DNA of 64,000 nucleotides from Coriobacteriales bacterium OH1046 (GTDB taxonomy: Bacteria > Actinomycetota > Coriobacteriia > Coriobacteriales > Atopobiaceae), in NCBI GenBank assembly GCA_004010535.1, contig RQYE01000001.1:434001-498000 (forward strand), written 5' to 3'. Shown here in pieces: positions 1 through 64,000 of this stretch (positions are counted from its first letter, which is position 1; every line of letters begins with the position of its first letter). The notes below the pieces were generated by a model, which was given only the letters and a program-made list of their open reading frames with translations, did no database searches and was not told the DNA's origin. The position numbers were made by a program, and so were the translations under genes.

Positions 1-731
1 TCGGTGGCGGCGTCGACGGCGCGGTTGTCGCCGGAAGCGGTGCCGATGCCCATCATCGCGGTGCCGGCACCCTTCATGATGGTGCAGACGTCGGCGAAGT
101 CGAGATTGATGAGACCGGGGACGGTGATGAGGTCGGTGATGCCCTGAGTGCCCTGGCACAGCACGTCATCGGCCATGCGGAACGCCTCGAGCATGGTGGT
201 CTTCTTCTCGGAGAGGTCGAGCAGGCGGTCGTTGGGGATGACGATGAGGGTATCGACGTTCTCGGAGAGCTCGGTGATGCCATCGGAGGCGGAGCGATAG
301 CGTTTGCGGCCTTCGAACGAGAAAGGCTTGGTGACGACGCCGACGGTGAGGGCGCCCACGTCGTTCTTCGCGATGTCGGCGACGATGGGTGCCGCACCGG
401 TACCCGTGCCGCCGCCCTCGCCTGCCGTGATGAAGACCATGTCGGCACCGGCGAGCGCACGCTTGATCTCATCGCGGCTCTCCTCGGCGGCTTCCCTGCC
501 CACTGAGGGGTTGGCACCCGCGCCGAGGCCCTTGGTGATATCGGTGCCGATGTGGACCTTGATATCGGCATCGGAGATGGCGAGCGCCTGGGCGTCGGTA
601 TTGACGGCCACGAACTCGACGCCGCGGATGCCCTCCTCGATCATGCGGTTCACCGCATTGGTGCCGCCTCCGCCCACGCCGACGACCTTTATGACCGCAA
701 GGTAGTTGTTCGGAACGTCGAAAGTGCCCAT
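1..731 (-). CDS. ftsZ: Cell division protein FtsZ, 3' end cut by window edge
   Basis: FtsZ is the tubulin-like GTPase that polymerises into the cytokinetic Z ring. The 243 visible N-terminal residues begin [20 protein letters not shown], followed by a glycine-rich nucleotide site ([10 protein letters not shown]). The tubulin signature [12 protein letters not shown] is at about residues 102-113. The start is the ATG at 731, preceded by a strong AAGGAGG ribosome site. The C-terminal domain and the tail that binds membrane anchors lie outside the window. It is the last gene seen of the dcw cluster, behind ftsQ but separated from it by 215 AT-rich bases that hold a likely promoter of its own. No ftsA is present upstream, as in other actinobacteria, where SepF usually anchors FtsZ. 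Confidence 0.97.
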
Positions 732-807
732 GGTTGCGTCCTCCTTCAAAGTGTGCAGACAAACATTCAAGCTCAAGTTAAGATCAAAGCCATACAAAGA
801 GCGCAGT

Positions 808-837
808 ATATTTGCATAAAGCTCCCGAGCGCGTCAA
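808..837 (-). promoter_or_regulatory. Probable ftsZ promoter
   Basis: In the AT-rich ftsQ-ftsZ spacer, read on the minus strand, TTGACG (832-837) is followed after 18 bases by AAATAT (808-813). An overlapping TATACT at 805-810 is an alternative -10 with a longer spacer. A separate ftsZ promoter would let FtsZ levels be set apart from the long dcw transcript. This is inferred from sequence only. Confidence 0.45.
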
Positions 838-946
838 ATTCTTTCATTAAGTCATCATAAGAGCAGGTAGATGCCCTCATCGATACTTCTGCCAACATTA
901 AGGTTAAGCTATAGGATGTATGTTTTACCTGCTGCCGGATCGGCTA

Positions 947-1930
947 TCACGCGCCCGTCCCAGGCTGCACGGTTCCCGAATCGATGCGGCGGTATGAGGG
1001 ACTCGCGGGCACGCGAACGTTGACATAGGTGATCTCACCGGGATACTGCTCGAGGATCTGCGCAAGGACGGCAGCTTTCTGCTCTATCTGCGCAGGTGCC
1101 CCCAACGAAACCTCGATGCCGCTCGAGAGGACGCAGGAGATGCCCTCTATGCTCGATGCCGAGTAATACACCACCTGGGAGCCGATCTGCTCGGGAAGCT
1201 CCCTCACGTAGGTATCCACGGCAAGCAGCACCTCATCGGCGACCTCGGAGCCTGCCGACGGGCTTATCGTCGCAGGCGCATCGGTGACGAAGAGGGCCCC
1301 CTTCTCAGTTGCAAGGGCGGCGGCGGCATCCTTGGCAGTCTGATCTTCTGCAATCGAAAGCGTGGCCGGCTCGAGCCAGACGTTTCCTTCCCCTATATAC
1401 CACGCGAAGGAACTCGAGCCCATAAGCACGAGCGTGGTGATCCTGCGCTCGCGCACCTCGATCCTCAGCTTGTCGGGAAACACGCGATGCACGCTGACCT
1501 CGGCAACCCAGGGGTTCTTCCTCAGGTTCTTCCCTATCGCCTCCTCATCGACATTCAGGAGCGTCGTCCCCTCGACCACGTTGGCCAGATTGGCGATATC
1601 CTCCTGCGTGAGATGCTCGGTAGCTTCGGTGTCGATGGAGACGATGGTGAAGACCGGGAGCATCTTCATGACATAGAACGCGAGGACGCCCGCGACGGCG
1701 AGGATGGCGGCCACGACCGCCAAACGCCCGATGAGGCCGGCCAGCTGCCCTGCGCCCATCCTGTTCGCCCTGCGCTGGCGCGCACCATCGGGCTCGGCAA
1801 GGACGACTCTCTTCGAAGGACCCCGGCGAGTCGGGGAAACCCCGCCGAGGCCGTGCGTGTCTCTCTGCAAAATCCTTGCGCTGCCCTTGGATGTGCGGGG
1901 CGTTGCACGGCGAGGATCGTCTCCGGCCAT
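947..1930 (-). CDS. ftsQ: Cell division protein FtsQ/DivIB
   Basis: This 327-residue bitopic membrane protein belongs to the FtsQ-FtsL-FtsB divisome core that recruits and activates FtsW/FtsI. A basic cytoplasmic region of about 60 residues precedes one membrane segment at about 62-92 (GRLAVVAAILAVAGVLAFYV). A POTRA domain follows (FTIVSIDTEATEHLTQEDI, then NLRKNPWVAEVSVHRVFPDK), and then the FtsQ beta domain. It begins 3 bases after the murB stop, so it is translated with the murC-murB pair. Family-typical residues and the position just before ftsZ make the call secure. The sequence outside the POTRA domain is poorly conserved, as usual for FtsQ. Confidence 0.92.
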   Translation of the reverse strand: MAGDDPRRATPRTSKGSARILQRDTHGLGGVSPTRRGPSKRVVLAEPDGARQRRANRMGAGQLAGLIGRLAVVAAILAVAGVLAFYVMKMLPVFTIVSIDTEATEHLTQEDIANLANVVEGTTLLNVDEEAIGKNLRKNPWVAEVSVHRVFPDKLRIEVRERRITTLVLMGSSSFAWYIGEGNVWLEPATLSIAEDQTAKDAAAALATEKGALFVTDAPATISPSAGSEVADEVLLAVDTYVRELPEQIGSQVVYYSASSIEGISCVLSSGIEVSLGAPAQIEQKAAVLAQILEQYPGEITYVNVRVPASPSYRRIDSGTVQPGTGA

Positions 1931-1933
1931 GGC

Positions 1934-2845
1934 TCACGCTCCGAATCCCAGGAAGCGCACCTCTGGTTCGAGTGCGATTCCATGCGCTTCATACACGCTC
2001 TCCTGCATGGTCTTCATGAGCGAGCATACATCGTCGGCGCACGCCCCGTTCTCGTTCACGATGAAGTTGGCGTGGCGCGCCGAGATGCGCGCGCCGCCGC
2101 AGGAGGCGCCCTTGAGCCCGCATGCCTCGATAAGGGTGCCGACGGAGCGGTCCTTCGGGTTCTTGAAGACCGATCCGCAAGTGGGAACACCTAGGGGTTG
2201 GGTCAGCTTGCGGCGCTTGAGCAACGCCTCCATCCGACGGGCGATCGCGTCCTTCTCGCCCGGCACGAGATCGAAGGTCGCCTCGAGGATGACCTCGTCC
2301 GGAGCGAACGAGGCCGAACGGTAGCCCCAGATGATATCGGATGCCTTGCGGCGCACGAGCCCTTCTCCGGGGCGGGTGACGACGACATCGCGCACCGACG
2401 AGCCGATCCACTCATCGCGGCTGCCCGCGTTCATAGCGAGCGCACCGCCCACGGTACCGGGAATACCCCAGAGGGCCTCGAGGCCTGAAAGGGACGATGT
2501 GAGGGCGCGGTTCACCAGCTTCGAGGTGAGCGTGGCGGCTCCGCAGGTGATAGCCGTATCCTCGACCGAGAGGCGCGCGAATTCGCGTCCCAAGCAGATG
2601 ACGCAGCCTCGATAGCCGCGATCGGAGCAGAGCACGTTCGAGCCCTTGCCGAGGATGACCCAGGGCACCCGCTCGTGGGCCAGCACATCGAGGGTATGGA
2701 CGAGTGCGGTGTAGCTGTGGGCCACGACGATGAGATCGGCGGGACCTCCGATACGCAGCGTGGTCCGTCGGCTCAGCGGCTCGCCTCTGAGGACGTCGGC
2801 GTCGATGGCGCCGGAAAGCTGCATGTAGGCATTGAACATGCTCAT
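1934..2845 (-). CDS. murB: UDP-N-acetylenolpyruvoylglucosamine reductase MurB
   Basis: MurB is the FAD and NADPH dependent reductase that turns UDP-GlcNAc-enolpyruvate into UDP-MurNAc in the cytoplasm. The 303 residues show the FAD-binding half (TTLRIGGPADLIV, VILGKGSNVLCSDRGYRG, LWGIPGTVGGALAMNAGS). They also show the catalytic region with PTCGSVFKNPKD and a conserved C-terminal EPEVRFLGFGA. The start is the ATG at 2845, which overlaps the murC stop as ATGA. The reading frame stays open far upstream inside murC, but that part is antisense noise. The residue pattern fits the short, type II-like MurB class. Confidence 0.96.
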   Translation of the reverse strand: MSMFNAYMQLSGAIDADVLRGEPLSRRTTLRIGGPADLIVVAHSYTALVHTLDVLAHERVPWVILGKGSNVLCSDRGYRGCVICLGREFARLSVEDTAITCGAATLTSKLVNRALTSSLSGLEALWGIPGTVGGALAMNAGSRDEWIGSSVRDVVVTRPGEGLVRRKASDIIWGYRSASFAPDEVILEATFDLVPGEKDAIARRMEALLKRRKLTQPLGVPTCGSVFKNPKDRSVGTLIEACGLKGASCGGARISARHANFIVNENGACADDVCSLMKTMQESVYEAHGIALEPEVRFLGFGA

Positions 2846-4245
2846 GAGGCGTCTGCCCCGGTCATCTGCTTGGCCTCGATGAAGGCCGGGCCGATCTGGG
2901 TGATGTCGCCCGCACCCTGGGTGATGAGCATATCTCCGGGCCTGCAGATCTCGACAAGGAGATCGATGAGGGCGCGGGCATTGGGGACATACGCCACATG
3001 CCCGCATCCCCCGCCCTTCTTGACGGAGTTCGCCACGGTTTTGCCCGACACGCCGGGGATGGGCAGCTCGCCTGCGGAGAATACATCCATGACGAGCAGG
3101 ATGTCGGCCTTGTCGAAGGCGTGCGCCCATTGCTCCTCGAGCGCTTGGGTGCGCGAGTAGCGATGCGGCTGGAACACGCACACGATGCGCCCGAAGCCGA
3201 GCGCGGAGGCAGCCTCGAGCGTGGCCGCGATCTCGGTGGGATGGTGGCCGTAATCGTCGATGACGGTGATACCCTCCACGTCGCCCACATGGGTGAAGCG
3301 GCGGCGCGCGCCCTTGAACTGGGAGAGCGCCTCGGCAGCTCGATCGACATCGGTGCCGAGCGCCTCGGCCACGGCGAGCGCGGCAGTGGCGTTGGCAAGG
3401 TTGTGCGTGCCGGGATTCGCCTGGATGGTGAAACTCGCGATCCCGCCCGAAGGGGTCCTGACCGTGGCGGCGCTCTGGATGCCGTGCGTCGCGCCGGGCG
3501 TGCAGCGGTAATCGCAACCCGAATCGAAGCCGTAGGTGACCACCCGGCGCCCGGTCGAGCGCGCGAGCTCGACCAGATGCGCGGCATCGCCGTTGACCAC
3601 GATGGTCCCGGCGTCGCCGACGAGATCCATGAAGGTGCGGAAGGCCTCCTCGATATTCTCGAGCGTGCCATAGTAGTCGAGATGATCCTCCTCGATATTG
3701 GTGACCACGACGATATCGGGGTCGAGGAAGAGGAAGGAACCGTCGGACTCGTCCGCCTCGCACACGAAGTAGCCGCCCGAGCCGTTGCGGCCGTTGGTGC
3801 CGTAGCCCTCGACCACGCCGCCGATGAGGAAGGTGGGGTCGAGGCCCATGGTGTCGAGCATGGAGGCGATCATGGACGAGGTCGTGGTCTTGCCGTGCGT
3901 GCCCGCCACGGCGATCGTCACCGTATCGAGCGAGAGATAGGAGAGCATCTTGGCGCGGCGCCAGACGGGGATGCCCAGCTCGCGGGCGCGGATGAGCTCG
4001 GGATTGGTCTCGGGGATCGCCGTGGAGATGACCACGACATCGGGGGCGGCGGCATCGATGGTGGGCGCCTCGTGGCCGATATGGACCTCGATGCCCGCGT
4101 CCTCGAGCGCCCGCACGTAGTAGGAGCTCTTGAGATCGGAACCCGTGACCCTGCAACCGCGCTCGTGCAGCACGAGGGCGATGCCGCTCATGCCCGCCCC
4201 GCCGATGCCGATAAAATGCGCGCTGGAAATCTCGTTCGCGTCCAC
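2842..4245 (-). CDS. murC: UDP-N-acetylmuramate--L-alanine ligase MurC
   Basis: MurC is the ATP-dependent ligase that adds L-alanine to UDP-MurNAc, the first peptide-stem step. At 467 residues it has the usual Mur ligase length. The N-terminal Rossmann domain begins with FIGIGGAGMSGIA, the ATP site is GTHGKTTT at about 115-122, and the central domain carries TNIEEDHLDYYG. The C-terminal domain has DDYGHHPTEI and FQPHRYSR. It follows murG after a 179-base spacer, the largest gap within the mur/fts part of the operon. It overlaps murB by 4 bases. Confidence 0.97.
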   Translation of the reverse strand: MDANEISSAHFIGIGGAGMSGIALVLHERGCRVTGSDLKSSYYVRALEDAGIEVHIGHEAPTIDAAAPDVVVISTAIPETNPELIRARELGIPVWRRAKMLSYLSLDTVTIAVAGTHGKTTTSSMIASMLDTMGLDPTFLIGGVVEGYGTNGRNGSGGYFVCEADESDGSFLFLDPDIVVVTNIEEDHLDYYGTLENIEEAFRTFMDLVGDAGTIVVNGDAAHLVELARSTGRRVVTYGFDSGCDYRCTPGATHGIQSAATVRTPSGGIASFTIQANPGTHNLANATAALAVAEALGTDVDRAAEALSQFKGARRRFTHVGDVEGITVIDDYGHHPTEIAATLEAASALGFGRIVCVFQPHRYSRTQALEEQWAHAFDKADILLVMDVFSAGELPIPGVSGKTVANSVKKGGGCGHVAYVPNARALIDLLVEICRPGDMLITQGAGDITQIGPAFIEAKQMTGADAS

Positions 4246-4310
4246 AGCAGCTCCCTCTCCACGGCAGAATCCACGCTCCCCTGAACGTGCAGTACTACTC
4301 TACCCGAAAA

Positions 4311-4327
4311 CGATCCCCTCGGGATCG
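4311..4327 (-). terminator. Hairpin with short T run in murG-murC spacer
   Basis: A 7-bp perfect stem (CGATCCC / GGGATCG, 3-nt loop) lies in the murG-murC spacer. Read on the minus strand it is followed by TTTTCGGG. This resembles a weak intrinsic terminator or pause site upstream of murC, although minus-strand transcription here leads into murC rather than ending an operon. It could attenuate the transcript from the murC side or be chance. Confidence 0.3.
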
Positions 4328-4424
4328 CCGCGGCGCACTTCGCATGGAACCCGTACCCTGCGCGGCATCGCCATGGATCCGTCAACGTAGGCGGGAAGAG
4401 GGGCGCAGCGGTCTTCTATCGGCG

Positions 4425-5525
4425 CTAGCGCGCTGCCTTCTCAACGCAGTCGGCAAGCGCCTGGGCCGCACGGGCGGCGCCGAGCGCGGCCGCAGCATCG
4501 CGCATGAGCGCGCGCTTGGAGGGGTCATCGATAAGCTTGAAAAGCAGTCCCGAGAACGCGGGGGTATCGAGCACGGCATCGCCCAGCATATCGGCGGCAC
4601 CGGCATCCACGAGCAGGTGCGCGTTCAGCGTCTGATGGTCTGCGGTGGCGAAGGGATAGGGGATCAGGAGGGACGGGACGGCTTGCGCCGCGATCTCGGC
4701 GACGCTCGAGGCCCCGGCGCGCGAGAGCACGCAGTCGGCTGCGGCAAGCGCCGCGCCCATATCGTCGATATAGGGGACGACCGTCCAACGGGCCGTCTCG
4801 CCCCCCGTGAGCGCGAGCGCCTCGACGGTCGAGCTGTATCCGTCCTTGCCGGTCGAGTGCAGGATCCTGAGCCTGGGTCGGGCGAGGAGCCCATCCTTGA
4901 GGCCGCACACCGCCTGGTTGATGTGGCGTGCGCCGAGGCTGCCGCCGAAGACGAGCAGCAGCGTCTCATCATCGGCAAGGCCGAGCGCTCCGCGCGCGTC
5001 TTTGCGGGAAGCCGAGATCACGCTCGCGCGGACGGGATTTCCCGTGACGACGATCTTTTCCGCTTTGCCCGAGAACGCGGAGGCTGCTTGGGGGAACGCG
5101 ATGCAGACCGCAGCGGCTCCCTTGGCGGAGACCCTGTTCGCGAGGCCGGCGACGGAGTTCTGCTCGTGGAGAAGGTACGGCACGCCCCTCTTGGCGCACC
5201 AGCGCACAAGCGGCAGCTCCACATAGGCGCCGAAGCCGATGGCCGCATCGGGCGCGCCCTCGGCCGAGAAATGCGCGTCCAACGCGCGCTGCGCGGCAAG
5301 GATCTGCCTCGCGGCCGTGACGAGCGTCCAGGGATGCGATCGGTCGAAGCCCGAGACCTCGATGGGCACGAGCGGAAACCCCGCCTCGGGGACGAGCGTC
5401 GCTTCGAGGCGGCGCATCTGCCCGACGAACACGACCTCGTGGCCGCGCGCGCGCAGTTCCTCCGCCAAGGCAAGGGCCGGGTTGATGTGGCCTGCCGTCC
5501 CGCCTGCTGCAATGGCGACCTTCAT
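4425..5525 (-). CDS. murG: UDP-GlcNAc:lipid I transferase MurG
   Basis: MurG is the peripheral membrane GT28 glycosyltransferase that adds GlcNAc to lipid I, forming lipid II. The 366 residues open with the N-terminal glycine loop AAGGTAGHINPALALAEEL. The C-terminal UDP-GlcNAc site is visible as VFGGSLGARHIN and SRAGASSVAEIAAQAVPSLLIP, followed by ATADHQTLNA. The start overlaps the ftsW stop by 4 bases (ATGA at 5522-5525), so the two are translationally coupled. Length and motifs are normal for the family. Confidence 0.97.
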   Translation of the reverse strand: MKVAIAAGGTAGHINPALALAEELRARGHEVVFVGQMRRLEATLVPEAGFPLVPIEVSGFDRSHPWTLVTAARQILAAQRALDAHFSAEGAPDAAIGFGAYVELPLVRWCAKRGVPYLLHEQNSVAGLANRVSAKGAAAVCIAFPQAASAFSGKAEKIVVTGNPVRASVISASRKDARGALGLADDETLLLVFGGSLGARHINQAVCGLKDGLLARPRLRILHSTGKDGYSSTVEALALTGGETARWTVVPYIDDMGAALAAADCVLSRAGASSVAEIAAQAVPSLLIPYPFATADHQTLNAHLLVDAGAADMLGDAVLDTPAFSGLLFKLIDDPSKRALMRDAAAALGAARAAQALADCVEKAAR

Positions 5526-6970
5526 CGGCGCGTATCCCCTTTCGCGGGCCGTCCGCGCAGGCGATCAGCCGCGCTCGGCCCCAAATCGATGCGTGTCCGG
5601 CTCTGCGCGGAGCCATCGGATGCGTTGCGCGGGCGCGGCGCACCGCCCTCGACGATGGTGAACGAGCCATGCGCCAACTCGGTCGGATGCGCGCCGTAGG
5701 CGGGAGTAGGCATAGGGGAGCTCCCAGCTTGGGGAGTCGAGGCGTACCTCTCCTCCCCGCTGCGCTCGTCGACCTGCCAGCGATCGCGAGCCCGATCATG
5801 GACCGTCTCGGGAAGGCGCGAGGAACGCGAGACCGACACCGTGAGGCCGACGAGCATCAGGCATGATAGGATCGTGGAGCCGCCATAGGAGATGAAGGGG
5901 ACGGGTTTGCCCGTAAGCGGGATCATGCCCAGCACGCCGCAGACGTTCACGAGCAGTTGGATGATGATGAGGCCCGTGCAACCCGAGGCGACGAGGCGGC
6001 CCGCGAGATCGGGGGCGTTCTTGGCGATGCGCGCGCCGGCCCACCCCAGAAGCGCGAAGATTGCGAGCACGCAGATCGTGCCCACGAGCCCGAGCTCCTC
6101 TCCGATGACGGCGAAGATGAAGTCGTTATGGGCCATGGGCAGATACGAGTACTTCTGGCGCGAGAAACCCAGGCCGACACCGAAGAGGCCGCCCGAACCG
6201 AATGCGTAGAAGCCCTGGATGAGCTGGTAGCCATCGCCGTAGTAATCGCGCCACGGGTCGAACATGGTGACGATGCGCGCGCGCGAGTAGTCGTCGCGCA
6301 ATGACAGGACGAGGAAGCCCGCGACGCCGACGATCGCGAGGAAGACGATGAGATTGCGCGGCAAGCCCGCGAGATAGCCCATCACGAGCAGCGTGGCCGC
6401 GAGGATCATCGTGGTGCCCTTATCGGGCTGTGCGAGGATGAGGACGAGCGGGATACCCACCCCGACGCCCATCAGCTTGACGAAGCTATCGAAGGTGATC
6501 GAGGCATCGTCGAAGTAGCGCTGGGCGAGGTTCGCCGCCGTGAGCACGACCGTGACCTTGGCGAACTCCGAGGGTTGCAGGCTGAAGCCGCCGAGGGCGA
6601 GCCAGCGCACGGCGCCGTAGGCATCCTCACCGGAGCCTGAGAGGAAGATCGCGAGGAGCAGGACCACCGTGACGACCCAGATGATCGTGAGGACGGGCCC
6701 CGACCATACGCGGTAGTCGATCCGCGCGAGGACGAGCGCGGCGACGGCTCCCGCAGCCAGGAAGATACCCTGGCGCTTGACATAGAAGGCGGCGTCGAAA
6801 TTGGTCGACTCGGAGATGAGCGAGGTCACCGATGAGGCGGAGTAGATCATGAGGAGGCCGAAGAGCGAAAGAACGGCCACGCACACGCAGAAGATGAGGC
6901 GTGGGGACATGAATCGCGCCGGAACGCCCCTGATCGCACGCTCGCGTTGTCTCGTCTTGCCGCCCGCCAT
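5522..6970 (-). CDS. ftsW: Septal SEDS glycosyltransferase FtsW
   Basis: FtsW is the multi-pass peptidoglycan polymerase that works with the transpeptidase FtsI at the septum. Ten hydrophobic segments are evident from about residue 27 to 375. They include the SEDS signatures LSLQPSEFAK-like (GFSLQPSEFAKV), AQPDKGTT with the catalytic-loop Asp, SYLPMAHNDFIFAVIGEE and GKPVPFISYGGS. A cytoplasmic tail of about 100 polar residues follows, longer than in E. coli FtsW. Such tails bind partner proteins in other actinobacteria. The gene starts 5 bases after the murD stop. RodA is the alternative, but the dcw position favours FtsW. Confidence 0.95.
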   Translation of the reverse strand: MAGGKTRQRERAIRGVPARFMSPRLIFCVCVAVLSLFGLLMIYSASSVTSLISESTNFDAAFYVKRQGIFLAAGAVAALVLARIDYRVWSGPVLTIIWVVTVVLLLAIFLSGSGEDAYGAVRWLALGGFSLQPSEFAKVTVVLTAANLAQRYFDDASITFDSFVKLMGVGVGIPLVLILAQPDKGTTMILAATLLVMGYLAGLPRNLIVFLAIVGVAGFLVLSLRDDYSRARIVTMFDPWRDYYGDGYQLIQGFYAFGSGGLFGVGLGFSRQKYSYLPMAHNDFIFAVIGEELGLVGTICVLAIFALLGWAGARIAKNAPDLAGRLVASGCTGLIIIQLLVNVCGVLGMIPLTGKPVPFISYGGSTILSCLMLVGLTVSVSRSSRLPETVHDRARDRWQVDERSGEERYASTPQAGSSPMPTPAYGAHPTELAHGSFTIVEGGAPRPRNASDGSAQSRTRIDLGPSAADRLRGRPAKGDTRR

Positions 6971-6975
6971 CCCGC

Positions 6976-8388
6976 CTACACCCCGTCCTTCCCGATAAGC
7001 TCGGCGACCAGCCGCTTGAAGGCGCGGCCGCGCTGGACGTAGTCATCGAACTCATCGAAAGACGAGCACGCCGGCGAGAGCAGGACCACATCGCCCGCCT
7101 CGGCACGCCCCGCAGCAGCGAGCAGGGCCTCCCCCATATGGGGCACCTCGACGATCTCGAGCGCACCCTCCCCGGCTGCGACAGCCGCATGCAGGGCGGA
7201 TGCGATGCGCGGGCCCGCCTCGCCGAAGCAGGCCGCGAGCTTGCAGGCCCGCGCGACGGCGGCCGCCATCGATCCGAGCCCGGTACCCTTGTCGTGGCCT
7301 CCGAGCAGGATGAGGATGCGGCCTGCGGGAAACGCGGTGAGGGCCTTTTCCACCGAGTCGGTGTTGGTGGCCTTGGAATCGTTGATGAAACGCACGCCGC
7401 TCCGCTCGCCGCAGGGTTCGATGCGATGCTCGAGCGCGGTGAATGCGGCAAGGCCCGTGCGGATATCCTCGTCCGCGACGCCCGCCTCGAGCGCGAGGGC
7501 CGAGGCGGCGAGTGCGTTCTGGATGTTATGCTCGCCTTGGAGGGGAAGCTCGCCCGTGGCGAGCAGCGCATGCTCCACCCCGTCGAGACGCACGACGAGG
7601 CGTCCATCGCGCGCGAAGGCGGCGCAGGGGCCATCGGGCTCGGCATGCACATCGAGCGCGCAGGTACGCACGCCGCGTGCACCGAGACGCCCGATGATGG
7701 CGCGGCACCACCTATCCTCACGCGAGACGACCGCGAGATCGCCCGCACCCATGTTGGCGAAGATGCGCTCCTTGGCCGCAGCGTACGCTTCGAGGGAACC
7801 GTGCCAATCGATGTGATCGGGGGTGATGTTGAGCAGGCAGGCCGCACGCGGATGCAAGAGGCGCGTCTCGGCGAGCTGGAAGCTCGAGAGCTCGGCGGCG
7901 AACCAGCTCCCTGCAGGACGCGCAGCGATCTCGGCGCTCACGGAATCGCCGATATTGCCCACGAGGCGCACCGCGCGGCCCCCCGTGCGCAGAAGATGCC
8001 CCACGAGCGCGGTCGTGGTGGTCTTGCCGTTGGTTCCGGTCACGGCGATCCAGCGCTCGGGGCTCTCGCGCCACGCGAGCTCGGGCTCGCCGATGACCTC
8101 GGTGCAGCAGGAGAGCGCAGAGCGGAAGAATGAGGCATGGGGCGGGATGCCGGGCGAGGCGACGGCGAGATCGTAGCATCCCGCGATATCCTCGGTGCCG
8201 AAGATCACACGTGCGCCGAGAGCCTCGAGGGCACGCGTTTCGTCATCGGGCGCAGCGTCGAGCCCGGCATAGGCGTCGAGCACGCTCACGCGCCCGCTCC
8301 CGAGAAGGCCCGCCAGATAGCGGGTTGCCGCGCGACCGGCGCGGCCCAGGCCCAAGACGCAGACAGCTCCGTATCCCTCCATGGCCAT
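6976..8388 (-). CDS. murD: UDP-N-acetylmuramoyl-L-alanine--D-glutamate ligase MurD
   Basis: MurD is the cytoplasmic Mur ligase that adds D-glutamate to UDP-MurNAc-L-Ala. The 470 residues show an N-terminal dinucleotide-type domain (VCVLGLGRAGRAATRYL) and the ATP site VTGTNGKTTTTALV. The middle domain carries NITPDHIDWHGS, and the C-terminal domain has FINDSKATNTDS and LILLGGHDKG. These last motifs distinguish MurD from MurC, E and F. It begins 3 bases after the mraY stop. The N terminus is MAMEGYG, and either ATG is possible. Confidence 0.96.
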   Translation of the reverse strand: MAMEGYGAVCVLGLGRAGRAATRYLAGLLGSGRVSVLDAYAGLDAAPDDETRALEALGARVIFGTEDIAGCYDLAVASPGIPPHASFFRSALSCCTEVIGEPELAWRESPERWIAVTGTNGKTTTTALVGHLLRTGGRAVRLVGNIGDSVSAEIAARPAGSWFAAELSSFQLAETRLLHPRAACLLNITPDHIDWHGSLEAYAAAKERIFANMGAGDLAVVSREDRWCRAIIGRLGARGVRTCALDVHAEPDGPCAAFARDGRLVVRLDGVEHALLATGELPLQGEHNIQNALAASALALEAGVADEDIRTGLAAFTALEHRIEPCGERSGVRFINDSKATNTDSVEKALTAFPAGRILILLGGHDKGTGLGSMAAAVARACKLAACFGEAGPRIASALHAAVAAGEGALEIVEVPHMGEALLAAAGRAEAGDVVLLSPACSSFDEFDDYVQRGRAFKRLVAELIGKDGV

Positions 8389-8391
8389 CCC

Positions 8392-9426
8392 CTAGCCCAG
8401 CTGGAAGTACAGGGCGAATCCCACGGCCGCAAACGCAGCCGAGATGATCCAGAAGCGAATGACCACCTTGGTCTCGCTCCAGCCCAGCTTCTCGAAATGG
8501 TGGTGGAGGGGTGCCATGAGGAACACGCGCTTGCCCGTGCTCTTGAAGCTGACGACCTGGATGATGACGGAAAGCGCCTCGATGATGAACAGCCCGCCCA
8601 TGACGAGCGAGGTCGCCTCGGTCTTGGTGAGGACGGCAAGCGCGGCGAAGGCGGCTCCGAGCGCAAGAGATCCCGTGTCGCCCATGAAGATGGTCGCGGG
8701 ATAGGAGTTGAACCACAGAAAGCCCACGCACGCGCCGGCGAGGGAGGCGGCGAAGATGGCAAGGCCGAGCTCCCCGTAGCGGAAGGCGACCATGGCCATG
8801 ACCAGCATCACGACCATGGAGCAACCGCCCGCCAGGCCATCGAGGCCATCGGTGAGATTGACGGCGTTCGAGAGTCCGGCCATGAGCAGGAAGACGAAGA
8901 CGAGGTAGAGCCATGGGATGCGGAGGCCGAAGGCACCCACGGGGATCGTCGTGGTGAGAACCCCCAGATCGATGGAGAAGCCCCCGGGGAAGGCGATCGC
9001 GGGAGCGACATGGCAGACGTTCACCGCATAGAGGCAGAAACCCACCGAGATGGCGATGAGCCCGGCCATCTTCTGCGATGGCGTGAGGCCGAGCGAGCGC
9101 GCGTGGGCCACGGACTCGATATCGTCGAGCAGGCCGAGCGCACCCGTGAGCAGCGTCGCCACCACGGCGAGGATGAGCTCGGGCTTCCAGTCGGCCAAGA
9201 TGAGGCAGGTGGCGAGCATGGACAGCAGGATGATGAGACCGCCCATGGTGGGCGTGCCCTGTTTGGTGAGGTGGCGCCGCGGGCCGTCGGCGCGGATCTG
9301 CTGGCCCATGCCCTCGCGCTTCATCAGGCGGATGAAGAGCGGCATGAGCGCGAAGGCGATGGCGGCGGAAAGTCCGATCGCGATGAACACCTGGTAGGTG
9401 GGATATGACGGGTTGCCGATCATCAT
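8392..9426 (-). CDS. mraY: Phospho-MurNAc-pentapeptide translocase MraY
   Basis: MraY transfers phospho-MurNAc-pentapeptide from UDP to undecaprenyl phosphate, making lipid I at the inner face of the membrane. The 344 residues form about ten membrane segments. Family motifs include GLIILLSMLA after the PTMGG loop, the aspartate pair in LGLLDDIESV, NAVNLTDGLDGLAGG, and FMGDTGSLALGAAFA. The histidine cluster APLHHHFEKLGW and the C-terminal KVVIRFWIIS are also present. It overlaps murF by the ATGA at 9423-9426. All residues expected at the active site are visible. Confidence 0.97.
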   Translation of the reverse strand: MMIGNPSYPTYQVFIAIGLSAAIAFALMPLFIRLMKREGMGQQIRADGPRRHLTKQGTPTMGGLIILLSMLATCLILADWKPELILAVVATLLTGALGLLDDIESVAHARSLGLTPSQKMAGLIAISVGFCLYAVNVCHVAPAIAFPGGFSIDLGVLTTTIPVGAFGLRIPWLYLVFVFLLMAGLSNAVNLTDGLDGLAGGCSMVVMLVMAMVAFRYGELGLAIFAASLAGACVGFLWFNSYPATIFMGDTGSLALGAAFAALAVLTKTEATSLVMGGLFIIEALSVIIQVVSFKSTGKRVFLMAPLHHHFEKLGWSETKVVIRFWIISAAFAAVGFALYFQLG

Positions 9427-10859
9427 AGGAGGACTCCCTTTACGAACAGGTCGAGGCCGCTGCCGCGCGATGCCTTGGCGAGCAGCAGGTCGCCCTCACA
9501 TAGTACGGGTGCGAGCGCCGCGAGGGCATCGGATACCGAACCGAACACCAAAAGAACGTCATCCGAGGCGCCTACGGTGCGGGCGCCTTCCGCGATGGCG
9601 GCGGCGCGCTCGCCTCCGATGCAGACGATCATATCGAGACCGAGCGCGGCGGCATAGGCGCCCACGCATGCGTGCATCTGGCGTTCGTCCCTGCCCAGCT
9701 CGAGCATCTCTCCCAGCACGGCGAAGCGCCTGCCCGCGCAGGCCATGGAGGCGAGGACGGCGAGCGAGGAGGCCATGGAGGCGGGGCTCGCATTGTAGCT
9801 GTCATCGATCACGCGCACACCCGCCTTCGAGGTACGGATATCAAGGCGCATGGCGGTCGGCTTCAGGGAGGCAAGCGCCTGGATCGCAGCCGCCTCGTCA
9901 ACGCCGGCGCAGCGTGCGATGGCAAGGGAGAGCATGGCATCGAGAACGGCGCTCATGCCCGGGATGGAAAGCGAAAGCTCGCTGTCCGTGCCATCGGCGA
10001 AGATGATCTGAGCCGAGGTGGTCGCATCCTCGTGCAGGGTGACCGCGCCTTGACGGACGAAATCTTCTGCCCGCGTACCCACTGTGAGCGCTCGCACGCC
10101 CGCAGGGCGCGCGAAGGCATCGACGATGAAACCGGTGTAGTCGTTCGCACTCGTGAGCACGAGCGTGGGCTCGATAGCGCCCCGAGCCTGCATGCCCGAG
10201 ATGATCTCGGCCTTGGCACGGGCGATGTTCTCGCGCGTCTCGAGGAGGGCGAGATGGCTCACGCCCACGTTCGTGATGACGGCGAGCGTAGGCCGCGCGG
10301 CACGTGCCATGCGCCCGATCTGGCCGAGACCGTCCATGCCCATCTCGAGGACGAGCGCATCGGCGCCCTCGGGGGTGTTCAGGAGCGTGAGCGGCATGCC
10401 GATGAGGTTGTTGTAGTTCCCGACGGTGGCGTGGGTCGCGAAGCCGGCCGAGAGGACGGCGGCGAGCATATCCTTGGTAGTGGTCTTGCCCACGGACCCC
10501 GTCACGCCCACGACGAGCCACTCGGGATGGCGGCTGCGCTCGGAGGAGGCGAGGCGCAGAAGGAACTCCTCGCAATCGTCGCCCTCGGCGCGCAGGACCG
10601 TGCGGCCGCAGCCATCTGCATAGGCGAGCAGCTCCTGGCCGGGCGCTCCCGAGAGCACGACGGCGGCTGCCCCCGCCTCGAGGGCGGAAAGGGCATAGGC
10701 GTTGCCATCGCTCTTCTCGCCTGCGAAGGCGACGAAGAGCGAGCCGGGGGTGACCGCACGCGAATCGATGACCGTCTCGCCGCAGATGCGCTCCCCACCC
10801 TCGGCGAGAATGTGCGCACCGGTCTGGACGGCAAGATCATGTGCTGATATATCGAGCAT
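9423..10859 (-). CDS. murF: UDP-MurNAc-tripeptide--D-Ala-D-Ala ligase MurF
   Basis: MurF adds the D-Ala-D-Ala dipeptide to the UDP-MurNAc tripeptide in the cytoplasm. The 478 residues contain an N-terminal substrate domain (VIDSRAVTPGSLFVAFAGE) and the ATP site VTGSVGKTTTKDML. They also carry GNYNNLIGMPLTLLN with EMGMDGLGQIGR, and a C-terminal domain with VIDDSYNASPASM. Those motifs are diagnostic of MurF. In most dcw clusters murE lies between ftsI and murF. Here murF follows ftsI after 17 bases, so murE must be elsewhere. Confidence 0.96.
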   Translation of the reverse strand: MLDISAHDLAVQTGAHILAEGGERICGETVIDSRAVTPGSLFVAFAGEKSDGNAYALSALEAGAAAVVLSGAPGQELLAYADGCGRTVLRAEGDDCEEFLLRLASSERSRHPEWLVVGVTGSVGKTTTKDMLAAVLSAGFATHATVGNYNNLIGMPLTLLNTPEGADALVLEMGMDGLGQIGRMARAARPTLAVITNVGVSHLALLETRENIARAKAEIISGMQARGAIEPTLVLTSANDYTGFIVDAFARPAGVRALTVGTRAEDFVRQGAVTLHEDATTSAQIIFADGTDSELSLSIPGMSAVLDAMLSLAIARCAGVDEAAAIQALASLKPTAMRLDIRTSKAGVRVIDDSYNASPASMASSLAVLASMACAGRRFAVLGEMLELGRDERQMHACVGAYAAALGLDMIVCIGGERAAAIAEGARTVGASDDVLLVFGSVSDALAALAPVLCEGDLLLAKASRGSGLDLFVKGVLL

Positions 10860-10876
10860 GGTACCTACCCCGTGCT

Positions 10877-12667
10877 TCAGGTGACAGGCTGGACGCCGAG
10901 ATCGCCCACGGCCTCTTCCATGATAGTCGAGAAGAGGTAGGCCGTAGAGGCACTTGCAAGATAGCGCACGCCGTTCAGGCCGACGTAGACGAGAACCTCG
11001 GGGTTATCGGCATTCGCGAAACCGCAGAGCGAGGCGGTGTAGTGGAAGTCCGTGTAACCCTCGGAATCGGTGCCCGACTGCTCGCCCGTGCCGGTCTTAC
11101 CTGCGATATCGTAGCCGGCAACCTGACCGTTCACGCCCGTGCCCTCGGTCATGACCGCGCGCATGCATTCGATCGTCTGATGGGCGGCCTCGGGCGAGAT
11201 GGCGGCCTGCCCCTCCCCCCAATCGACCTGCTCGCCCCCGCGTGCTATCAAAAAATGGGGGGTGGTGAGCATGCCGTCGTTGGCAAGGGCGCCGAACGCA
11301 CGCACGAGCTGGACCATGGGAAAGGCGACGCTTTGGCCAAACGACATGAAACCGCAGGTGGATCCATCGTAATCTTTATAAGGCGTCACGATGCCGCTCG
11401 ACTCGCCGGGGTAATCGATCCCCGTGAGGCGGCCGATGCCGAAAGCGTCGACACCCTCCGCAAAGAGCTGATCGCCGATGATGTCCTGGGCTATGAGGGC
11501 GGTACCGGTGTTGTAGGACTGGGCGAGGATGTCGCGCACGGTGAGCTGGACGTCATAGTCTCGCTCGATATGCTCGTAGACGTAGTCATCGCCGACGAGG
11601 ACGGAGGGCGGGACCGTGAGCACCGTGCTCGGCGTCACGAGGCCGTTGTCGATCGCGATCGCTATGGTGAGGGCCTTGAAGACCGAACCCGGCTCGTAGG
11701 AGTCGGTGACGAGTTTCAGGTTGAGGGATTCGGCCGAGGTACGCGAGAGATCGTCGAGGTTGGCGTAGGGCGTGGATGCCGCGCAGAGGATCTCACCCGT
11801 CTGGGGGTTGGTGACCATGACCGAGCCCGATTCGGATTCGTAGGTCTCGACCGCCTCGGCAAGCGCGGCCTCCGCTTTCTCCTGAAGGTTGATATCGATG
11901 GAGATGACGATATCGGTGCCGTTTTTCGCCTCGACGATCTGCGAGGCGCCGCCGGCGATGGGCACGCCGCCGATGCCCTGCTCGACGATCATCTGGCCAT
12001 TCTCGCCCCGCAGGATATCATCGTAGTAGTACTCGAGCCCCGTGAGGCCGTCGCCGTCGGTTCCGACGACGCCGAGGATCTGGCCGGCAACCTGTCCATA
12101 GGGATAGACGCGTTTCGTATCGTCGAGGAAATAGACCCCGACGAGATCCTCGTCGTCGAGCCGCTTCCGGATCTGCTCGGCTACCTCGCCATCGACCTTC
12201 TGTTGGATGTAGATGAAGGTCGTGTCGGCCGTGAGGTCATCCATATAGTCCGCCGCCGCACCGCCGAGCACGGAGGCGAGGATCTGGGCGATGCGCGCAG
12301 GATCCTCGATATCCTGGGGGTTGGCGTAGATGGTCTTGCATTCGACGCTCATCGCAAGCACGTTGCCGTTGCGATCGTAGATGGTTCCGCGGCGCGCGTA
12401 GAGGGTCACCACGTTGGTCCTGCGCGCTTCCGCCGCATCGGAGAGCTCGCGGGCCTGGAAGACCTGAAGCCAGACGAGGCGCAGGGCCACCGCCGCGAAG
12501 AAGACGAGGAAAAGCACTTGGATAATGGAGATGCCGTGATCGAATCCGCCCGGACCGGAGCCGCCCGCCCGCGCTGCACGGCGTCTATAGCGCGCACGGG
12601 AGGCTTCGTCGTACGAGGCCTCGGGCATGGTGTGCCGTCGATACGAGTTGTTGCTGCTCCTCGCCAC
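10877..12667 (-). CDS. ftsI: Septal transpeptidase FtsI (class B PBP)
   Basis: FtsI is the class B penicillin-binding protein that cross-links septal peptidoglycan alongside FtsW. The 596 residues have a basic cytoplasmic N terminus, one membrane anchor at about 46-66 and a pedestal domain beginning near RRGTIYDRNGNVLA. The transpeptidase domain carries SVFK (Ser328, Lys331), SYN (384-386) and KTGT (524-527). The protein ends soon after the transpeptidase fold, so no PASTA repeats are present. It starts 19 bases after ftsL. Confidence 0.96.
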   Translation of the reverse strand: MARSSNNSYRRHTMPEASYDEASRARYRRRAARAGGSGPGGFDHGISIIQVLFLVFFAAVALRLVWLQVFQARELSDAAEARRTNVVTLYARRGTIYDRNGNVLAMSVECKTIYANPQDIEDPARIAQILASVLGGAAADYMDDLTADTTFIYIQQKVDGEVAEQIRKRLDDEDLVGVYFLDDTKRVYPYGQVAGQILGVVGTDGDGLTGLEYYYDDILRGENGQMIVEQGIGGVPIAGGASQIVEAKNGTDIVISIDINLQEKAEAALAEAVETYESESGSVMVTNPQTGEILCAASTPYANLDDLSRTSAESLNLKLVTDSYEPGSVFKALTIAIAIDNGLVTPSTVLTVPPSVLVGDDYVYEHIERDYDVQLTVRDILAQSYNTGTALIAQDIIGDQLFAEGVDAFGIGRLTGIDYPGESSGIVTPYKDYDGSTCGFMSFGQSVAFPMVQLVRAFGALANDGMLTTPHFLIARGGEQVDWGEGQAAISPEAAHQTIECMRAVMTEGTGVNGQVAGYDIAGKTGTGEQSGTDSEGYTDFHYTASLCGFANADNPEVLVYVGLNGVRYLASASTAYLFSTIMEEAVGDLGVQPVT

Positions 12668-12686
12668 GGTTGCCGGGACCGCCTGC

Positions 12687-13241
12687 TTACAGGCCGGCTG
12701 CCAGCTGCGGCGCCCCGAAGAGGGGATCCATTCCGCCTAAGGCGGCCTCGTCTCCCGCCCTATCCTCGGCACCGATCTCCCCCGACGCCGCCTCGGCCTC
12801 CTCCGCCCCCTCTGCTGCGGCTTCGGCCTCGGGCTCGATGACGATCGAATCATACGAGGAGGCGGCGACCATGCCGTAATTCTGGGTCGCGATCCGGTCG
12901 ATACGTGTGGAGCTCGCCATGAGGGAGCGCTCGACGCGGAGGCTGTCGTTGCTGGTCTCGAAGGTCTCGATCTGGTCGCGCGCCTGTGCGTTCGAGCTGA
13001 GCTGCGCGACGGTTGCCGAGGTGAGGGCCACGCGCAGAGATCCGAGGATGAAGAGCACGATAGTCGCCATGACGACCATCCTCACGCGCGCAAGGAACTC
13101 GGGCGAGACGCCGGCCCGGACGCGGACATCGAGTCCGCCCCCTTCGACGAGCTCGAACTGCGATTCCATGCCGAGACCGCGCTCAGGGCGGGGCTCGAGC
13201 ATCTCCTCGCGTTCGATGGCGTGCGCTGCTGAACTTCTCAT
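12687..13241 (-). CDS. ftsL: FtsL-like septum protein with long acidic tail
   Basis: This is a predicted small bitopic membrane protein of 184 residues between rsmH and ftsI, where ftsL normally sits. The ATG at 13241 was chosen because AAGGA precedes it at good spacing. An in-frame extension to 13532 has no such site. About 75 acidic cytoplasmic residues precede one membrane segment near 78-97 (VVMATIVLFILGSLRVAL). A coiled-coil-like stretch follows (SSNAQARDQIETFETSNDSL), as in FtsL/DivIC. Unusually, the outer part ends in about 50 residues rich in Glu and Ala. The call rests on position and architecture because FtsL sequences diverge strongly. Confidence 0.75.
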   Translation of the reverse strand: MRSSAAHAIEREEMLEPRPERGLGMESQFELVEGGGLDVRVRAGVSPEFLARVRMVVMATIVLFILGSLRVALTSATVAQLSSNAQARDQIETFETSNDSLRVERSLMASSTRIDRIATQNYGMVAASSYDSIVIEPEAEAAAEGAEEAEAASGEIGAEDRAGDEAALGGMDPLFGAPQLAAGL

Positions 13242-13378
13242 CGTCGTTCCTTGTTCGTGTGTCCTGCGGTCGTAGTGCGGATGTGGTGCGTTTATGCTGC
13301 GTCCTGCTGCGTTGGTGCTTCGTTCGTTCTCGCGCGAACGGGTTGCCCCGTCGGTGCCTGGATCGTGTGCGCCGGGCC

Positions 13379-14338
13379 TTAGAGCTTCTCGGCCACGCGC
13401 ATGAGGGCGCTTCTCGCCCTCGGGTTTCCCTCCACCTCGTCCGCGCTTGCCGGCACGGCTTTGCGCGTGCGCACGTGGAGGATCGGCACGTTGCCGCAGA
13501 CGCACACCGGGAAATCGGGTGGGCAGGTGCATCCCCTGCTCATCTCGGAGAAGATATGCGACACGATGCGGTCCTCGAGCGAATGGTAGGAGATGACGCA
13601 GATGCGTCCCCCCGGATTCGCCCAGCGGATCGCGGCGCCAAGACCCTCCTCGAGTGCCTCGAGCTCGCGGTTGACCTCGATGCGCAGGGCTTGGAATGTC
13701 CTTCTCGCCGGATGCCCGCCGGTACGCCGTGCCGCAGCGGGGATGGCGGATCTGACGAGCTCGGCAAGCTCGCGGGTCGACATGATGGGCGTTTTGCTCC
13801 GCGCGGCTACGATTCTGGCTGCGATGCGCGGAGCATGACGCTCATCTCCGTACATGCGGAGGATTCGGATGAGGTCGGTCTCGTTGTAGTTGTTTATGAC
13901 CTCTGCTGCGGTTAGGGTGTTGTTCTCCGAATCCATCCGCATGTCGAGCGGAGCATCCTCGGTATACGAGAAGCCCCTCTCCGGGATATCGAGTTGCGGC
14001 GAGGAGACGCCCAGATCGAAGAGGAAGCAATCGACGCCGGGGACTTCCGCCGAGACGAGGAGGCTGTCAAGTTGGGAGAAATTCCCCTTGAGGACGAGCG
14101 CCTCCGCTTCCGGAACCTCGCGTGCGAGGCGCTCGGACGCGGCGTCGAGGGCCATATGATCCTGATCGATGCCGATCAGGAGACCCTCGGGCGCGATTCT
14201 CCTCGCCAGCTCCACCGAGTGCCCGGCCCCGCCGAGGGTGCAGTCGCAGACGACCTCCCCCTCCTTGGGATCCAGCTCGGCGATCACTTGGGTGAGCATC
14301 ACGGGTACGTGCCGATATTCAGCTGTCAAGTCGACCAC
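13379..14338 (-). CDS. rsmH: 16S rRNA m4C1402 methyltransferase RsmH (MraW)
   Basis: RsmH is the SAM-dependent enzyme that methylates N4 of C1402 in 16S rRNA. Visible motifs are RHVPVMLTQV at the N terminus, CTLGGAGHS (SAM loop), GIDQDHMAL and FDLGVSSPQLD. GFSYTEDAPLDMRMD, TFQALRIEVNREL and ISYHSLEDRIVSHIF follow. The open frame extends to 14488 inside mraZ. The GTG at 14338 gives MVDLTAEYRHVPVML, 319 residues, matching family length. A TTG at 14329 is the alternative, and neither has a strong ribosome site. It directly follows mraZ. A 137-base spacer without an obvious gene separates it from ftsL. Confidence 0.95.
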   Translation of the reverse strand: MVDLTAEYRHVPVMLTQVIAELDPKEGEVVCDCTLGGAGHSVELARRIAPEGLLIGIDQDHMALDAASERLAREVPEAEALVLKGNFSQLDSLLVSAEVPGVDCFLFDLGVSSPQLDIPERGFSYTEDAPLDMRMDSENNTLTAAEVINNYNETDLIRILRMYGDERHAPRIAARIVAARSKTPIMSTRELAELVRSAIPAAARRTGGHPARRTFQALRIEVNRELEALEEGLGAAIRWANPGGRICVISYHSLEDRIVSHIFSEMSRGCTCPPDFPVCVCGNVPILHVRTRKAVPASADEVEGNPRARSALMRVAEKL

Positions 14339-14342
14339 ACGC

Positions 14343-14771
14343 CTACTCGTTGAACAGGAGGGCTGCGAAGTCCTCGTCCGTGAGGGCGGCCTGCTTCTCA
14401 TCCCACGTTGCCGCGTTCCAGATCTCGAAGTGGTCCGTGTTGCCCACGACAGCCACTTCGCGACCCAGCATGGCGTGCACCTTCCCATCCATCTTGCTCA
14501 GGCTGACACGACCTGCCGAATCGACATCGGACATGACGGTCTGGGCATTGATGGCGCGTCGGAGCGCATCCTGCTTGCGATCGCGCGGATCGAAGCCTCC
14601 GGGGAACAGCGAATCGACGTAATTCTTGTGCTCCTCGGGCGTGAAGCCGTACACGCAATCCAGCACCTTGACCAGATAGACGGTGCCGTCGATCTGGCGA
14701 CGGAAATCGGCGGGAAGGGTGAGACGCTGCTTGGCATCCAGATTGTGCTGGTAGGTGCCGGTCAGGTACAT
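14343..14771 (-). CDS. mraZ: Transcriptional regulator MraZ
   Basis: MraZ is an AbrB-fold DNA-binding protein that represses the dcw operon it heads. The 142 residues contain the two tandem SpoVT/AbrB-like halves, beginning YLTGTYQHNLDAKQRLTLPA and later VMSDVDSAGRVSLSKM. The start at 14771 is set by AGGAGG five bases upstream. The ATG at 14789 lies above that site. The first gene of the cluster has a clear promoter and a set of 10-bp-spaced repeats just upstream, which fit autorepression. Confidence 0.95.
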   Translation of the reverse strand: MYLTGTYQHNLDAKQRLTLPADFRRQIDGTVYLVKVLDCVYGFTPEEHKNYVDSLFPGGFDPRDRKQDALRRAINAQTVMSDVDSAGRVSLSKMDGKVHAMLGREVAVVGNTDHFEIWNAATWDEKQAALTDEDFAALLFNE

Positions 14772-14822
14772 CCCTTCCTCCTCTCGCAAGGCCGTGGCCC
14801 AAGGTTGGATTGCTTGGAACCA

Positions 14823-14864
14823 ACTATATACCTATTTTGCAACATTTCAAAACATTTTTCCCCA
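14823..14864 (-). promoter_or_regulatory. dcw operon promoter with overlapping MraZ-box-like repeats
   Basis: On the minus strand TTGAAA (14845-14850) and TATAGT (14823-14828) are separated by 16 bases. This is a good housekeeping promoter for the mraZ-ftsQ operon. Across it runs a 10-bp repeat: TGGGGAAAAA, TGTTTTGAAA, TGTTGCAAAA and TAGGTATATA, from 14864 to 14825. MraZ of other bacteria binds short TGGG-type repeats spaced 10 bp apart, so binding here would block RNA polymerase. Operator function is inferred. Confidence 0.6.
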
Positions 14865-14996
14865 CAATGCCATTCTCTTGAAGATAAATGCGGGCGAACG
14901 GCAGCCTGACCGAGCAGCATATACAAGATGTTGTGGGAATGGATGTTCGGGATACAAACACCCTCTACAGATGCTCCGCAATTCTCGCCCGTTCTG

Positions 14997-15056
14997 TCTG
15001 GATATGCGTTTCAAGACAGAATCGGATGCGGTTATGACCGGAAGCGCATATCCAGA
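14997..15056. repeat. 60-bp hairpin repeat, copy A
   Basis: Two 16-base arms, TCTGGATATGCGTTTC (14997-15012) and GAAGCGCATATCCAGA (15041-15056), pair with a single T-G wobble around a 28-base loop. The loop begins AAGACAGAATCG. A second, mutually exclusive stem exists: TTCTGTCT at 14992-14999 can pair with AGACAGAA in the loop. The same sequence recurs at 16273-16332 in the same orientation. Copy A lies 40 bases past the stop of the AbiEi-like gene, so it would form the 3' hairpin of that transcript. Confidence 0.85.
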
Positions 15057-15096
15057 TGAGACGAGCTGCTATCCAAGCAAGATGGACGCCACCATG

Positions 15097-16164
15097 TCAG
15101 GCTGCTACGGGGTAGATGCGCCACACCCTGCACCCGATCCCCTTGAACACCATGTCCTTGCCACGCACCAGAAGAACCGGCTCCCCATTCGCCCTGCGTC
15201 TCAGATACGGTATCCCGAAACCCACGAGAAGTTGGCGGAATACGCTGCCGTCCAGGGCATCGCGGAAGGAGAATCGCATGATGGGGTGCTTGTGCATGCT
15301 CAGGCGTGATTCGCGCAAGCGCTCATCGGCAAGAACATCCACCGTCTTCCTGCCGCCGGTCTTCACGGGGTCCGTATATTTGTCGCGCCCGTCGAGCTCT
15401 CCGATGATGGTCCGCCCGTCTGGGGTGTTCCAGCAGAAATCCACACGATAGACCTTCCGGGAATCGATGGGGTCCGGGAACTCCACCTGCAGGTTGGGAA
15501 TCATGAATCCGAGTTCGAGCATCCGCGCGCGGGCGATGGACTCGCCGCCGCTCTCCGCCCTGCCATCGGCAAAGCAGGCGGCTCGGCGAGCCGTGACGAT
15601 CCCATGCGTTCCATCGGCAACGTAAGCATCGAGAAGCTCGCAGAGCTGCATGCCCGTCATACCGGAGATGCGCAGGGCCGAGTCCGCGAGCGCCACGCCG
15701 TGCGCGAAGTCCAAGCTGCACAGGCAATCGGAAACGGTCTGCTCAAACGAGGTCACGTTGATGCCGCCGACGAGATGGGCCGTCCGCTTTGGAGCGGCAT
15801 GGCAGCTCACGCCTCTCGACGACGATCGCGGAGCATGCTTCGGCACGATCCTGTGGATCGATCCGATATCCGCATAGGATACCGAGAGACCGTAGGCGAC
15901 GGCCGCAGTGAAATGCGAGAACACCCAGTCGGGATGCTCGAACGCGAGAGCACGAACGATATGGAGATGCTGTTGCAAAGGCGTGAGCATCCTCCAGCTT
16001 GCAGAGCGGGCGTATACACCTCGAAACGGCCTGACCAGCTTCTCATGCGCAACCTGCCGGTCCAGATAACGCCGGGCGCTCGGGCTGCTGGGCGCCAGGC
16101 AGCGTCCGTGACGCTCGGCCGCATCGAGCAGGCGTTCGTAATGCTCGGTGTTCTTGGCGCTCAT
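15097..16164 (-). CDS. AbiEi-like/DUF559 fusion protein, orphan
   Basis: This 355-residue protein has two recognisable parts. The first half resembles the AbiEi antitoxin/regulator family of type IV toxin-antitoxin systems, with a winged-helix-like start (LLDAAERHG...YLDRQVAHEKLVRPFRGVYAR). The segment WVFSHFTAAVAYGLSV is also typical. The last third resembles a PD-(D/E)xK-type DUF559 nuclease fold, with RVDFCWNTPDG and IIGELDGRDKY supplying the Asp and Glu. The ATG at 16164 has AGGGGG upstream. The frame opens at 16191. No AbiEii nucleotidyltransferase toxin lies beside it. Both ends of the gene are bracketed by the same hairpin repeat. DNA binding or nuclease activity is not shown. Confidence 0.65.
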   Translation of the reverse strand: MSAKNTEHYERLLDAAERHGRCLAPSSPSARRYLDRQVAHEKLVRPFRGVYARSASWRMLTPLQQHLHIVRALAFEHPDWVFSHFTAAVAYGLSVSYADIGSIHRIVPKHAPRSSSRGVSCHAAPKRTAHLVGGINVTSFEQTVSDCLCSLDFAHGVALADSALRISGMTGMQLCELLDAYVADGTHGIVTARRAACFADGRAESGGESIARARMLELGFMIPNLQVEFPDPIDSRKVYRVDFCWNTPDGRTIIGELDGRDKYTDPVKTGGRKTVDVLADERLRESRLSMHKHPIMRFSFRDALDGSVFRQLLVGFGIPYLRRRANGEPVLLVRGKDMVFKGIGCRVWRIYPVAA

Positions 16165-16272
16165 GCAGACCCCCTCATCGTAGTCGAACAATACGGTATC
16201 CGATGCTGCCTGATGCAGGCCGTCTTTTTCGACCGACGCGAAACCGTCCCGGAAAGAAAACTGTCAGTTTCG

Positions 16273-16332
16273 TCTGGATATGCGTTTTAAGACAGAATCG
16301 ATCGCCCTTGTGTCTGGAAACGCATATCCAGA
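16273..16332. repeat. 60-bp hairpin repeat, copy B
   Basis: This is the second copy of the repeat at 14997-15056, same orientation, 1276 bases away. The arms are TCTGGATATGCGTTTT (16273-16288) and GAAACGCATATCCAGA (16317-16332), with a 28-base loop beginning AAGACAGAATCG. A base that is a T-G wobble in copy A is a normal T-A pair here. The flank GATGAGACG is also shared. Copy B starts 31 bases past the xerD stop and lies upstream of the AbiEi-like gene. Confidence 0.85.
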
Positions 16333-16363
16333 TGAGACGGATCCCCGCGCAGGGAGAGAAGCT

Positions 16364-17305
16364 CTACGAGATATGCGCCCGCGGATGTGCGGCGAGGTAG
16401 GCCATGCGCACATGGGTGCGGTCGATGTGGGTGTAGAGCTGGGTCGTGGCGATGGATGCGTGGCCGAGGATCTCCTGAACGATGCGCAGATCGGCCCCGC
16501 CTTCGAGCATATGCGTGGCGAACGAGTGCCGCAGCGTATGCGGATGCAACCCCTCGATGCCGGCAAGGCGGCCGTACTTCTCGCAGATCGCATGCACCGA
16601 TTGGCGCGAGATGCGCCCACCGCGCGCATTGAGGAAGACGGCACTCGAGAGCCGCTTCCCCACCAGCTGCGGACGCCAGCGCACGAGATAGGCGCCGAGC
16701 GTCGAGGCGGCGCTCCCCATGATGGGCACCACGCGCTCCTTCGAGCCCTTGCCGAACACGCGCAGCATCTCATCGTCGAGGAAGACCTCGCGCTGATCGA
16801 GTCCGCAGAGCTCCGAGACACGCAGGCCGCAACCGTAGAGCATCTCGAGGATGGCATGATCGCGCTGGTCGAGGGCGGTTTCCCGAAAGGTCTGATCGAG
16901 GAGGGCGCGCGCCTGCTCGATCGAGAGCACATCCGGCAGATGCTTGGGCTTGGAGGGGAGCGGGAGATCGGCCGTGGGGTGGACCGAGCAGATCTGGTCG
17001 GCGACCATGAAACGATGGAAGCCCTTGATGGCGGACACCGCCCGCTCTACCGACGCAGGGGCGAGCCCCATCCCCACGAGCGTGGCGATGTGGCCTTCTA
17101 TGAGCGGGCGCGTTATATCTTCGGGATCGTGTACGCCGGCCTCATCGAGATAGGCGAGGTAGCGATCGAGATCGCGCCCGTAGGCTTCGACGGTATGGGA
17201 CGAAGAGCCCCGCTCGATGGCGAGGTAGCCCAGGTATTCGCGTACGGCGCGCGCCAGATTCAATTGCGGCCCCCAGCCCTCCATGATCATCGTCCGCGCC
17301 GACAT
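16364..17305 (-). CDS. xerD: Site-specific tyrosine recombinase XerD
   Basis: XerD/XerC-type recombinases resolve chromosome dimers at dif with FtsK. The frame gives up to 313 residues with an N-terminal SAM-like core-binding domain and a C-terminal catalytic domain. The catalytic set is complete: Arg162 (GCGLRVSEL), Lys186 (GKGSKERV), His256 and Arg259 (HPHTLRHSFATHML), His282 (LGHASIATTQ) and Tyr291 (LYTHID). The true start may be the TTG at 17263, which has GGGGG upstream and gives the usual XerD N terminus. It is grouped with recN and nadK. Its position in a conserved cluster argues for the housekeeping enzyme, not a phage integrase. Confidence 0.92.
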   Translation of the reverse strand: MSARTMIMEGWGPQLNLARAVREYLGYLAIERGSSSHTVEAYGRDLDRYLAYLDEAGVHDPEDITRPLIEGHIATLVGMGLAPASVERAVSAIKGFHRFMVADQICSVHPTADLPLPSKPKHLPDVLSIEQARALLDQTFRETALDQRDHAILEMLYGCGLRVSELCGLDQREVFLDDEMLRVFGKGSKERVVPIMGSAASTLGAYLVRWRPQLVGKRLSSAVFLNARGGRISRQSVHAICEKYGRLAGIEGLHPHTLRHSFATHMLEGGADLRIVQEILGHASIATTQLYTHIDRTHVRMAYLAAHPRAHIS

Positions 17306-17386
17306 CCGCGTGCAACGCAGCGCGCCCGCCGTCGATCAAAGCACCTCTGCAGGCATCCTCCGGAAGGAGATCCTGCAATAGAATCG

Positions 17387-19006
17387 CTAGGCACCGAGCA
17401 TCTCGCGCGCATGGGCGAGCGAAGCCTCGGTGGCATCGCCCGAGAGCATGCGGGCGATCTCGCGTACACGCGCTTCGCCCTCGACCTCGCGGATGATGGT
17501 CTCGGGCAGATCGCCTCCCGTCTTCTCGACCACGTAATGGCGATCGGCACGGGCTGCAACCTGGGCCAGATGCGTGACGACGAGAACCTGGTGGGTGCGG
17601 GCAAGATCTGCCAGCACGGCAGCGAGCGCCACGGCCGTGGCACCGCCCACACCGGCATCGACCTCGTCAAAGACGAGCGTATCCACCGCGTCGGCAGCGC
17701 CGAGAACAACCTTGGCGGCGAGCATCACGCGGCTGATCTCGCCACCCGATGCGATGCGCTTCAGAGGTTGCGCGGCCATACCCGCAGCAGGACGGTAGAG
17801 CAGCTCCACGCGCGAGGGCCCGGCACCCGTCCACTGGGCGCGCGGCAGGTCATCGAACGCAAGCTCCACCTCGGCCGTTCCCATCTCGAGGCGGGCCATC
17901 TGAGCAGAGATGGCCGCGCAGAGCTCGGGAGCCGCCGCTTTGCGCACGCGGGCGAGCTCGGCAGCTGCGGAAGCAAGGGCGGCCTCGGCGGCATCGACGC
18001 GGGCTTGGGCGGCACGCTCGTGCTCCCCTCCGCTCTGAGCAGCAGAAACGATCGCCTCGGCTTCGGCTTTGCGCGAGAAGGCGCTCGCGATGTCGGGGCC
18101 GAAACTCCGCAAAAGCCCTTGGAACGATGCATACCGCGCCTGCAGGCGCGCAAGTTCCGTCTCATCGATATCCATACGGTCGCAGTAGCTGCGGAGTTCG
18201 CGGCCCACATCTTCGATGACGGCGATGGCACCGTCAAGCGCATCGGCGAAGGCGCCGAGCGTCTTATCGTGGATGGCGGCGCCCTCGAGCAGGCGATGCG
18301 CGGAACCCACGGCATCGAGGGCGCCCTCGTCGCCCGAAAGCAGCTCGTAGGCGCCCTCGGCGCTCCTGAGCAGCTGCTCGGCATGCTCGGCGATCGGAAG
18401 CTCCTCGCGGAGCTCCTCGAACTCCCCTTCGCGGGGATTCACCTCGCCGAAGCGGCGCAGGACGAATTCGGCATCGGCCAAACGCTCGTTGCTCGCACGC
18501 ATGAGCTCGCGGACCTCAGCAAGCCCCTCTGCGGCATGACGCGCCTCATCGAGCGCCGCGCGGTACGCAGCGCGGGCGGAAGCTGCCCGCGCTCCCGCCC
18601 ATGCGTCGATGAGCTCGACATGGGTGGAGACCGAGAGCAGGCGCTGATGCTCGTGCTGGCCGCACAGGTCGACCGTCGATCCGATGCGTTCCGCAAGCTC
18701 GCGGACGCTCGCCATCGAGCCGTCGATGGATGCGCGCCCGCGACCGTCAGCCGAGAGGCGCCTGCGCACGACCGTGCCGTCGCTGTCATCGGGATCGAGG
18801 TAGAACAGGGCCTCTACCTCGAGATGGACCGCACCTTCACGGACATTCGAGGCATCGGCGCGCTCGCCCACGGCAAGCTTCACCGCCGAAAGGAGCGCGG
18901 TCTTGCCCGTGCCCGTCTCGCCCGTGAGCACCGTGAGCCCGCGTGCGGGCTCGATGTCCGCGTCGTGGATGAGCGCGACATCATGGACGTGGAGGGCTTC
19001 GAGCAT
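17387..19006 (-). CDS. recN: DNA repair protein RecN
   Basis: RecN is an SMC-like ATPase acting early in double-strand break repair. The ATG at 19006 overlaps the nadK stop by one base (TAATG). The much longer open frame upstream is nadK read out of frame. The 539 residues start MLEALHVHDVALIHDADIE and have Walker A GETGTGKTALL. A long alanine- and glutamate-rich coiled coil fills the middle (about 150-400). The C-terminal signature LASGGEISRVMLA-like (RIASGGEISRVMLAAK) and Walker B TLVFDEVDAGVGG follow. Length and order of motifs are normal. Confidence 0.95.
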   Translation of the reverse strand: MLEALHVHDVALIHDADIEPARGLTVLTGETGTGKTALLSAVKLAVGERADASNVREGAVHLEVEALFYLDPDDSDGTVVRRRLSADGRGRASIDGSMASVRELAERIGSTVDLCGQHEHQRLLSVSTHVELIDAWAGARAASARAAYRAALDEARHAAEGLAEVRELMRASNERLADAEFVLRRFGEVNPREGEFEELREELPIAEHAEQLLRSAEGAYELLSGDEGALDAVGSAHRLLEGAAIHDKTLGAFADALDGAIAVIEDVGRELRSYCDRMDIDETELARLQARYASFQGLLRSFGPDIASAFSRKAEAEAIVSAAQSGGEHERAAQARVDAAEAALASAAAELARVRKAAAPELCAAISAQMARLEMGTAEVELAFDDLPRAQWTGAGPSRVELLYRPAAGMAAQPLKRIASGGEISRVMLAAKVVLGAADAVDTLVFDEVDAGVGGATAVALAAVLADLARTHQVLVVTHLAQVAARADRHYVVEKTGGDLPETIIREVEGEARVREIARMLSGDATEASLAHAREMLGA

Positions 19007-19875
19007 TACTTGCCGCCCGTCTTTCCGTAGAACACGCGCGAGACGGAATCGTAGAAGCTCTGGGCGGAACGGTCGAGCAGGAGGATATCCCCAGGTCCGC
19101 GGCGGACCGATACGTGCTTGCCCTCGAAGCCCCTGCCATCTCCCTCCTCGCCCATGGGCTGGCCATCGGCGAAGAAGTGGCGCTTGGCGGGGCGCTCGGG
19201 CGACATGGAGATCTCGACCACATCGGACGGACTCGTCAGGAACGCGCGCGCCATGATGGTATGCGGGGCGATGGGCACGCAGACCATGCCCGTGAATTCG
19301 GGGGTGACGATGGGACCGCCGGCCGCCAGCGCATAGCCCGTGGAGCCGGTGGCCGTGGAGATGATGAAGCCATCGCCGCGCAGGCAATCGATATGGCGGC
19401 CCGAAACCGAGATATCGAACTCGACCATATCGCCTTGGCCGCCGCGCGAGATCGCAAGGTCGTTCAACGCGAACCCGGTCATCGAGTAGCACGTGCCGTC
19501 CGCACGCTCGAAGTCGGCGATGATCTCGAGGGTGGCCCGATGGCTTACGTGAAGCTCGCCTGCAAGCGCGTCGGCAACCGTCTTGATGAGGTCCTCGGGG
19601 CCCGCTGCCGTCAAAAAACCCAGATGGCCATAGGAGATGCCCACGATGGGGATCTCGCTGTACCCCACGATCTTCGCCGCGCGCAGCAGCGTTCCGTCTC
19701 CGCCGAGCGATACCACCAGATCGCAGCCGCTCGTATCGATGAGCTTGCCCGGGAAGAGGCTCTTGTCGTGGGCCCACTGGATCTCGACGCCCCTGTTGCC
19801 GAACCACGATTCGAGCTCGCGCGCGCCGAGGATGGCTTCCTTGCGCGAGTAGTTGGGAACAAGCAGAATCTTCAC
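19006..19875 (-). CDS. nadK: NAD kinase
   Basis: NadK phosphorylates NAD to NADP using ATP or polyphosphate in the cytoplasm. The 289 residues contain the diagnostic GGDGTLL (58-64), GISYGHLGFLTAAGPED and LNDLAISRGGQGDMVEFD. The region DGFIISTATGSTGYALAAGGP follows, with the conserved C-terminal cluster CVPIAPHTIMAR. It sits between tlyA and recN, as in many actinobacteria and firmicutes. About 140 bases separate it from the tlyA stop, and most of them are the long palindrome at 19965-20067. Confidence 0.96.
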   Translation of the reverse strand: MKILLVPNYSRKEAILGARELESWFGNRGVEIQWAHDKSLFPGKLIDTSGCDLVVSLGGDGTLLRAAKIVGYSEIPIVGISYGHLGFLTAAGPEDLIKTVADALAGELHVSHRATLEIIADFERADGTCYSMTGFALNDLAISRGGQGDMVEFDISVSGRHIDCLRGDGFIISTATGSTGYALAAGGPIVTPEFTGMVCVPIAPHTIMARAFLTSPSDVVEISMSPERPAKRHFFADGQPMGEEGDGRGFEGKHVSVRRGPGDILLLDRSAQSFYDSVSRVFYGKTGGK

Positions 19876-19964
19876 GGCCGGCCTCGCTTACAGATATCGG
19901 GCGAATCGCTTCGAGTGTAGCACAGGGATGGCGGAGAGCATGCTCGCACGACCTCGAACGGGGA

Positions 19965-20067
19965 GCCGGGCTTGCGACGCGCGTGACGGGGGGACGGGTC
20001 ATTTGTCACGCCTCTTACGATCGTGACAAATGACCCGTCCCCCCGTCACGCGCGTCGCAAGCCCGGC
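19965..20067. repeat. Perfect palindromic element, copy 1 (46-bp arms)
   Basis: Arms 19965-20010 and 20022-20067 are perfect reverse complements around an 11-base loop. The inner 67 bases (19983-20049) match the element at 22037-22103 in inverted orientation, including 10 of 13 loop bases (CGTAAGAGGC). The shared arm core is GTGAC, a G run, then GGGTCATTTGTCAC. The outer 18 bases of each arm (starting GCCGGGCTTGCG) have no counterpart in the other copy yet pair perfectly. The right arm codes for the last 17 residues of tlyA. In RNA it would form a very stable hairpin at the tlyA 3' end. Confidence 0.95.
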
Positions 20068-20788
20068 CAGCCAGCAAATACTCGATATTGCCCTTAGCGC
20101 CTGCGATGGGACTCTCGCAACTCCCGAGTATCTGGAGCCCTTGGGCGATGAATGCGCTACGGACCTTTTCCAAAGCCGCACGGCGCAGCGCCTCGTCGCG
20201 CACGATGCCGCCCTCCCCCACATCCCCGCGCGGGACCTCGAACTGCGGCTTGACAAGCGCGATGAAGCTGCCGCCGTTGCGCAGCAGCGCACGCACGGCG
20301 GGCAGGACCGTCGCAACCGAGGTGAACGAGACGTCGCACACGGCCAGATCCACCGTACCCAGCCGATCGGGTACGGCCAGATCCACGATATTGGTGCGCT
20401 CCAGGAGCTCGACGCGGGAATCGTTACGAAGTTCCCAAGCGAACTGGGCATAGCCAACGTCGACGGCGATGACATGCGCCGCGCCATGCGCGAGCAGGCA
20501 GTCGGTGAAGCCGCCCGTGGAACAGCCCACGTCGAGGCAGTCCTTGCCGTCCGGGTCGATCGAGAAGGCGTCGAGGGCGCGCTCGAGCTTGAGGCCGCCG
20601 CGGCTCACGTAGCCCTTCTCACCGCGCACATGCAGGTACAGACCCTGCTCGACCTGCTCGCCCGGTGACGAGAGCCGCCTGTCGCGGCAGGATACCCTGC
20701 CGGCAAGCACGGCGCGCAACGCCTCGTCGCACGTTGCGAAGAAACCCTGCGCGACCAGCTCCTCATCCAAACGGCGCTTGCGTGCCAC
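20015..20788 (-). CDS. tlyA: rRNA 2'-O-methyltransferase TlyA, tail encoded by repeat
   Basis: TlyA family enzymes 2'-O-methylate ribosomal RNA and are linked to capreomycin susceptibility in mycobacteria. The 257 residues carry an N-terminal S4 RNA-binding domain (RLDEELVAQGFFATCDEAL) and the hinge RGGLKLERALDAF. An FtsJ-type methyltransferase follows, with DVGCSTGGFTDCLL, VAVDVGYAQ-like VIAVDVGYAQFAW, VCDVSF and LVKPQFEVPRGDVG. It starts at GTG 20788, directly abutting the xseB stop. The family end (GNIEYLL) is followed by about 17 extra residues, GRACDARDGGTGHLSRS, read entirely from the palindrome. This suggests the original stop was lost when the element arose. Confidence 0.92.
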   Translation of the reverse strand: MARKRRLDEELVAQGFFATCDEALRAVLAGRVSCRDRRLSSPGEQVEQGLYLHVRGEKGYVSRGGLKLERALDAFSIDPDGKDCLDVGCSTGGFTDCLLAHGAAHVIAVDVGYAQFAWELRNDSRVELLERTNIVDLAVPDRLGTVDLAVCDVSFTSVATVLPAVRALLRNGGSFIALVKPQFEVPRGDVGEGGIVRDEALRRAALEKVRSAFIAQGLQILGSCESPIAGAKGNIEYLLAGRACDARDGGTGHLSRS

Positions 20789-21085
20789 CTATTCGGCGCT
20801 TCCTTCCGGCCCTTCGAGCGCGATAGAGGCCGCCGTATCGCCCGCGATACCGTCTTGCCCTGCGTCGACGGCAGCTTGCGCGAGCTGGGCCTCCTCCTCG
20901 GGAGAGAAATCCGTCGCGTCGACCATATCGACCGCCTTGGAGCCCAATGCGATGGCCTCATCGAAAAGGTCGAGCGAGCGCTCGAGCGAGGTATCCTTGT
21001 CGCGGACAGCGTCGACGATATCGTCAAGACGGCTGCTGATCTGGGAGAACGTCTGATATTCGGAGACATCGACCTTCTTGGCCAT
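20789..21085 (-). CDS. xseB: Exodeoxyribonuclease VII small subunit XseB
   Basis: XseB is the small subunit that binds the XseA nuclease in exonuclease VII, which degrades single-stranded DNA. The ATG at 21085 lies one base past the nusB stop and gives 98 residues. The helical hairpin typical of XseB is clear (SRLDDIVDAVRDKDTSLERS, LDLFDEAIALGSKAV). An acidic tail of about 40 residues follows. The partner gene xseA, often adjacent, is not in this window. Confidence 0.85.
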   Translation of the reverse strand: MAKKVDVSEYQTFSQISSRLDDIVDAVRDKDTSLERSLDLFDEAIALGSKAVDMVDATDFSPEEEAQLAQAAVDAGQDGIAGDTAASIALEGPEGSAE

Positions 21086-21086
21086 G

Positions 21087-21551
21087 CTACGCGCCGCCTT
21101 CCCGCACGTGCGCCTCTTCGGCAAGCACATCGATGCCGGCCTCGATATCTGCAGCGACGCGGCCGAGGAGACCGTTGACGAAACGGCTCGTATCATCGGA
21201 TCCATATGCCTTGGCAAGCTCGACGGCCTCATCGATGGCAACGGGGATCCCCACGCTATCCTCGCAGATCATCTCGTAGAGGGCGATGCGCATGAGATTG
21301 CAATCGACCGCAGGCATGCGGGAGATGCTCCAAGCATGGCTGTATCTGGCGATGATACGATCGAGATCGTGCCTCAAGCCGTCGACGCCGAGCGCGAGCT
21401 CAACGGCGTATCCGTCGAGCGGGCCATCGGAGAGCGCATACTCGCCTCCAAGCACCTCCTCGACGGAACGGCCGACCGCCTCGGCTTGGAACAGGAGTTG
21501 GAGCGCCTGGCTGCGCGCGCGGGTACGCCCGAGAATCCTCACGCTGCTCAA
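21087..21551 (-). CDS. nusB: Transcription antitermination factor NusB
   Basis: NusB binds boxA RNA with S10 (NusE) and supports antitermination of rRNA transcription. The 154 residues show the all-helical fold signatures RTRARSQALQLLFQAE at the N terminus and NLMRIALYEMI in the middle. The C-terminal IPVAIDEAVELAKAYGSDDT and SRFVNGLLGRV are diagnostic. The start is TTG at 21551, two bases after the asp23 stop. A GTG four codons later is an alternative. Confidence 0.95.
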   Translation of the reverse strand: MSSVRILGRTRARSQALQLLFQAEAVGRSVEEVLGGEYALSDGPLDGYAVELALGVDGLRHDLDRIIARYSHAWSISRMPAVDCNLMRIALYEMICEDSVGIPVAIDEAVELAKAYGSDDTSRFVNGLLGRVAADIEAGIDVLAEEAHVREGGA

Positions 21552-21553
21552 GC

Positions 21554-21922
21554 CTACTCCTTGGGGAAGACCAAGCTGTCGATGCAGACGTCGACGTTGC
21601 CGACCTCATAGCCGACTTGGCCGCGTATCGCCTCGGCGATGGCCGAGCGCACATCCTCGGCGAGCTTGGTGAAGGGATAGCCGTAGAAGACCGCAAGATG
21701 GACGGTGATAGCGAGCTTATCATCGACGACAGCAGCCTCGACCGGCTCGGATACGGGATTGGCGCTCTTGGTGAACACGGAGACGAGGCTCGAAGCGATG
21801 TCCTTATCGCCTACCGTGGCAACGCCTGCGACGCGCTCGGCTGCACGGGAGACGATCGTGCTAATCACGTTGCGGGAAATGCCGATCCCAGAGATGAAGA
21901 GCTCATCTGAAGCCATTATCAA
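21554..21922 (-). CDS. Asp23/Gls24 family envelope stress protein
   Basis: This 122-residue protein has the Asp23/Gls24 (DUF322) fold: ISRNVISTIVSRAAERVAGV, then DDKLAITVHLAVFYGYPF and VRSAIAEAIRGQVGYEVGNV with a final VDVCIDSLVFPKE. Family members are abundant cytoplasmic proteins near the membrane and are linked to envelope stress. The exact role is not established. It heads the asp23-nusB-xseB-tlyA set, has AGGAGG upstream of its ATG and a good promoter at 21981-22009. The efp-asp23-nusB order is common in Gram-positive bacteria. Confidence 0.88.
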   Translation of the reverse strand: MIMASDELFISGIGISRNVISTIVSRAAERVAGVATVGDKDIASSLVSVFTKSANPVSEPVEAAVVDDKLAITVHLAVFYGYPFTKLAEDVRSAIAEAIRGQVGYEVGNVDVCIDSLVFPKE

Positions 21923-21980
21923 AGACCTCCTGCCATTCCTCGCGCGTATGCATGCAGAGCAGATTCCTTCTCATCGATAG

Positions 21981-22009
21981 AGTATAGACGTTCGACGGCC
22001 AAACGTGAA
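21981..22009 (-). promoter_or_regulatory. Promoter for asp23-nusB-xseB-tlyA
   Basis: On the minus strand TTCACG (22004-22009), 17 bases and TATACT (21981-21986) form a near-consensus promoter about 60 bases upstream of the asp23 start. It begins just inside the downstream flank of palindrome copy 2. The palindrome therefore separates the efp transcript end from this promoter. Confidence 0.6.
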
Positions 22010-22012
22010 CAG

Positions 22013-22127
22013 GGACGTGGCAGGGAGCGTGACAGCGTGACAGGGGGACAGGTCATTTGTCACACCCGTAAGAGGCGTGACAAATGACCTGTCCCCCTGT
22101 CACGCTGTCACGCTCCCTGCCACGTCC
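22013..22127. repeat. Perfect palindromic element, copy 2 (51-bp arms)
   Basis: Arms 22013-22063 and 22077-22127 are perfect reverse complements around a 13-base loop (ACCCGTAAGAGGC). The core 22037-22103 matches copy 1 (19983-20049) in inverted orientation. The two arm cores differ at two bases, and in each copy the opposite arm carries the compensating change. The outer 24 bases (starting GGACGTGGCAGG) are unlike copy 1 but still pair perfectly. The element lies 16 bases past the efp stop, so it would be a strong 3' hairpin and probably ends the efp transcript. Confidence 0.95.
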
Positions 22128-22143
22128 GTCCCACCCGCTCGCG

Positions 22144-22707
22144 CTAGACGCGGCCGACGAACTTGCCGTCGCGCGTGTCGACTTTGATGATCTCGCCCAC
22201 GTTGAGATACATCGGGACCTGCACGAGCGCACCCGTCTCGACCGTGGCGGGCTTGGATCCGCCCTGGACGGTATCGCCCTTGAAGCCGGGATCGGTCTCG
22301 ATGATCTCGACCTCGATGAACATGGGCGGTTGCACGGCATAGAGCACGCCGTTGGCGTAGTTCAGGAGGCAGGCATCGTTCTCCTTGAGCCACTTGGCGT
22401 TGTCGCCGATCATATCGATGCCGACCTCGATCTGCTCGTAGGTATCGTTGTCCATGAAGTAGTACAGGTCTCCATCGTTGTAGAGGTACTGCATCTCGCG
22501 CGTCTGCATGTTGACGCTCTCGAATTTGGCAGACTGCTGGAAGTTCTCCTCGTTCACGCGGCCCGTGCGGATGTCGCGGTACTTGGTGCGCACGTAGGTA
22601 TTGCCCTTGCCGGGCTTGACGTGCTGGGCTTCGAGGATGACGCAGTCCCTGCCCTTGATGTTGACGCCTAGGCCTGCCTTGAGATCGGTGATGCCGAGAG
22701 TTGCCAT
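22144..22707 (-). CDS. efp: Translation elongation factor P
   Basis: EF-P binds the ribosome between the P and E sites and relieves stalling at polyproline stretches. The ATG at 22707 follows GAAGGG. The longer open frame to 22809 is not supported. The 187 residues have three beta domains: the KOW-like N domain with the loop KPGKGNTYVR (Lys34 at the tip, the residue modified in other bacteria), NEENFQQSAKFESVNMQTRE, and the C-terminal GALVQVPMYLNVGEIIKVDT with DGKFVGRV. No modification enzyme gene is in view. It lies 73 bases after pepP. Confidence 0.96.
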   Translation of the reverse strand: MATLGITDLKAGLGVNIKGRDCVILEAQHVKPGKGNTYVRTKYRDIRTGRVNEENFQQSAKFESVNMQTREMQYLYNDGDLYYFMDNDTYEQIEVGIDMIGDNAKWLKENDACLLNYANGVLYAVQPPMFIEVEIIETDPGFKGDTVQGGSKPATVETGALVQVPMYLNVGEIIKVDTRDGKFVGRV

Positions 22708-22780
22708 GGGAGCACCCTTCTTTCCAACCCGGATAGAGCCCGGGAAAATCCCTCTAACAGAGAAAGTATAGCCAATAAGG

Positions 22781-23908
22781 CTACGTGCAATCGATGACGA
22801 CCAGCTCATGAGGAGAGCTTGCGAAGGACACGTAGCCCTCCTCGGTCATGACGCCGGTATCCTCGAGACGGATGCCGAACCTGCCCGGCAGATAGATGCC
22901 CGGTTCGATGGTGATGACCGAGCCTGCCGGCACAGGGCCCGTATAGGTGCGTCCGAAGACGGGTTTCTCGTGGATCTCGAGACCGACGCCGTGACCGAGG
23001 CCGTGGGCGAAATACGCGCCGTAGCCGGCATCGGAGATGATCTTCACCGCCAGATTGTGGATATCCTGGCCGATGCAGCCGGGCTTCGCGGCGGCCGCGC
23101 AGGTCTCATGGGCGAGACGGACAACATCGTAAACCTTGCGCTGCTCCTCCGTGGGTTCGCCGAGGATGACCGTCCGGGTCATGTCGGCATGGTAATCGCA
23201 GGAAAGCGCACCGTAATCGAGGACGATGAAGTCGCCCTTCCTGACCGCGTAGTCGCCCGGTTGGGCATGGGGGTTCGCACCGTTGGGACCCGCTGCGACG
23301 ATGGATTCGAAGGAGAGGCCATCCGCACCATGGGTGAGCATGTAGTTCTCAAGCTCCACGCGGATCTCCTTCTCGGTCAAACCGGGTTTGATGAAGCCGC
23401 ACATGTGCGTGAAGGCCTCATCGGTGATGGCCTGGGCTTTGCGGAGCAGCGCGAGCTCTTCCTCGTCTTTGACGATGCGCAGGCGGGCGATGTCGGCGTG
23501 CATGCGGGGAAGCAGGGGTGCCACGCTCAGCTTATTGCACTCGACGAGAAGATCGTCGTAGAAGGCCAGCTCGACGCTGTCCTCGAGGGCAACCATGCGC
23601 GCACGGGAGGCCGCGACCTTACCGGCGGCCCACTCCGCTGCGCCGACCTGCTCCTGATCGAAGATCCACGGGCCGTCTGCACCGAGACGCTCGATGAAGG
23701 TGTTGAAATAGCGCGCATCGGTGTGGAGCCACAGGCCGTCCTCTGTTATGAAGGCGGCATGCGCATGCTCGGAATCGAAGACACGCTCCGCTCCGGTGAG
23801 CCAACGCAGGCTCGCAGTATCGCGTACGATCGCCGCATCGTGGCCGCGTTCGGCCAGAAGCGCGCGGAAGCGCGCGATGCGTTTCATAACCGTTGTTTCA
23901 TCGGACAT
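22781..23908 (-). CDS. pepP: Xaa-Pro aminopeptidase (M24 family)
   Basis: M24B metallopeptidases remove N-terminal residues preceding proline or cleave Xaa-Pro dipeptides. The start at 23908 (MSDETTVMKRIARFR) gives 375 residues; the open frame further up is antisense to the aroB-like gene. An N-terminal creatinase-like domain is followed by the pita-bread catalytic domain. The metal ligands are in VLDYGALSCDYHADMTRT (two Asp), GLGHGVGLEIHE (His), TIEPGIYLPG (Glu) and IRLEDTGVMTEEG (Glu). Its place next to efp is a common arrangement. Whether it acts as an aminopeptidase or a dipeptidase cannot be told from the sequence. Confidence 0.92.
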   Translation of the reverse strand: MSDETTVMKRIARFRALLAERGHDAAIVRDTASLRWLTGAERVFDSEHAHAAFITEDGLWLHTDARYFNTFIERLGADGPWIFDQEQVGAAEWAAGKVAASRARMVALEDSVELAFYDDLLVECNKLSVAPLLPRMHADIARLRIVKDEEELALLRKAQAITDEAFTHMCGFIKPGLTEKEIRVELENYMLTHGADGLSFESIVAAGPNGANPHAQPGDYAVRKGDFIVLDYGALSCDYHADMTRTVILGEPTEEQRKVYDVVRLAHETCAAAAKPGCIGQDIHNLAVKIISDAGYGAYFAHGLGHGVGLEIHEKPVFGRTYTGPVPAGSVITIEPGIYLPGRFGIRLEDTGVMTEEGYVSFASSPHELVVIDCT

Positions 23909-23946
23909 AGCTATCCCACTCCCTCTGACGAGAAACCAGTACCCCT

Positions 23947-25059
23947 CTAGCCGCGTGCGCCGACCCAAGCCTCGGCATGCTCGGCGAGAAGCTCGTCCGA
24001 GAGCGTCGTCAAGCGGACGCGGCCGAATGACTTGGGTGTGAGCATCTGGAAGCGATTGGAGCGCAGGAAGCATTCCGCCTTGAGGGCTTTCGCCATCTCC
24101 TCGGGCGTGAAAACGGCATCCTCCACATAGCCCAACCCGAAGACGTCGAGCATCTCGTCGATGGCGCTGACATCGTCGAGGGCGAAGTCCCCCTCCCCAG
24201 CCGCAAGGCGCGCGGCGAAGCGCATGCCCTCGGCAAAGAGCGAGGATGAGGGGACGGCGCTTGGGACGAGGGGGCGGAGCGCCCGCAGGAAGGTACGGCC
24301 GAAACCCAGGGAATCGCGCACGATGACCGAGGTGGACGAGATCACGCGTCCGCGGCTGCGGAATGCGTCCCCGATCACCGTGGCCCTGATCTTGGCATCG
24401 CCTTCCATGTACGCGTCGATATTGTCCCAAAGCTTGCCGAATGCCTTCTCGGCGTCCGCCACGGCGCCGCACACCATGAGAGCACGGCCGAACAGCTCCT
24501 CCTCGCTCTCGAAGGAGGGCTCCATGAGCTCGAAATCGCAGTAGACATAGCGGGTCGCAGCGGGAAATGCGAACATCTCGGGATGGGTGCCCACGGTGAA
24601 GCCGAGCGGGGTGCAGCTTCCCTCGAGCGCCGCACGCAGATCGAGCGGGTACTCCATGAGCGAGATCCCGTTGCACCAGCTCTTGGCCACGAATGACGCC
24701 AGGCTCAACGCGCCGGTATCGCCCACGGCGACAAAGCCGTCGCCAGCGGTGGCGCCGAGGCCGTCGAGTGCGGCGAGAACGGGAGCGGCGGCCTCGAGCG
24801 AGAGCGCCGCGGTTCCCGAGGGGAGGGCCATCCGCTCCACGGAGAAGCCCGCATCGGCGAGCGAGCGGCGGATGAGCTCGATCTGATCGGCGGGGGCATC
24901 TTCGGTACAGGCGAGCACGGCGAGACGCGGGGTGCCCAGCGTGGACTTGAGCTCTTTGCCGGCGCGGCCTGCAAGTCCCACGCCCATACGGGCGTCCATC
25001 GAGCCGCCAGGCATGGTGACCCACTGGCGCACCAGCACGCTCTCGACCGTCTCGGTCAT
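23947..25059 (-). CDS. 3-dehydroquinate synthase-like protein lacking metal ligands
   Basis: This 370-residue protein aligns with AroB over its length: a glycine-rich nucleotide region (FVAVGDTGALSLASFVAKSW at 109-128), then the two-helix catalytic region. AroB active-site landmarks are replaced. The AEVIKYG-type segment is GRALMVCGAV (191-200), GHTFGHA is GRTFLRA (254-260), and HGEAVAIGM is SSSLFAEGM (271-279). The zinc-binding Glu and two His are therefore absent. The ATG at 25059 overlaps the aroK stop (ATGA) and has GGGGG upstream. It is probably a pseudoenzyme or has a new role in shikimate metabolism. A distant, still active variant cannot be excluded. Confidence 0.75.
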   Translation of the reverse strand: MTETVESVLVRQWVTMPGGSMDARMGVGLAGRAGKELKSTLGTPRLAVLACTEDAPADQIELIRRSLADAGFSVERMALPSGTAALSLEAAAPVLAALDGLGATAGDGFVAVGDTGALSLASFVAKSWCNGISLMEYPLDLRAALEGSCTPLGFTVGTHPEMFAFPAATRYVYCDFELMEPSFESEEELFGRALMVCGAVADAEKAFGKLWDNIDAYMEGDAKIRATVIGDAFRSRGRVISSTSVIVRDSLGFGRTFLRALRPLVPSAVPSSSLFAEGMRFAARLAAGEGDFALDDVSAIDEMLDVFGLGYVEDAVFTPEEMAKALKAECFLRSNRFQMLTPKSFGRVRLTTLSDELLAEHAEAWVGARG

Positions 25060-25604
25060 AGCAGCCCCCTTTCCCAAAGCAGCTGGCCGGATGCAGCCGC
25101 CACGTCCTCGAAGCTCTTGTTGCGGATATCGATGGTAAGGTCGGCGGCCTGCTCGTAGAGGGGTCGGCGGAAGCGGTAAACACGCGCTGCGTTCTCCCGG
25201 TCGCCGAGGTCGGGCCTGCGCTCGGGGCACTGGATCTGGCGCAGCGAATCCTCCAAATCGCCATCGAGGAAGACCACGACGCCCATGCCGCGCATGAGCT
25301 CGCAGTTCTCGGGACGCTCGACGATGCCGCCCCCGCAGCTCACGAGCAGGGACTTGCGCTGTTCCAAATTCCTGAGCACGCGGGTCTCCGCATCGCGGAA
25401 CGCGTCCTCGCCATCCTCCTCGAAGATCCGGATCACGCGCTTGCCGAGGGAGAGCTCGACCATGCGATCGGTATCGACGTAGGTGCGATGGAAGAGCTCG
25501 CCGAGATTGCGGGCCAGCGTTGACTTGCCGGCACCTAGAAAACCGACGAAAAAGATATGGTCGCAGCCATCATGGACAACGACGTTGTGTCCCAAATCAC
25601 CCAC
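25056..25604 (-). CDS. aroK: Shikimate kinase AroK
   Basis: AroK phosphorylates shikimate at the 3-hydroxyl, a step in aromatic amino acid synthesis. The 182 residues show the P-loop GFLGAGKST (21-29), the shikimate-binding DTD (YVDTDRMVE) and FRDAETRVL. They also show the CGGGIV loop and a lid with ERRPDLGDRE. It starts at GTG 25604 with GAGGAG upstream, behind a promoter at 25634-25663. It is translationally coupled to the aroB-like gene downstream. aroC is not nearby. Confidence 0.94.
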   Translation of the reverse strand: MGDLGHNVVVHDGCDHIFFVGFLGAGKSTLARNLGELFHRTYVDTDRMVELSLGKRVIRIFEEDGEDAFRDAETRVLRNLEQRKSLLVSCGGGIVERPENCELMRGMGVVVFLDGDLEDSLRQIQCPERRPDLGDRENAARVYRFRRPLYEQAADLTIDIRNKSFEDVAAASGQLLWERGLL

Positions 25605-25633
25605 GCAGGTCTCCTCGAGGTTTCAACGTGTCG

Positions 25634-25663
25634 ATTCTAGCATCTCGGCGGCCATGCTGTCAG
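25634..25663 (-). promoter_or_regulatory. Promoter for aroK operon
   Basis: On the minus strand CTGACA (25658-25663), 18 bases and TAGAAT (25634-25639) make a plausible housekeeping promoter about 30 bases ahead of the aroK GTG start. It separates the aroK, aroB-like, pepP and efp genes from the yqeG group upstream. Confidence 0.5.
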
Positions 25664-25762
25664 TCCCGCACATAAGGAGACCATCTCGGTTGGCGCTCGC
25701 GCATCATGGTGCCGGAAAGGTTCCATCGCGTGGAAGGAGGGGACGCCGGCGACCCTTCCCCG

Positions 25763-26263
25763 CTACTCCCCTTCGAAGCGCCTGCCGAGCAGCGTCAGCG
25801 ATTCGAACACGCGGAAAAGGTAGGTGTACCACAGATCGCGCCGCGATTGGGGGCGCACGAGTATGGTACGCACGCCTCCCAGGTTGCCCGCACAGATATC
25901 GGTGAAGACCTGGTCGCCGATGAGGACCGCCTCATCGGCCGAGACGCCCATCTTATCGAGGGCGCGCTTGACCGCGAGGGGAAGCGGCTTCATGGCGCGA
26001 TCGATGTAGCCCGCATCGAACTCGGCAGCATCTGCCGCGACAAGCCGGGTGTGGATGTTGTTCGAGACGAAGCAGAGCGAGAATCCCAGCTCGTGGGCAC
26101 GGGCGATCCACGCGGCCACCTCATGGGGAGCCCGCTTGGTATCGCGCGGCACGATGGTGTTGTCGCGATCCAGGAGCAGGCAGCGGATACCCGCCGCCGC
26201 CAGCGCGTCGAGATCGATCAGCTCTACGCGGGAAACGTAGCGCCATGCGTGGAAGATTCCCAT
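25763..26263 (-). CDS. yqeG: YqeG family HAD-IIIA phosphatase
   Basis: This 166-residue haloacid dehalogenase-fold phosphatase has the class III motif I LLLDRDNTIVPRD (Asp32 and Asp34). Motif II is FVSNN, the Lys is in AMKPLPLAVKRALD, and motif III is LIGDQVFTDICAGN. It ends FESLTLLGRRFEGE. YqeG/GEP4-like enzymes include phosphatidylglycerophosphate phosphatases in mitochondria and plants. The bacterial substrate is uncertain. It follows mltG by 3 bases, so both are likely on the alaS transcript. Confidence 0.85.
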   Translation of the reverse strand: MGIFHAWRYVSRVELIDLDALAAAGIRCLLLDRDNTIVPRDTKRAPHEVAAWIARAHELGFSLCFVSNNIHTRLVAADAAEFDAGYIDRAMKPLPLAVKRALDKMGVSADEAVLIGDQVFTDICAGNLGGVRTILVRPQSRRDLWYTYLFRVFESLTLLGRRFEGE

Positions 26264-26266
26264 GGC

Positions 26267-27550
26267 CTAGTCTCCCGGCGCGTTGGCGATGGCCTGCTCG
26301 TGCTCTTCGATCGTCTCGGAGAACACGTGGTAATCGCCATCCATGTAGAAGAACAGGTAGGATGTCTGCTCGGGATCGAGCGCCGCGTTGATCGAGGCGA
26401 TGCCGGGCGAGCAGATCGGCGTGGGCGTGAGCCCGCCGTTCAGATAGGAGTTGTAGGGGTTGTCTTCCGCGAGGTCGGATTGGTAGACCTCGCGGCCCAC
26501 GACATACTCGGTCGTGGCATCTGACTGCAGCGGGATATCGAGCTCGAGGCGGTTGTAGAGGACGGATGCCACCGTGGCGCGGTCCTCGTCGGTGTTGGTC
26601 TCGCGCTCGATGATGGAGGCCATCGTGATGATGTCATAGTCGGAGAACTCGATGCCGTAACGATCCTGGAGCGTGGAGCGTGCCCCCTCGAAGTCTATAC
26701 CGGAGATCTCGGCAGCGTATTGATCGAGCATGGTGCGGATGATAAGGTCGGCCGTGACCTCCTGGCCCGTGAAATCGTAGGTCTTGGGGAATAGGAAGCC
26801 CTCGAGCGAATCGTTCGCGACGTCGGCGAGGAACGGATACTCGTCCACATAGTTCGACGCCTTCGCCTGCGCGAGGAAGGCATCGCGCGCGATGCCGAAG
26901 CGGCTTTCGGCGAGATCGGCCGTCTTCGCCACGGTGAGACCCTCGGGCACGGTGAAGCTGCCCACGGTGGAGTTGGGCCCCTCGACGAGCTGGCGCACGA
27001 CCTCGGCAGGGTCGGCGCCTGTGATGAGGCGGTACGCACCGCTCTTGAGCAACTGCTCGGCATCCTGGCGTTTGATGGCCTGCAGGAAGGCCGTGCGATC
27101 ATCGATGATGCCCTCCTGGTAGAGGAGCTCGGCGATCTCACCGGCGCCCGTTCCATCGGGGATCAGGATCTCGGTTTCGACGCCCTTCTCCACGGAAGGA
27201 CGGTCGCTGGCGGCCGAGCCGACGAGGCGGGGCAGGACCGCATAGTACAGCGTGGCGGCAAGACCGCCCAGCACCGCGACGCCTATGACCGCCGAGAGGA
27301 TCTTGCTGGCAAGCGTGCGCCGCTTGAGCTTGGTCTTGCCCGCGCGTTCTTGGGCGCGGGAGGTCATGCGCGCCGTACGGGAGGAAACACGCCCTCCGAG
27401 CACCGAATTCGCGGCGTCGGGCACGCCCTTGAGGGTCTCGAGGCCTTCGATGGCAGCGGGTCGGGCCTCTCCAGAGGTGGTCACCGCCAGATGATCCCGG
27501 CCGTGCCGGCCGGGAGTTCGGTCGCTATCGGGAGCGCTGCGTGCTGCCAT
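26267..27550 (-). CDS. mltG: Endolytic transglycosylase MltG
   Basis: MltG is a membrane-anchored lytic transglycosylase that cuts nascent glycan strands. The 427 residues begin with a basic cytoplasmic stretch of about 90. A single membrane anchor follows (LSAVIGVAVLGGLAATLYYA), then a LysM-like subdomain and the YceG catalytic domain. The catalytic Glu lies in TMASIIERETNTDEDR, followed by VLYNRLELDIPLQSDATTEY and the C-terminal NSYLNGGLTPTPICSPG with INAALDP. The ruvX-mltG neighbourhood matches many Gram-positive genomes. Confidence 0.95.
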   Translation of the reverse strand: MAARSAPDSDRTPGRHGRDHLAVTTSGEARPAAIEGLETLKGVPDAANSVLGGRVSSRTARMTSRAQERAGKTKLKRRTLASKILSAVIGVAVLGGLAATLYYAVLPRLVGSAASDRPSVEKGVETEILIPDGTGAGEIAELLYQEGIIDDRTAFLQAIKRQDAEQLLKSGAYRLITGADPAEVVRQLVEGPNSTVGSFTVPEGLTVAKTADLAESRFGIARDAFLAQAKASNYVDEYPFLADVANDSLEGFLFPKTYDFTGQEVTADLIIRTMLDQYAAEISGIDFEGARSTLQDRYGIEFSDYDIITMASIIERETNTDEDRATVASVLYNRLELDIPLQSDATTEYVVGREVYQSDLAEDNPYNSYLNGGLTPTPICSPGIASINAALDPEQTSYLFFYMDGDYHVFSETIEEHEQAIANAPGD

Positions 27551-27556
27551 GGTCTC

Positions 27557-27979
27557 TCAAGCCCTATCGATCTGCCCGGCGTCCAGCCAGGACTGGAGGA
27601 AGAGCGAGGCGGCGACCATATCGATCCTGCCGCGCATGTCCTTCTCACTCAAACCCTGCTCATGTAGGATACGCCTCGCCTCCGCCGACGAGAACCGCTC
27701 ATCGAAAAATTCCAAGGGAAGAGCGCATCTTGCCGCGATCTCCCGCGCATGCGCGGCGATGGCCTCGGCTTGGGGGCCCGGCTCGCCCTCAAGGGTAAGG
27801 GGAAGCCCGCAGATAAGCACATCGGGTTCCCAGTCCGCGAGCACGCGCCTCCATGCGGGCGCGTCTGCATAGACATCGGATGCCTTGAGCACGCAGACGG
27901 GTGTTGCCACGCGTCCGTTCGGATCGCTCACGGCGACCCCGATGCGCGCATCGCCTATATCGAGGGCGAGGGCTCTCAT
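27557..27979 (-). CDS. ruvX: Putative Holliday junction resolvase RuvX/YqgF
   Basis: YqgF proteins have an RNase H-like nuclease fold and act in rRNA 5' maturation (E. coli) or Holliday junction resolution (mycobacteria). The 140 residues carry the first acidic site in ALDIGDARIGVAVSDP, the second in ICGLPLTLEGEPG and the C-terminal FFDERFSSAEARR with DMVAASLFLQSWLD. It overlaps alaS by 4 bases (ATGA), and mltG follows 6 bases later. The alaS-ruvX-mltG order is widely conserved. Confidence 0.93.
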   Translation of the reverse strand: MRALALDIGDARIGVAVSDPNGRVATPVCVLKASDVYADAPAWRRVLADWEPDVLICGLPLTLEGEPGPQAEAIAAHAREIAARCALPLEFFDERFSSAEARRILHEQGLSEKDMRGRIDMVAASLFLQSWLDAGQIDRA

Positions 27980-30615
27980 GACCCCAGCATCTCACGGGCG
28001 GCGGCAAGCGCCGCGTCGATGCCGGAGGCGTTGGAGCCGCCGGCTTGAGCCATATTGGCCTTGCCGCCGCCGCGCCCCCCCACAAGCCCGGCTATCTCCT
28101 TGACGATGCTGCCCGCCGAGAAGCCCGCAGAAACGGCATCGTCGGTGGCTCCGGCCAGAAGGGCCACTTTGCCATCTTCGGTCGCCGAGGCGAGGACGCA
28201 TGCGCACGAGCCTCCCAGGTGCTCGCGAATGCCATCCCATACGCTGCGGATCTCCTTACCCCCCACGCCATCGAGACGGGCGATGACGAGCTTGTAGGCG
28301 CCCTTATCGATAGCGCCGGCAAGGGCCGCTGCGAGCTTTGCGGACTGTCCGCCGGTGAGGGCCGCCGCAAGCTTCTTCTCGGTTTCGGCGCGCTCGGCGA
28401 CAAGCGACGCGACGCGCGCGGGCACATCGGCGGGACGGCATTTGAGCAAGGCTGCGACGGCATCGATCTCGGCGAGGCGGCTATCGAGGTAGTTGATGGC
28501 TCCCATCGAGGTCACCGCCTCGATGCGACGGGCATTGCTGCCCACGGAACCCTCGGAGACGATCTTGAACAGGCCTATCTCGGAGGTGTTGCCGGCGTGC
28601 GTGCCACCGCAGAGCTCGCGTGAGAAGGGCCTATCCTCGGCACCGCAGGAGACGACACGCACCATATCGCCGTATTTCTCGCCGAAGAGGGCGACGGCGC
28701 CCGAGGCCTTGGCCTCATCGATGCCCGTGATCTGGGTGATGACGGGTTTGGCGGCGAAGATCTCGGCATTGACCATGCCCTCGACGCGGGCGATCTCATC
28801 GGCGGTCATCGCCTCGAAATGCGTGAAGTCGAAACGCAGCCGGTCGGGCGCCACGAGAGAACCCGCTTGGCTGACATGCGCGCCGAGCACGGCTTTGAGG
28901 GCGGCGTCGAGGAGATGGGTCGCCGTGTGGTTGCGTCGGATGAGCTCGCGGCGCCCGTGGTCGATGGTCGCGGTGACGGTGGCGCCGACCGCGAGCGTGC
29001 CCTCCTCGACCCTGCCGACATGGGCGTAGATGCCGCCTTCGTGGTGGCGGGTATCGGTCACGCGCACGCGGACGCCCTCGGCCTCGATGAGGCCCGTATC
29101 ACCCGCCTGGCCGCCCATCTCGGCATAGAAGGGCGTGGCGGAGAGGACCACCTCGACCGGAGCACCGGCATCGGCGCGGCCGATCTCGGAACCTTCGGAA
29201 ACGAGCGCAAGCACCTCGGCACCGACCGTTTCCATCTCGTAACCCACGAACCCGGTTGCGGGAAGTCTGTCGGAAAGGGCCACCCACACATCGCTGAAGG
29301 TGCCCCAGGCATCTTGCTCGGCATGGGCACGGGCACGTTCGCGCTGCTCGGTCATGCAACGGTCGAAGCCCTCCATGTCGACCGCATGGCCTGCCGGCGC
29401 GCAAATCTCGCGTGTGAGGTCGATGGGGAAGCCGTAGGTGTCGTGCAACTGGAAGGCCACATCTCCGGGAAGCGCGGCACCTTCGGGAAGCGCGGCGAGC
29501 ACCGTGCCGAGCTTCGCCTCGCCCGCATCGAGCGTGGCATTGAAGCGCTCCTCCTCGGCTCGGAGCAGGGAGAGGATGAGGGGCCTATTCTCGACGAGCT
29601 GGGGATACACATCGGCCATGAGGCGCATGACCTCCTCGGAGTACGCCGAGAGGAACGCGCCTTGGATGCCCAGCGAACGGCCGTGGTAGACGGCGCGGCG
29701 CAAAAGGCGGCGCAGCACGTAGCCGCGGCCCTCGTTGGAGGGCAGGATGCCGTCGCCGATCATGAAGGTGACCGCACGGCTGTGGTCCGCCACGATGCGC
29801 AGGGAGCGGTCGGCGGCCGCATCCGCGCCATAGGTCCTGCCCGAGAGAGCCGCACCCACGCCGATCAGCGAGGATAGGACATCGCCATCGTAGTTGGTGC
29901 CCTTGTGCTGCATGATGGCTGCGATGCGCTCGAGGCCCATGCCCGTATCGATGTTGCGATGGGGCAGCTCGGGCATCGAGCCGTCCTCCTGACGGTCGTA
30001 CTGCGTGAAGACGAGGTTCCAGAACTCGAGGTAGCGATCTCCATCATCGCCGGGAGCCGTGCCCTCGAACTCCGGGCCCTGATCGAAGTAGATCTCGGAA
30101 CAGGGGCCGCAGGGGCCGGTAGGGCCGGCAGCCCAGAAGTTATCGTCGGCACCGAGACGCGAGATATGGTCGTAGGGCACGCCCTGCCCATGCCAGAGCT
30201 CGATCGCCTCATCATCATCCTCGAAGACGGTCATATAGAGGCGATCCGCGGGAAGGCCCAGATGCTCTTCTCCGGTGATGAACTCCCACGCCCATGCGAT
30301 GGCATCGGCCTTGGAGTAGCCGCCGAACGAGAAGTTGCCGAGCATCTCGAAAAACGAGAGGTGGCTGGAATCGCCGATATTGTCGATATCGTTGGTACGC
30401 AGGCACTTCTGGCAGGAGCACGCACCGATCTCGGGCATGGTCTTGATGCCCTGGTAGTATTCCTTGAACTGGTTCATGCCCGCGTTGGTGAGCAAAAGCG
30501 ACGGATCATCCGGGACGAGCGAGGATGACGGATAGAGCTTGCAGCCCTTGGACTCGAAGAATGCTAGGAAATCATCGCGGATCTGCGCCGTGGTCATCGT
30601 CTTGTAGTCGGACAT
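27976..30615 (-). CDS. alaS: Alanyl-tRNA synthetase
   Basis: AlaS charges tRNA-Ala. At 879 residues it is full length. The class II catalytic core begins with DFFESKGCKLYPSSSLVPDD-like sequence and has FFEMLGNFSFGGY and GPTGPCGPCSEIYFD. A tRNA-recognition region with NEGRGYVLRRLLRRAV follows. The editing domain has HTATHLLDAAL and CGGTHAGNTSEIG with zinc-binding His and Cys, and the C-terminal DHHA1-type domain ends GGRGGGKANMAQAGG. It has its own promoter and a short hairpin leader. No T-box anticodon-reading structure was recognised in the roughly 60-base leader. Confidence 0.97.
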   Translation of the reverse strand: MSDYKTMTTAQIRDDFLAFFESKGCKLYPSSSLVPDDPSLLLTNAGMNQFKEYYQGIKTMPEIGACSCQKCLRTNDIDNIGDSSHLSFFEMLGNFSFGGYSKADAIAWAWEFITGEEHLGLPADRLYMTVFEDDDEAIELWHGQGVPYDHISRLGADDNFWAAGPTGPCGPCSEIYFDQGPEFEGTAPGDDGDRYLEFWNLVFTQYDRQEDGSMPELPHRNIDTGMGLERIAAIMQHKGTNYDGDVLSSLIGVGAALSGRTYGADAAADRSLRIVADHSRAVTFMIGDGILPSNEGRGYVLRRLLRRAVYHGRSLGIQGAFLSAYSEEVMRLMADVYPQLVENRPLILSLLRAEEERFNATLDAGEAKLGTVLAALPEGAALPGDVAFQLHDTYGFPIDLTREICAPAGHAVDMEGFDRCMTEQRERARAHAEQDAWGTFSDVWVALSDRLPATGFVGYEMETVGAEVLALVSEGSEIGRADAGAPVEVVLSATPFYAEMGGQAGDTGLIEAEGVRVRVTDTRHHEGGIYAHVGRVEEGTLAVGATVTATIDHGRRELIRRNHTATHLLDAALKAVLGAHVSQAGSLVAPDRLRFDFTHFEAMTADEIARVEGMVNAEIFAAKPVITQITGIDEAKASGAVALFGEKYGDMVRVVSCGAEDRPFSRELCGGTHAGNTSEIGLFKIVSEGSVGSNARRIEAVTSMGAINYLDSRLAEIDAVAALLKCRPADVPARVASLVAERAETEKKLAAALTGGQSAKLAAALAGAIDKGAYKLVIARLDGVGGKEIRSVWDGIREHLGGSCACVLASATEDGKVALLAGATDDAVSAGFSAGSIVKEIAGLVGGRGGGKANMAQAGGSNASGIDAALAAAREMLGS

Positions 30616-30642
30616 GCTGCTCTTGCTCCCTCACCTGTCTGC

Positions 30643-30686
30643 GCCTGCAAACGCAGGCACGTCGTATGCACAATCGATGAATTATA
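30643..30686 (-). promoter_or_regulatory. alaS promoter -10 and leader hairpin
   Basis: A consensus TATAAT at 30681-30686 (minus strand) lies about 65 bases before the alaS ATG. No good -35 hexamer is seen at 16-18 bases. Between promoter and gene a short perfect hairpin (GCCTGC, loop GTTT, GCAGGC) spans 30643-30658. The remaining sequence back to the sigma gene at 30824 contains nothing I can name. Confidence 0.5.
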
Positions 30687-30823
30687 CCGCATAGCGTGTG
30701 TCATTGCGCCAAGCGGGACGCCGATTCCATGGCCCTCCCCGAATCGGGCCGATAGTGCGCCCTCGCTCGGGAGCGATAGTGCCGGGACAGGCGTATGGCA
30801 CCGATCCCAAGATGCGCAGGCGG

Positions 30824-31729
30824 CTAGAAAACGAGGCTTTCGGGGTCGATTCTCTCCTGCAGGCGCCGGAGCGTCTTGCGCAAGAGCCTCGACACCTGGA
30901 CTTGCGATATGTCGAGCTGCTGGGCGATCTCGACCTGCGTGAGGCCCTCGATGAAACGCATGCGCACGATCTGCTGCTCCCGAGGCGAGAATTCCGAGAT
31001 GGTCTCCTCGAGCAGCAGACGATCGTCGATGCCCGCAAGGTCCTTGTCCTCGTCTCCCAAGTGATCGATGAGGGCGGGGGCGTCCTCATCGTCGGTACCG
31101 GAACCCGTATCGAAGGAGACCGCGCTGTAAGCGCTGGAGGACTCCATGGCCTCGAGCACCTCATCGACGGAAACGCCCAAATGACCGGCGATCTCGGGGA
31201 CCGAGGGCATGTGCCCCAACGCGACGGCCAGATCGTCGGTTGCACGGTTGATCTTCTGGGAGAGCTCCTGCAGGCGGCGCGGCACGCGCACCGACCAGCC
31301 CTTATCGCGGAAATGGCGACGTAGCTCGCCCATGATGGTGGGTGTGGCATAGGTCGAGAACTCCAAGCCGCGCTCGGGCTCGAAGCGGTCGATGGCTTTG
31401 ATCAAGCCGAGATAGGCGACCTGCTCGAGATCCTCATCGGATTCGCCGCGATTCTTGAATTTGCGCGCGAGGTAGCGGGCCAGTCCGTCGTAGGCCATGA
31501 TGAGCTCTTGGCGTGCGGCGGCATCGCCGGCATGGAACGCACGGAAGAGCCGGCGCGTGCGCAGGCGGTTCCACTTAGCCGGACGCGAGACGGTACCGGA
31601 AGCGGCATCATCCGGCTCCTCGGACCCCTCATCGGGGTCGTCCACCCCGTCCCGATCGAGGAGATCCCGCTCATCGGCGTCATCCTCGTCGGCGAACTCG
31701 ACGTACTCGTCATCGGGATAGCTCGGCAT
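30824..31729 (-). CDS. Sigma-B/F-type alternative RNA polymerase sigma factor
   Basis: This 301-residue sigma-70 group 3 factor redirects RNA polymerase, usually in stress or development. After a strongly acidic 50-residue start, region 2 reads AYDGLARYLARKFKNRGES, LEQVAYLGLIKAIDRFEPER and FSTYATPTIMGELRRHFRDK. Region 3 is VALGHMPSVPEIAGHLGVS. Region 4 is FSPREQQIVRMRFIEGLTQV then EIAQQLDISQVQVSRLLRK, the helix-turn-helix for -35 recognition. It follows the RsbW-like gene by one base, a typical sigma/anti-sigma pairing. No RsbV-type anti-anti-sigma gene is in the window. Confidence 0.9.
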   Translation of the reverse strand: MPSYPDDEYVEFADEDDADERDLLDRDGVDDPDEGSEEPDDAASGTVSRPAKWNRLRTRRLFRAFHAGDAAARQELIMAYDGLARYLARKFKNRGESDEDLEQVAYLGLIKAIDRFEPERGLEFSTYATPTIMGELRRHFRDKGWSVRVPRRLQELSQKINRATDDLAVALGHMPSVPEIAGHLGVSVDEVLEAMESSSAYSAVSFDTGSGTDDEDAPALIDHLGDEDKDLAGIDDRLLLEETISEFSPREQQIVRMRFIEGLTQVEIAQQLDISQVQVSRLLRKTLRRLQERIDPESLVF

Positions 31730-31730
31730 G

Positions 31731-32084
31731 CTAGCTGACCCTCTTCATAAGATGGAGCTTTGCGGACGCCCGATCGATCGCGAACTCGTCGCATACTGCC
31801 GAGAGCAGCAGGCGGGCGAGCTCGAGCTCGCCGGTATCCTCGAGCGCCGTTCCCAGCGAGAAGTCCATGGCGATGCCCTGATCCGAGAGGGTGAAGCCGA
31901 TGGCGCATATCCCGGGCTTGGTGGCGCAGGAAAGGACGAAGCCCTCCTCCGCAGCCATGCGGACCTCCTCGACATCATCGACGTTCATGTCGATGCACAC
32001 GGCAAGATTGGCCGCCATCATGCGCACGGAACGTGCGAACACGGCTTCTGCGGGAACGGAGAGCTCAATGCGGGCTGTCTTCAT
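31731..32084 (-). CDS. RsbW-like anti-sigma factor with degenerate ATP site
   Basis: This 117-residue protein looks like the GHKL fold of RsbW/SpoIIAB anti-sigma factors: MKTARIELSVPAEAVFARSV, VDDVEEVRMAAEEGFVLSCA, FTLSDQGIAMDF and LELARLLLSAVCDEFAIDR. Known family members bind the sigma factor and phosphorylate an RsbV partner. Here the N-box Asn is missing (AAEEGFVLS), the DxGxG glycine is replaced (DQGIA), and the GxGL box is ELEL. ATP-dependent kinase activity is therefore doubtful. It sits directly upstream of the sigma gene and 11 bases after the DUF948-like gene, so the three form one operon. Confidence 0.65.
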   Translation of the reverse strand: MKTARIELSVPAEAVFARSVRMMAANLAVCIDMNVDDVEEVRMAAEEGFVLSCATKPGICAIGFTLSDQGIAMDFSLGTALEDTGELELARLLLSAVCDEFAIDRASAKLHLMKRVS

Positions 32085-32095
32085 GGGAACCGGAC

Positions 32096-32656
32096 CTACT
32101 CTGACGTATCTTCGACCGACGCGACGCCGTCGTCGGGCACAGGGGCGGGCACGGGCGTGCTCTCGGCATAGGTGACGTAATCCTTTTTCCCAACCGCGGG
32201 CTCGGCGGCCGCCACCATGGGCCTCTCCTCGATGGATGCAGCCTTGAGCTGGGCATCGGACTTCGGCTCCTTGCCCTTGCGGCGCCTGCCGGCGAGGCGT
32301 CCGACCGCATTGGACACGGAGCTGACAGCGTCGGTGGCGGCACGGCTGACACCTGAGGTGACGGTGGCGACGGCACCCGTGGTGCCCGAGACATCGCCGA
32401 GGATACCGTTCACGGAATCCACCGTCGCCCCGACCTTGCCGAGAAGCTCGGGAACCTGCTTGATGGTGGGATCGAGCTCATCCATGATCCCATCGACCTT
32501 GCCGATGATGGGCTGGACTTGGCCGACGGTCTCATTGGCGGTGATCGAGAGCTCGTCGACGGCCTTGCGGGCCGTGCGGATCGTGAGCGCAAGCTCCACG
32601 ACGGCCCAGACGCCGACGGCGACGAGCACCAGAAGGGCGATCTGCAGGTAATCCAT
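32096..32656 (-). CDS. DUF948-like membrane protein
   Basis: This 186-residue protein has one N-terminal membrane segment (IALLVLVAVGVWAVVELAL). A helical region resembling DUF948 and chemoreceptor-like coils follows (RTARKAVDELSITANETVGQ, TIKQVPELLGKVGATVDSV). A basic patch GRRRKGKEPK and a Pro/Glu-rich disordered tail come last. GGAGGAG precedes the ATG. TTGACG at 32710-32715 with TATTCC 18 bases on (32686-32691) may be its promoter, overlapping the rarA stop. Heading the sigma/anti-sigma operon, it may signal from the membrane. That role is inferred. Confidence 0.6.
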   Translation of the reverse strand: MDYLQIALLVLVAVGVWAVVELALTIRTARKAVDELSITANETVGQVQPIIGKVDGIMDELDPTIKQVPELLGKVGATVDSVNGILGDVSGTTGAVATVTSGVSRAATDAVSSVSNAVGRLAGRRRKGKEPKSDAQLKAASIEERPMVAAAEPAVGKKDYVTYAESTPVPAPVPDDGVASVEDTSE

Positions 32657-32704
32657 AGCTCCTCCTCGTTCGGGCCGACCCCTTGGGAATACACGCTTCC
32701 TATT

Positions 32705-34056
32705 CTACCCGTCAAAACGGGCTTCGTTGCCGTCGTCTTGCTCCAAGCGGTCGCGTGCGGCCGCCTCGACGCGCCACGCCTCCCAACCGCGCGGGCCGGG
32801 CATATAGAAGGCGCCCTTCTCCAAGCCTTCGGGAAGATAGCGCTGGGCCACCCAGCCAGCGGGATAGTTGTGCGGATAGAGGTAGGGGCCGTACTCGTCC
32901 GAGCCGGGACGGTGGCGGTCGCGCAGATGGGCGGGCACCTCGCGGCGCGGTCCCGTGCGCACCTCCGAGAGCGCCGCATCGATGCCCGCCTCGGCGGCGT
33001 TGCCCTTGGGTGCGAGGCACATGTAGAGGGCAGCCTGCGCGAGGTTGATACGGCACTCGGGATAGCCGATGACCTCGGTCGCCTTGAATGCGGCCTCGGC
33101 GATGAGCAGCGCCTGCGGGTCGGCGTTGCCGATGTCCTCGGAGGCGAGGATCATGATGCGGCGGGCGATGAACTTGGGGTCCTCGCCGGCGTCGATCATG
33201 CGGGCGAGCCAGTAGAGCGCGGCGTCGGGATCGCTCCCGCGCATGGACTTGATGAAGGCGGAGATGATGTCGTAGTGCATATCCCCGTGCCTGTCGTAAG
33301 GAAGGCCGCGCCTCGGGCTGGCATCAAGGACATGCGCGCGCGTGATGGGGAGCGGGGCATCCGCCCCGGCAGGATCGGCAGGTGCGGCCATCTGGCTCGC
33401 CAGCTCGAGCGTGGTGAGGGCGGCGCGCCCATCCCCGCCGGCAAGCGTGACGATCTCATCGGCCGCCTCGTCCTCGAGCACATAGCGGCCGGCCAGACCA
33501 TCCTGGTCGGAGAGTGCACGGGCAAGCAGCGTGCGGATGGCATCGTCGGAGAGCGTGGTGAGCTCGATGACGCGCGAGCGCGAGATGAGCGCGGAATTGA
33601 CCTCGAAGAAGGGGTTCTCGGTGGTGGCGCCCACCAGCACCACCACGCGATCCTCCACGGCATGGAGCAAAGCATCCTGCTGGGTGCGGTTGAAGCGGTG
33701 GATCTCGTCGATGAACAGGATGGTGCGCTGGCCGGATGAGAGGAGCCTGCCCTCGGCGGCCTCGATTGCCTGGCGCAGGTCCTTGACGGTGCCGGTGACG
33801 GCGGAAACCTCGATGAACGCGGCGTGGGTGTGTTGGCGATGATGCGCGCGAGCGTGGTCTTGCCCGTGCCCGCAGGCCCGTAGAGGATGACCGACGAGAG
33901 CGCATCCTGCTCGATGGCGCGCCGCAGCCATGAGCCCTCCCCCACCGCCGCCTCCTGGCCGACGAAGCCCTCGAGGGTCTGGGGACGCATCCGCACGGCG
34001 AGCGGGGCGTTGAGGTTGCGCTTGTAGCGCTCGATGTCGGTGAACAACGTGTCCAT
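32705..34056 (-). pseudogene. rarA: Replication-associated recombination protein RarA, frameshifted
   Basis: RarA (MgsA) is an AAA+ ATPase acting at stalled replication forks. The N terminus is read from ATG 34056: [33 protein letters not shown] and Walker [19 protein letters not shown]. After about 33828-33834 the homologous sequence continues in another frame: [18 protein letters not shown], Walker [35 protein letters not shown] and the C-terminal tetramerisation part to FDG at 32705. The family expects one more base between the AAC and ACC codons there. A single-base deletion or a sequencing error explains it; otherwise the gene is intact. TACAAT at 34064-34069 lies 7 bases before the ATG. 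Confidence 0.85.
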
Positions 34057-34142
34057 GCAACAGATTGTAGACCAGATTCGGCAAACGGACCGGGTGTCTG
34101 CGGACCCAGAGTGCTACTATCGACACGTTTGAAAGGAAGAAC

Positions 34143-34916
34143 ATGGACCATGACCCCATCATCGGCATCAGCATGCGCGTGGGCGACAACCCCGACCACG
34201 CGAGCGTCGATATCCGCTACCTACACCGCATCGAGGAGGCGGGCGGCATCCCCATCGCCCTGCCCTATGGCTTCGAAGCCGCCAAGCATGCCGATTCCAT
34301 CGTGGATCTTATCGATGGCCTGCTGCTCACCGGTGGCGGCGATCCCTGCCCCGAATGCTTCGGAAGACATCCCTATGCCGAAAACTGCATGGCCGAGCTC
34401 TCGTTCCTCTCGGCAGAACGCGATGCATTCGAATATGCAGCTGCGCACGCGGCATGGGACAGAGGCCTTCCGACGCTGGGCGTCTGCCGTGGATTGCAGG
34501 TCATGAACGTCGCCTTCGGCGGCACGCTCGTGCGCGATATCTCCGAGCTCGATGGCAAACACATCGAGCACGTGGTCCTCGACCGTCAGGATGAGGCCGT
34601 CCACACGGTCTCGATCAAGGGGGATTCCAAGCTCGCAGCGATTCTCGGAACTACCGAACTGGGCGTCAATTCCCTGCACCACCTGGCCATCTGCAAGAGC
34701 GCCAAAGGCGGCGAGATCGTTGCTCGGGCATCCGACGGCACGCCGGAGGCGCTCGAGTTCCCCGAGAAGGATTTCTTCCTGGGCGTGCAATGGCACCCCG
34801 AGATCATCGCCAATACACCGCAGCTCTTCACAGCCTTCGTCGACGCCTGCCGCACGAAGTGGGCTGGGAAGCGGACGGCCCGCAGGCCGTTCGCGAAACG
34901 TGCGGTTTTTTCCTGA
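34143..34916 (+). CDS. Class I glutamine amidotransferase-like hydrolase (peptidase C26)
   Basis: This 257-residue protein resembles gamma-glutamyl-gamma-aminobutyrate hydrolases (PuuD) and other C26 peptidases. The catalytic Cys115 is in TLGVCRGLQVMNVAFGG, and the His-Glu pair in GVQWHPEII. LLTGGGDPCP forms the oxyanion region. AAAGGAAG precedes the ATG. The last 20 residues are basic and unlike the family end. They are coded by a segment that contains a hairpin (about 34873-34894) followed by TTTTTT at 34909-34914, so the gene end seems to include its terminator. The substrate is unknown. Confidence 0.85.
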   Translation: MDHDPIIGISMRVGDNPDHASVDIRYLHRIEEAGGIPIALPYGFEAAKHADSIVDLIDGLLLTGGGDPCPECFGRHPYAENCMAELSFLSAERDAFEYAAAHAAWDRGLPTLGVCRGLQVMNVAFGGTLVRDISELDGKHIEHVVLDRQDEAVHTVSIKGDSKLAAILGTTELGVNSLHHLAICKSAKGGEIVARASDGTPEALEFPEKDFFLGVQWHPEIIANTPQLFTAFVDACRTKWAGKRTARRPFAKRAVFS

Positions 34917-34977
34917 TTCGCCACGCTTTCCCCTGAGGCAGCCGCTTACCGAGCTTCTGATCTGGGCGCATAAGAAT

Positions 34978-35010
34978 CCCACCACATTTCGGCCGGCAAA
35001 ATGTGGTGGG
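34978..35010. repeat. 12-bp inverted repeat between convergent genes
   Basis: CCCACCACATTT (34978-34989) and AAATGTGGTGGG (34999-35010) pair perfectly around a 9-base loop with GGCCGG. The hairpin lies between the converging amidotransferase gene and dapH, so a bidirectional terminator is likely. No strong T run follows on either strand. The rest of the 236-base gap shows nothing I can name. Confidence 0.55.
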
Positions 35011-35152
35011 TTGATTGTCGAGCAGCCCACATAGGACACCGTTGCGGAAAAGAGGTTACGCCATGATCTTACGGAAGAGCTCCTTGACGGTCCCATGATC
35101 GGCCTCGCGCGGATCGGTGCTTGTGGTGGGCGGCTGATGTTGTGGGGGACGA

Positions 35153-35857
35153 CTACAGGGTGCGGAGTGCCTCGACCAGGGCGGTCTTGCCCGCAGTCCT
35201 CCCATCGACCTGTTTGATGACACGGGCGGGGCATCCCGCGACCACGCTGTGGGCGGGCACGTCCCCCACCACGACGGCTCCGGCCGCCACGACAGCCCCC
35301 TCGCCCACGCGACAGCCCTCGATGACCACGGCATTCGCGCCCACGAGCACGTTATCCTCGACGATGACGGGGGTGGCGCTCGCCGGCTCGATCACACCTG
35401 CGAGCACGGCCCCCGCGCCGATATGGCAGTGCGCGCCCACCGTGGCGCGGCCACCCAGCACGGCTCCCATGTCGATCATCGTGCCCGCACCCACGCGTGC
35501 CCCGATGTTTATGATCGCACCCATCATGATGACGGCGGCATCTCCGATCTCGACCTGCTCGCGAATGATGGCACCGGGCTCGATGCGCGCGTTCACGTCC
35601 TTGAGATCGAGGAGCGGAACGCCCGAGTTGCGACGGTCGCATTCGATCACGCAATCAACGATATCGTCGGCTGCAGCCGTGAGCGCGGGCGCGACATCGG
35701 ACCAGTTGCCCATCACGATGAGATCCCCTGCCCCGAAGACGTGCGCATCGGGTCCGAAATCGGGCGCCGGCACACCCTCGGCCAGCTTGAGATAGACCTT
35801 CACGGGCGTGGTCTTAGGGGCGGTGGCGATATGGGCTATCAGCTCTTCAGCATCCAT
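35153..35857 (-). CDS. dapH: Tetrahydrodipicolinate N-acetyltransferase DapH
   Basis: DapH acetylates tetrahydrodipicolinate with acetyl-CoA in the acetylase branch of diaminopimelate and lysine synthesis. The 234 residues have the N-terminal DapH domain ([20 protein letters not shown]). A left-handed beta helix of hexapeptide repeats follows ([60 protein letters not shown]), then [18 protein letters not shown]. The ATG at 35857 has AGAGG six bases upstream. It is the last gene of the lysA-dapA-dapB-dapH operon. The succinylase-type DapD is less likely. Confidence 0.9.
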
Positions 35858-35913
35858 GTGCATCCTCTCATCTGCGCGCCGGGCGGCTCGGAGGGGCGAG
35901 CGCAGGGCGGGCA

Positions 35914-36630
35914 TCAGAACATCAGGTCGTCGAAGGTGTAGAAACCGGGTCTGCGCCCGAGCAGGCGCTTGGCGGCCGCCACGGCGCCGGCGACGAAGAT
36001 CTGCCTGCTCGTGGCGCGGTGCGTGAGCGCAACCTCCTCATCCGTGCCGAAGAAGTGCACCTCGTGGACGCCCGCGACGGTCCCGCCGCGCAGGGCGTGC
36101 ATGCCGATCTCGCGCGACGGGCGCGCACCCACCAAGCCCGCGCGGCCATGGGCCACCGAACGCTCCCCCGCTGGATCGACGGCTTCGAGCAGGAGCTTGG
36201 CCGTGCCGGAGGGAGCGTCGGCCTTCTGGTTGTGATGCGTTTCGACGATCTCGATATCGAAATCGCCGAGCGCGGCGGCGGCCTCGGCGGCAAGGCGCCT
36301 CAGGACGGCCACGCCGAGCGAGTAATTGGATGAGTGCACCACGGGGACGAGCTCGCCGAGCCGGGTGATAGCCGCCCTATCGTCTTCCGAGAAGCCCGTC
36401 GTGCCCGAGACGAGCGCCGCATGGGTGCGGCCGACGTAGGCCAAGACGCCGGGAAGCGCCGCTGCATGCGAGAAGTCCACAGCGAGGTCGGCGGCGGGGG
36501 CGGTATCGTAGAGCTCTGCGGCGTTGCCGATGTCGTAGGTTCCCAGGATCTCGAAATCCCCGTCGGCGAGGAGGGCTCCCTTGATGAGCGTGCCCATGCG
36601 CCCCCCGCCGATGATGACCGCGCTAGGCAA
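35914..36630 (-). CDS. dapB: 4-hydroxy-tetrahydrodipicolinate reductase DapB
   Basis: DapB reduces the DapA product with NAD(P)H in lysine synthesis. The 238 residues show a Rossmann start ([13 protein letters not shown]), [11 protein letters not shown] and [15 protein letters not shown]. The signature [20 protein letters not shown] has the catalytic His pair and Lys. [17 protein letters not shown] follows. The likely start is TTG at 36630, overlapping the dapA end by 8 bases. The protein is somewhat shorter than E. coli DapB because the N terminus is compact. Confidence 0.94.
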
Positions 36631-37513
36631 GGAGACCGACCCCCCTCATGGCGCCCTCGAGGCGCTCGGCGCTCTTCTCGGCCATCGGCCAGAGCGGCTG
36701 GCGATAGCGCTCCCGGATGAGGCCCATGCGCGCCATCGCCGCCTTCACAGGGATGGGATTGACCTCGCAGAACAGCGCGTGGATGAACTCGAGGTTGTCG
36801 AGCTGGGCCGTGCGCGCCGCCTCGATGTCCCCCGCAAGATAGTCCATGCACATGTCGTGCACCACGGCGGGCATGCAGTTCGCCCAGACCGAGATGACGC
36901 CGCAGCCGCCGACCGACATGATGGGGACGACCATGTCGTCGTTGCCGCTCATCATGTGGAAGTCATCGGAAAGATAGCGGGCCACGTCGATGGCATAGGA
37001 GATGTTGCCCGACGCCTCCTTGATGCCCCAGGCGTTGGGATGGGCTGCGAGGCGCGCCACGTTGGCCACGCTGATGGAGCAACCCGTGCGGCCGGGGATG
37101 TTGTAGAGGATGCTCGGGATGCCGGTACGGTCGAGGACGTACTTGAAGTGCTGGTAGATGCCCTCCTCGTTGCTCTTGTTGTAGTAGGGCGTGATGAGCA
37201 GCAGCCCATCCACGCCGAGCTTCTCGAGGCCGGCGGCCTTGCGCATCGATTCGGCCGTGGAGTTGGAGCCGGCGCCGCCTATGACGGGCACACGGCCCGC
37301 CACGCGCTCGACGACCGTACGGGCGACCTCGTAATCCTCCTCGTCGGTCATCGTGGACGACTCGCCCGTGGTGCCGAGCACCAGGATGCCGTCGGTCTTG
37401 TTGGCGAGATGGAAGTCCACGAGGCCCTCGAGCGCCCCGAAATCGATGGACCCATCCTCGGTAAACGGTGTGACGAGCGCAACCACAGAACCTTGCATGC
37501 CGGTCATTTCCAT
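36623..37513 (-). CDS. dapA: 4-hydroxy-tetrahydrodipicolinate synthase DapA
   Basis: DapA condenses pyruvate with aspartate semialdehyde, the first committed step to diaminopimelate. The 296 residues form a TIM barrel with the family motifs GTTGESSTMTDEE, LITPYYNKSNEEG, ILYNIPGRTG (Tyr137) and GIKEASGN with the Schiff-base Lys165. AGGGGG precedes the ATG at 37513, which overlaps the lysA end by 10 bases. Lysine feedback control of the whole operon probably acts through the upstream riboswitch. Confidence 0.96.
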   Translation of the reverse strand: MEMTGMQGSVVALVTPFTEDGSIDFGALEGLVDFHLANKTDGILVLGTTGESSTMTDEEDYEVARTVVERVAGRVPVIGGAGSNSTAESMRKAAGLEKLGVDGLLLITPYYNKSNEEGIYQHFKYVLDRTGIPSILYNIPGRTGCSISVANVARLAAHPNAWGIKEASGNISYAIDVARYLSDDFHMMSGNDDMVVPIMSVGGCGVISVWANCMPAVVHDMCMDYLAGDIEAARTAQLDNLEFIHALFCEVNPIPVKAAMARMGLIRERYRQPLWPMAEKSAERLEGAMRGVGLLA

Positions 37514-38799
37514 TGTCGGTTCCCCCTTGTAAGCGCAGCGGTGAAATCTTCGTCGATATCGAGTGTTGCGAAATAATCGCCCGGCTTCTCGGCGCGGCGT
37601 ATGAGCCGCACGGAACCGTCCTCTCCCACAAGCAGCTCGGCGGAGCGTAGCTTACCGTTGTAGTTGTATCCCATGGCGTGGCCATGGGCGCCCGTATCGT
37701 GGATGAAGAGCAGGTCGCCGACCCCGGTCTCGGGCAGGATCCGATCGCGGGCGAACTGGTCGTTGTTCTCGCAGAGCCCTCCCACCACGTTGTAGGCGTG
37801 CGTGCGCGGCGCATCCTCCTTGCCCATCACGGTGATGTGGTGGTAGGCATCGTAGAGGGCGGGGCGCATGAGATCGGCTGCGCAGGCATCTACCCCGAGG
37901 AAGGTCCGGTAGGTCTCCTTCTTATGGATAACCCTGGTCACGAGCGCGCCCGCCGGCCCGCACATCCAGCGGCCGAGCTCGGCGAAGATGGCGACATCGC
38001 CCATACCTGCGGGAACGAGGATGTCCTCGTATGCAGTGCGCACCCCGGCTCCGATAACGGCGATATCGGCCTCGGCATCCTCCTCGCGGTAGGCCACGCC
38101 CACACCGCCCGAGAGATCGACGAAGGAGATGGCGACGCCCAGCTCGTCGCGCATGCGCACTGCACGCGAGAAGAGCAGGCGCGCCAATGCGGGATAGTAC
38201 CCGTTGCCTTGGGCATTGGAAAGCAGGAACGAATGGAGGCCGAAATGCTCCACGCCGGCAGCGCGGAGCCTGCGGCAGCTCTCGAAGATCTGCTCCTCGG
38301 TCATGCCGAACTTGGACTCGGCGGGACGGCCCGCGGGATTATCGGGTACCTCGAAGCTGCCGCCCGGGTTGAGGCGCAGGCACACGGTCTCGGGCAGCGC
38401 ACCTCCGAGGGCGCGGGAAAGGCACTCCACCATATCGGCGGAATCGAGGTTGATGAGGGCTCCCATGCGTGCGGCAAGGCGGTAGTCATCGTCCGGGGTA
38501 TCGTTTGATGAGAGCATGATGTTCTCACCGGTCACACCGCAGGCGGCGGCGAGCATGAGCTCGACGCCCGTGGCGCAATCGCAGCCGCAGCCCTCCTCGG
38601 CGAGCAGGCGCACGATGGCGGGCGTGGGGGTGGCCTTGACGGCGAAGTACTCCTTGAAACCGGAGTTCCACGAGAAGGCCGCGTTGAGCGCGCGGGCACG
38701 GGAACGGATTTCGCGCTCGTCGTAGAGGTGGAAGGGCGTGGGATAGCACCGGCACAGCTCCTCGAGCGCCTCGCGCCCGATGAACACGCGTTTGGCCAT
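37504..38799 (-). CDS. lysA: Diaminopimelate decarboxylase LysA
   Basis: LysA is the PLP enzyme that decarboxylates meso-diaminopimelate to lysine. The ATG at 38799 follows AGGGGG. The open frame above it (to 38853) reads through the leader terminator. The 431 residues have the alanine racemase-type barrel with PLP Lys55 (EYFAVKATPTP), the glycine-rich SFVDLSGGVGVAYREED and a C-terminal beta domain. That domain carries GGLCENNDQFARDRILP and FIHDTGAHGHAMGYNYNG. Having lysA first in the operon with dapA, dapB and dapH places both ends of the pathway under one control. Confidence 0.93.
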   Translation of the reverse strand: MAKRVFIGREALEELCRCYPTPFHLYDEREIRSRARALNAAFSWNSGFKEYFAVKATPTPAIVRLLAEEGCGCDCATGVELMLAAACGVTGENIMLSSNDTPDDDYRLAARMGALINLDSADMVECLSRALGGALPETVCLRLNPGGSFEVPDNPAGRPAESKFGMTEEQIFESCRRLRAAGVEHFGLHSFLLSNAQGNGYYPALARLLFSRAVRMRDELGVAISFVDLSGGVGVAYREEDAEADIAVIGAGVRTAYEDILVPAGMGDVAIFAELGRWMCGPAGALVTRVIHKKETYRTFLGVDACAADLMRPALYDAYHHITVMGKEDAPRTHAYNVVGGLCENNDQFARDRILPETGVGDLLFIHDTGAHGHAMGYNYNGKLRSAELLVGEDGSVRLIRRAEKPGDYFATLDIDEDFTAALTRGNRQWK

Positions 38800-38814
38800 G
38801 CCATCCCCCTCTCT

Positions 38815-38847
38815 AACAAAAAACCGATAAGCTGCGCAGCTTATCGG
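38815..38847 (-). terminator. Riboswitch-controlled terminator ahead of lysA
   Basis: Read on the minus strand, a perfect 24-base palindrome (CCGATAAGCTGC / GCAGCTTATCGG, 38824-38847) is followed by TTTTTTGTT. This is a strong intrinsic terminator. It lies 16 bases before the lysA start and about 50 bases after the aptamer, the layout expected of a transcriptional off switch. Confidence 0.88.
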
Positions 38848-38899
38848 CCTCATGGTCCTTAGGAGAACCCGTGTCCTCTAAGATAGCGCACCTGCATCT

Positions 38900-39037
38900 G
38901 CAGACAGTCCCGTGGGTCTTTCCCGCGGGCCCACCTCCCTGCCGCGCCCGACAGAGAGATTCGGCGAACCTTGCCCCTGCCCGGGATCTGCGCCTGCCGG
39001 CTCCCCCGAGCGTCTTCATGCTCGCTCCTCTATCTGC
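38900..39037 (-). promoter_or_regulatory. Lysine riboswitch aptamer (L box)
   Basis: On the minus strand the closing helix P1 pairs GCAGATAG (39030-39037) with CTGTCTGC (38900-38907). L-box core elements follow in order: AGATAGAGGAGCGA, GGGGCAAGGTTCGCCGAA and the final GGGACTGTCTG. These match the lysC/L-box pattern of other bacteria. The aptamer is compact at about 138 bases. Lysine binding should favour the downstream terminator and shut off lysA-dapA-dapB-dapH. Assignment is by recognition of conserved segments, not by a covariance search. Confidence 0.83.
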
Positions 39038-39042
39038 CGAGA

Positions 39043-39071
39043 ACCATAGCACCCGCGCAGGCCACGTGCAA
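39043..39071 (-). promoter_or_regulatory. Promoter of the lysine riboswitch operon
   Basis: TTGCAC (39066-39071), 17 bases and TATGGT (39043-39048) on the minus strand. The expected start of transcription is at about 39036, exactly at the 5' strand of riboswitch helix P1. Confidence 0.7.
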
Positions 39072-39149
39072 CGCGCGTAGTGGTTTCGTAACAGAAGCGG
39101 TCTGCTTTGCGGCATAATGGCTTGAGGAAGGAACCATCTAGGAGGCGCC

Positions 39150-40274
39150 ATGGGTTACGGATCGAGTATCGCAGACGAGGCGCATGAGCTCCTCGTCACC
39201 TTGGCCCGCATCCCCGCCCCCAGCCATGACGAGGGCCGGCGCGCTGAGTTCATCCGCGCATGGCTCGCCGAGCGGGGCATGGACGCCCAGATAGACGATG
39301 CGCTCAACGTGACCAGCACCTATGCGGCGGATTCGTTCGATACGCTTGCGGTCTTCGCGGCCCACACCGATACGGTCTTTCCCGATACCGAGCCGCTCCC
39401 CCTCTGCGAGAAGGATGGGCGCATCTGCGCGCCCGGCGTGGGCGATGACACCGCGAACCTCGTATGCTTGCTCCTCGCCTACCGCGAGCTGCTGCGTCGC
39501 ATCGCAGCGGGCGAGCTCGCGCCGAAGCGCGGCCTCATGGCGGTTGCCGATTCCTGCGAGGAGGGGCTCGGCAACCTCGAGGGCACCAAGGCGCTCTTCT
39601 CGCGCGTGGCGGACCGGGTATCCACGTTCGTCTCGTTCGATGGATATATGCCGCATGTGGTCGCCCGGCCTGTGGGCTCGCACCGTTGGCGCGTTTCCTG
39701 CTCGACTCCGGGCGGCCACAGCTACGCGGACTTCGGCGCACCCAACGCCATCGAGCGCTTGAGTGCATTCATCTGCGATTTCTATGCGCTCGAGCGCCCC
39801 CATGGGGAGCTGGTCACCGTCAATGCGGGTCTCATCGAGGGAGGTACCAGCATCAATTCCATCGCCCAGCGCGCCGAGGCGCTGGTCGAATACCGCTCCG
39901 TCTCGGAGACATGCCTCATGATCATGCGCAGGCGGGTCGAGAAGCTGGCGGCGCATCATACGGTTGGCGATGTGCGCTTCGGGCTCGAGCTGCTGGGCGA
40001 GCGCCCCGGGGAGGGCCCGATAGCCGAGGATGCGCAGGAGGCGCTGATCAGGATCTGCGAGGATGCAATCGAGAAGATCTTCGGCATGAAGGCGCAGCGC
40101 AGCTCGTCATCGACCGACGCCAACGTTCCCCTCTCGCTGGGTATCCCCGCGACGACCGTGGGCGTGATCCGCGGCGGTGGCGCGCACACGCGCGGGGAAT
40201 GGATCGAGGGCGCAAGCCTGGCAGACGGCATCGACTGCACTCTCGAGCTCATGGAGCGGCTGGTGTGCACGTAG
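39150..40274 (+). CDS. M20 family metallopeptidase (peptidase T-like)
   Basis: This 374-residue zinc peptidase belongs to the M20 group of cytoplasmic di- and tripeptidases. Metal and catalytic residues are visible: His72 and Asp74 in FAAHTDTVF, the aspartates of GVGDDTANLV, the Glu pair in ADSCEEGLGN, Asp in FVSFDGYM and His in GGGAHTRGEWIEG. The inserted dimerisation domain begins near STPGGHSYADFGAPN. TAGGAGG precedes the ATG. It is divergent from the lysine operon. Substrate preference cannot be judged; a deacylase role is also possible. Confidence 0.86.
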   Translation: MGYGSSIADEAHELLVTLARIPAPSHDEGRRAEFIRAWLAERGMDAQIDDALNVTSTYAADSFDTLAVFAAHTDTVFPDTEPLPLCEKDGRICAPGVGDDTANLVCLLLAYRELLRRIAAGELAPKRGLMAVADSCEEGLGNLEGTKALFSRVADRVSTFVSFDGYMPHVVARPVGSHRWRVSCSTPGGHSYADFGAPNAIERLSAFICDFYALERPHGELVTVNAGLIEGGTSINSIAQRAEALVEYRSVSETCLMIMRRRVEKLAAHHTVGDVRFGLELLGERPGEGPIAEDAQEALIRICEDAIEKIFGMKAQRSSSSTDANVPLSLGIPATTVGVIRGGGAHTRGEWIEGASLADGIDCTLELMERLVCT

Positions 40275-40362
40275 GAGCGCCCCGTCCTGCACGTCTTGCA
40301 AGCGCCCACCGGGCATTCCGCAACAGATGCAGGGAAAATCCGCGCATTCCCCGTGTCCATCC

Positions 40363-40391
40363 TTGCCATAGCGCAATATCTTGCCTATAGT
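40363..40391 (+). promoter_or_regulatory. Promoter of marR-type gene
   Basis: TTGCCA (40363-40368), 17 bases and TATAGT (40386-40391) form a near-consensus promoter 38 bases ahead of the MarR-family start codon. Confidence 0.65.
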
Positions 40392-40429
40392 GGGAGACGA
40401 TACGCCCACGCATACGAAACGGAGCGAGC

Positions 40430-40882
40430 ATGCCGCAACGCGCAAGCATCGAGCAGTACGTCTTCGGTGCCACGTCCCTCATCTCGAACCGCATGGCGGC
40501 CGTTATCGATGCCGAGCTCTCGGATATCACCTACAAGCAGTGGTTCTTCCTCATGATGATCGAGCGGATGGGGGCACTTGAGAAGAGCGTGCATGATGTT
40601 GCCCAATTCATCGGAACGACGCGCCAGAATGCACGCAAGATCATCGAGCAGCTCGAGAACAGGGGGTATGTCGAGACGATGGTCTCGCGCTTCGATGCAC
40701 GTGCCTTGAACGTCAAGACCACGCGCAAGGGCAGGAACTGCCTGCGAAAGCATGCGCCGGCGATTGCAGATGCGATGGAGCGGCTCTTCTCCGATATCCC
40801 CGATGCCGAGCTCCAGTCGCTCGCGCTCACCTTGGGCAGACTCGTCACCACGCTCACCGCAGAAGACGCAACCGGGGTTTAA
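40430..40882 (+). CDS. MarR family transcriptional regulator
   Basis: This 150-residue winged-helix protein probably acts as a dimeric repressor. The DNA-binding region is SVHDVAQFIGTTRQNARKII with the wing EQLENRGYVETMVSRFDARA. Long helices at both ends would form the dimer interface. GGAG lies 8 bases upstream of the ATG. It converges on the small HExxH membrane gene, overlapping it by 4 bases, and does not adjoin an obvious efflux target. Its regulon is unknown. Confidence 0.85.
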   Translation: MPQRASIEQYVFGATSLISNRMAAVIDAELSDITYKQWFFLMMIERMGALEKSVHDVAQFIGTTRQNARKIIEQLENRGYVETMVSRFDARALNVKTTRKGRNCLRKHAPAIADAMERLFSDIPDAELQSLALTLGRLVTTLTAEDATGV

Positions 40883-41340
40883 TCGCGAAGCGACTCCTTG
40901 CCGGTAACGCGCTCCCCCAGCCAGTTGGCGAACGATTCGGTGTAGAAGCGGTGATACGGCCAAGTGCACGATAAGCGCATGCGCTCGAGCACGGGCACCC
41001 CCGCCCAGATCATGGAGGGGATGGCGAACAGCGGCAGGTAGAGCGGGCCGAAGATGAGCGATTGGATGCAATGGCCGTACTCGTGCACGAGCAGGCGCTC
41101 GGCGCGCGGAGCCGAAGATGCACGCACGGAGGGTGCCGCTCGTGCAGGATCGGGCACGAAGATGAACGGTCCGAGGGAAAGCCCGCGCGAAGATGACCAT
41201 CTTGTCACGAAGGCGCAGCGGAAACGCTCGCTTTTATCGCCCGGCACCAGCACGAACATGACGAGGCCCGCAACCGTTTGGGGCAAGCCCCACACGAGCT
41301 GCACAAGGCAGAACAGCACCGTTTTCGCTACACTCGACAT
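40879..41340 (-). CDS. Small membrane protein with HEYGH motif
   Basis: This 153-residue protein has an N-terminal hydrophobic segment (VAKTVLFCLVQLVWGLPQTV AGLVMF). The metallopeptidase-like motif HEYGHCIQSLIFGPLYLP follows near residue 83, then another hydrophobic stretch. It ends in a conserved-looking HRFYTESFANWLGERV. Similar short HExGH proteins occur in gut bacteria without assigned function. The motif could bind zinc, but the protein is too short for a known peptidase family. The ATG at 41340 is chosen because the frame above it overlaps the response regulator start antisense. Confidence 0.65.
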   Translation of the reverse strand: MSSVAKTVLFCLVQLVWGLPQTVAGLVMFVLVPGDKSERFRCAFVTRWSSSRGLSLGPFIFVPDPARAAPSVRASSAPRAERLLVHEYGHCIQSLIFGPLYLPLFAIPSMIWAGVPVLERMRLSCTWPYHRFYTESFANWLGERVTGKESLRD

Positions 41341-41371
41341 GATTGCAAGTATAGGCTCATCGGGAGGTGGG

Positions 41372-42046
41372 ATGTTGCGCGTTCTTCTTGTCGAGGATGA
41401 CCGTACCATTGTCAGAAACCTCAGCGAGCTGCTCGCACACGAGGGTTACGAGGTCGTTGCCGCACGCACGCAAGATGACGCCATCGCGGCGGCGGGAACC
41501 TTCCCCGCAGATGTGGCGCTCGTCGACATCACGCTCGCGCAGGGCAACGGCTTCGCCGTGACAAGCGCCCTCAAGAAGACCTCCCCCTCGACCGGCATCA
41601 TCTTCCTCACGGCCTCCAATGACGAGTTCTCGACCGTGGCGGGTCTCTCCATGGGTGCCGACGACTATATCGCCAAGCCCTTCCGCCCGCGCGAGCTCAT
41701 CGCCCGCATGCAGGCGGTCCTGCGCCGCCGCCAACCTGCCGGGCAGCTCCTGCGCCTCGGCTCGGTAACCGTGGATGCGGTCCGCGGGATCGCCGCCAAG
41801 GGCGGTGCCACGCTCGTGCTTTCCGCCATCGAGTATCGGCTGCTCCTGCTCTTCGCATCCAATCCCGGGCGCGTGGTCACGCGCGAGATGATGCGCGAGG
41901 CCCTGTGGGAGGACGCGGGCGCCTACGTCGAGGACAACACGCTCTCGGTCTACGTCAAGCGCCTGCGCGACAAGATCGAGGACGATCCCGCCAATCCCCT
42001 GCTCATCTCCACGGTGCGCGGCGTGGGCTACCGGACAGCCGGCTGA
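41372..42046 (+). CDS. OmpR-family response regulator
   Basis: This 224-residue regulator has a receiver domain (LRVLLVEDDRTIVRNLSELL, phospho-acceptor Asp52 in ALVDITLAQGNG, Lys in DDYIAKPFRPREL). An OmpR/PhoB winged helix follows (LSAIEYRLLLLFASNPGRVV, TLSVYVKRLRDKIEDDP, ISTVRGVGYRT). GGGAGGTGGG precedes the ATG at 41372. It is followed after 2 bases by the sensor kinase and then the ABC exporter, so it probably controls that transporter. Confidence 0.93.
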   Translation: MLRVLLVEDDRTIVRNLSELLAHEGYEVVAARTQDDAIAAAGTFPADVALVDITLAQGNGFAVTSALKKTSPSTGIIFLTASNDEFSTVAGLSMGADDYIAKPFRPRELIARMQAVLRRRQPAGQLLRLGSVTVDAVRGIAAKGGATLVLSAIEYRLLLLFASNPGRVVTREMMREALWEDAGAYVEDNTLSVYVKRLRDKIEDDPANPLLISTVRGVGYRTAG

Positions 42047-42048
42047 CC

Positions 42049-43068
42049 ATGCTCAGGAACCGGAGCCTCCTCATCCAACTCCTCGCAAGCCTCGCGGCCG
42101 TTGCCATCGCCAGCTCGATAGCGCTTCCCGCCGGAGGCGTCGAAGCCGCATGCATCGTGGCCGCACTCGGCCTCGCCCTCGCGGCGCTGTTCCTCGCCGT
42201 GACCGCCATGCGCATCTATGCCCTCGCGCGCCTATCCCGCCGCGTCGAAGAAGCGTTGGAGGGCAAACGCACCGTTTCCTTCGCCGATATGAGCGAGGGC
42301 GAGCTCGCCATCCTCGCAAACGTCGTCGGCAAGACCATCGCCCAGCTCGCCATCGCCAATGAGGACCTCGCACGCGAGAAGGACGCGCTCGCCGATGCGC
42401 TCGCCGACATATCCCATCAGATCCGCACCCCTCTCACCTCGCTCGTGCTCGAACTCGAGCTCGCACGCACGCGCGCCTCGACGCCCGAGCTGCGCGAACG
42501 CCTGCGCAAAAGCGAATCGTCGCTCGAGCAGATCCAGTGGCTCGTCTCATCGCTTCTGAAGCTCGCGCGCCTCGACTCGGGAAACGTCGGGCTCACACGC
42601 CAGAGCGTGGGCGTCGCCTCCCTCGTCGATGCCGCGTTCGCCCCGCTCGCGGTTCCGTTCGACCTCAAGGGAGTCGCATTCGAAAGCAGCGTGGCATCCG
42701 GCATCGCATTCGAAGGCGACCCGTCATGGACGCGCGAGGCCCTCACGAACATCCTCAAGAACTGCCTCGAGCACACGCCCGAGGGCGGTTGCGTCGGGGT
42801 GACGGCAAGCGAGGATGCCCTCGCCTGCCGCATCCGCGTCGAGGACACCGGCCCCGGCTTTTCCGATAAGGACCTGCCCCATATCTTCGAGCGCTTCTAT
42901 CGCGGTTGCACCGATCAAGATCCCCAGGGCTTCGGCATCGGGCTCTCGCTCGCCCGCGCCCTCATCAGGGGCCAGGGCGGGCAGGTCCGCGCCTCCAATG
43001 CCCGCTCTCCCCAGGGAATCGTCACCGGCGCCCGCTTCGACATCGCCTTCTTCAAGGTGCTTGTATGA
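42049..43068 (+). CDS. Sensor histidine kinase with minimal sensor loop
   Basis: This 339-residue kinase has two membrane helices (about 7-26 and 32-55) joined by only a few residues. This resembles intramembrane-sensing kinases such as BceS/VraS types. A short HAMP-like linker leads to the H box ADISHQIRTPLTSLVLELEL (His123). The ATP domain has TNILKNCLEHTPEGG, VEDTGPGFSDKDLP, IFERFYRG and GFGIGLSLARALI. With almost no outer loop it may sense through the adjacent ABC transporter, as known for BceAB. That link is inferred from gene order. Confidence 0.9.
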   Translation: MLRNRSLLIQLLASLAAVAIASSIALPAGGVEAACIVAALGLALAALFLAVTAMRIYALARLSRRVEEALEGKRTVSFADMSEGELAILANVVGKTIAQLAIANEDLAREKDALADALADISHQIRTPLTSLVLELELARTRASTPELRERLRKSESSLEQIQWLVSSLLKLARLDSGNVGLTRQSVGVASLVDAAFAPLAVPFDLKGVAFESSVASGIAFEGDPSWTREALTNILKNCLEHTPEGGCVGVTASEDALACRIRVEDTGPGFSDKDLPHIFERFYRGCTDQDPQGFGIGLSLARALIRGQGGQVRASNARSPQGIVTGARFDIAFFKVLV

Positions 43069-43119
43069 CAGAAGCGTCACCCGCGCGTCACGCCCGCGCA
43101 AGCCGGGCCGTCCATCATG

Positions 43120-43150
43120 GCTTGCAGGATGCGGAGAACCGCAGGCAAGC
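43120..43150 (+). other. Hairpin between kinase and ABC genes
   Basis: GCTTGC (43120-43125) with GCAAGC (43145-43150), and inside it GCGG-AGAA-CCGC (43131-43142), form a two-part hairpin. It lies directly before the AAAAGGAG ribosome site of the ABC gene. It may set the relative expression of the kinase and the transporter by partial termination or RNA processing. Confidence 0.4.
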
Positions 43151-43168
43151 TTAAAAGGAGACGCAACT

Positions 43169-43849
43169 ATGGACATCCTATCAATCGAGCACCTGACGAA
43201 GATCTACGGAGCGGGCGAGGCGGCCACGCATGCGCTCGACGATGTGAGCTTCACCGTCCAAGCGGGCGATTTCATCGCCATCGTGGGCGCATCGGGCTCG
43301 GGAAAATCCACGCTCATGCACCTTATCGGCGGCGTCGACCGCCCCACGTCGGGGACCGTCCGCATGAACGGCGAGGACATCTTCAAACGCACCGACGAGC
43401 AGCTCGCCATATTCAGGCGCCGCGAGGTGGGTTTGGTCTACCAGTTCTACAATCTCATCCCCGTGCTCGATGTCGTGGAGAACATGACGCTTCCCGTGCG
43501 CCTCGATGGCCGCACGGTGGGCGAGGAGCGTCTCGGGTCGCTGCTCCACGCGCTCGACCTCGAAGGGCGCGAGCACCACCTCCCCAACCAACTCTCAGGC
43601 GGACAGCAGCAGCGCGTGGCCATAGGGCGGGCGCTCATGAACGCGCCCTCCATCGTGCTCGCCGACGAGCCCACCGGCAACCTCGACTCCAAGAACTCCG
43701 CCGAGATCATGGGGCTGCTCTGCGCCTCCAACCGCGACCTGCGCCAGACCCTCATCGTCATCACCCATGACGAGGACATCGCCCTCATGGCGCATCGCGT
43801 CATCGCCCTCGAAGACGGCCGCATCGTCGCCGATGAGCGGAGGGGGTGA
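43169..43849 (+). CDS. ABC transporter ATP-binding protein (MacB/BceA type)
   Basis: This 226-residue ATPase has Walker A GASGSGKST (40-48), the Q loop YQFYNLIPVL, signature LSGGQQQRVAIGRAL, Walker B IVLADEPTGNLD and the switch ITHDED. It is typical of the MacB/LolD/BceA group that drives FtsX-type permeases by mechanotransmission. AAAAGGAG precedes the ATG. The stop overlaps the permease gene region, so the two are co-translated. Confidence 0.94.
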   Translation: MDILSIEHLTKIYGAGEAATHALDDVSFTVQAGDFIAIVGASGSGKSTLMHLIGGVDRPTSGTVRMNGEDIFKRTDEQLAIFRRREVGLVYQFYNLIPVLDVVENMTLPVRLDGRTVGEERLGSLLHALDLEGREHHLPNQLSGGQQQRVAIGRALMNAPSIVLADEPTGNLDSKNSAEIMGLLCASNRDLRQTLIVITHDEDIALMAHRVIALEDGRIVADERRG

Positions 43850-43854
43850 GCGCC

Positions 43855-46752
43855 ATGGGCATACTCAGCAGCTTCACGCAGCGCTCGCTCACGCGCAATC
43901 GCGCGCGCACCATCGTCTCCGTCATCGGCGTCGTGCTCTCGACGGCACTCATGATGGCGGTGTTCACCACGGTCACGAGCCTCGAGAGCGCCCTCGTCGG
44001 GTGCGTCGAGGCGATCGAGGGATCCTGGCAGATCTTCGATCCTGCCGCCGAGGAGGGCGCGGAGGGTCTCCTCGCCTCCGATGCCCACGTGAGGAGCGCC
44101 ATCGCCTCATCCGAGCTCGGCAGCTCCCGCTACGGGCTCGCCGAGGATACGGACCCCACCTATCCCCTCATCACCGTGCGCACGATGCCGCGCGTGCTCG
44201 CAGGGGAGGAGGAGGCGCTCGGCCTCGCCATCATGCCCGAGATCCTCGAAGGTAGCGCGCCTGCAACCGAGGACGAGATCATGCTCCCGATCTCGCTCGA
44301 AGGCGTTGTGCTCGCCGCACCCGAGGGCGCGGAGGGCTACGCATCCTGCGATGGAGCGCTCGCCGTGGGCTCCACGATCGAGCTGTTCCTCGGCGCCCGC
44401 ATAGGGGAAGATGGCGAGCACCTCACCTTCATGCATGGATACCAGGACGCGGACTGGGGCCCCTACGACCGGACCGAGACGCTCCAGGACGTCCGCATGC
44501 GGAGCTACCGCATCACAGGCTTCTATCGCGATCAGAGCTTCGCCCAGAACGATTATTCCGGCGCCGAAAGCACCCTCGTCGCATTGACCTCCGCCGATGC
44601 GCCAGGTGCCCTCCACACGGCGGTCTGGATCGACACGCAGGGCCTGCCGTCCAAAGACGCCCTCGAGGAGTGGATCGATCCCCTCCTCGGCGAGGAGGAC
44701 TACTACCTGCATACCGAGCTCCTCACCTACCAGGGCATAGACACCAGCTCCGCCATCAGCGAGAGCCTCATGATCATGGCGGGGACGCTCGCCGCAGTCG
44801 TGGTTGTCGCAGCTGCGTCGCTCATCTACAATTCGTTCGCCATCTCGGTTGCCGAGCGGACACGCCAGTTCGGCTTGCTCTCCTCCCTCGGGGCATCGCG
44901 TCGCCAGCTGAGGCGCACCGTCTTCATCGAAGCGCTCGTCCTCGGAATCGTCGGCATTCCCCTGGGCGTCCTTCTCGGGATAGCCGGCGTCGCCGCCACG
45001 CTCCACGCCACCGCCGATGCGTTCGAGTACATATTCGGTATCTCCCTCACGGGCGGATCCGTACCCGTCGTGGTCCGTCCGCCCGTGGTCATCCTCATCG
45101 TGGGGCTCTCATGCCTCGTCCTGGTCGTGAGCGCGTGGATCCCCGCGCTGCGTGCCGGACGCGTCTCGGCCATAGACGCCCTGCGGCAGGCGAAAGATGT
45201 CAAGCTCGACCGTCGCACGAGAAAGCGCCTCGAGCATAGGCAGCGCGCGGGCATCGCGGTTGCCGGCCCCTCGGGCATCCGCGAACGGCTCTTCGGCATA
45301 GCAGGCCTGCTCACCACGCGCAACCTCTCGCGTGCAAACTCCAAGGGCCGTATCGTGGTGGCAAGCCTTGCCGTGAGCTTCCTTTTGCTCGTGTTCTCGG
45401 GAAGCATCGGCATCTCGCTCGCTCCAGTTACCGATACCGCAGGCATGACATACGGCCCGGATAGCCCCGCAGACATCTACGCCATCTTCTTCGCCGAAGA
45501 AGATCCGGGTGAGAACAGCAGTATGCGCACCTCGATCGACCGCTTCATGGATGCCGCCCGATCGATCGAAGAGGCGGTATGCTTGGGCTCCTACGGCAGG
45601 GGCTATGCGTATGCGACCTTCCCCTCCGGCATCATCGATCCCGCCTCCCGCGCAAGCATCGACTACGCCGCCCCCGATCCCGATGAGACGGATGAGCACC
45701 TTTGGCGCGGCGTCTACCGCGACGGCTCGGCCGCCCTTACGCCCCTCGTCGTCTTCGTTGATGACGCCACGTGGGCGCAGATGAGCGATGCGGCCCCTCG
45801 CCACGGCAGCGCTCTTCTGATCGATCGGTACGTGGTCTCGGACGAAGGCCGGTACATCACGGCCGCCCCTTATGCGGATACGGGTACCATCACGCTCTAC
45901 TCGACACCTGCCCGTGAAGGCTATCTCTCCGACGGCATCGTGCTCGATGAGGGCGGGACGCCGCTCGCATCGATGGAGAGCTTGGATGAGGATGGCCCTT
46001 CCGGCACGGGGAAGGAGCTTTTCTCCCTCGCGGAGACGGGCGTCGTCGCGGAGGAGTACCAGGTGGTCGATCTGGTCGGCGAGACGGCGCCCATCCTTCT
46101 GGATGTCTCCCCGTACCTGACCTTTCCCACCATCGTCCTGCCTGCGGAGAGCCTCGATGCGAGCCCCGTCTTCGCGAAGATGCGCGGCGAGATCCAGACC
46201 GCCGTGGGCTATGCCCTCGCCTCGCCCGATCTCGACCCGCGAGCGGTGGGGGACACGCTGCAGGGCCTTGCCGAGGATCTCGGCATAAGCGTAGCCTTCA
46301 ACAACATCGCCTACAGGGCAGCGGGTATGCGCGCCGTCGTCAGCATGATCGATACCTTCGTCTTCCTGTTCGCGTTCATCACCATGCTCATCGCCATCGC
46401 GAATGTCTTCAACACGCTCTCGAACAGCATCATCCTGCGCACCCGGGAGTTCGCGGTGCTGCAGTCATGCGGCATGGATGCCGGTGATTTTGCCCGGATG
46501 CTCCTGCTCGAATGCGCCCATTATGCACTGCGCGGGCTTGTTTGGGGCCTTGTGCTCTCCTTCTTCCCGGCGTGGCTCCTCTACCTGGGTTCAGGGGTGG
46601 CTTTCGGCGGTATCGCCTTCAGCTATCCATGGGCGCATGCGCTCGGGGCGACGCTCGGCGTGGCCGCCGTGCTCGGCATCTCGGTCATCTACGCGCTGCG
46701 GAGGAGCCGTGCCCTGAATGTGGTCGAGGCCCTGCGTGCCGATGCGATCTGA
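43855..46752 (+). CDS. ABC permease with two FtsX domains
   Basis: This 965-residue membrane protein has two repeats of the FtsX/MacB plan. Helix 1 (TIVSVIGVVLSTALMMAVFT) is followed by an outer domain of about 230 residues, then three helices near 300-460. A second set begins at IVVASLAVSFLLLVFSGSIG, with an outer domain of about 300 residues. Three C-terminal helices follow, including NVFNTLSNSIILRTREFAVL and the end RSRALNVVEALRADAI. ATG 43855 was chosen (GGAGGGGG upstream). GTG 43846 overlapping the ATPase stop is possible. Export or sensing of envelope-active peptides is suggested by the two-component genes. The substrate is unknown. Confidence 0.9.
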   Translation: MGILSSFTQRSLTRNRARTIVSVIGVVLSTALMMAVFTTVTSLESALVGCVEAIEGSWQIFDPAAEEGAEGLLASDAHVRSAIASSELGSSRYGLAEDTDPTYPLITVRTMPRVLAGEEEALGLAIMPEILEGSAPATEDEIMLPISLEGVVLAAPEGAEGYASCDGALAVGSTIELFLGARIGEDGEHLTFMHGYQDADWGPYDRTETLQDVRMRSYRITGFYRDQSFAQNDYSGAESTLVALTSADAPGALHTAVWIDTQGLPSKDALEEWIDPLLGEEDYYLHTELLTYQGIDTSSAISESLMIMAGTLAAVVVVAAASLIYNSFAISVAERTRQFGLLSSLGASRRQLRRTVFIEALVLGIVGIPLGVLLGIAGVAATLHATADAFEYIFGISLTGGSVPVVVRPPVVILIVGLSCLVLVVSAWIPALRAGRVSAIDALRQAKDVKLDRRTRKRLEHRQRAGIAVAGPSGIRERLFGIAGLLTTRNLSRANSKGRIVVASLAVSFLLLVFSGSIGISLAPVTDTAGMTYGPDSPADIYAIFFAEEDPGENSSMRTSIDRFMDAARSIEEAVCLGSYGRGYAYATFPSGIIDPASRASIDYAAPDPDETDEHLWRGVYRDGSAALTPLVVFVDDATWAQMSDAAPRHGSALLIDRYVVSDEGRYITAAPYADTGTITLYSTPAREGYLSDGIVLDEGGTPLASMESLDEDGPSGTGKELFSLAETGVVAEEYQVVDLVGETAPILLDVSPYLTFPTIVLPAESLDASPVFAKMRGEIQTAVGYALASPDLDPRAVGDTLQGLAEDLGISVAFNNIAYRAAGMRAVVSMIDTFVFLFAFITMLIAIANVFNTLSNSIILRTREFAVLQSCGMDAGDFARMLLLECAHYALRGLVWGLVLSFFPAWLLYLGSGVAFGGIAFSYPWAHALGATLGVAAVLGISVIYALRRSRALNVVEALRADAI

Positions 46753-47138
46753 GCAAACCCCTCCGCCGCACCTTTTAAGGCGGGGCGGAGGGAGGTATTG
46801 TCAAGCAGTATGGTACCTCGGCTTCAAATCGGAACGCAGTCTGGATCCGAGCTATCGTATGTCCAACAAGCTTCTCGCCATCAAAAATAGTGGCCGAGCC
46901 CCTACCGATCCGACATCATGCACGGCTCGCAGGCAAACCCGTGCGGGGTTGCGCGCCGCAACACAGCTCATAAGGTTCCCTCGCATCATAGCGGGACAGG
47001 GGATTTGGGGATAAACCGGTCAACATGCACTTTATCTAACGCGGTTGCAATTTCCCTGGCAATCAACCAAAATCCATCCATCGGCCTGTTTTCTAAGCAT
47101 TAAACACTCCAGGCAGACATGAAGGGAAATTCGCAATT
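46753..47138. other. Intergenic region with terminator-like hairpin and low G+C
   Basis: No gene is supported in these 386 bases. Right after the permease stop, CCTCCGCC and GGCGGAGG (about 46766-46795) can pair as the stem of a probable terminator for the exporter operon. No T run follows. From about 46850 the base composition drops and stop codons are frequent. Short open stretches here have no recognisable protein features and could be remnants. Confidence 0.5.
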
Positions 47139-47492
47139 ATGAAAATAACCATGAGTGATGGCTGGATCGGTGACCTGAGCTGGGAACTAGTTGGAAGAGA
47201 TACGCATGGCGAGGCAATATCCTTTCTTGTTTGTCCAAAAAGCGCAAATCTTCTTGTGAAGACTGTGATCGAGGAAAATGCATGTAGTGGTAAGACGAGA
47301 TTATTCGGAAGTTTTTCCAATAGAATTCTAAAAGTGATCAAGAGTGAGTTAATCGAAAGGGGCGCTTTTCTAAGGTTGACGGGTCTAAGTGATGATGGTC
47401 TGAGCGCCTTAGAAGACGGCAAGCCCATAGAGGTCGATTCTCTTGTTGCCGCTAATTGTGCCGTTGTTATAGATAGAATACAGGGGGCATGA
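47139..47492 (+). CDS. Unrecognised small protein in low-G+C region
   Basis: This 117-residue open frame is not a family I recognise. It starts MKITMSDGWIGDLSWELVGR and has no signal peptide, membrane segment or cysteine motif. Composition suggests a soluble alpha/beta protein (FGSFSNRILKVIKSELIERG). AAGGGAA lies about 11 bases upstream of the ATG, slightly far. Codons use A and T at third positions far more than any neighbour, which points to acquisition from a lower-G+C source. The antisense frame of similar length is a less likely gene because it lacks a ribosome site. Confidence 0.45.
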   Translation: MKITMSDGWIGDLSWELVGRDTHGEAISFLVCPKSANLLVKTVIEENACSGKTRLFGSFSNRILKVIKSELIERGAFLRLTGLSDDGLSALEDGKPIEVDSLVAANCAVVIDRIQGA

Positions 47493-47854
47493 ACCGCTGA
47501 TGGCCACACCCCTTGGTCGGAAACTGCGGATCTCGCTCTCATCCGCCCATGTACATCCTATATATTCTCGCCCATGGAACCACTTCAGCAACAGCACATG
47601 TCCCAGTCACGGTTCCCTCTATCTCTATCCAATAGGAGACGCCATAATGTAGGGGGAGCTCTCCAATTCCCGAGCACGGAACACCAGCCGCACCCGATCC
47701 ATTAATGTACCGCCGACCAACAACCTAAACGTGGTTTCCCTCCCGTGCTAGTTTTCTGACAACTCGCAAGCAACCTTGATTCTTCGGCAAAAGGTTCTAT
47801 CTGTAGCGAGCCCTCGTAACTATTGAGAACACGCTGTTATGCGAAGATGGTCCC
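47493..47854. other. Low-G+C intergenic region
   Basis: This 362-base stretch carries no supported gene. It is AT-richer than the chromosome around it and dotted with stops in all frames. TTGAGA at about 47824 may be part of a promoter for the next gene, but no good -10 is seen. No inverted repeats or transposase remnants were recognised. Confidence 0.5.
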
Positions 47855-48691
47855 ATGGACGAGAAGCCGCACACCATCATCTCGACCGAGCGCGCCTGGG
47901 CCAAGCGGGTCCTCGCGCTGCTCGGCGCCTGCGGGCTTGTCGTCGCGTTCTGCGCACATGCGGCATGGCCCCTCGCGCCGATCGGCATCCTGCTGATCGC
48001 CTTATCGCTCGCACTGTACGCCCTCGGTCTCCGGCCCATCTTGCGCGGCGAGATCAGCGTGGGCATCGTGCCGATAGCCCTTGCAGCCGTAGGTCCCGCT
48101 GCGCTTGCCGCCTACCTCGCGAGCGGCAGTCCCCTCGCCCTCGCAGGCGCGCTGCTCGGCACAGGCACCATGCTTCTTATGTGCGTCTGGTTCGCACGGA
48201 TGATCGCAGCCACGAAGCCCGCACGGGAACCCTCGGACGCCGACGTGGCCATCGTGCTCGGCTGCGCCGTGAAGGACGGTCACCCCTCGGCCACTTTGGC
48301 ATGCCGCCTCGACAAGGCATACGGGCTCTGGGCACGCCACCCTGGCATGCGCCTCGTCGTGAGCGGCGGTATCTCCGATCCGAGCGAGCGGAGCGAGGCC
48401 GCCGTCATGGCAGCCTACCTTGCGGATGCGGGCATTCCGGCCGAACAGATCATCCCCGAGGACCGCGCCCTGAACACCGAGGAGAACCTCGCGTACTCGC
48501 TCGCGCTCATCGAGCGCATGGATGCCGTGGGCGGGATCGTCCTCATCACGAGCGACTACCATCTGTGGCGGGCCACCACAATCGCACGCGATCTCGGCAT
48601 CGAGGCGATTCCCTGCGCGGCGGCAACGCCTCTCCCGTCACGGCTCGTGCAGTGGTGCCGCGAGGTGCTCGTCATCATGTTCGGCAGTTGA
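47855..48691 (+). CDS. YdcF/SanA family membrane protein (DUF218)
   Basis: This 278-residue protein has four hydrophobic N-terminal segments (residues about 15-115). A cytoplasmic or outer DUF218 domain follows, with DADVAIVLGCAVKDGHPSAT, MRLVVSGGISDPSERSEAAV, IPEDRALNTEENLAYSLALI and VLITSDYHLWRATTIARDLG. Family members (YdcF, SanA, ElyC) bind nucleotides or affect envelope polymer synthesis, but the reaction is not settled. The ribosome site is weak (GAAGATGG). It converges on the BASS transporter gene. Confidence 0.85.
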   Translation: MDEKPHTIISTERAWAKRVLALLGACGLVVAFCAHAAWPLAPIGILLIALSLALYALGLRPILRGEISVGIVPIALAAVGPAALAAYLASGSPLALAGALLGTGTMLLMCVWFARMIAATKPAREPSDADVAIVLGCAVKDGHPSATLACRLDKAYGLWARHPGMRLVVSGGISDPSERSEAAVMAAYLADAGIPAEQIIPEDRALNTEENLAYSLALIERMDAVGGIVLITSDYHLWRATTIARDLGIEAIPCAAATPLPSRLVQWCREVLVIMFGS

Positions 48692-48708
48692 GGGATCGCC
48701 CGTCCCGG

Positions 48709-48725
48709 CCATGCCCTCGGCATGG
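48709..48725. terminator. Short hairpin between convergent genes
   Basis: CCATGCC, loop CTC, GGCATGG form a 7-bp perfect stem in the 38-base gap between the converging DUF218 and BASS genes. It may end both transcripts, although neither strand shows a T run. Confidence 0.35.
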
Positions 48726-48729
48726 GAAG

Positions 48730-49701
48730 CTAGGCCGCCGCATCGGAGTGCGTGCCGGCGCCTTCCCATCCCCGCTCGATGAAGTTGCCGAACAGCGCCG
48801 CGATCACCTGCTGGAAGAGCACGCCCGCGATGACCGGGAGCATCGCTTCTCCCGGAAAATACTGCGCTGCGATGACCGCTCCCGCCGAGATGTTGCGCAG
48901 GCCGCTCTGGAAGCCTATCGTCACGGCGCGGTCGCGCGGCTGGCGCAGCGCGCGGGCAGCCGCAAGCCCCAGCGCGAACCCGCCGGAGGTGAACACGCCG
49001 ATGAATGCGATGACGGCCGCGTACTGCGGTGTGAGCGCATGCAGGTAGGGCGCCGCCGCTGTGGAATTGGCGAGGATGACGAGGCAGAACATCATCCTCG
49101 TCGCAGGGGAGATGGCAGGCGACAGCGTCGTTTTGCCCCATCCGCCGCTCACGTGGTTCAGGGCGGTTCCCGCCAGAGCGGGAAGGGCGACCTGTACGAT
49201 CATGGACCATACCATGCCCAACGCATCGACCTCGACGCGCGCACCCAGCAGCACGTGCAACGTGAGGGGGATCGACAGCGGCGAGAGCACCGTCGACACC
49301 AGCAGCGTTGCGAGGCCGAGCGACGAGTCTCCCGCATACATGTCGATCCACATGATCGAGACCACGGCGACGGGGACGCTGTATTCCAAGACGATGCCCG
49401 TGACGAGGTTGGGGTTACCGCCGAACATGAGGATCCCCAGAAGGAACGCGAGCAGCGGCAGCACAAGAGTTGCCAGCGCGAGGGTGATGAGCAACGGCAG
49501 CGGATGGCGGAAGGCCTCGGCCAGATTATGGAAGTCGTTCCCAAGCGATCCCTGGAAGGTGATGATCGCGAACATGAAGGGAACCAAGCGCACGAGGACC
49601 GAGAAGAAGTCGGGGAAAAATACCGCCAGCAGCACGAGCACAGGAGAGATGACCGCTACGTTACGGCCGATGACATCGCCGAGCCGTTTCCATGCCTGCA
49701 T
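48730..49701 (-). CDS. BASS family sodium-dependent transporter
   Basis: This membrane protein of 323 residues resembles the bile acid:sodium symporter superfamily, with about nine hydrophobic segments. Typical features are FMFAIITFQGSLGNDFHNL, EYSVPVAVVSIMWIDMYAGD and the crossing-helix region near GFQSGLRNISAGAVIAAQYF. Start 49701 (MQAWKRLGDVIGRN) was chosen because AGGGGAG lies upstream. The frame opens at 49737. Bile acids are one possible substrate for a gut bacterium, but BASS proteins also carry pantoate, keto acids and others. The substrate is undetermined. Confidence 0.85.
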   Translation of the reverse strand: MQAWKRLGDVIGRNVAVISPVLVLLAVFFPDFFSVLVRLVPFMFAIITFQGSLGNDFHNLAEAFRHPLPLLITLALATLVLPLLAFLLGILMFGGNPNLVTGIVLEYSVPVAVVSIMWIDMYAGDSSLGLATLLVSTVLSPLSIPLTLHVLLGARVEVDALGMVWSMIVQVALPALAGTALNHVSGGWGKTTLSPAISPATRMMFCLVILANSTAAAPYLHALTPQYAAVIAFIGVFTSGGFALGLAAARALRQPRDRAVTIGFQSGLRNISAGAVIAAQYFPGEAMLPVIAGVLFQQVIAALFGNFIERGWEGAGTHSDAAA

Positions 49702-49823
49702 CGCACGCTCCCCTATCCCCATCGGCCCGCGAGACACAATCCCGAGGGCCGCTCCACGCCGAGCACCAGTATCTGTCCCCGCGCAATGGAATCACACGAT
49801 TGTCACAGAGCTGCAATTCTCCC

Positions 49824-49852
49824 TTGCATTTTAAATACCTGAAACTTACTAT
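49824..49852 (+). promoter_or_regulatory. suf operon promoter
   Basis: TTGCAT (49824-49829), 17 bases and TACTAT (49847-49852) form a good promoter about 50 bases ahead of sufC. A loose dyad, CCTGAA...TTAGG (about 49838-49860), overlaps the -10 and could be bound by the Rrf2 regulator encoded at the end of the operon. Confidence 0.65.
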
Positions 49853-49901
49853 GAATTAGGCGAATACGCGGGATCCCCGCTTGAACGATAGGAGAGCATA
49901 T

Positions 49902-50663
49902 ATGGCAGAGACGCTGCTCAGGGTAGCAGGCCTATCCGCAGGCGTGGCCGACAAGACCATCCTGCATAACGTGGATCTCGAGATCGCACGCGGCGAGGCG
50001 CACGTGCTCATGGGCCCCAATGGTGCGGGCAAATCAACGCTCGGACACGTCATCATGGGCGACCCTGCTTTCGAGGTCATGGAAGGCAGCATCCTCTTCG
50101 ATGGCGCCGATATCACCGAGAAGAGCCCGACCGACCGCTCGCTTGCCGGCATGTTCCTCTCGTATCAGGCGCCGGTCGAGGTGCCGGGGCTCCCGCTCTA
50201 CACCTTCCTGCGCACGATCTGCCAGATGCGCCCTGAACTCAAGACCACCGCGCGCAAGTTCCGCGAGGAAGTCGGCGCGCTCGCCGACGAGCTCGACCTC
50301 GATCAGGGGCTCATCATGCGCGAGCTCAACGTGGGCTTCTCCGGCGGAGAGAAGAAGAAGATCGAGATGCTGCAGCTTCTGCTCCTGAAGCCCCAGCTCG
50401 CCATCCTCGATGAGACCGATTCCGGCCTCGACGTCGACGCGCTCTCGATCGTCTCCAAGGGCATCGAGGCCTACCGCCAACGCTGCGACGGGTCGCTGCT
50501 CGTCATCACCCACAACACGCGCATCCTCGAGCGCCTCGAGGTTGACCGCACCCACATCATGGTGAGAGGGCGCCTCGTGGCAGACGGCCCCGCCTCGCTC
50601 ATAGGCGAGATCGATGCCCATGGCTTCGAGCATTACGAATGCGAACTCGGAGATGAGGCTTGA
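49902..50663 (+). CDS. sufC: Fe-S cluster assembly ATPase SufC
   Basis: SufC is the ABC-type ATPase of the SufBCD scaffold, which builds iron-sulfur clusters in the cytoplasm. The ATG at 49902 follows AGGAGA; the frame opens at 49881. The 253 residues show Walker A MGPNGAGKST (38-46), the Q-loop FLSYQAPVEVPG and signature NVGFSGGEKKKIEML. Walker B is AILDETDSGLDVDAL, and the switch His is in VITHNTRIL. It is the first gene of the suf operon. Confidence 0.96.
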   Translation: MAETLLRVAGLSAGVADKTILHNVDLEIARGEAHVLMGPNGAGKSTLGHVIMGDPAFEVMEGSILFDGADITEKSPTDRSLAGMFLSYQAPVEVPGLPLYTFLRTICQMRPELKTTARKFREEVGALADELDLDQGLIMRELNVGFSGGEKKKIEMLQLLLLKPQLAILDETDSGLDVDALSIVSKGIEAYRQRCDGSLLVITHNTRILERLEVDRTHIMVRGRLVADGPASLIGEIDAHGFEHYECELGDEA

Positions 50664-50664
50664 G

Positions 50665-52074
50665 ATGGCACGTACCCATGTGCAGGATATCAACCGCTCG
50701 CTCTACGACTTCGTCATGCCCGAGGTCGACGCCGAGCGCTACGCCGACGGCCTCACGCCCGCTATCGTGCGGGCCATCTCCGAGAAGAAGCATGAACCCG
50801 CTTGGATGCTCGAGATGCGCCTCGAAGCACTCGAGCGCTACCATACGATGCAAATGCCCGCCAACTGGGGCCCCTCCACCAAGGGGCTCGATCTGAACCA
50901 TATATCGACCTATGTTGCCCCCAACGCCAAACGCACCAACAGCTGGGACGATGTCCCCGCAGACATCAAGGAGACCTTCGAGCGCCTGGGCATCCCCGAG
51001 GCGGAGCGCGAGACGCTCGCCGGCGTGGGCGCCCAGTACGACTCCGAGATCGTCTACCACAACATGCGGGAGTCCGTGGCCGATCAGGGCGTCATCTACA
51101 CCACCATCGAGGATGCCCTCGCCGACCCCGAGCTCGAGCCCGTCGTGCGCAAGCACTTCGGCACGCTCATACCCATGACCGAGCATAAGTTCTCGGCCTT
51201 GCACTACGCCGTGTGGTCGGGCTCCTCCTTCGTCTACGTACCCGCAGGCGTCACCCTCCCCTTCCCGCTCCAGAGCTACTTCCGCCTGAACGCGCAGGGC
51301 GCCGGCCAATTCGAGCACACCCTCATCATCGTCGAGGAAGGTGGCAACCTCCACTTCATCGAAGGGTGCTCGGCCCCCAAATACAACGTGGCCAACCTCC
51401 ATGCCGGTGCCGTGGAGATCTTCGTGGGCTCCGGCGCGCACATGCGCTACTCCACCATCGAGAACTGGTCGAAGAACATGTTCAACCTCAACACCAAACG
51501 CGCGACGGTCGGCGCTGATGCCCACATGGAGTGGGTGTCGGGTTCGTTCGGCAGCCATGTCTCCTACCTCTACCCCTCCACGATCCTCGCGGGCGACAAC
51601 TCCGACTGCGAGTTCACCGGCATCACCTTCGCCGGCGCCACGCAGGACCTCGACACGGGCTGCAAGGTCACGATGAACGGCAAGAACACCAACGCGAGCG
51701 TGAACACCAAATCCATCTCCAAGGACGGAGGCATCAACACTTTCCGCAGCTCGGTCATCATAGGCCCCCGCGCCGAGAACGCCCGCGCGTCGGTATCGTG
51801 CCAGTCGCTCATGCTCGACGACATGAGCCGCTCCGACACCATCCCCGCGATGGACGTGCGCTGCGCGGGCGCGAGCGTGGGGCACGAGGCCACCATCGGC
51901 CGCATCGCCGACGAGACCGTGTTCTACCTCATGAGCCGCGGCTGCTCCGAGGGCGAGGCGCGCACGATGGTCGTGAACGGCTTCGCGAACCCCATCTCGA
52001 AGGAACTCCCCATGGAGTATGCCGTCGAGATGAACAACCTCATCAAACTCGAGATGGAAGGGGCGATCGGATGA
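50665..52074 (+). CDS. sufB: Fe-S cluster assembly protein SufB
   Basis: SufB is the scaffold subunit on which clusters form, with SufC and SufD. ATG 50665 lies one base after the sufC stop. The 469 residues include SEIVYHNMRESVADQGVIYT, YVPAGVTLPFPLQSYFRLN and FEHTLIIVEEGGNLHFIEGC. The beta-helix core with GHEATIGRIADETVFYLMSR contains the His and Glu conserved in SufB. The C-terminal helices are rich in MVVNGFANPI. All are family typical. Confidence 0.96.
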   Translation: MARTHVQDINRSLYDFVMPEVDAERYADGLTPAIVRAISEKKHEPAWMLEMRLEALERYHTMQMPANWGPSTKGLDLNHISTYVAPNAKRTNSWDDVPADIKETFERLGIPEAERETLAGVGAQYDSEIVYHNMRESVADQGVIYTTIEDALADPELEPVVRKHFGTLIPMTEHKFSALHYAVWSGSSFVYVPAGVTLPFPLQSYFRLNAQGAGQFEHTLIIVEEGGNLHFIEGCSAPKYNVANLHAGAVEIFVGSGAHMRYSTIENWSKNMFNLNTKRATVGADAHMEWVSGSFGSHVSYLYPSTILAGDNSDCEFTGITFAGATQDLDTGCKVTMNGKNTNASVNTKSISKDGGINTFRSSVIIGPRAENARASVSCQSLMLDDMSRSDTIPAMDVRCAGASVGHEATIGRIADETVFYLMSRGCSEGEARTMVVNGFANPISKELPMEYAVEMNNLIKLEMEGAIG

Positions 52075-53165
52075 TGGCAGGCACCATACAGCTCGCCCAC
52101 GTCAACACCCCTCCTGCGCAAACGTGGAATTATCTGCGCATCAACGACATCGCGATCGAGGTGCCGGTTCCCAGGGAGCAGGGCGCCGCCTTCAACCGGC
52201 TGCCCCGCATCTTCGACGGCATCGAGTGCGGCATCGGCGACGAGGCGCGCGATTGGATCGTCGCAAGCACCCCCGACGCCCGCTACATCGAGGTTCCCGC
52301 CCGCACCACGCGCGTAGATCCCATCGTGGTCGATATCGCCGCCGAGCGCGACACCGCAGCCGATACGGGCATCTGCGTGCGCGAGGGCGCCGAGGCCACC
52401 ATCGTCATCGTCGCAGGCGCGGCGCTTCCGGGCGAGGCGACCACGTCCGCCCTCACGCGCATCATCGCCGAGCGCTTCTCCAAGGTCCATATCATGGAGA
52501 TCATCGCCCTTAGCGGCTCGTTCCGCCATCTCGAGGGGCTCGGCGTGGATGCTGCGCACGGCGCCCATGTGGACGTGCGCCAGTATTTCCTCGGCGGCAA
52601 GACCGTCGCCGCGGGATTCGCCGCCAACCTCGCCGGCGACGATGCGACCGTCGAGCTCTCCTGCCGCTATCTCGTGGGCACGGGCGAGACCCTCGACATC
52701 AACCATATCGTGCGCGCCCGCGGCCGGAACACCCGCGAGGACATGGCCGTCTCGGGCATGCTCGCCGATGGCTCGACGAAGACGCTCCGCGAGACCATCG
52801 ATCTCATCCACGGCGCCAAGGGCTCGCAGGGCAACGAGGCCGAGACTGTCCTCATCGCAGGCGAGAACATCCGCAACAAGACCCTGCCCGTCATCCTCTG
52901 CGATGAGGACGATGTGGCGGGCAACCACGGGGCCACCATCGGAGCCATCAGCCCCGAGCAGCTCGCCTACCTGCAGGTGCGCGGTCTATCCGAGGATGAG
53001 GCCGTGGCGCTCTTCGCCCGCTCCATCTTCGACGACGCGCTCATCCACGCCCCCGAGGCCATCTCGGCGGCAGCGGTCGCGCAGCGCGCCGAGGCCGTGC
53101 TCGGTATCGAGGCCAGCCGCGATTCCCTCGAGGCGCTCGGCACCGATTTCTTCGGGGGGGTCTAG
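52071..53165 (+). CDS. sufD: Fe-S cluster assembly protein SufD
   Basis: SufD pairs with SufB in the SufBC2D scaffold and is needed for iron entry. The gene starts MMAGTIQLAHVNTPPAQTWN at ATG 52071, overlapping the sufB stop (ATGA), with GGAAGGGG upstream. The 364 residues form the SufBD beta helix: RYLVGTGETLDINHIVRARG, SGMLADGSTKTLRETIDLIH and ILCDEDDVAGNHGATIGAIS, which contains the conserved His. A C-terminal helical part follows. The N-terminal region is divergent, as usual for SufD. Confidence 0.94.
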   Translation: MMAGTIQLAHVNTPPAQTWNYLRINDIAIEVPVPREQGAAFNRLPRIFDGIECGIGDEARDWIVASTPDARYIEVPARTTRVDPIVVDIAAERDTAADTGICVREGAEATIVIVAGAALPGEATTSALTRIIAERFSKVHIMEIIALSGSFRHLEGLGVDAAHGAHVDVRQYFLGGKTVAAGFAANLAGDDATVELSCRYLVGTGETLDINHIVRARGRNTREDMAVSGMLADGSTKTLRETIDLIHGAKGSQGNEAETVLIAGENIRNKTLPVILCDEDDVAGNHGATIGAISPEQLAYLQVRGLSEDEAVALFARSIFDDALIHAPEAISAAAVAQRAEAVLGIEASRDSLEALGTDFFGGV

Positions 53166-53167
53166 CC

Positions 53168-54409
53168 GTGTCCCTTACCGAGAACGAGCTCGCCTCCATC
53201 CGTGAGAATCCCTACCGCGCCGATTTCCCGCTTCTGGCGGGTAACCCCGGCCTCGTCTACCTCGACAGCGCCGCCACCTCGCAGCGTCCGAGGAGCGTGC
53301 TCGACGCCGCCCTGCGTTTCTACGAGACCATGAACGCCAATGCCCTGCGCGGCCTCTACCGCCTCTCCGTCGAGGCGACTGCCGCTACCGAAGAAGCCCG
53401 CTCGCGTATCGCCCGCTTCATCGGCGCGGCAGACCCCGCCGAGATCATCTTCACCCGCAACGCCTCCGAATCGCTGAACCTTGCGGCGCGTTCGCTGGGA
53501 CGTCTGCTCCTCGGGCAGGGCGACGAGGTGGTCATCTCCATCATGGAGCACCACTCCAACCTCATCCCTTGGCAGCAGATCTGCGCAGAACGCGGCGCGA
53601 CGCTCAGCTACCTCTATCTGGATGAGGATTACCGCATCTCCGAGGACGAGCTCGCCAAGATCTCCCCGCGCGCCAAGATCGTCTCGGTGACGCAGGTCTC
53701 GAATGTCCTCGGCGTGGCGAATGACATCGCGGCCATCGCCGCGCGCGCCCACGAGGCGGGTGCCGTCTGCGTGGTCGATGGTGCCCAGTCGGTACCGCAT
53801 ATCGCCACCGACGTTGAGAAGCTCGGCTGCGACTTCTTGGCCTTCTCCGGCCACAAGATGCTCGCCCCCATGGGCATCGGCGTGCTCTGGGGCACGCGCG
53901 CGCTGCTCGAGGCCATGCCCCCTTTCCTCACGGGAGGCGAGATGATCGATTCCGTCTCCGAGCAGGGCGCCGTCTGGGCACCGCTTCCCGCCAAATTCGA
54001 GGCGGGCACCCAGAACGGGGGCGGCATCGTCGCGCTCGACGAAGCCATCGCCTACCTCGAGGGCATCGGCATGGCAGTCGTCGAGCGGCGCGAGGCCCTG
54101 CTCGCCCGAGCCCTCGCCGATGCCCTCTCGGCCCTGCCCTTCATCGATATCGTGGGACCGGCCGAGGGAGAGCGCCATATCGGTTCGGTCGCCTTCAATG
54201 TGCGCGGCGTCCACCCGCACGATGTTGCATCGCTACTCGATATGCATACCGTGTGCATCCGCGCGGGCCATCACTGCGCCGAGCCGCTCCTCAAGCATCT
54301 CGGCCAAAACTCCACGTGCCGCGCAAGCGTAGCCCTCTACAACGACGCATCCGATATCGACCGCCTCGTCGACGGCCTCGAGAACGTTTGGAGGGTGTTC
54401 AATGGCTGA
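53168..54409 (+). CDS. sufS: Cysteine desulfurase SufS
   Basis: SufS is the PLP enzyme that takes sulfur from cysteine as a persulfide for cluster assembly. It starts at GTG 53168, 2 bases after sufD. The 413 residues show VYLDSAATSQRP, VVISIMEHHSNLIPW, the PLP Lys230 in AFSGHKMLAPMG and the catalytic Cys370 in CIRAGHHCAEPLL. The short loop around Cys370 is the group II (SufS) form, which needs a partner such as SufU. sufU follows with an 8-base overlap. Confidence 0.96.
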   Translation: MSLTENELASIRENPYRADFPLLAGNPGLVYLDSAATSQRPRSVLDAALRFYETMNANALRGLYRLSVEATAATEEARSRIARFIGAADPAEIIFTRNASESLNLAARSLGRLLLGQGDEVVISIMEHHSNLIPWQQICAERGATLSYLYLDEDYRISEDELAKISPRAKIVSVTQVSNVLGVANDIAAIAARAHEAGAVCVVDGAQSVPHIATDVEKLGCDFLAFSGHKMLAPMGIGVLWGTRALLEAMPPFLTGGEMIDSVSEQGAVWAPLPAKFEAGTQNGGGIVALDEAIAYLEGIGMAVVERREALLARALADALSALPFIDIVGPAEGERHIGSVAFNVRGVHPHDVASLLDMHTVCIRAGHHCAEPLLKHLGQNSTCRASVALYNDASDIDRLVDGLENVWRVFNG

Positions 54410-54872
54410 GCTCGATCTCTACAATGCCCAATTCATGGATCACGTCCATAATCCTGATTACAAGTACCAGATGGAAGACGCCACCTGCAGCCACGAGGGC
54501 ATCAACCCCTCCTGCGGGGACGAGCTCACCTTCTCGATACGCCTCGCCGACAGCGGCACCATCGAAGAGGCCGCCTTCACCGGCCGCGGCTGCGCCATCT
54601 CCCAAGCATCCGCCGACATCATGAGCGATCTCGTGATCGATAAGACGCCCGAAGAGGCCGTCGGGCTCTGCCGGCTCTTCATGGGCATGGTGCGCGGCGA
54701 GATAACCGATGCGGACGAGCTGGAGCGGCTCGACGAGGCGGTGCTCCTGCGCGATATCTCGCATATGCCGGCGCGGGTGAAGTGCGCCGAGCTGGCATGG
54801 CGCACCCTCGAGGAGATGCTCGAGAAGCGCTGCCCTGATACCGCGAGCGCTGAGGTGGGCCGCCATGGCTGA
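54402..54872 (+). CDS. sufU: SufU, zinc-dependent sulfur acceptor
   Basis: SufU takes sulfur from SufS in Gram-positive bacteria. The 156 residues have the IscU-like fold with all zinc ligands: Cys38 and Asp40 in NPSCGDELTF, Cys64 in GRGCAISQAS and Cys128 in PARVKCAELAW. The 18-20 residue insertion between the second and third cysteines that marks SufU is present (KTPEEAVGLCRLFMGMVRGE). It overlaps sufS and the following regulator gene by 8 bases each. Confidence 0.94.
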   Translation: MAELDLYNAQFMDHVHNPDYKYQMEDATCSHEGINPSCGDELTFSIRLADSGTIEEAAFTGRGCAISQASADIMSDLVIDKTPEEAVGLCRLFMGMVRGEITDADELERLDEAVLLRDISHMPARVKCAELAWRTLEEMLEKRCPDTASAEVGRHG

Positions 54873-55296
54873 GATGTTCTCGACGAAGGGCCGCTATGCC
54901 CTGCGTACCATGGCCGACATCGGATCCCATGAGGGCTGGGTCTCGCTCGGCGACATCGCCGAGCGGCAGGGGATCTCGCGCAAGTACCTTGAGCAGATCA
55001 TCGCCCTCATGAGCAGGGCAAAGCTCGTCACCAGCCAGCGCGGCAAGCATGGCGGCTACCGCCTCGCCCGCCCGGCGCATGAGTACACCTTGGGTGAGAT
55101 ACTGCGTGCCGCCGAGGGCAACCTCGCGCCCGTCTCGTGCCTCGACTGCTCGACGGGTGTCCTCTGCCCCAAGATCGAGAGCTGCACCACGGTCGATATC
55201 TGGCGCGACCTAGGCAAGGTGACCTCCGCCTTCCTCGACAGCAAGACGCTCGCCGACCTCATCGGACCCGACGGCGCCGGCGTTTGCCCGCTGTAG
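54865..55296 (+). CDS. Rrf2-family Fe-S regulator (IscR/SufR-like)
   Basis: This 143-residue winged-helix regulator of the Rrf2 family starts MAEMFSTKGRYALRTMADIG and has the DNA-recognition region SLGDIAERQGISRKYLEQII. The cluster-binding cysteines are in CLDCSTGVLCPKIESC, a richer spacing than E. coli IscR. A 2Fe-2S cluster probably tunes repression of the suf promoter. Here the regulator is the last gene of the operon and overlaps sufU by 8 bases. In many bacteria the equivalent regulator comes first. Confidence 0.9.
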   Translation: MAEMFSTKGRYALRTMADIGSHEGWVSLGDIAERQGISRKYLEQIIALMSRAKLVTSQRGKHGGYRLARPAHEYTLGEILRAAEGNLAPVSCLDCSTGVLCPKIESCTTVDIWRDLGKVTSAFLDSKTLADLIGPDGAGVCPL

Positions 55297-55311
55297 CAGA
55301 CACGGTACAAT
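55284..55311 (+). promoter_or_regulatory. Promoter of GT2 gene inside end of Rrf2 gene
   Basis: TTGCCC (55284-55289), 16 bases and TACAAT (55306-55311) overlap the Rrf2 stop. Transcription would start at about 55318, on an ATG, so either a leaderless or a 27-base leader mRNA would result. Confidence 0.55.
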
Positions 55312-55344
55312 GGAACCATGCTGGCATCGGAGAAGGCGCACCAC

Positions 55345-56022
55345 ATGAACGTACTGGCGGTGATCCCCGCATACAACGAAGAGGCTTGCCTCGAGGATAC
55401 CGTTGCGCATCTTAAGGATGCATGCCCCGACGTCGACCTCCTCGTCATCAACGATGGCTCGCGCGACCGCACCGAGGACATCTGCCGCTCGAACGGGTAT
55501 CCGCACCTCACCATGCCGGTCAACTGCGGCCTTGCCTGCGGTTTTCAGACCGGCATGCGCTATGCGTTGGAGCATGGCTACGATGCGGTGGTCCAGTTCG
55601 ATGCCGATGGCCAGCACCTTCCAGAATACATTCCCGCAATGGCCTCCCATATCGCGCAGGGAGCGGATATCGTCATCGCATCACGCGTGCTCGCAGGAGA
55701 GGGACCTGTCGGCGCGCGCGGCATCGGCTCCGCGCTCATCTCGTGGCTCATCAAGATCACGACCGGCACGCGTATCACCGATCCCACATCGGGCATGAGG
55801 ATGTTCGGCAGAGATCTCATCGGGATATATGCCGCGAGCTTCGATCTGGCACCCGAACCCGATGCGGTGGCCCTGTTCGCGCGCAAGGGCAGGCGCATCG
55901 TCGAGATCCCCGCGCGCATGCGGGAGCGGCAGGGCGGCACCAGCTATTTCGACATGGCGAATATCATCCGGTACATGTCGAGGACATGCCTTTCCATCCT
56001 GCTCTTCCAATGGTTCAGATAG
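55345..56022 (+). CDS. GT2 family glycosyltransferase (dolichol-P-mannose synthase-like)
   Basis: This is a 225-residue GT-A transferase that probably moves a sugar from a nucleotide donor to a polyprenyl phosphate. It has MNVLAVIPAYNEEACLEDTV, LLVINDGSRDRT, the metal-binding DAD in VVQFDADGQHLPEYI and FRDLIGIY-type FGRDLIGIYAAS. It ends near LLFQWFR with no membrane anchor. The start at 55345 has GGAGAAGG upstream. An in-frame ATG at 55318, right at the predicted transcript start, would add 9 residues. It is followed after 8 bases by a DUF2304 gene, a common partner of such enzymes. Confidence 0.88.
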   Translation: MNVLAVIPAYNEEACLEDTVAHLKDACPDVDLLVINDGSRDRTEDICRSNGYPHLTMPVNCGLACGFQTGMRYALEHGYDAVVQFDADGQHLPEYIPAMASHIAQGADIVIASRVLAGEGPVGARGIGSALISWLIKITTGTRITDPTSGMRMFGRDLIGIYAASFDLAPEPDAVALFARKGRRIVEIPARMRERQGGTSYFDMANIIRYMSRTCLSILLFQWFR

Positions 56023-56030
56023 GAGATCAG

Positions 56031-56390
56031 ATGTCCGGTGCGCTTCGCATCCTTCTCATCATCGGCGCTGCGGTAACGTTTCTCATCGTCGTCGGCCGCG
56101 TGCGCAAGGAGATGATCCAGATCGAGGACTCCGTCTTCTGGATCGTCCTCGCAGCCGTCTTGGTACTGTGCGCCGTCTTTCCGGGGATCCCGACGTTCTT
56201 CTCGAATCTGCTCGGCTTCATGTCGGCGAGCAATTTCGTGTTCCTCGCCGTGATAGCGATCCTCCTCGTCAAGGAGTTCTCGAACTCGGCCGAGATCTCC
56301 AAGCTCAAGCACAAGGTCGATCTCCTCGCACAGAGCATCGCGCTGCACGAGGAGACAACCGGCGACTTGCGTGTTGGGCAACGGGACTGA
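56031..56390 (+). CDS. DUF2304 small membrane protein
   Basis: This 119-residue protein with three hydrophobic helices (SGALRILLIIGAAVTFLIVV, FWIVLAAVLVLCAVF, NFVFLAVIAILLVKEF) and a charged C-terminal helix matches the DUF2304 plan. AGGAGA precedes the ATG at 56031. Proteins of this family sit beside GT2 lipid-sugar synthases and may act with them in the membrane. The biochemical role is unknown. It converges on licD with only 10 bases between. Confidence 0.82.
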   Translation: MSGALRILLIIGAAVTFLIVVGRVRKEMIQIEDSVFWIVLAAVLVLCAVFPGIPTFFSNLLGFMSASNFVFLAVIAILLVKEFSNSAEISKLKHKVDLLAQSIALHEETTGDLRVGQRD

Positions 56391-56400
56391 CCGAGACGGG

Positions 56401-57279
56401 TTACCGGAGGACGTCGCCGAGCCCATCGCCGAAATCGAGATGGGCGGGGCAGTGGTTCACGCGCTCTTCTTCCGGCGGGATCCGCATGTAGTCTCCGTAG
56501 ACCGGTCTCAAAAGCCTATCGGGGTCTTTCGGCCCGCGGATCGTCGTCCCGGCGAACGGCAGGTCGGGTCCTTCGAATTGATCCGGGGAAAGGAGGTTCT
56601 TCCGCGGATCGATATCGAAGAACGTGGTCATCTGCGCGCTGCAGGCATTCCTCTGGTCGGCCTGCCTGTTCTTCGACTCGAAGTAACGGAAGACATCCGC
56701 ACCTCTCACCCTGAGAAGCGCGATCCCCCCTCGTGCGGCCCTGCACAGAGCTTTCGCAGCGTGGTATCTCCAGCCTTCAAGCGGGATGCGGGGATCGCGG
56801 TAGCAGAGATAGAGCAGCCTGCGCAGGACATCAGCCCGACGTATCTCCCTCTCCCGCTCCCTCTCGTCATCCGGAACATGATCGAAGGGGAAGATGTCGA
56901 TGCTTATCCCCGGCTGCCATCCGATATCGTCCTCCGCGAAGATCGTTCCCTTCCTATAGAAGATCGGGACGGTGTTCGCGCAGTCGGGATGATGGGCTGG
57001 ATCCATGTAGCCCCACGCCATCTCGGGATGCTCGTCGCAGTAGGCTACGAAAGCCGAGAAGTCCTTCCGGGGCATCGCCACGTCGATATCGTCATCCCAC
57101 GGGATGGGGCCGCCATGGCGAAGGGCGCCTATGAGCGCGCCGTAATGGACGAAATAGCGCAGGCCGAGTTCGCGGCATATCCCGTCGAATGCCTTCAATA
57201 CCTCCAGTTCGGCGGCTTGGAGCCTGCGCAGGACATCCGGATCATACTGACGATATGCTCTATCGGCCACGTCTGGCAC
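56401..57279 (-). CDS. LicD family phosphotransferase
   Basis: LicD proteins add phosphocholine or related diphosphonucleoside-derived groups to surface glycans. The 292 residues have a nucleotidyltransferase-like fold with YFVHYGALIGALRHGGPIPW and the metal-binding DDDIDVAMPRKDF. ISIDIFPFDHVPDDERERE and a C-terminal RLLRPVYGDYMRIPPEEERV follow. It is the last gene of the minus-strand glycan cluster. No choline uptake genes (licABC) are in the window, so the transferred group is uncertain. Confidence 0.85.
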   Translation of the reverse strand: MPDVADRAYRQYDPDVLRRLQAAELEVLKAFDGICRELGLRYFVHYGALIGALRHGGPIPWDDDIDVAMPRKDFSAFVAYCDEHPEMAWGYMDPAHHPDCANTVPIFYRKGTIFAEDDIGWQPGISIDIFPFDHVPDDEREREREIRRADVLRRLLYLCYRDPRIPLEGWRYHAAKALCRAARGGIALLRVRGADVFRYFESKNRQADQRNACSAQMTTFFDIDPRKNLLSPDQFEGPDLPFAGTTIRGPKDPDRLLRPVYGDYMRIPPEEERVNHCPAHLDFGDGLGDVLR

Positions 57280-57344
57280 CTCTCATGCGGACTCGTCGGC
57301 GAAAAAAGACGGTAGAACGGGGATCGCTCAGGAGCTTCGCCCCA

Positions 57345-58493
57345 TCAACGCAGCTCCTCCGCAGAACCCCGGCTGCTCAGCCTAGCATAGATCGAGTACA
57401 GCTTCTGCGCACAGTCAGCGATATCATATCCGGCATCCGCGACGATCCGCATCCCAGCGCGTCGATCATCCTGCGCATGTCTACGGGCGGTCGAGACGAC
57501 GGCGTCCGCCCACGCATCGGCTCCGAGAGATAAGCTCAAGATTCGCGCGCGGTCCGAGAGCACCGCATCATGGGGAATTCCCTCGCTGAAAAGACAGGGC
57601 AATCCAGAAGCCTGGGCTTCGATACTCACCAAGGGGAGCCCCTCTGCATGAGAAGGCAGGACGAAGATATCCATTGCAGATAGGATCGCGGGGATATCAT
57701 CCCTCACCCCCAACATCAACACGCGATCTGATAAGCCAAGCTCCCCGGCCCTCTGCTGCACCTCGTCCTCGAGCTCGCCCCGTCCGATGAGGAGCAGCTT
57801 CGCCGAGTCATCTCTCCCCACCACGTTCGCGAACAGATCCAAGAGGAACACGTGATTCTTCTGATATGTCAGCCTCCCGATATGGCCCACGAGAAGATCG
57901 TCTCCCACGCCGAGGTCATGCCGGATTTCTCTACGCGCCTCCGCCGAGAAGGCAAATGCAGCCGAATCGATTCCGTTGGGCAGAAAACTGAACCGGTCGG
58001 ACTCGACTATCCTCTCTCCGAAGCGATCGACGCCGGCCTGCCTCGAGCATCCTATGAAATAGTCCGCAACCCATCTGACCGGTCGGGCCACAAGATCGAA
58101 CGCGAGAGCTTGGAGCGGGGGCGTGGACCCTTTCGTATTATGGCTGTGGGCGACGGCGGAAGAACCGCATCTCTTCGCCTCGGCAAGATAGATTGCGGCG
58201 CAGCTTCCCTGATGCCCGTGCACTATGTCATAGTGCCGAGCCGAGCCGAACAAGCGCTTGCAGGCCTTCCTATACGCAGCATAGTTAACACCGGTAAAGG
58301 CTGGAAGACGAAGGATCGAACCCCCACGCGATAGTATCTCCTCATCGTAGTCGCCGACCTCATCGGTGTGCACCGCAAAATCGAACGTAACCTCATCGGA
58401 GGGGATAGCCCGGAGAAGGTTCATGAGGAGCGTCTCTGCTCCCCCCCGATCCATCTTGCGGATGACCTGCAACGTCCGAATGGCAGCCGCCAT
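57345..58493 (-). CDS. GT4 family glycosyltransferase
   Basis: This 382-residue GT-B enzyme resembles EpsF-type capsule transferases. The N-terminal acceptor half begins LQVIRKMDRGGAETLLMNLL and contains DIVHGHQGSCAAIY. The donor half has GHIGRLTYQKNHVFLLDLF, LLIGRGELEDEV and LGVRDDIPAILSAMDIFVLP. The Glu motif PSHAEGLPLVSIEAQASGLP follows. It lies 15 bases after the flippase gene. Sugar and linkage cannot be predicted. Confidence 0.88.
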   Translation of the reverse strand: MAAAIRTLQVIRKMDRGGAETLLMNLLRAIPSDEVTFDFAVHTDEVGDYDEEILSRGGSILRLPAFTGVNYAAYRKACKRLFGSARHYDIVHGHQGSCAAIYLAEAKRCGSSAVAHSHNTKGSTPPLQALAFDLVARPVRWVADYFIGCSRQAGVDRFGERIVESDRFSFLPNGIDSAAFAFSAEARREIRHDLGVGDDLLVGHIGRLTYQKNHVFLLDLFANVVGRDDSAKLLLIGRGELEDEVQQRAGELGLSDRVLMLGVRDDIPAILSAMDIFVLPSHAEGLPLVSIEAQASGLPCLFSEGIPHDAVLSDRARILSLSLGADAWADAVVSTARRHAQDDRRAGMRIVADAGYDIADCAQKLYSIYARLSSRGSAEELR

Positions 58494-58508
58494 GAAAGCC
58501 GTCCCTTC

Positions 58509-59759
58509 CTATTCTCCCGGCCTGTGCGCCAAGACGGAGCGCATCGGGATACGGTAGCTTGCAGCAAAGATCGCGAACATGATTCCGTATACCACCGCAT
58601 ACGAATACGCCGCTCCCATAAGACCCCACGCATCGACCATCGCCTTAGAGACGGGAAAGCAGATGAGGGCCACAAAGCAGTACACGGCAAGCACGATCCC
58701 CTGCTTCCTCATCACGATGAATACGTTATAGAAAACCAAGGATGCGGAGGCGAGGCCGCTTCCGACCAGGAGAACGAGGAGGCAGGGGGTCCGCCCCTCC
58801 AAGTCCATCCCGAACACCATTTCCAGAAGAGGAATACCCACTGCACCGGCGGCGAGCATGACGAGAATGGAAACGATCAAGACTCCGGCGAGCAGCTTTA
58901 CGATCCTATCCCTGAGCTTCGATAGTGCAGAGACGCGCCAATACTCGGCCAGGGCGGTCAGAGACGGGCGCAGGAAGAACAGCACGAGCAGGTTGATGGC
59001 GAATGACGGCATGAAGAGAATATTGTAAGCTGCCTGCAGCGAGGCGACGGAAGACTGCTCGATGGCGAATTTCGTGATGTTCGCAATATAATTCGAGCAA
59101 AAGGCTGCCAGAAAAAGCGGAAACAGGCTCCAGAAGATACCGGCGAGGTCGTTCAGCGAGAAGTCCGGCAAACCCAGGGAGACGTAGCGCTTCGTCATCA
59201 TCAGATTGTAGGCGTTGCTGAAAATGATCTTCCCCACGGTTGCGAGAGACACGGCCAAAAGGACATCCCTGCCCAGCACAAGCGAGACGATGAGGATCGC
59301 CGTGGACAGCACCGCTTGGCAGAAGACCGAGAAGCCGGCCACCTCGAGCTTCCCGTTCTTCTGGAAGAGGGCGAAGAAGTACTCGTTGAATGCGTCGACC
59401 AACTTGAAGCAGCATAGCGCTATGGTCAGATAGGCGCTGTAGGGAGGGAGGCTGCGGATCAGAACATACGCCAGTCCGGAGATCAGCATCAGGGCGCAGG
59501 AGCATATCTTGAAGGCAAGGTACTGCTCTGCAGAGAATCGATCTGCGGCATCCGTCGTGAAGAACGTGGTGGCCTCGAAGACGCCGATGGTCCATAGGAC
59601 CTGCGCGGCGGCGAAGGCCACCGAATAGGTGCCCGCGATCTCAGCCCCGCAGATCCTCGTGACCGCGATGAGCAGCACGAAGGATTGGAGCGCCATCGAG
59701 GTGCTTCCCGCAGCATTCCAGAACAGGCCAGCCTTGCTTTGCTTGATGCTATCCGACAC
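58509..59759 (-). CDS. Wzx-type polysaccharide flippase
   Basis: This 416-residue MATE/MOP-superfamily membrane protein has about 12 hydrophobic helices. It starts KAGLFWNAAGSTSMALQSFV with the phrase common to RfbX/Wzx flippases. It would flip lipid-linked oligosaccharides across the membrane. The gene is part of a tight minus-strand set with two GT4 genes, licD and a large membrane protein. Base composition is slightly AT-richer than in the housekeeping genes. Confidence 0.87.
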   Translation of the reverse strand: MSDSIKQSKAGLFWNAAGSTSMALQSFVLLIAVTRICGAEIAGTYSVAFAAAQVLWTIGVFEATTFFTTDAADRFSAEQYLAFKICSCALMLISGLAYVLIRSLPPYSAYLTIALCCFKLVDAFNEYFFALFQKNGKLEVAGFSVFCQAVLSTAILIVSLVLGRDVLLAVSLATVGKIIFSNAYNLMMTKRYVSLGLPDFSLNDLAGIFWSLFPLFLAAFCSNYIANITKFAIEQSSVASLQAAYNILFMPSFAINLLVLFFLRPSLTALAEYWRVSALSKLRDRIVKLLAGVLIVSILVMLAAGAVGIPLLEMVFGMDLEGRTPCLLVLLVGSGLASASLVFYNVFIVMRKQGIVLAVYCFVALICFPVSKAMVDAWGLMGAAYSYAVVYGIMFAIFAASYRIPMRSVLAHRPGE

Positions 59760-59805
59760 GAACCTGAGCCATCCATCCTTCGGAACAGAGCGACTAGATG
59801 ATTAT

Positions 59806-60939
59806 CTACCTTTGGAAGGCGGTGAAGGCCTGCTCCACAGCAAAAACGGTATCGCTCCAAGAGCAGCTGGTCACCTTCGTCCCGGACCACGTCGCGGCAG
59901 GTGCGCGCACGGCCGCATCGAGTTTCCCGGCGATCTCTGCCGGCAAGGTGCTGCCGAGGATGAACGCCGCCTGCGAGTCTCCCCCGAAAACCTCATCCAC
60001 CCCGCCGACATCGGTGACGACGCAGGGCAAGCCCCATGCACGCGCCTCGAGCAGGGCGGTGCAGAAACCCTCGGAACGGGTGGGAAGGCAGAACGCATCG
60101 CTTTGGCTCAAAAGCGCGGAGATATCGCCTCGGGGGATATTGCCGAGCAGGATGACATTCGAGAGGCCCTTCGCCTCGATCGAGCCGCGGAGGCTCCCCT
60201 CCCCCGCGAGCAGGAAGGAATAGCCGTCGCCGAGGAGCGCCGCTGCATCGGCGAGCTGCTCGGCTCCCTTCTCCGGAGCAAGCCTCCCCACGAACGCGAT
60301 GAGCTTCGCGTTCGCACCAACCGAGAATTCCGTGCGGAAATCCCGCTGGGACGCGCAGCTCCTGAACGCGTGGGCATCGATGGCATTGGGAATCACGTTC
60401 GACGTGCGGATGCCGAAGGTCGCAAGCCACGCGCAGCTCTTCTTCGAGATGCCCGCGAAAACAGGATGGAACGATGCGGCTCTCGCCGTCATCGCATGCT
60501 CGTATCTGCGGATGAAGGCATCGATGCACGGATTGCCCAGCGTGAGGTACGCCGAGCCGTGATCGAGGACGACGGCTTTCGCACCGAGACGGCGCGCCAA
60601 GCGGAGGCCTTCTATGCTGAGCGGGTAGAAGCGCGTGTTGACGAGCACGCGATCGAACGGCATCCCCGCAAGCTCCGAGAAGAGCTCCCCATACCTGCGG
60701 TTCTTGCGCATCAGCGGCAGCCTTCCCCCTAGAAGGATGCGGGAGGGCAGCCGATAGACGCGCACGCCGTCATCCTGCTCCTCGACCTCCGGTTCATTCC
60801 CGGAGAGACGGGAGGTGATAACCGCCGCGGTGTTCCCTTGCAGCACGAGCTCACGGGCGAGATGGCGCGTGAAGTTCTCCACCCCGCCCGTATGGGGATG
60901 GTAGAGCGCGGAGACTATGGCGTAGCCGTGCTCCGCCAC
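59806..60939 (-). CDS. GT4 family glycosyltransferase
   Basis: This is a 377-residue GT-B transferase. Its start, SALYHPHTGGVENFTRHLAR, is typical of GT4 enzymes that build cell-surface glycans. The donor domain shows FVGRLAPEKGAEQLADAAAL and LLAGEGSLRGSIEAKGLSNV. The Glu motif PTRSEGFCTALLEARAWGLP is followed by CVVTDVGGVDEV. It starts at GTG 60939, which overlaps the stop of the upstream membrane-protein gene by one base. A mannosyl- or glucosyltransferase is likely, but the donor is unknown. Confidence 0.88.
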   Translation of the reverse strand: MAEHGYAIVSALYHPHTGGVENFTRHLARELVLQGNTAAVITSRLSGNEPEVEEQDDGVRVYRLPSRILLGGRLPLMRKNRRYGELFSELAGMPFDRVLVNTRFYPLSIEGLRLARRLGAKAVVLDHGSAYLTLGNPCIDAFIRRYEHAMTARAASFHPVFAGISKKSCAWLATFGIRTSNVIPNAIDAHAFRSCASQRDFRTEFSVGANAKLIAFVGRLAPEKGAEQLADAAALLGDGYSFLLAGEGSLRGSIEAKGLSNVILLGNIPRGDISALLSQSDAFCLPTRSEGFCTALLEARAWGLPCVVTDVGGVDEVFGGDSQAAFILGSTLPAEIAGKLDAAVRAPAATWSGTKVTSCSWSDTVFAVEQAFTAFQR

Positions 60940-62966
60940 TATGCCGCCTCATCCAACTTGTAGAGCCTCATAGCGCCCTCTTCGAGGACCAGCGTGAAAC
61001 CGGGGGTCTCATCGTCGATGCCGTAGAGGCCGGCCCACTCCGCCGTGCCATCTCCCATCACGGAATTGATATAGCCTGCGGATGGGGAGTCGACATTGAG
61101 GAGCAGCACATACTCTATCCGCAGATCATCGGCCGCTTCCCCCACCGCGTCATCCGAGGGGAGCTCGCCCAGACTGGAGCGGATGATCCTGCTGCTTCCC
61201 CGCTCGGATGATTCGTAGCCGGAAACGGAGCGATACAGGATATGGATATCGTACGCACCATACGCGAAGACGCTGCCGTCCAAGGGGTTGTTCGCAACGA
61301 TCGCGCCATCCGGGACGATCTCCGCGACCTCCTCGAGGAAGGCCAGCTCGTCCGTATCGATCATCCCCCCCTCAGCCCTGTAATCCGATTCTATCGTCGA
61401 GCAGAGCCGCCCGAATCCGGTCTGCACCTCGGAGATGCCCGGGATGTGGAAGGTGGGGAAGAAGATGGCGGCCGCGTAGAGGGCGAGCATCGCCGTTTCA
61501 GCCAGCTTTCCCCCGCCCTTTGGCAGCCTGCCCTCGAAAACCCCGGCGAGGCGCTGCAGAAGGTCGCCAACCCCTATGGTGGCGAGCGGGATAGCGCTGA
61601 TCGCGGCGGCAGATGCGAGCCTGCAGTGGTCGGTATACCAGAATCCGGCGAAAAGATGCTTGAGCAGCCCCTCGGTGGATGTGCTGAGCACCAGGGCGAT
61701 CCCCCAGAAAAGATAGGACTGGAAGAGCCATGTGCAGCTCTTCTTCTGGAGAGCGCGCACGATCCCATAGACGAGAAGGGCCGCCAACACCGGCTGGGCA
61801 GCGGATCCCGCGAAGAAACCGTCGACGTAGCCGAGGGTGGCGAAGTTGATGAGCGCGCGGACCGGAGATTGGTATTTCTCCCAATTGAAGTCGACTATCC
61901 CACGTAAAGGGGGCATCCTGTTGACGGCAAACCAGAGCGCCGCAAACAGGAGAGTGAGCACCAGCGCATCGCGAGGATGGTTCTTCGAGACGAATCCGAT
62001 CCGTTCCTGCAGGCGGCCTTGCAAAGCCTCTCGGACCAAAAACGAGCCTATCATGACCGCGACCACGAATATCCCGTTCGGTTGGAGGAACACGATGCCC
62101 AGAAGGCCGAGCAGGAAGAGGGCGAGGCCCTTGGCAAGCTCCAGAGCGGATTGCCCTCCATATGCCCTCAGGAAAAGCGCGCATGCAGCGGGAACCATGC
62201 AGTAGGCGGCGAGATTGGGGAAGATCGGACCCCAGCAGATGAGGAGCCAGGGAAATGCCGCGAAGGATACGCTCACCAGAGAGCCGATGGCCAGCAGCCT
62301 CCCGTCATGATCGAAAAGCGTATCGAGGAAAAGCGCCATCCCCAAGGGAAACGCCAGCGAGGAGTAGATGTAGTTGACCGCATTGATCGCAAGGGACGCC
62401 GGGACCCCCGCCGCCTGCACCACCAAGGCGCAGACGACCTGCCATCCCGAGGGATAGAAGCCCCCCGCCTCAAGAGGCGCTATGGTGGCCGCTTCCTGCG
62501 CAGTATACGACGAGCTGTGGAAGAATGAGAACACGCCGGACTCTGCGAAAGCCTGGGTTCCGTTGAGATGATGGACCTCGTCCCACGACTCGAGAAACGA
62601 GAGCGGCCCCTCAAGCCGGCTCACGAAGACGAGCGCGCCCGCGACGAGCCCCGCCACCGCATAGAGGAGGATGATCCCAGGGGAGCCGTCCGCCCGATCG
62701 CCCCGTGCCGTATCCTTAGCTACCAGGAGCGCACCGGATACCAGGGCGAGAAGCGCCGTCGGGATGAGGATGACGGAGACGGGATCTGCGAAGATGCCGA
62801 TCGATTCGTATACGATGCTTAAGATCGAGAACAGCAGCGTTGAGAACAGCGGAGCCGCACAGGCCGCGTGCCCGCGCGCCATCCTGAAGATCCGCAGAAA
62901 AAGATACCCTGGGCACAGCAGGAATGCCGCGCCCAGGGAGCACGCTATGAAGAACTCGGGCCACAT
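60939..62966 (-). CDS. Large GT-C-like membrane protein (DUF6541-like)
   Basis: This 675-residue protein has about 13 hydrophobic helices in the first 500 residues and an outer C-terminal domain of about 150. Early in the chain, between helices, FLESWDEVHHLNGT gives an Asp-Glu pair like that of GT-C glycosyltransferases, which use polyprenyl-phosphate sugars. It is followed by EAGGFYPSGWQVV. It resembles the DUF6541 family of actinobacteria. In this cluster it could be the polymerase or a transferase that modifies the glycan, perhaps fed by a GT2 lipid-sugar synthase such as the one at 55345. This is inference. Confidence 0.7.
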   Translation of the reverse strand: MWPEFFIACSLGAAFLLCPGYLFLRIFRMARGHAACAAPLFSTLLFSILSIVYESIGIFADPVSVILIPTALLALVSGALLVAKDTARGDRADGSPGIILLYAVAGLVAGALVFVSRLEGPLSFLESWDEVHHLNGTQAFAESGVFSFFHSSSYTAQEAATIAPLEAGGFYPSGWQVVCALVVQAAGVPASLAINAVNYIYSSLAFPLGMALFLDTLFDHDGRLLAIGSLVSVSFAAFPWLLICWGPIFPNLAAYCMVPAACALFLRAYGGQSALELAKGLALFLLGLLGIVFLQPNGIFVVAVMIGSFLVREALQGRLQERIGFVSKNHPRDALVLTLLFAALWFAVNRMPPLRGIVDFNWEKYQSPVRALINFATLGYVDGFFAGSAAQPVLAALLVYGIVRALQKKSCTWLFQSYLFWGIALVLSTSTEGLLKHLFAGFWYTDHCRLASAAAISAIPLATIGVGDLLQRLAGVFEGRLPKGGGKLAETAMLALYAAAIFFPTFHIPGISEVQTGFGRLCSTIESDYRAEGGMIDTDELAFLEEVAEIVPDGAIVANNPLDGSVFAYGAYDIHILYRSVSGYESSERGSSRIIRSSLGELPSDDAVGEAADDLRIEYVLLLNVDSPSAGYINSVMGDGTAEWAGLYGIDDETPGFTLVLEEGAMRLYKLDEAA

Positions 62967-62992
62967 GATCCTTACTCAAGAAACCGCGGCGC

Positions 62993-63865
62993 CTATGCCC
63001 AGCCCTTGCCGTCGCTTCCGAAATCGACCATGAGCTCCTTGGTGCGGGCGACGATGGCGTCGAAGCCCGGCTTCAGGAACTTGCGCGGATCGTAGTTCTT
63101 GCCCTCGAGATCCTTGCCGCTCACGACGAACGCGCGGGTGGCCTTGGCGAAGGCGACCTGGAGGTCGGTGTTGACGTTGATCTTGGAGACGCCCATGGAG
63201 ATGGCCTTCTTGATCTGGTCGGTGGGGATGCCGGTGCCGCCGTGGAGCACGAGCGGCAGATCGCCGACCTCGGCCTTGATCTTCGCGAGCTGATCGAAGG
63301 AAAGGCCCTCCCAATCATCGGGGTAGAGGCCGTGGATGTTGCCGATACCGCAGGCGAGGAAGTCGACGCCCAGATCGGCGATGGCCTTGCACTGCGCGGG
63401 ATCGGCGAGCTCTCCCTTGGCGGTGATGCCGTCCTCGGTACCGCCGATGCCGCCGACCTCGGCCTCGACGGAGATGCCCTTGGAATGGCAGAGCTTCACG
63501 ATCTCGGCGGTGCGCTCCAGGTTGATCTCGAAGCTCGCCTCATGGGAGCCATCGTACATGATGGAGGTGAAGCCGGCCTCGATGGCCTTGAAGCAGTCCT
63601 CGTAGGAGCCGTGATCGAGGTGCATGACGACGGGCACCGTGATCTTCATGTAGTCGCAAAGGTCGCGCAGGATATCGGTGACGACCTTGAAGCCCTGCTG
63701 CCATTTGGCGGCACCGGCGGTGCACTGGACGATGATCGGGGACTGGAGCTCCTCGGCAGCGGTCAGGATGGAACGGGTCCACTCGAGGTTGTTGGTGTTG
63801 AACGCACCAACGGCATAGTGGCCCTTCTCGGCGGACTGAAGCATCTGGGTTGCGTTGACAAGCAT
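62993..63865 (-). CDS. fba: Class II fructose-bisphosphate aldolase
   Basis: This zinc enzyme cleaves fructose 1,6-bisphosphate in glycolysis. The ATG at 63865 follows GGAGG five bases upstream; the frame opens 4 codons earlier. The 290 residues show VGAFNTNNLEWTRSI, the zinc ligands in VVMHLDHGSYEDCFKAI, EAEVGGIGGTEDG, the His of GIGNIHGLYP, and LVLHGGTGIPTDQIKKAI with KINVNTDLQVAF. Closely related ketose or tagatose bisphosphate aldolases share these motifs. The glycolytic enzyme is the simplest reading. Confidence 0.92.
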   Translation of the reverse strand: MLVNATQMLQSAEKGHYAVGAFNTNNLEWTRSILTAAEELQSPIIVQCTAGAAKWQQGFKVVTDILRDLCDYMKITVPVVMHLDHGSYEDCFKAIEAGFTSIMYDGSHEASFEINLERTAEIVKLCHSKGISVEAEVGGIGGTEDGITAKGELADPAQCKAIADLGVDFLACGIGNIHGLYPDDWEGLSFDQLAKIKAEVGDLPLVLHGGTGIPTDQIKKAISMGVSKINVNTDLQVAFAKATRAFVVSGKDLEGKNYDPRKFLKPGFDAIVARTKELMVDFGSDGKGWA

Positions 63866-64000
63866 GATAACCTCCAATGGTCGGTGGGCACGGAGAGCCT
63901 GCGTCTATCATTCTACCGCGCGGCACGGGGCGCTGAAGCCGTAATAGCCGGGGATGCAGAAAGAATCGGCGGCGGGCACGCAGCACGCGGTCATGATGCG
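63866..64000 (-). other. Upstream region of fba and possible end of another gene
   Basis: TAGAAT at 63910-63915 with TTCAGC 16 bases upstream (63932-63937) could be a weak fba promoter. On the minus strand one frame is open from the window edge to a TGA near 63911 and reads ...CIPGYYGFSAPCRAVE, possibly the tail of a protein that begins outside. Too little is visible to call either. Confidence 0.3.

Follow-up and report, generated by a model that had tools for sequence, protein, structure and literature searches.

REPIN-like palindromes with locus-specific mirrored flanks in a Coriobacteriia-type genome

The window, as we call the 64-kb stretch of DNA analyzed here, contains two perfect palindromes, each at the 3' end of a minus-strand gene. 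As a preliminary description had placed them, palindrome 1 lies at the end of tlyA and palindrome 2 at the end of efp. Recomputing their arms gave exactly the lengths reported there, 46 bp for palindrome 1 (19965-20067) and 51 bp for palindrome 2 (22013-22127). A scan of the window for perfect inverted repeats (arm length 20 bp or above, loop up to 60) gave these two and nothing else. The features of the region are as follows.

19006-19875, minus strand: NAD kinase gene, downstream of palindrome 1
19965-19982, no strand: locus-specific left outer arm of palindrome 1, which would be an inverted copy of the end of tlyA, in an inferred polarity
19983-20009, minus strand: 27-bp TIR/REP monomer of palindrome 1, variant GTGACAAATGACCCGTCCCCCCGTCAC
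20010-20022, no strand: spacer of palindrome 1, GCCTCTTACGATC, containing the TAA stop of the lengthened tlyA frame
20015-20788, minus strand: tlyA (rRNA methyltransferase) frame, running about 16 residues into palindrome 1, past the C terminus of its relatives
20023-20049, plus strand: 27-bp TIR/REP monomer of palindrome 1, same variant on the opposite strand
20050-20067, no strand: right outer arm of palindrome 1, overlapping the tlyA 3' end; probably the native flank (shuffles not significant)
21554-21922, minus strand: Asp23-family gene, downstream of palindrome 2
22013-22036, no strand: left outer arm of palindrome 2, made up of some 14 bp of unique sequence and some 10 bp of truncated repeat; probably native (shuffles not significant)
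22037-22063, minus strand: 27-bp TIR/REP monomer of palindrome 2, GTGACAAATGACCTGTCCCCCTGTCAC
22064-22076, no strand: spacer of palindrome 2, ACCCGTAAGAGGC, the palindrome 1 spacer type inverted
22077-22103, plus strand: 27-bp TIR/REP monomer of palindrome 2, same variant on the opposite strand
22104-22127, no strand: right outer arm of palindrome 2; proposed inverted copy
22144-22809, minus strand: efp (elongation factor P), with palindrome 2 beyond its 3' end; the listed frame probably begins upstream of the true start

The tlyA frame lacks the stop used by its relatives, whose products end in LLAGRLS, LLAGRLP or LLAGFLP, and terminates instead at the spacer TAA (stop 20015-20017; part of the frame inside the palindrome, 20015-20066). 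The efp stop is at 22144. On the other side of palindrome 2, a promoter-like TTCACG-17-TATACT (22009-21981) precedes the Asp23-family gene, 4 bp from the palindrome edge. Neither palindrome is followed by a T-tract and no terminator-like site was found at either, so we rejected their identification as intrinsic terminators. A search of Rfam gave no match. The palindromes might influence where transcripts end or how mRNA decays.

As single-stranded DNA, the two palindromes fold with energies of -72.1 and -74.1 kcal/mol, respectively (z of about -18 and -20 relative to shuffled sequence). Their 67-bp cores, 19983-20049 and 22037-22103, differ at two positions, and each difference is compensated on the opposite arm (CCGTCCCCCC versus CTGTCCCCCT), as had been noted before. 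The match in inverted orientation also held, with the loops of the two copies agreeing when one is inverted. Outside the cores, 18 bp in palindrome 1 and 24 bp in palindrome 2 pair perfectly. The preliminary description took these outer arms to be unrelated. That is so for the 18 bp of palindrome 1, all non-repeat except for the common GC adjoining the repeat, and for about 14 bp of palindrome 2; the other 10 or so of its 24 bases (gcgtgacagc) are a truncated repeat fragment.

The shared core is built from a 27-bp terminal inverted repeat (TIR), GTGACAAATGACCTGTCCCC[C/T]TGTCAC, present twice in head-to-head arrangement; the repeat by itself forms a weak hairpin of 6-7 bp. The genome-wide search suggested at the outset turned up many further copies. 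In the 2.38-Mb genome, the repeat occurs 90 times (at most 4 mismatches) in 54 loci. Head-to-head pairs with short spacers account for 28 of these; the remaining loci hold single copies, direct repeats, and a few other arrangements. Many copies have pieces of "gtgacaaggg" of varying length stacked outside the outer edges of full repeats (e.g. L040, L045, L047, and L087). These are truncated 5' ends of the repeat and look like the stepwise addition of partial copies.

The guess that a REP/RAYT system is involved was borne out. A single gene for a Y1 HUH transposase of 256 aa (C12:120299-121066) carries the 27-bp repeat on both sides. The two flanking copies are identical over 30 bp and are oriented to one another as the members of a pair are; the gene overlaps one of them with its 3' end. 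The protein matches Y1_Tnp (PF01797) with 53 bits at a cut-off of 23, and its HFH motif and the tyrosine three residues before.NP are conserved across relatives. It scored 54.6 bits, below the cut-off of 80, with the model for E. coli-type RAYTs (NF047646, an NCBIfam equivalog), and a PDB sequence search with it found no match. The GGGGACAG motif, together with a C terminus that looks like a helix-turn-helix, is in keeping with the TIRYT type (RAYT group 1). This C-terminal resemblance lies in a conserved segment, SxRQIxRLTGIxRGxI, that had no profile match. TIRs with the GGGG[AT][CG]A[CG] pattern are on both sides of the gene (GTGACAAGGGGACAGGTCATTTGTCACGC). Similar TIRs are found at the relatives L117-L120, and several relatives in other Coriobacteriia-type genomes have similar flanking repeats containing GGGGACAGG. 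Judged from sequence, the transposase and its TIRs fit the TIRYT/TIRtron class described by Di Nocera in 2013 (PMC3733652), which has been equated with TnpA_REP subclass 2.1 and RAYT group 1 (PMC6006769). REPINs are dispersed inverted doublets that form hairpins and are linked to a RAYT, as are the 28 pairs among the 54 loci. Because the same repeat flanks a transposase of the TIRYT type, the head-to-head pairs appear to be REPIN-like, gene-less derivatives of the TIRtron.

The window's genome has one more Y1-type frame, a distant one with 30% identity (G000:C1:61103-61696; L116, L188). It adjoins its own head-to-head pair, TACAAACTCGACATGCCCGTCCCC, which has no further copies in that genome, and is a transposon without dispersed derivatives. 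In a Coriobacteriales MAG, a perfect palindrome with 48-bp arms (L126:2750-2854) is directly 5' of a related transposase gene. The site orthologous to G000:C1:536054 in another genome, G002 (L203, G002:C158), also holds a perfect palindrome, of a different repeat family, which suggests that this intergenic site is an insertion hot spot.

We then compared the arms of the 28 pairs. In 26 the two arms are identical despite 12 arm variants among the loci. Arms from different loci match in only 13.5% of comparisons, and 5000 permutations gave at most 12 of 28 identical pairs. The palindrome extends 11-24 bp past the element in seven pairs (24, 20, 19, 18, 14, 14, and 11 bp). The other 21 have only 1-5 matching bases past the 27-bp boundary, like a control that set the left flank of one locus against the right flank of another. 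Matches of at least 11 bp occurred once in 756 control comparisons (0.04 expected in 28). Extension past the element is not routine; in most cases the core leaves neighbouring sequence uncopied. In three of the seven extended pairs, namely the two window copies and C16:5098 (11-bp mirrored flank), the outer arms contain unique sequence that is not repeat. The remaining four are mirrored, truncated partial repeats whose junctions agree between the two sides. The outer arms of the extended pairs are unrelated between loci and share no consensus; they are therefore not part of one longer conserved element, which we rejected as an explanation. With many other copies present as well, neither outcome that the preliminary description had named as fatal to its reading was obtained.

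The transposase record of a sister genome, G001 (JAKPQM010000131.1), is 95% identical. All ten G001 repeat sites that we checked are at loci with the repeat in the window's genome as well, so the insertions are old; five of the ten are pairs. At these shared sites the flanks are mostly 84-94% identical, differing by roughly 6-16%, and the repeats of the five orthologous pairs have a single change in all, present on both arms (TCACCC at G001:C15:14817, TCCCCC at C1:426609 in the window's genome). Unless the site was re-inserted, this is a concerted change of both arms. Unlike their flanks, the repeats of the five pairs are thus almost unchanged between the species, suggesting purifying selection or continued correction. 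In the two orthologous pairs with informative spacers, inverting one spacer improves the alignment (17 versus 14 and 11 versus 7), though with two short spacers loop inversion is only weakly favoured. Pairs in G002 and G004 are likewise symmetric. A second, unrelated repeat family in G001 (GTGAACAAAGCCCCCGTCCC, 29 hits) also has locus-wise arm identity and includes one mirrored truncated tail (L215, 45-bp arms). This family is found close to a related transposase gene that contains an in-frame TGA (G001:C33:15016-15765), and has only one, diverged copy in the window's genome.

At the tlyA point the repeat in G001 is limited to its first 16 bp, and the efp site of that genome has neither a type-1 repeat nor a matching long palindrome. 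The outer arm of palindrome 1 overlaps the tlyA 3' end, and the efp-downstream arm of palindrome 2 adjoins an anchor stretch shared with G001. These positions suggest that each site may have one native and one copied flank, but local and anchored alignments of the tlyA and efp sites to G001-G003 did not differ significantly from shuffles (p 0.19-0.66). At the five other extended loci, the intergenic sequence of relatives is too diverged for the arms to be assigned. A repeat of the second family as the origin of the native arm of palindrome 2 was suggestive only, with no match in the window within 3 mismatches, and was rejected.

The reading that we favour, at a probability of roughly two in three, is a REPIN-like element acted on by polymerase template switching, which copies arms and at times flanks. 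The palindrome would be two 27-bp TIRYT/RAYT terminal repeats placed head-to-head around a short spacer, without a transposase gene. The C12 transposase, encoded elsewhere, would move such elements as single-stranded hairpins. After insertion, the hairpin may lead a replicating polymerase to switch to the opposite arm, presumably in the direction given above for each palindrome. Such a switch would copy one arm onto the other, placing changes on both arms, and could flip the spacer. A polymerase overrunning the edge of the element before switching back would copy 11-24 flanking bases to the other side and so create perfect outer arms unique to each locus. Most pairs would end at the element boundary because they arose by RAYT transposition, and the minority that extend past it would do so because of template switching.

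Template switching between inverted repeats is known to homogenize arms, extend stems, and invert loops (PMC8604942; PMC8794818), and E. coli quasipalindromes are reported to mutate by template switching (PMC7202029). The first two of these footprints are found here, with arm homogenization in 26 of 28 pairs and one concerted orthologous change, and stem extension into the flank in 7 of 28 pairs versus 1 of 756 control comparisons. The preliminary description had proposed strand switching promoted by the core. Of the readings considered it fits best the mirrored flanks, the locus-wise arm identity, the concerted change, and the lean of the spacers to inversion, and remains an inference. In one respect it had to be narrowed, as in 21 of 28 pairs the neighbours were left uncopied.

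The transposase itself might instead make the mirrored flanks at insertion or excision, through single-strand cleavage and hairpin fold-back synthesis. These REPINs would then capture and invert host DNA, reshaping gene ends such as that of tlyA, as a built-in outcome of transposition. We consider this unlikely, at odds of about one in eight.

About as unlikely is an element inserted in the middle of an existing palindrome, such as a hairpin terminator, with outer arms that are target sequence. REP dimers within palindromes have been reported in A. variabilis, T. roseum, and H. neapolitanus (PMC3733652), and hairpins are what Y1 transposases act on. However, the reported targets have a consensus while the outer arms here are unrelated between loci, and four of the seven extended arms are the element's own truncated repeats. 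A palindromic target is missing at 21 of 28 loci, a T-tract at both window palindromes, and a matching long palindrome at the efp site of the sister genome, which has only a partial repeat at tlyA.

Selection for stable RNA or DNA hairpins, at transcript 3' ends or for transposase binding, could also have paired and lengthened the arms by point mutation. The position of both window elements at gene 3' ends, the reported compensatory changes in REPIN hairpins (PMC3116915), and the much higher conservation of the five orthologous pairs than of their flanks agree with this. Yet the 18-bp mirrored flank at the tlyA end, the 11 bp at C16:5098, and the mirrored junctions of partial repeats suit copying in one step, and a perfect stem of 46-51 bp without a T-tract greatly exceeds what a terminator needs. 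We therefore judge selection an improbable source of the symmetry. Hairpins are hard to sequence and assemble and the genome is a draft of 19 contigs, but an assembly or polishing artefact is very improbable, as unique flanks and genes continue correctly on either side, the arms are locus-specific, and arm identity and one mirrored tail are seen again in separately deposited genomes.

If template switching is responsible, the symmetry of REPIN arms, usually put down to selective maintenance of the hairpin or of transposase binding, would stem in large part from mutational copying from arm to arm that leaks into host sequence. Mirrored flanks, concerted changes, and flipped spacers would be natural footprints for measuring template switching in genomes. 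Such elements could also rewrite gene ends, as where the tlyA frame terminates within palindrome 1.

The elements are of the known TIRYT/REPIN kind, and what is unusual here is apparently the locus-specific mirrored flanks, which on REPINs seem to be undescribed in the open-licence full texts that were searched. Like TIRYT/TIRtrons (PMC3733652; PMC6006769), the system has a Y1 HUH transposase, whose C terminus here may be a helix-turn-helix, flanking inverted repeats with GGGG[AT][CG]A[CG], and further copies as singles, dimers, and clusters. It differs in its Coriobacteriia-type host, in dimers that far outnumber the transposase, and in the mirrored locus-specific flanks of some dimers. With the Pseudomonas fluorescens REPINs of Bertels and Rainey in 2011 (PMC3116915) it shares dispersed inverted REP doublets, hairpin formation, an associated RAYT encoded in trans, and compensatory arm changes; the RAYT group and the repeat are different, and here the arms pair completely as far as the spacer and can reach into host sequence. 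The dimers GTAG-15 of A. variabilis and CGTC-1 of H. neapolitanus are also enclosed by a further palindrome (PMC3733652), but that outer palindrome has one consensus across copies whereas here it is different at every locus. Arm homogenization, stem extension, and loop inversion are the footprints reported for quasipalindrome mutation (PMC8604942, PMC8794818, PMC7202029), which is known there as observed mutation, while the present case is an evolutionary trace left at a hairpin derived from a transposon.
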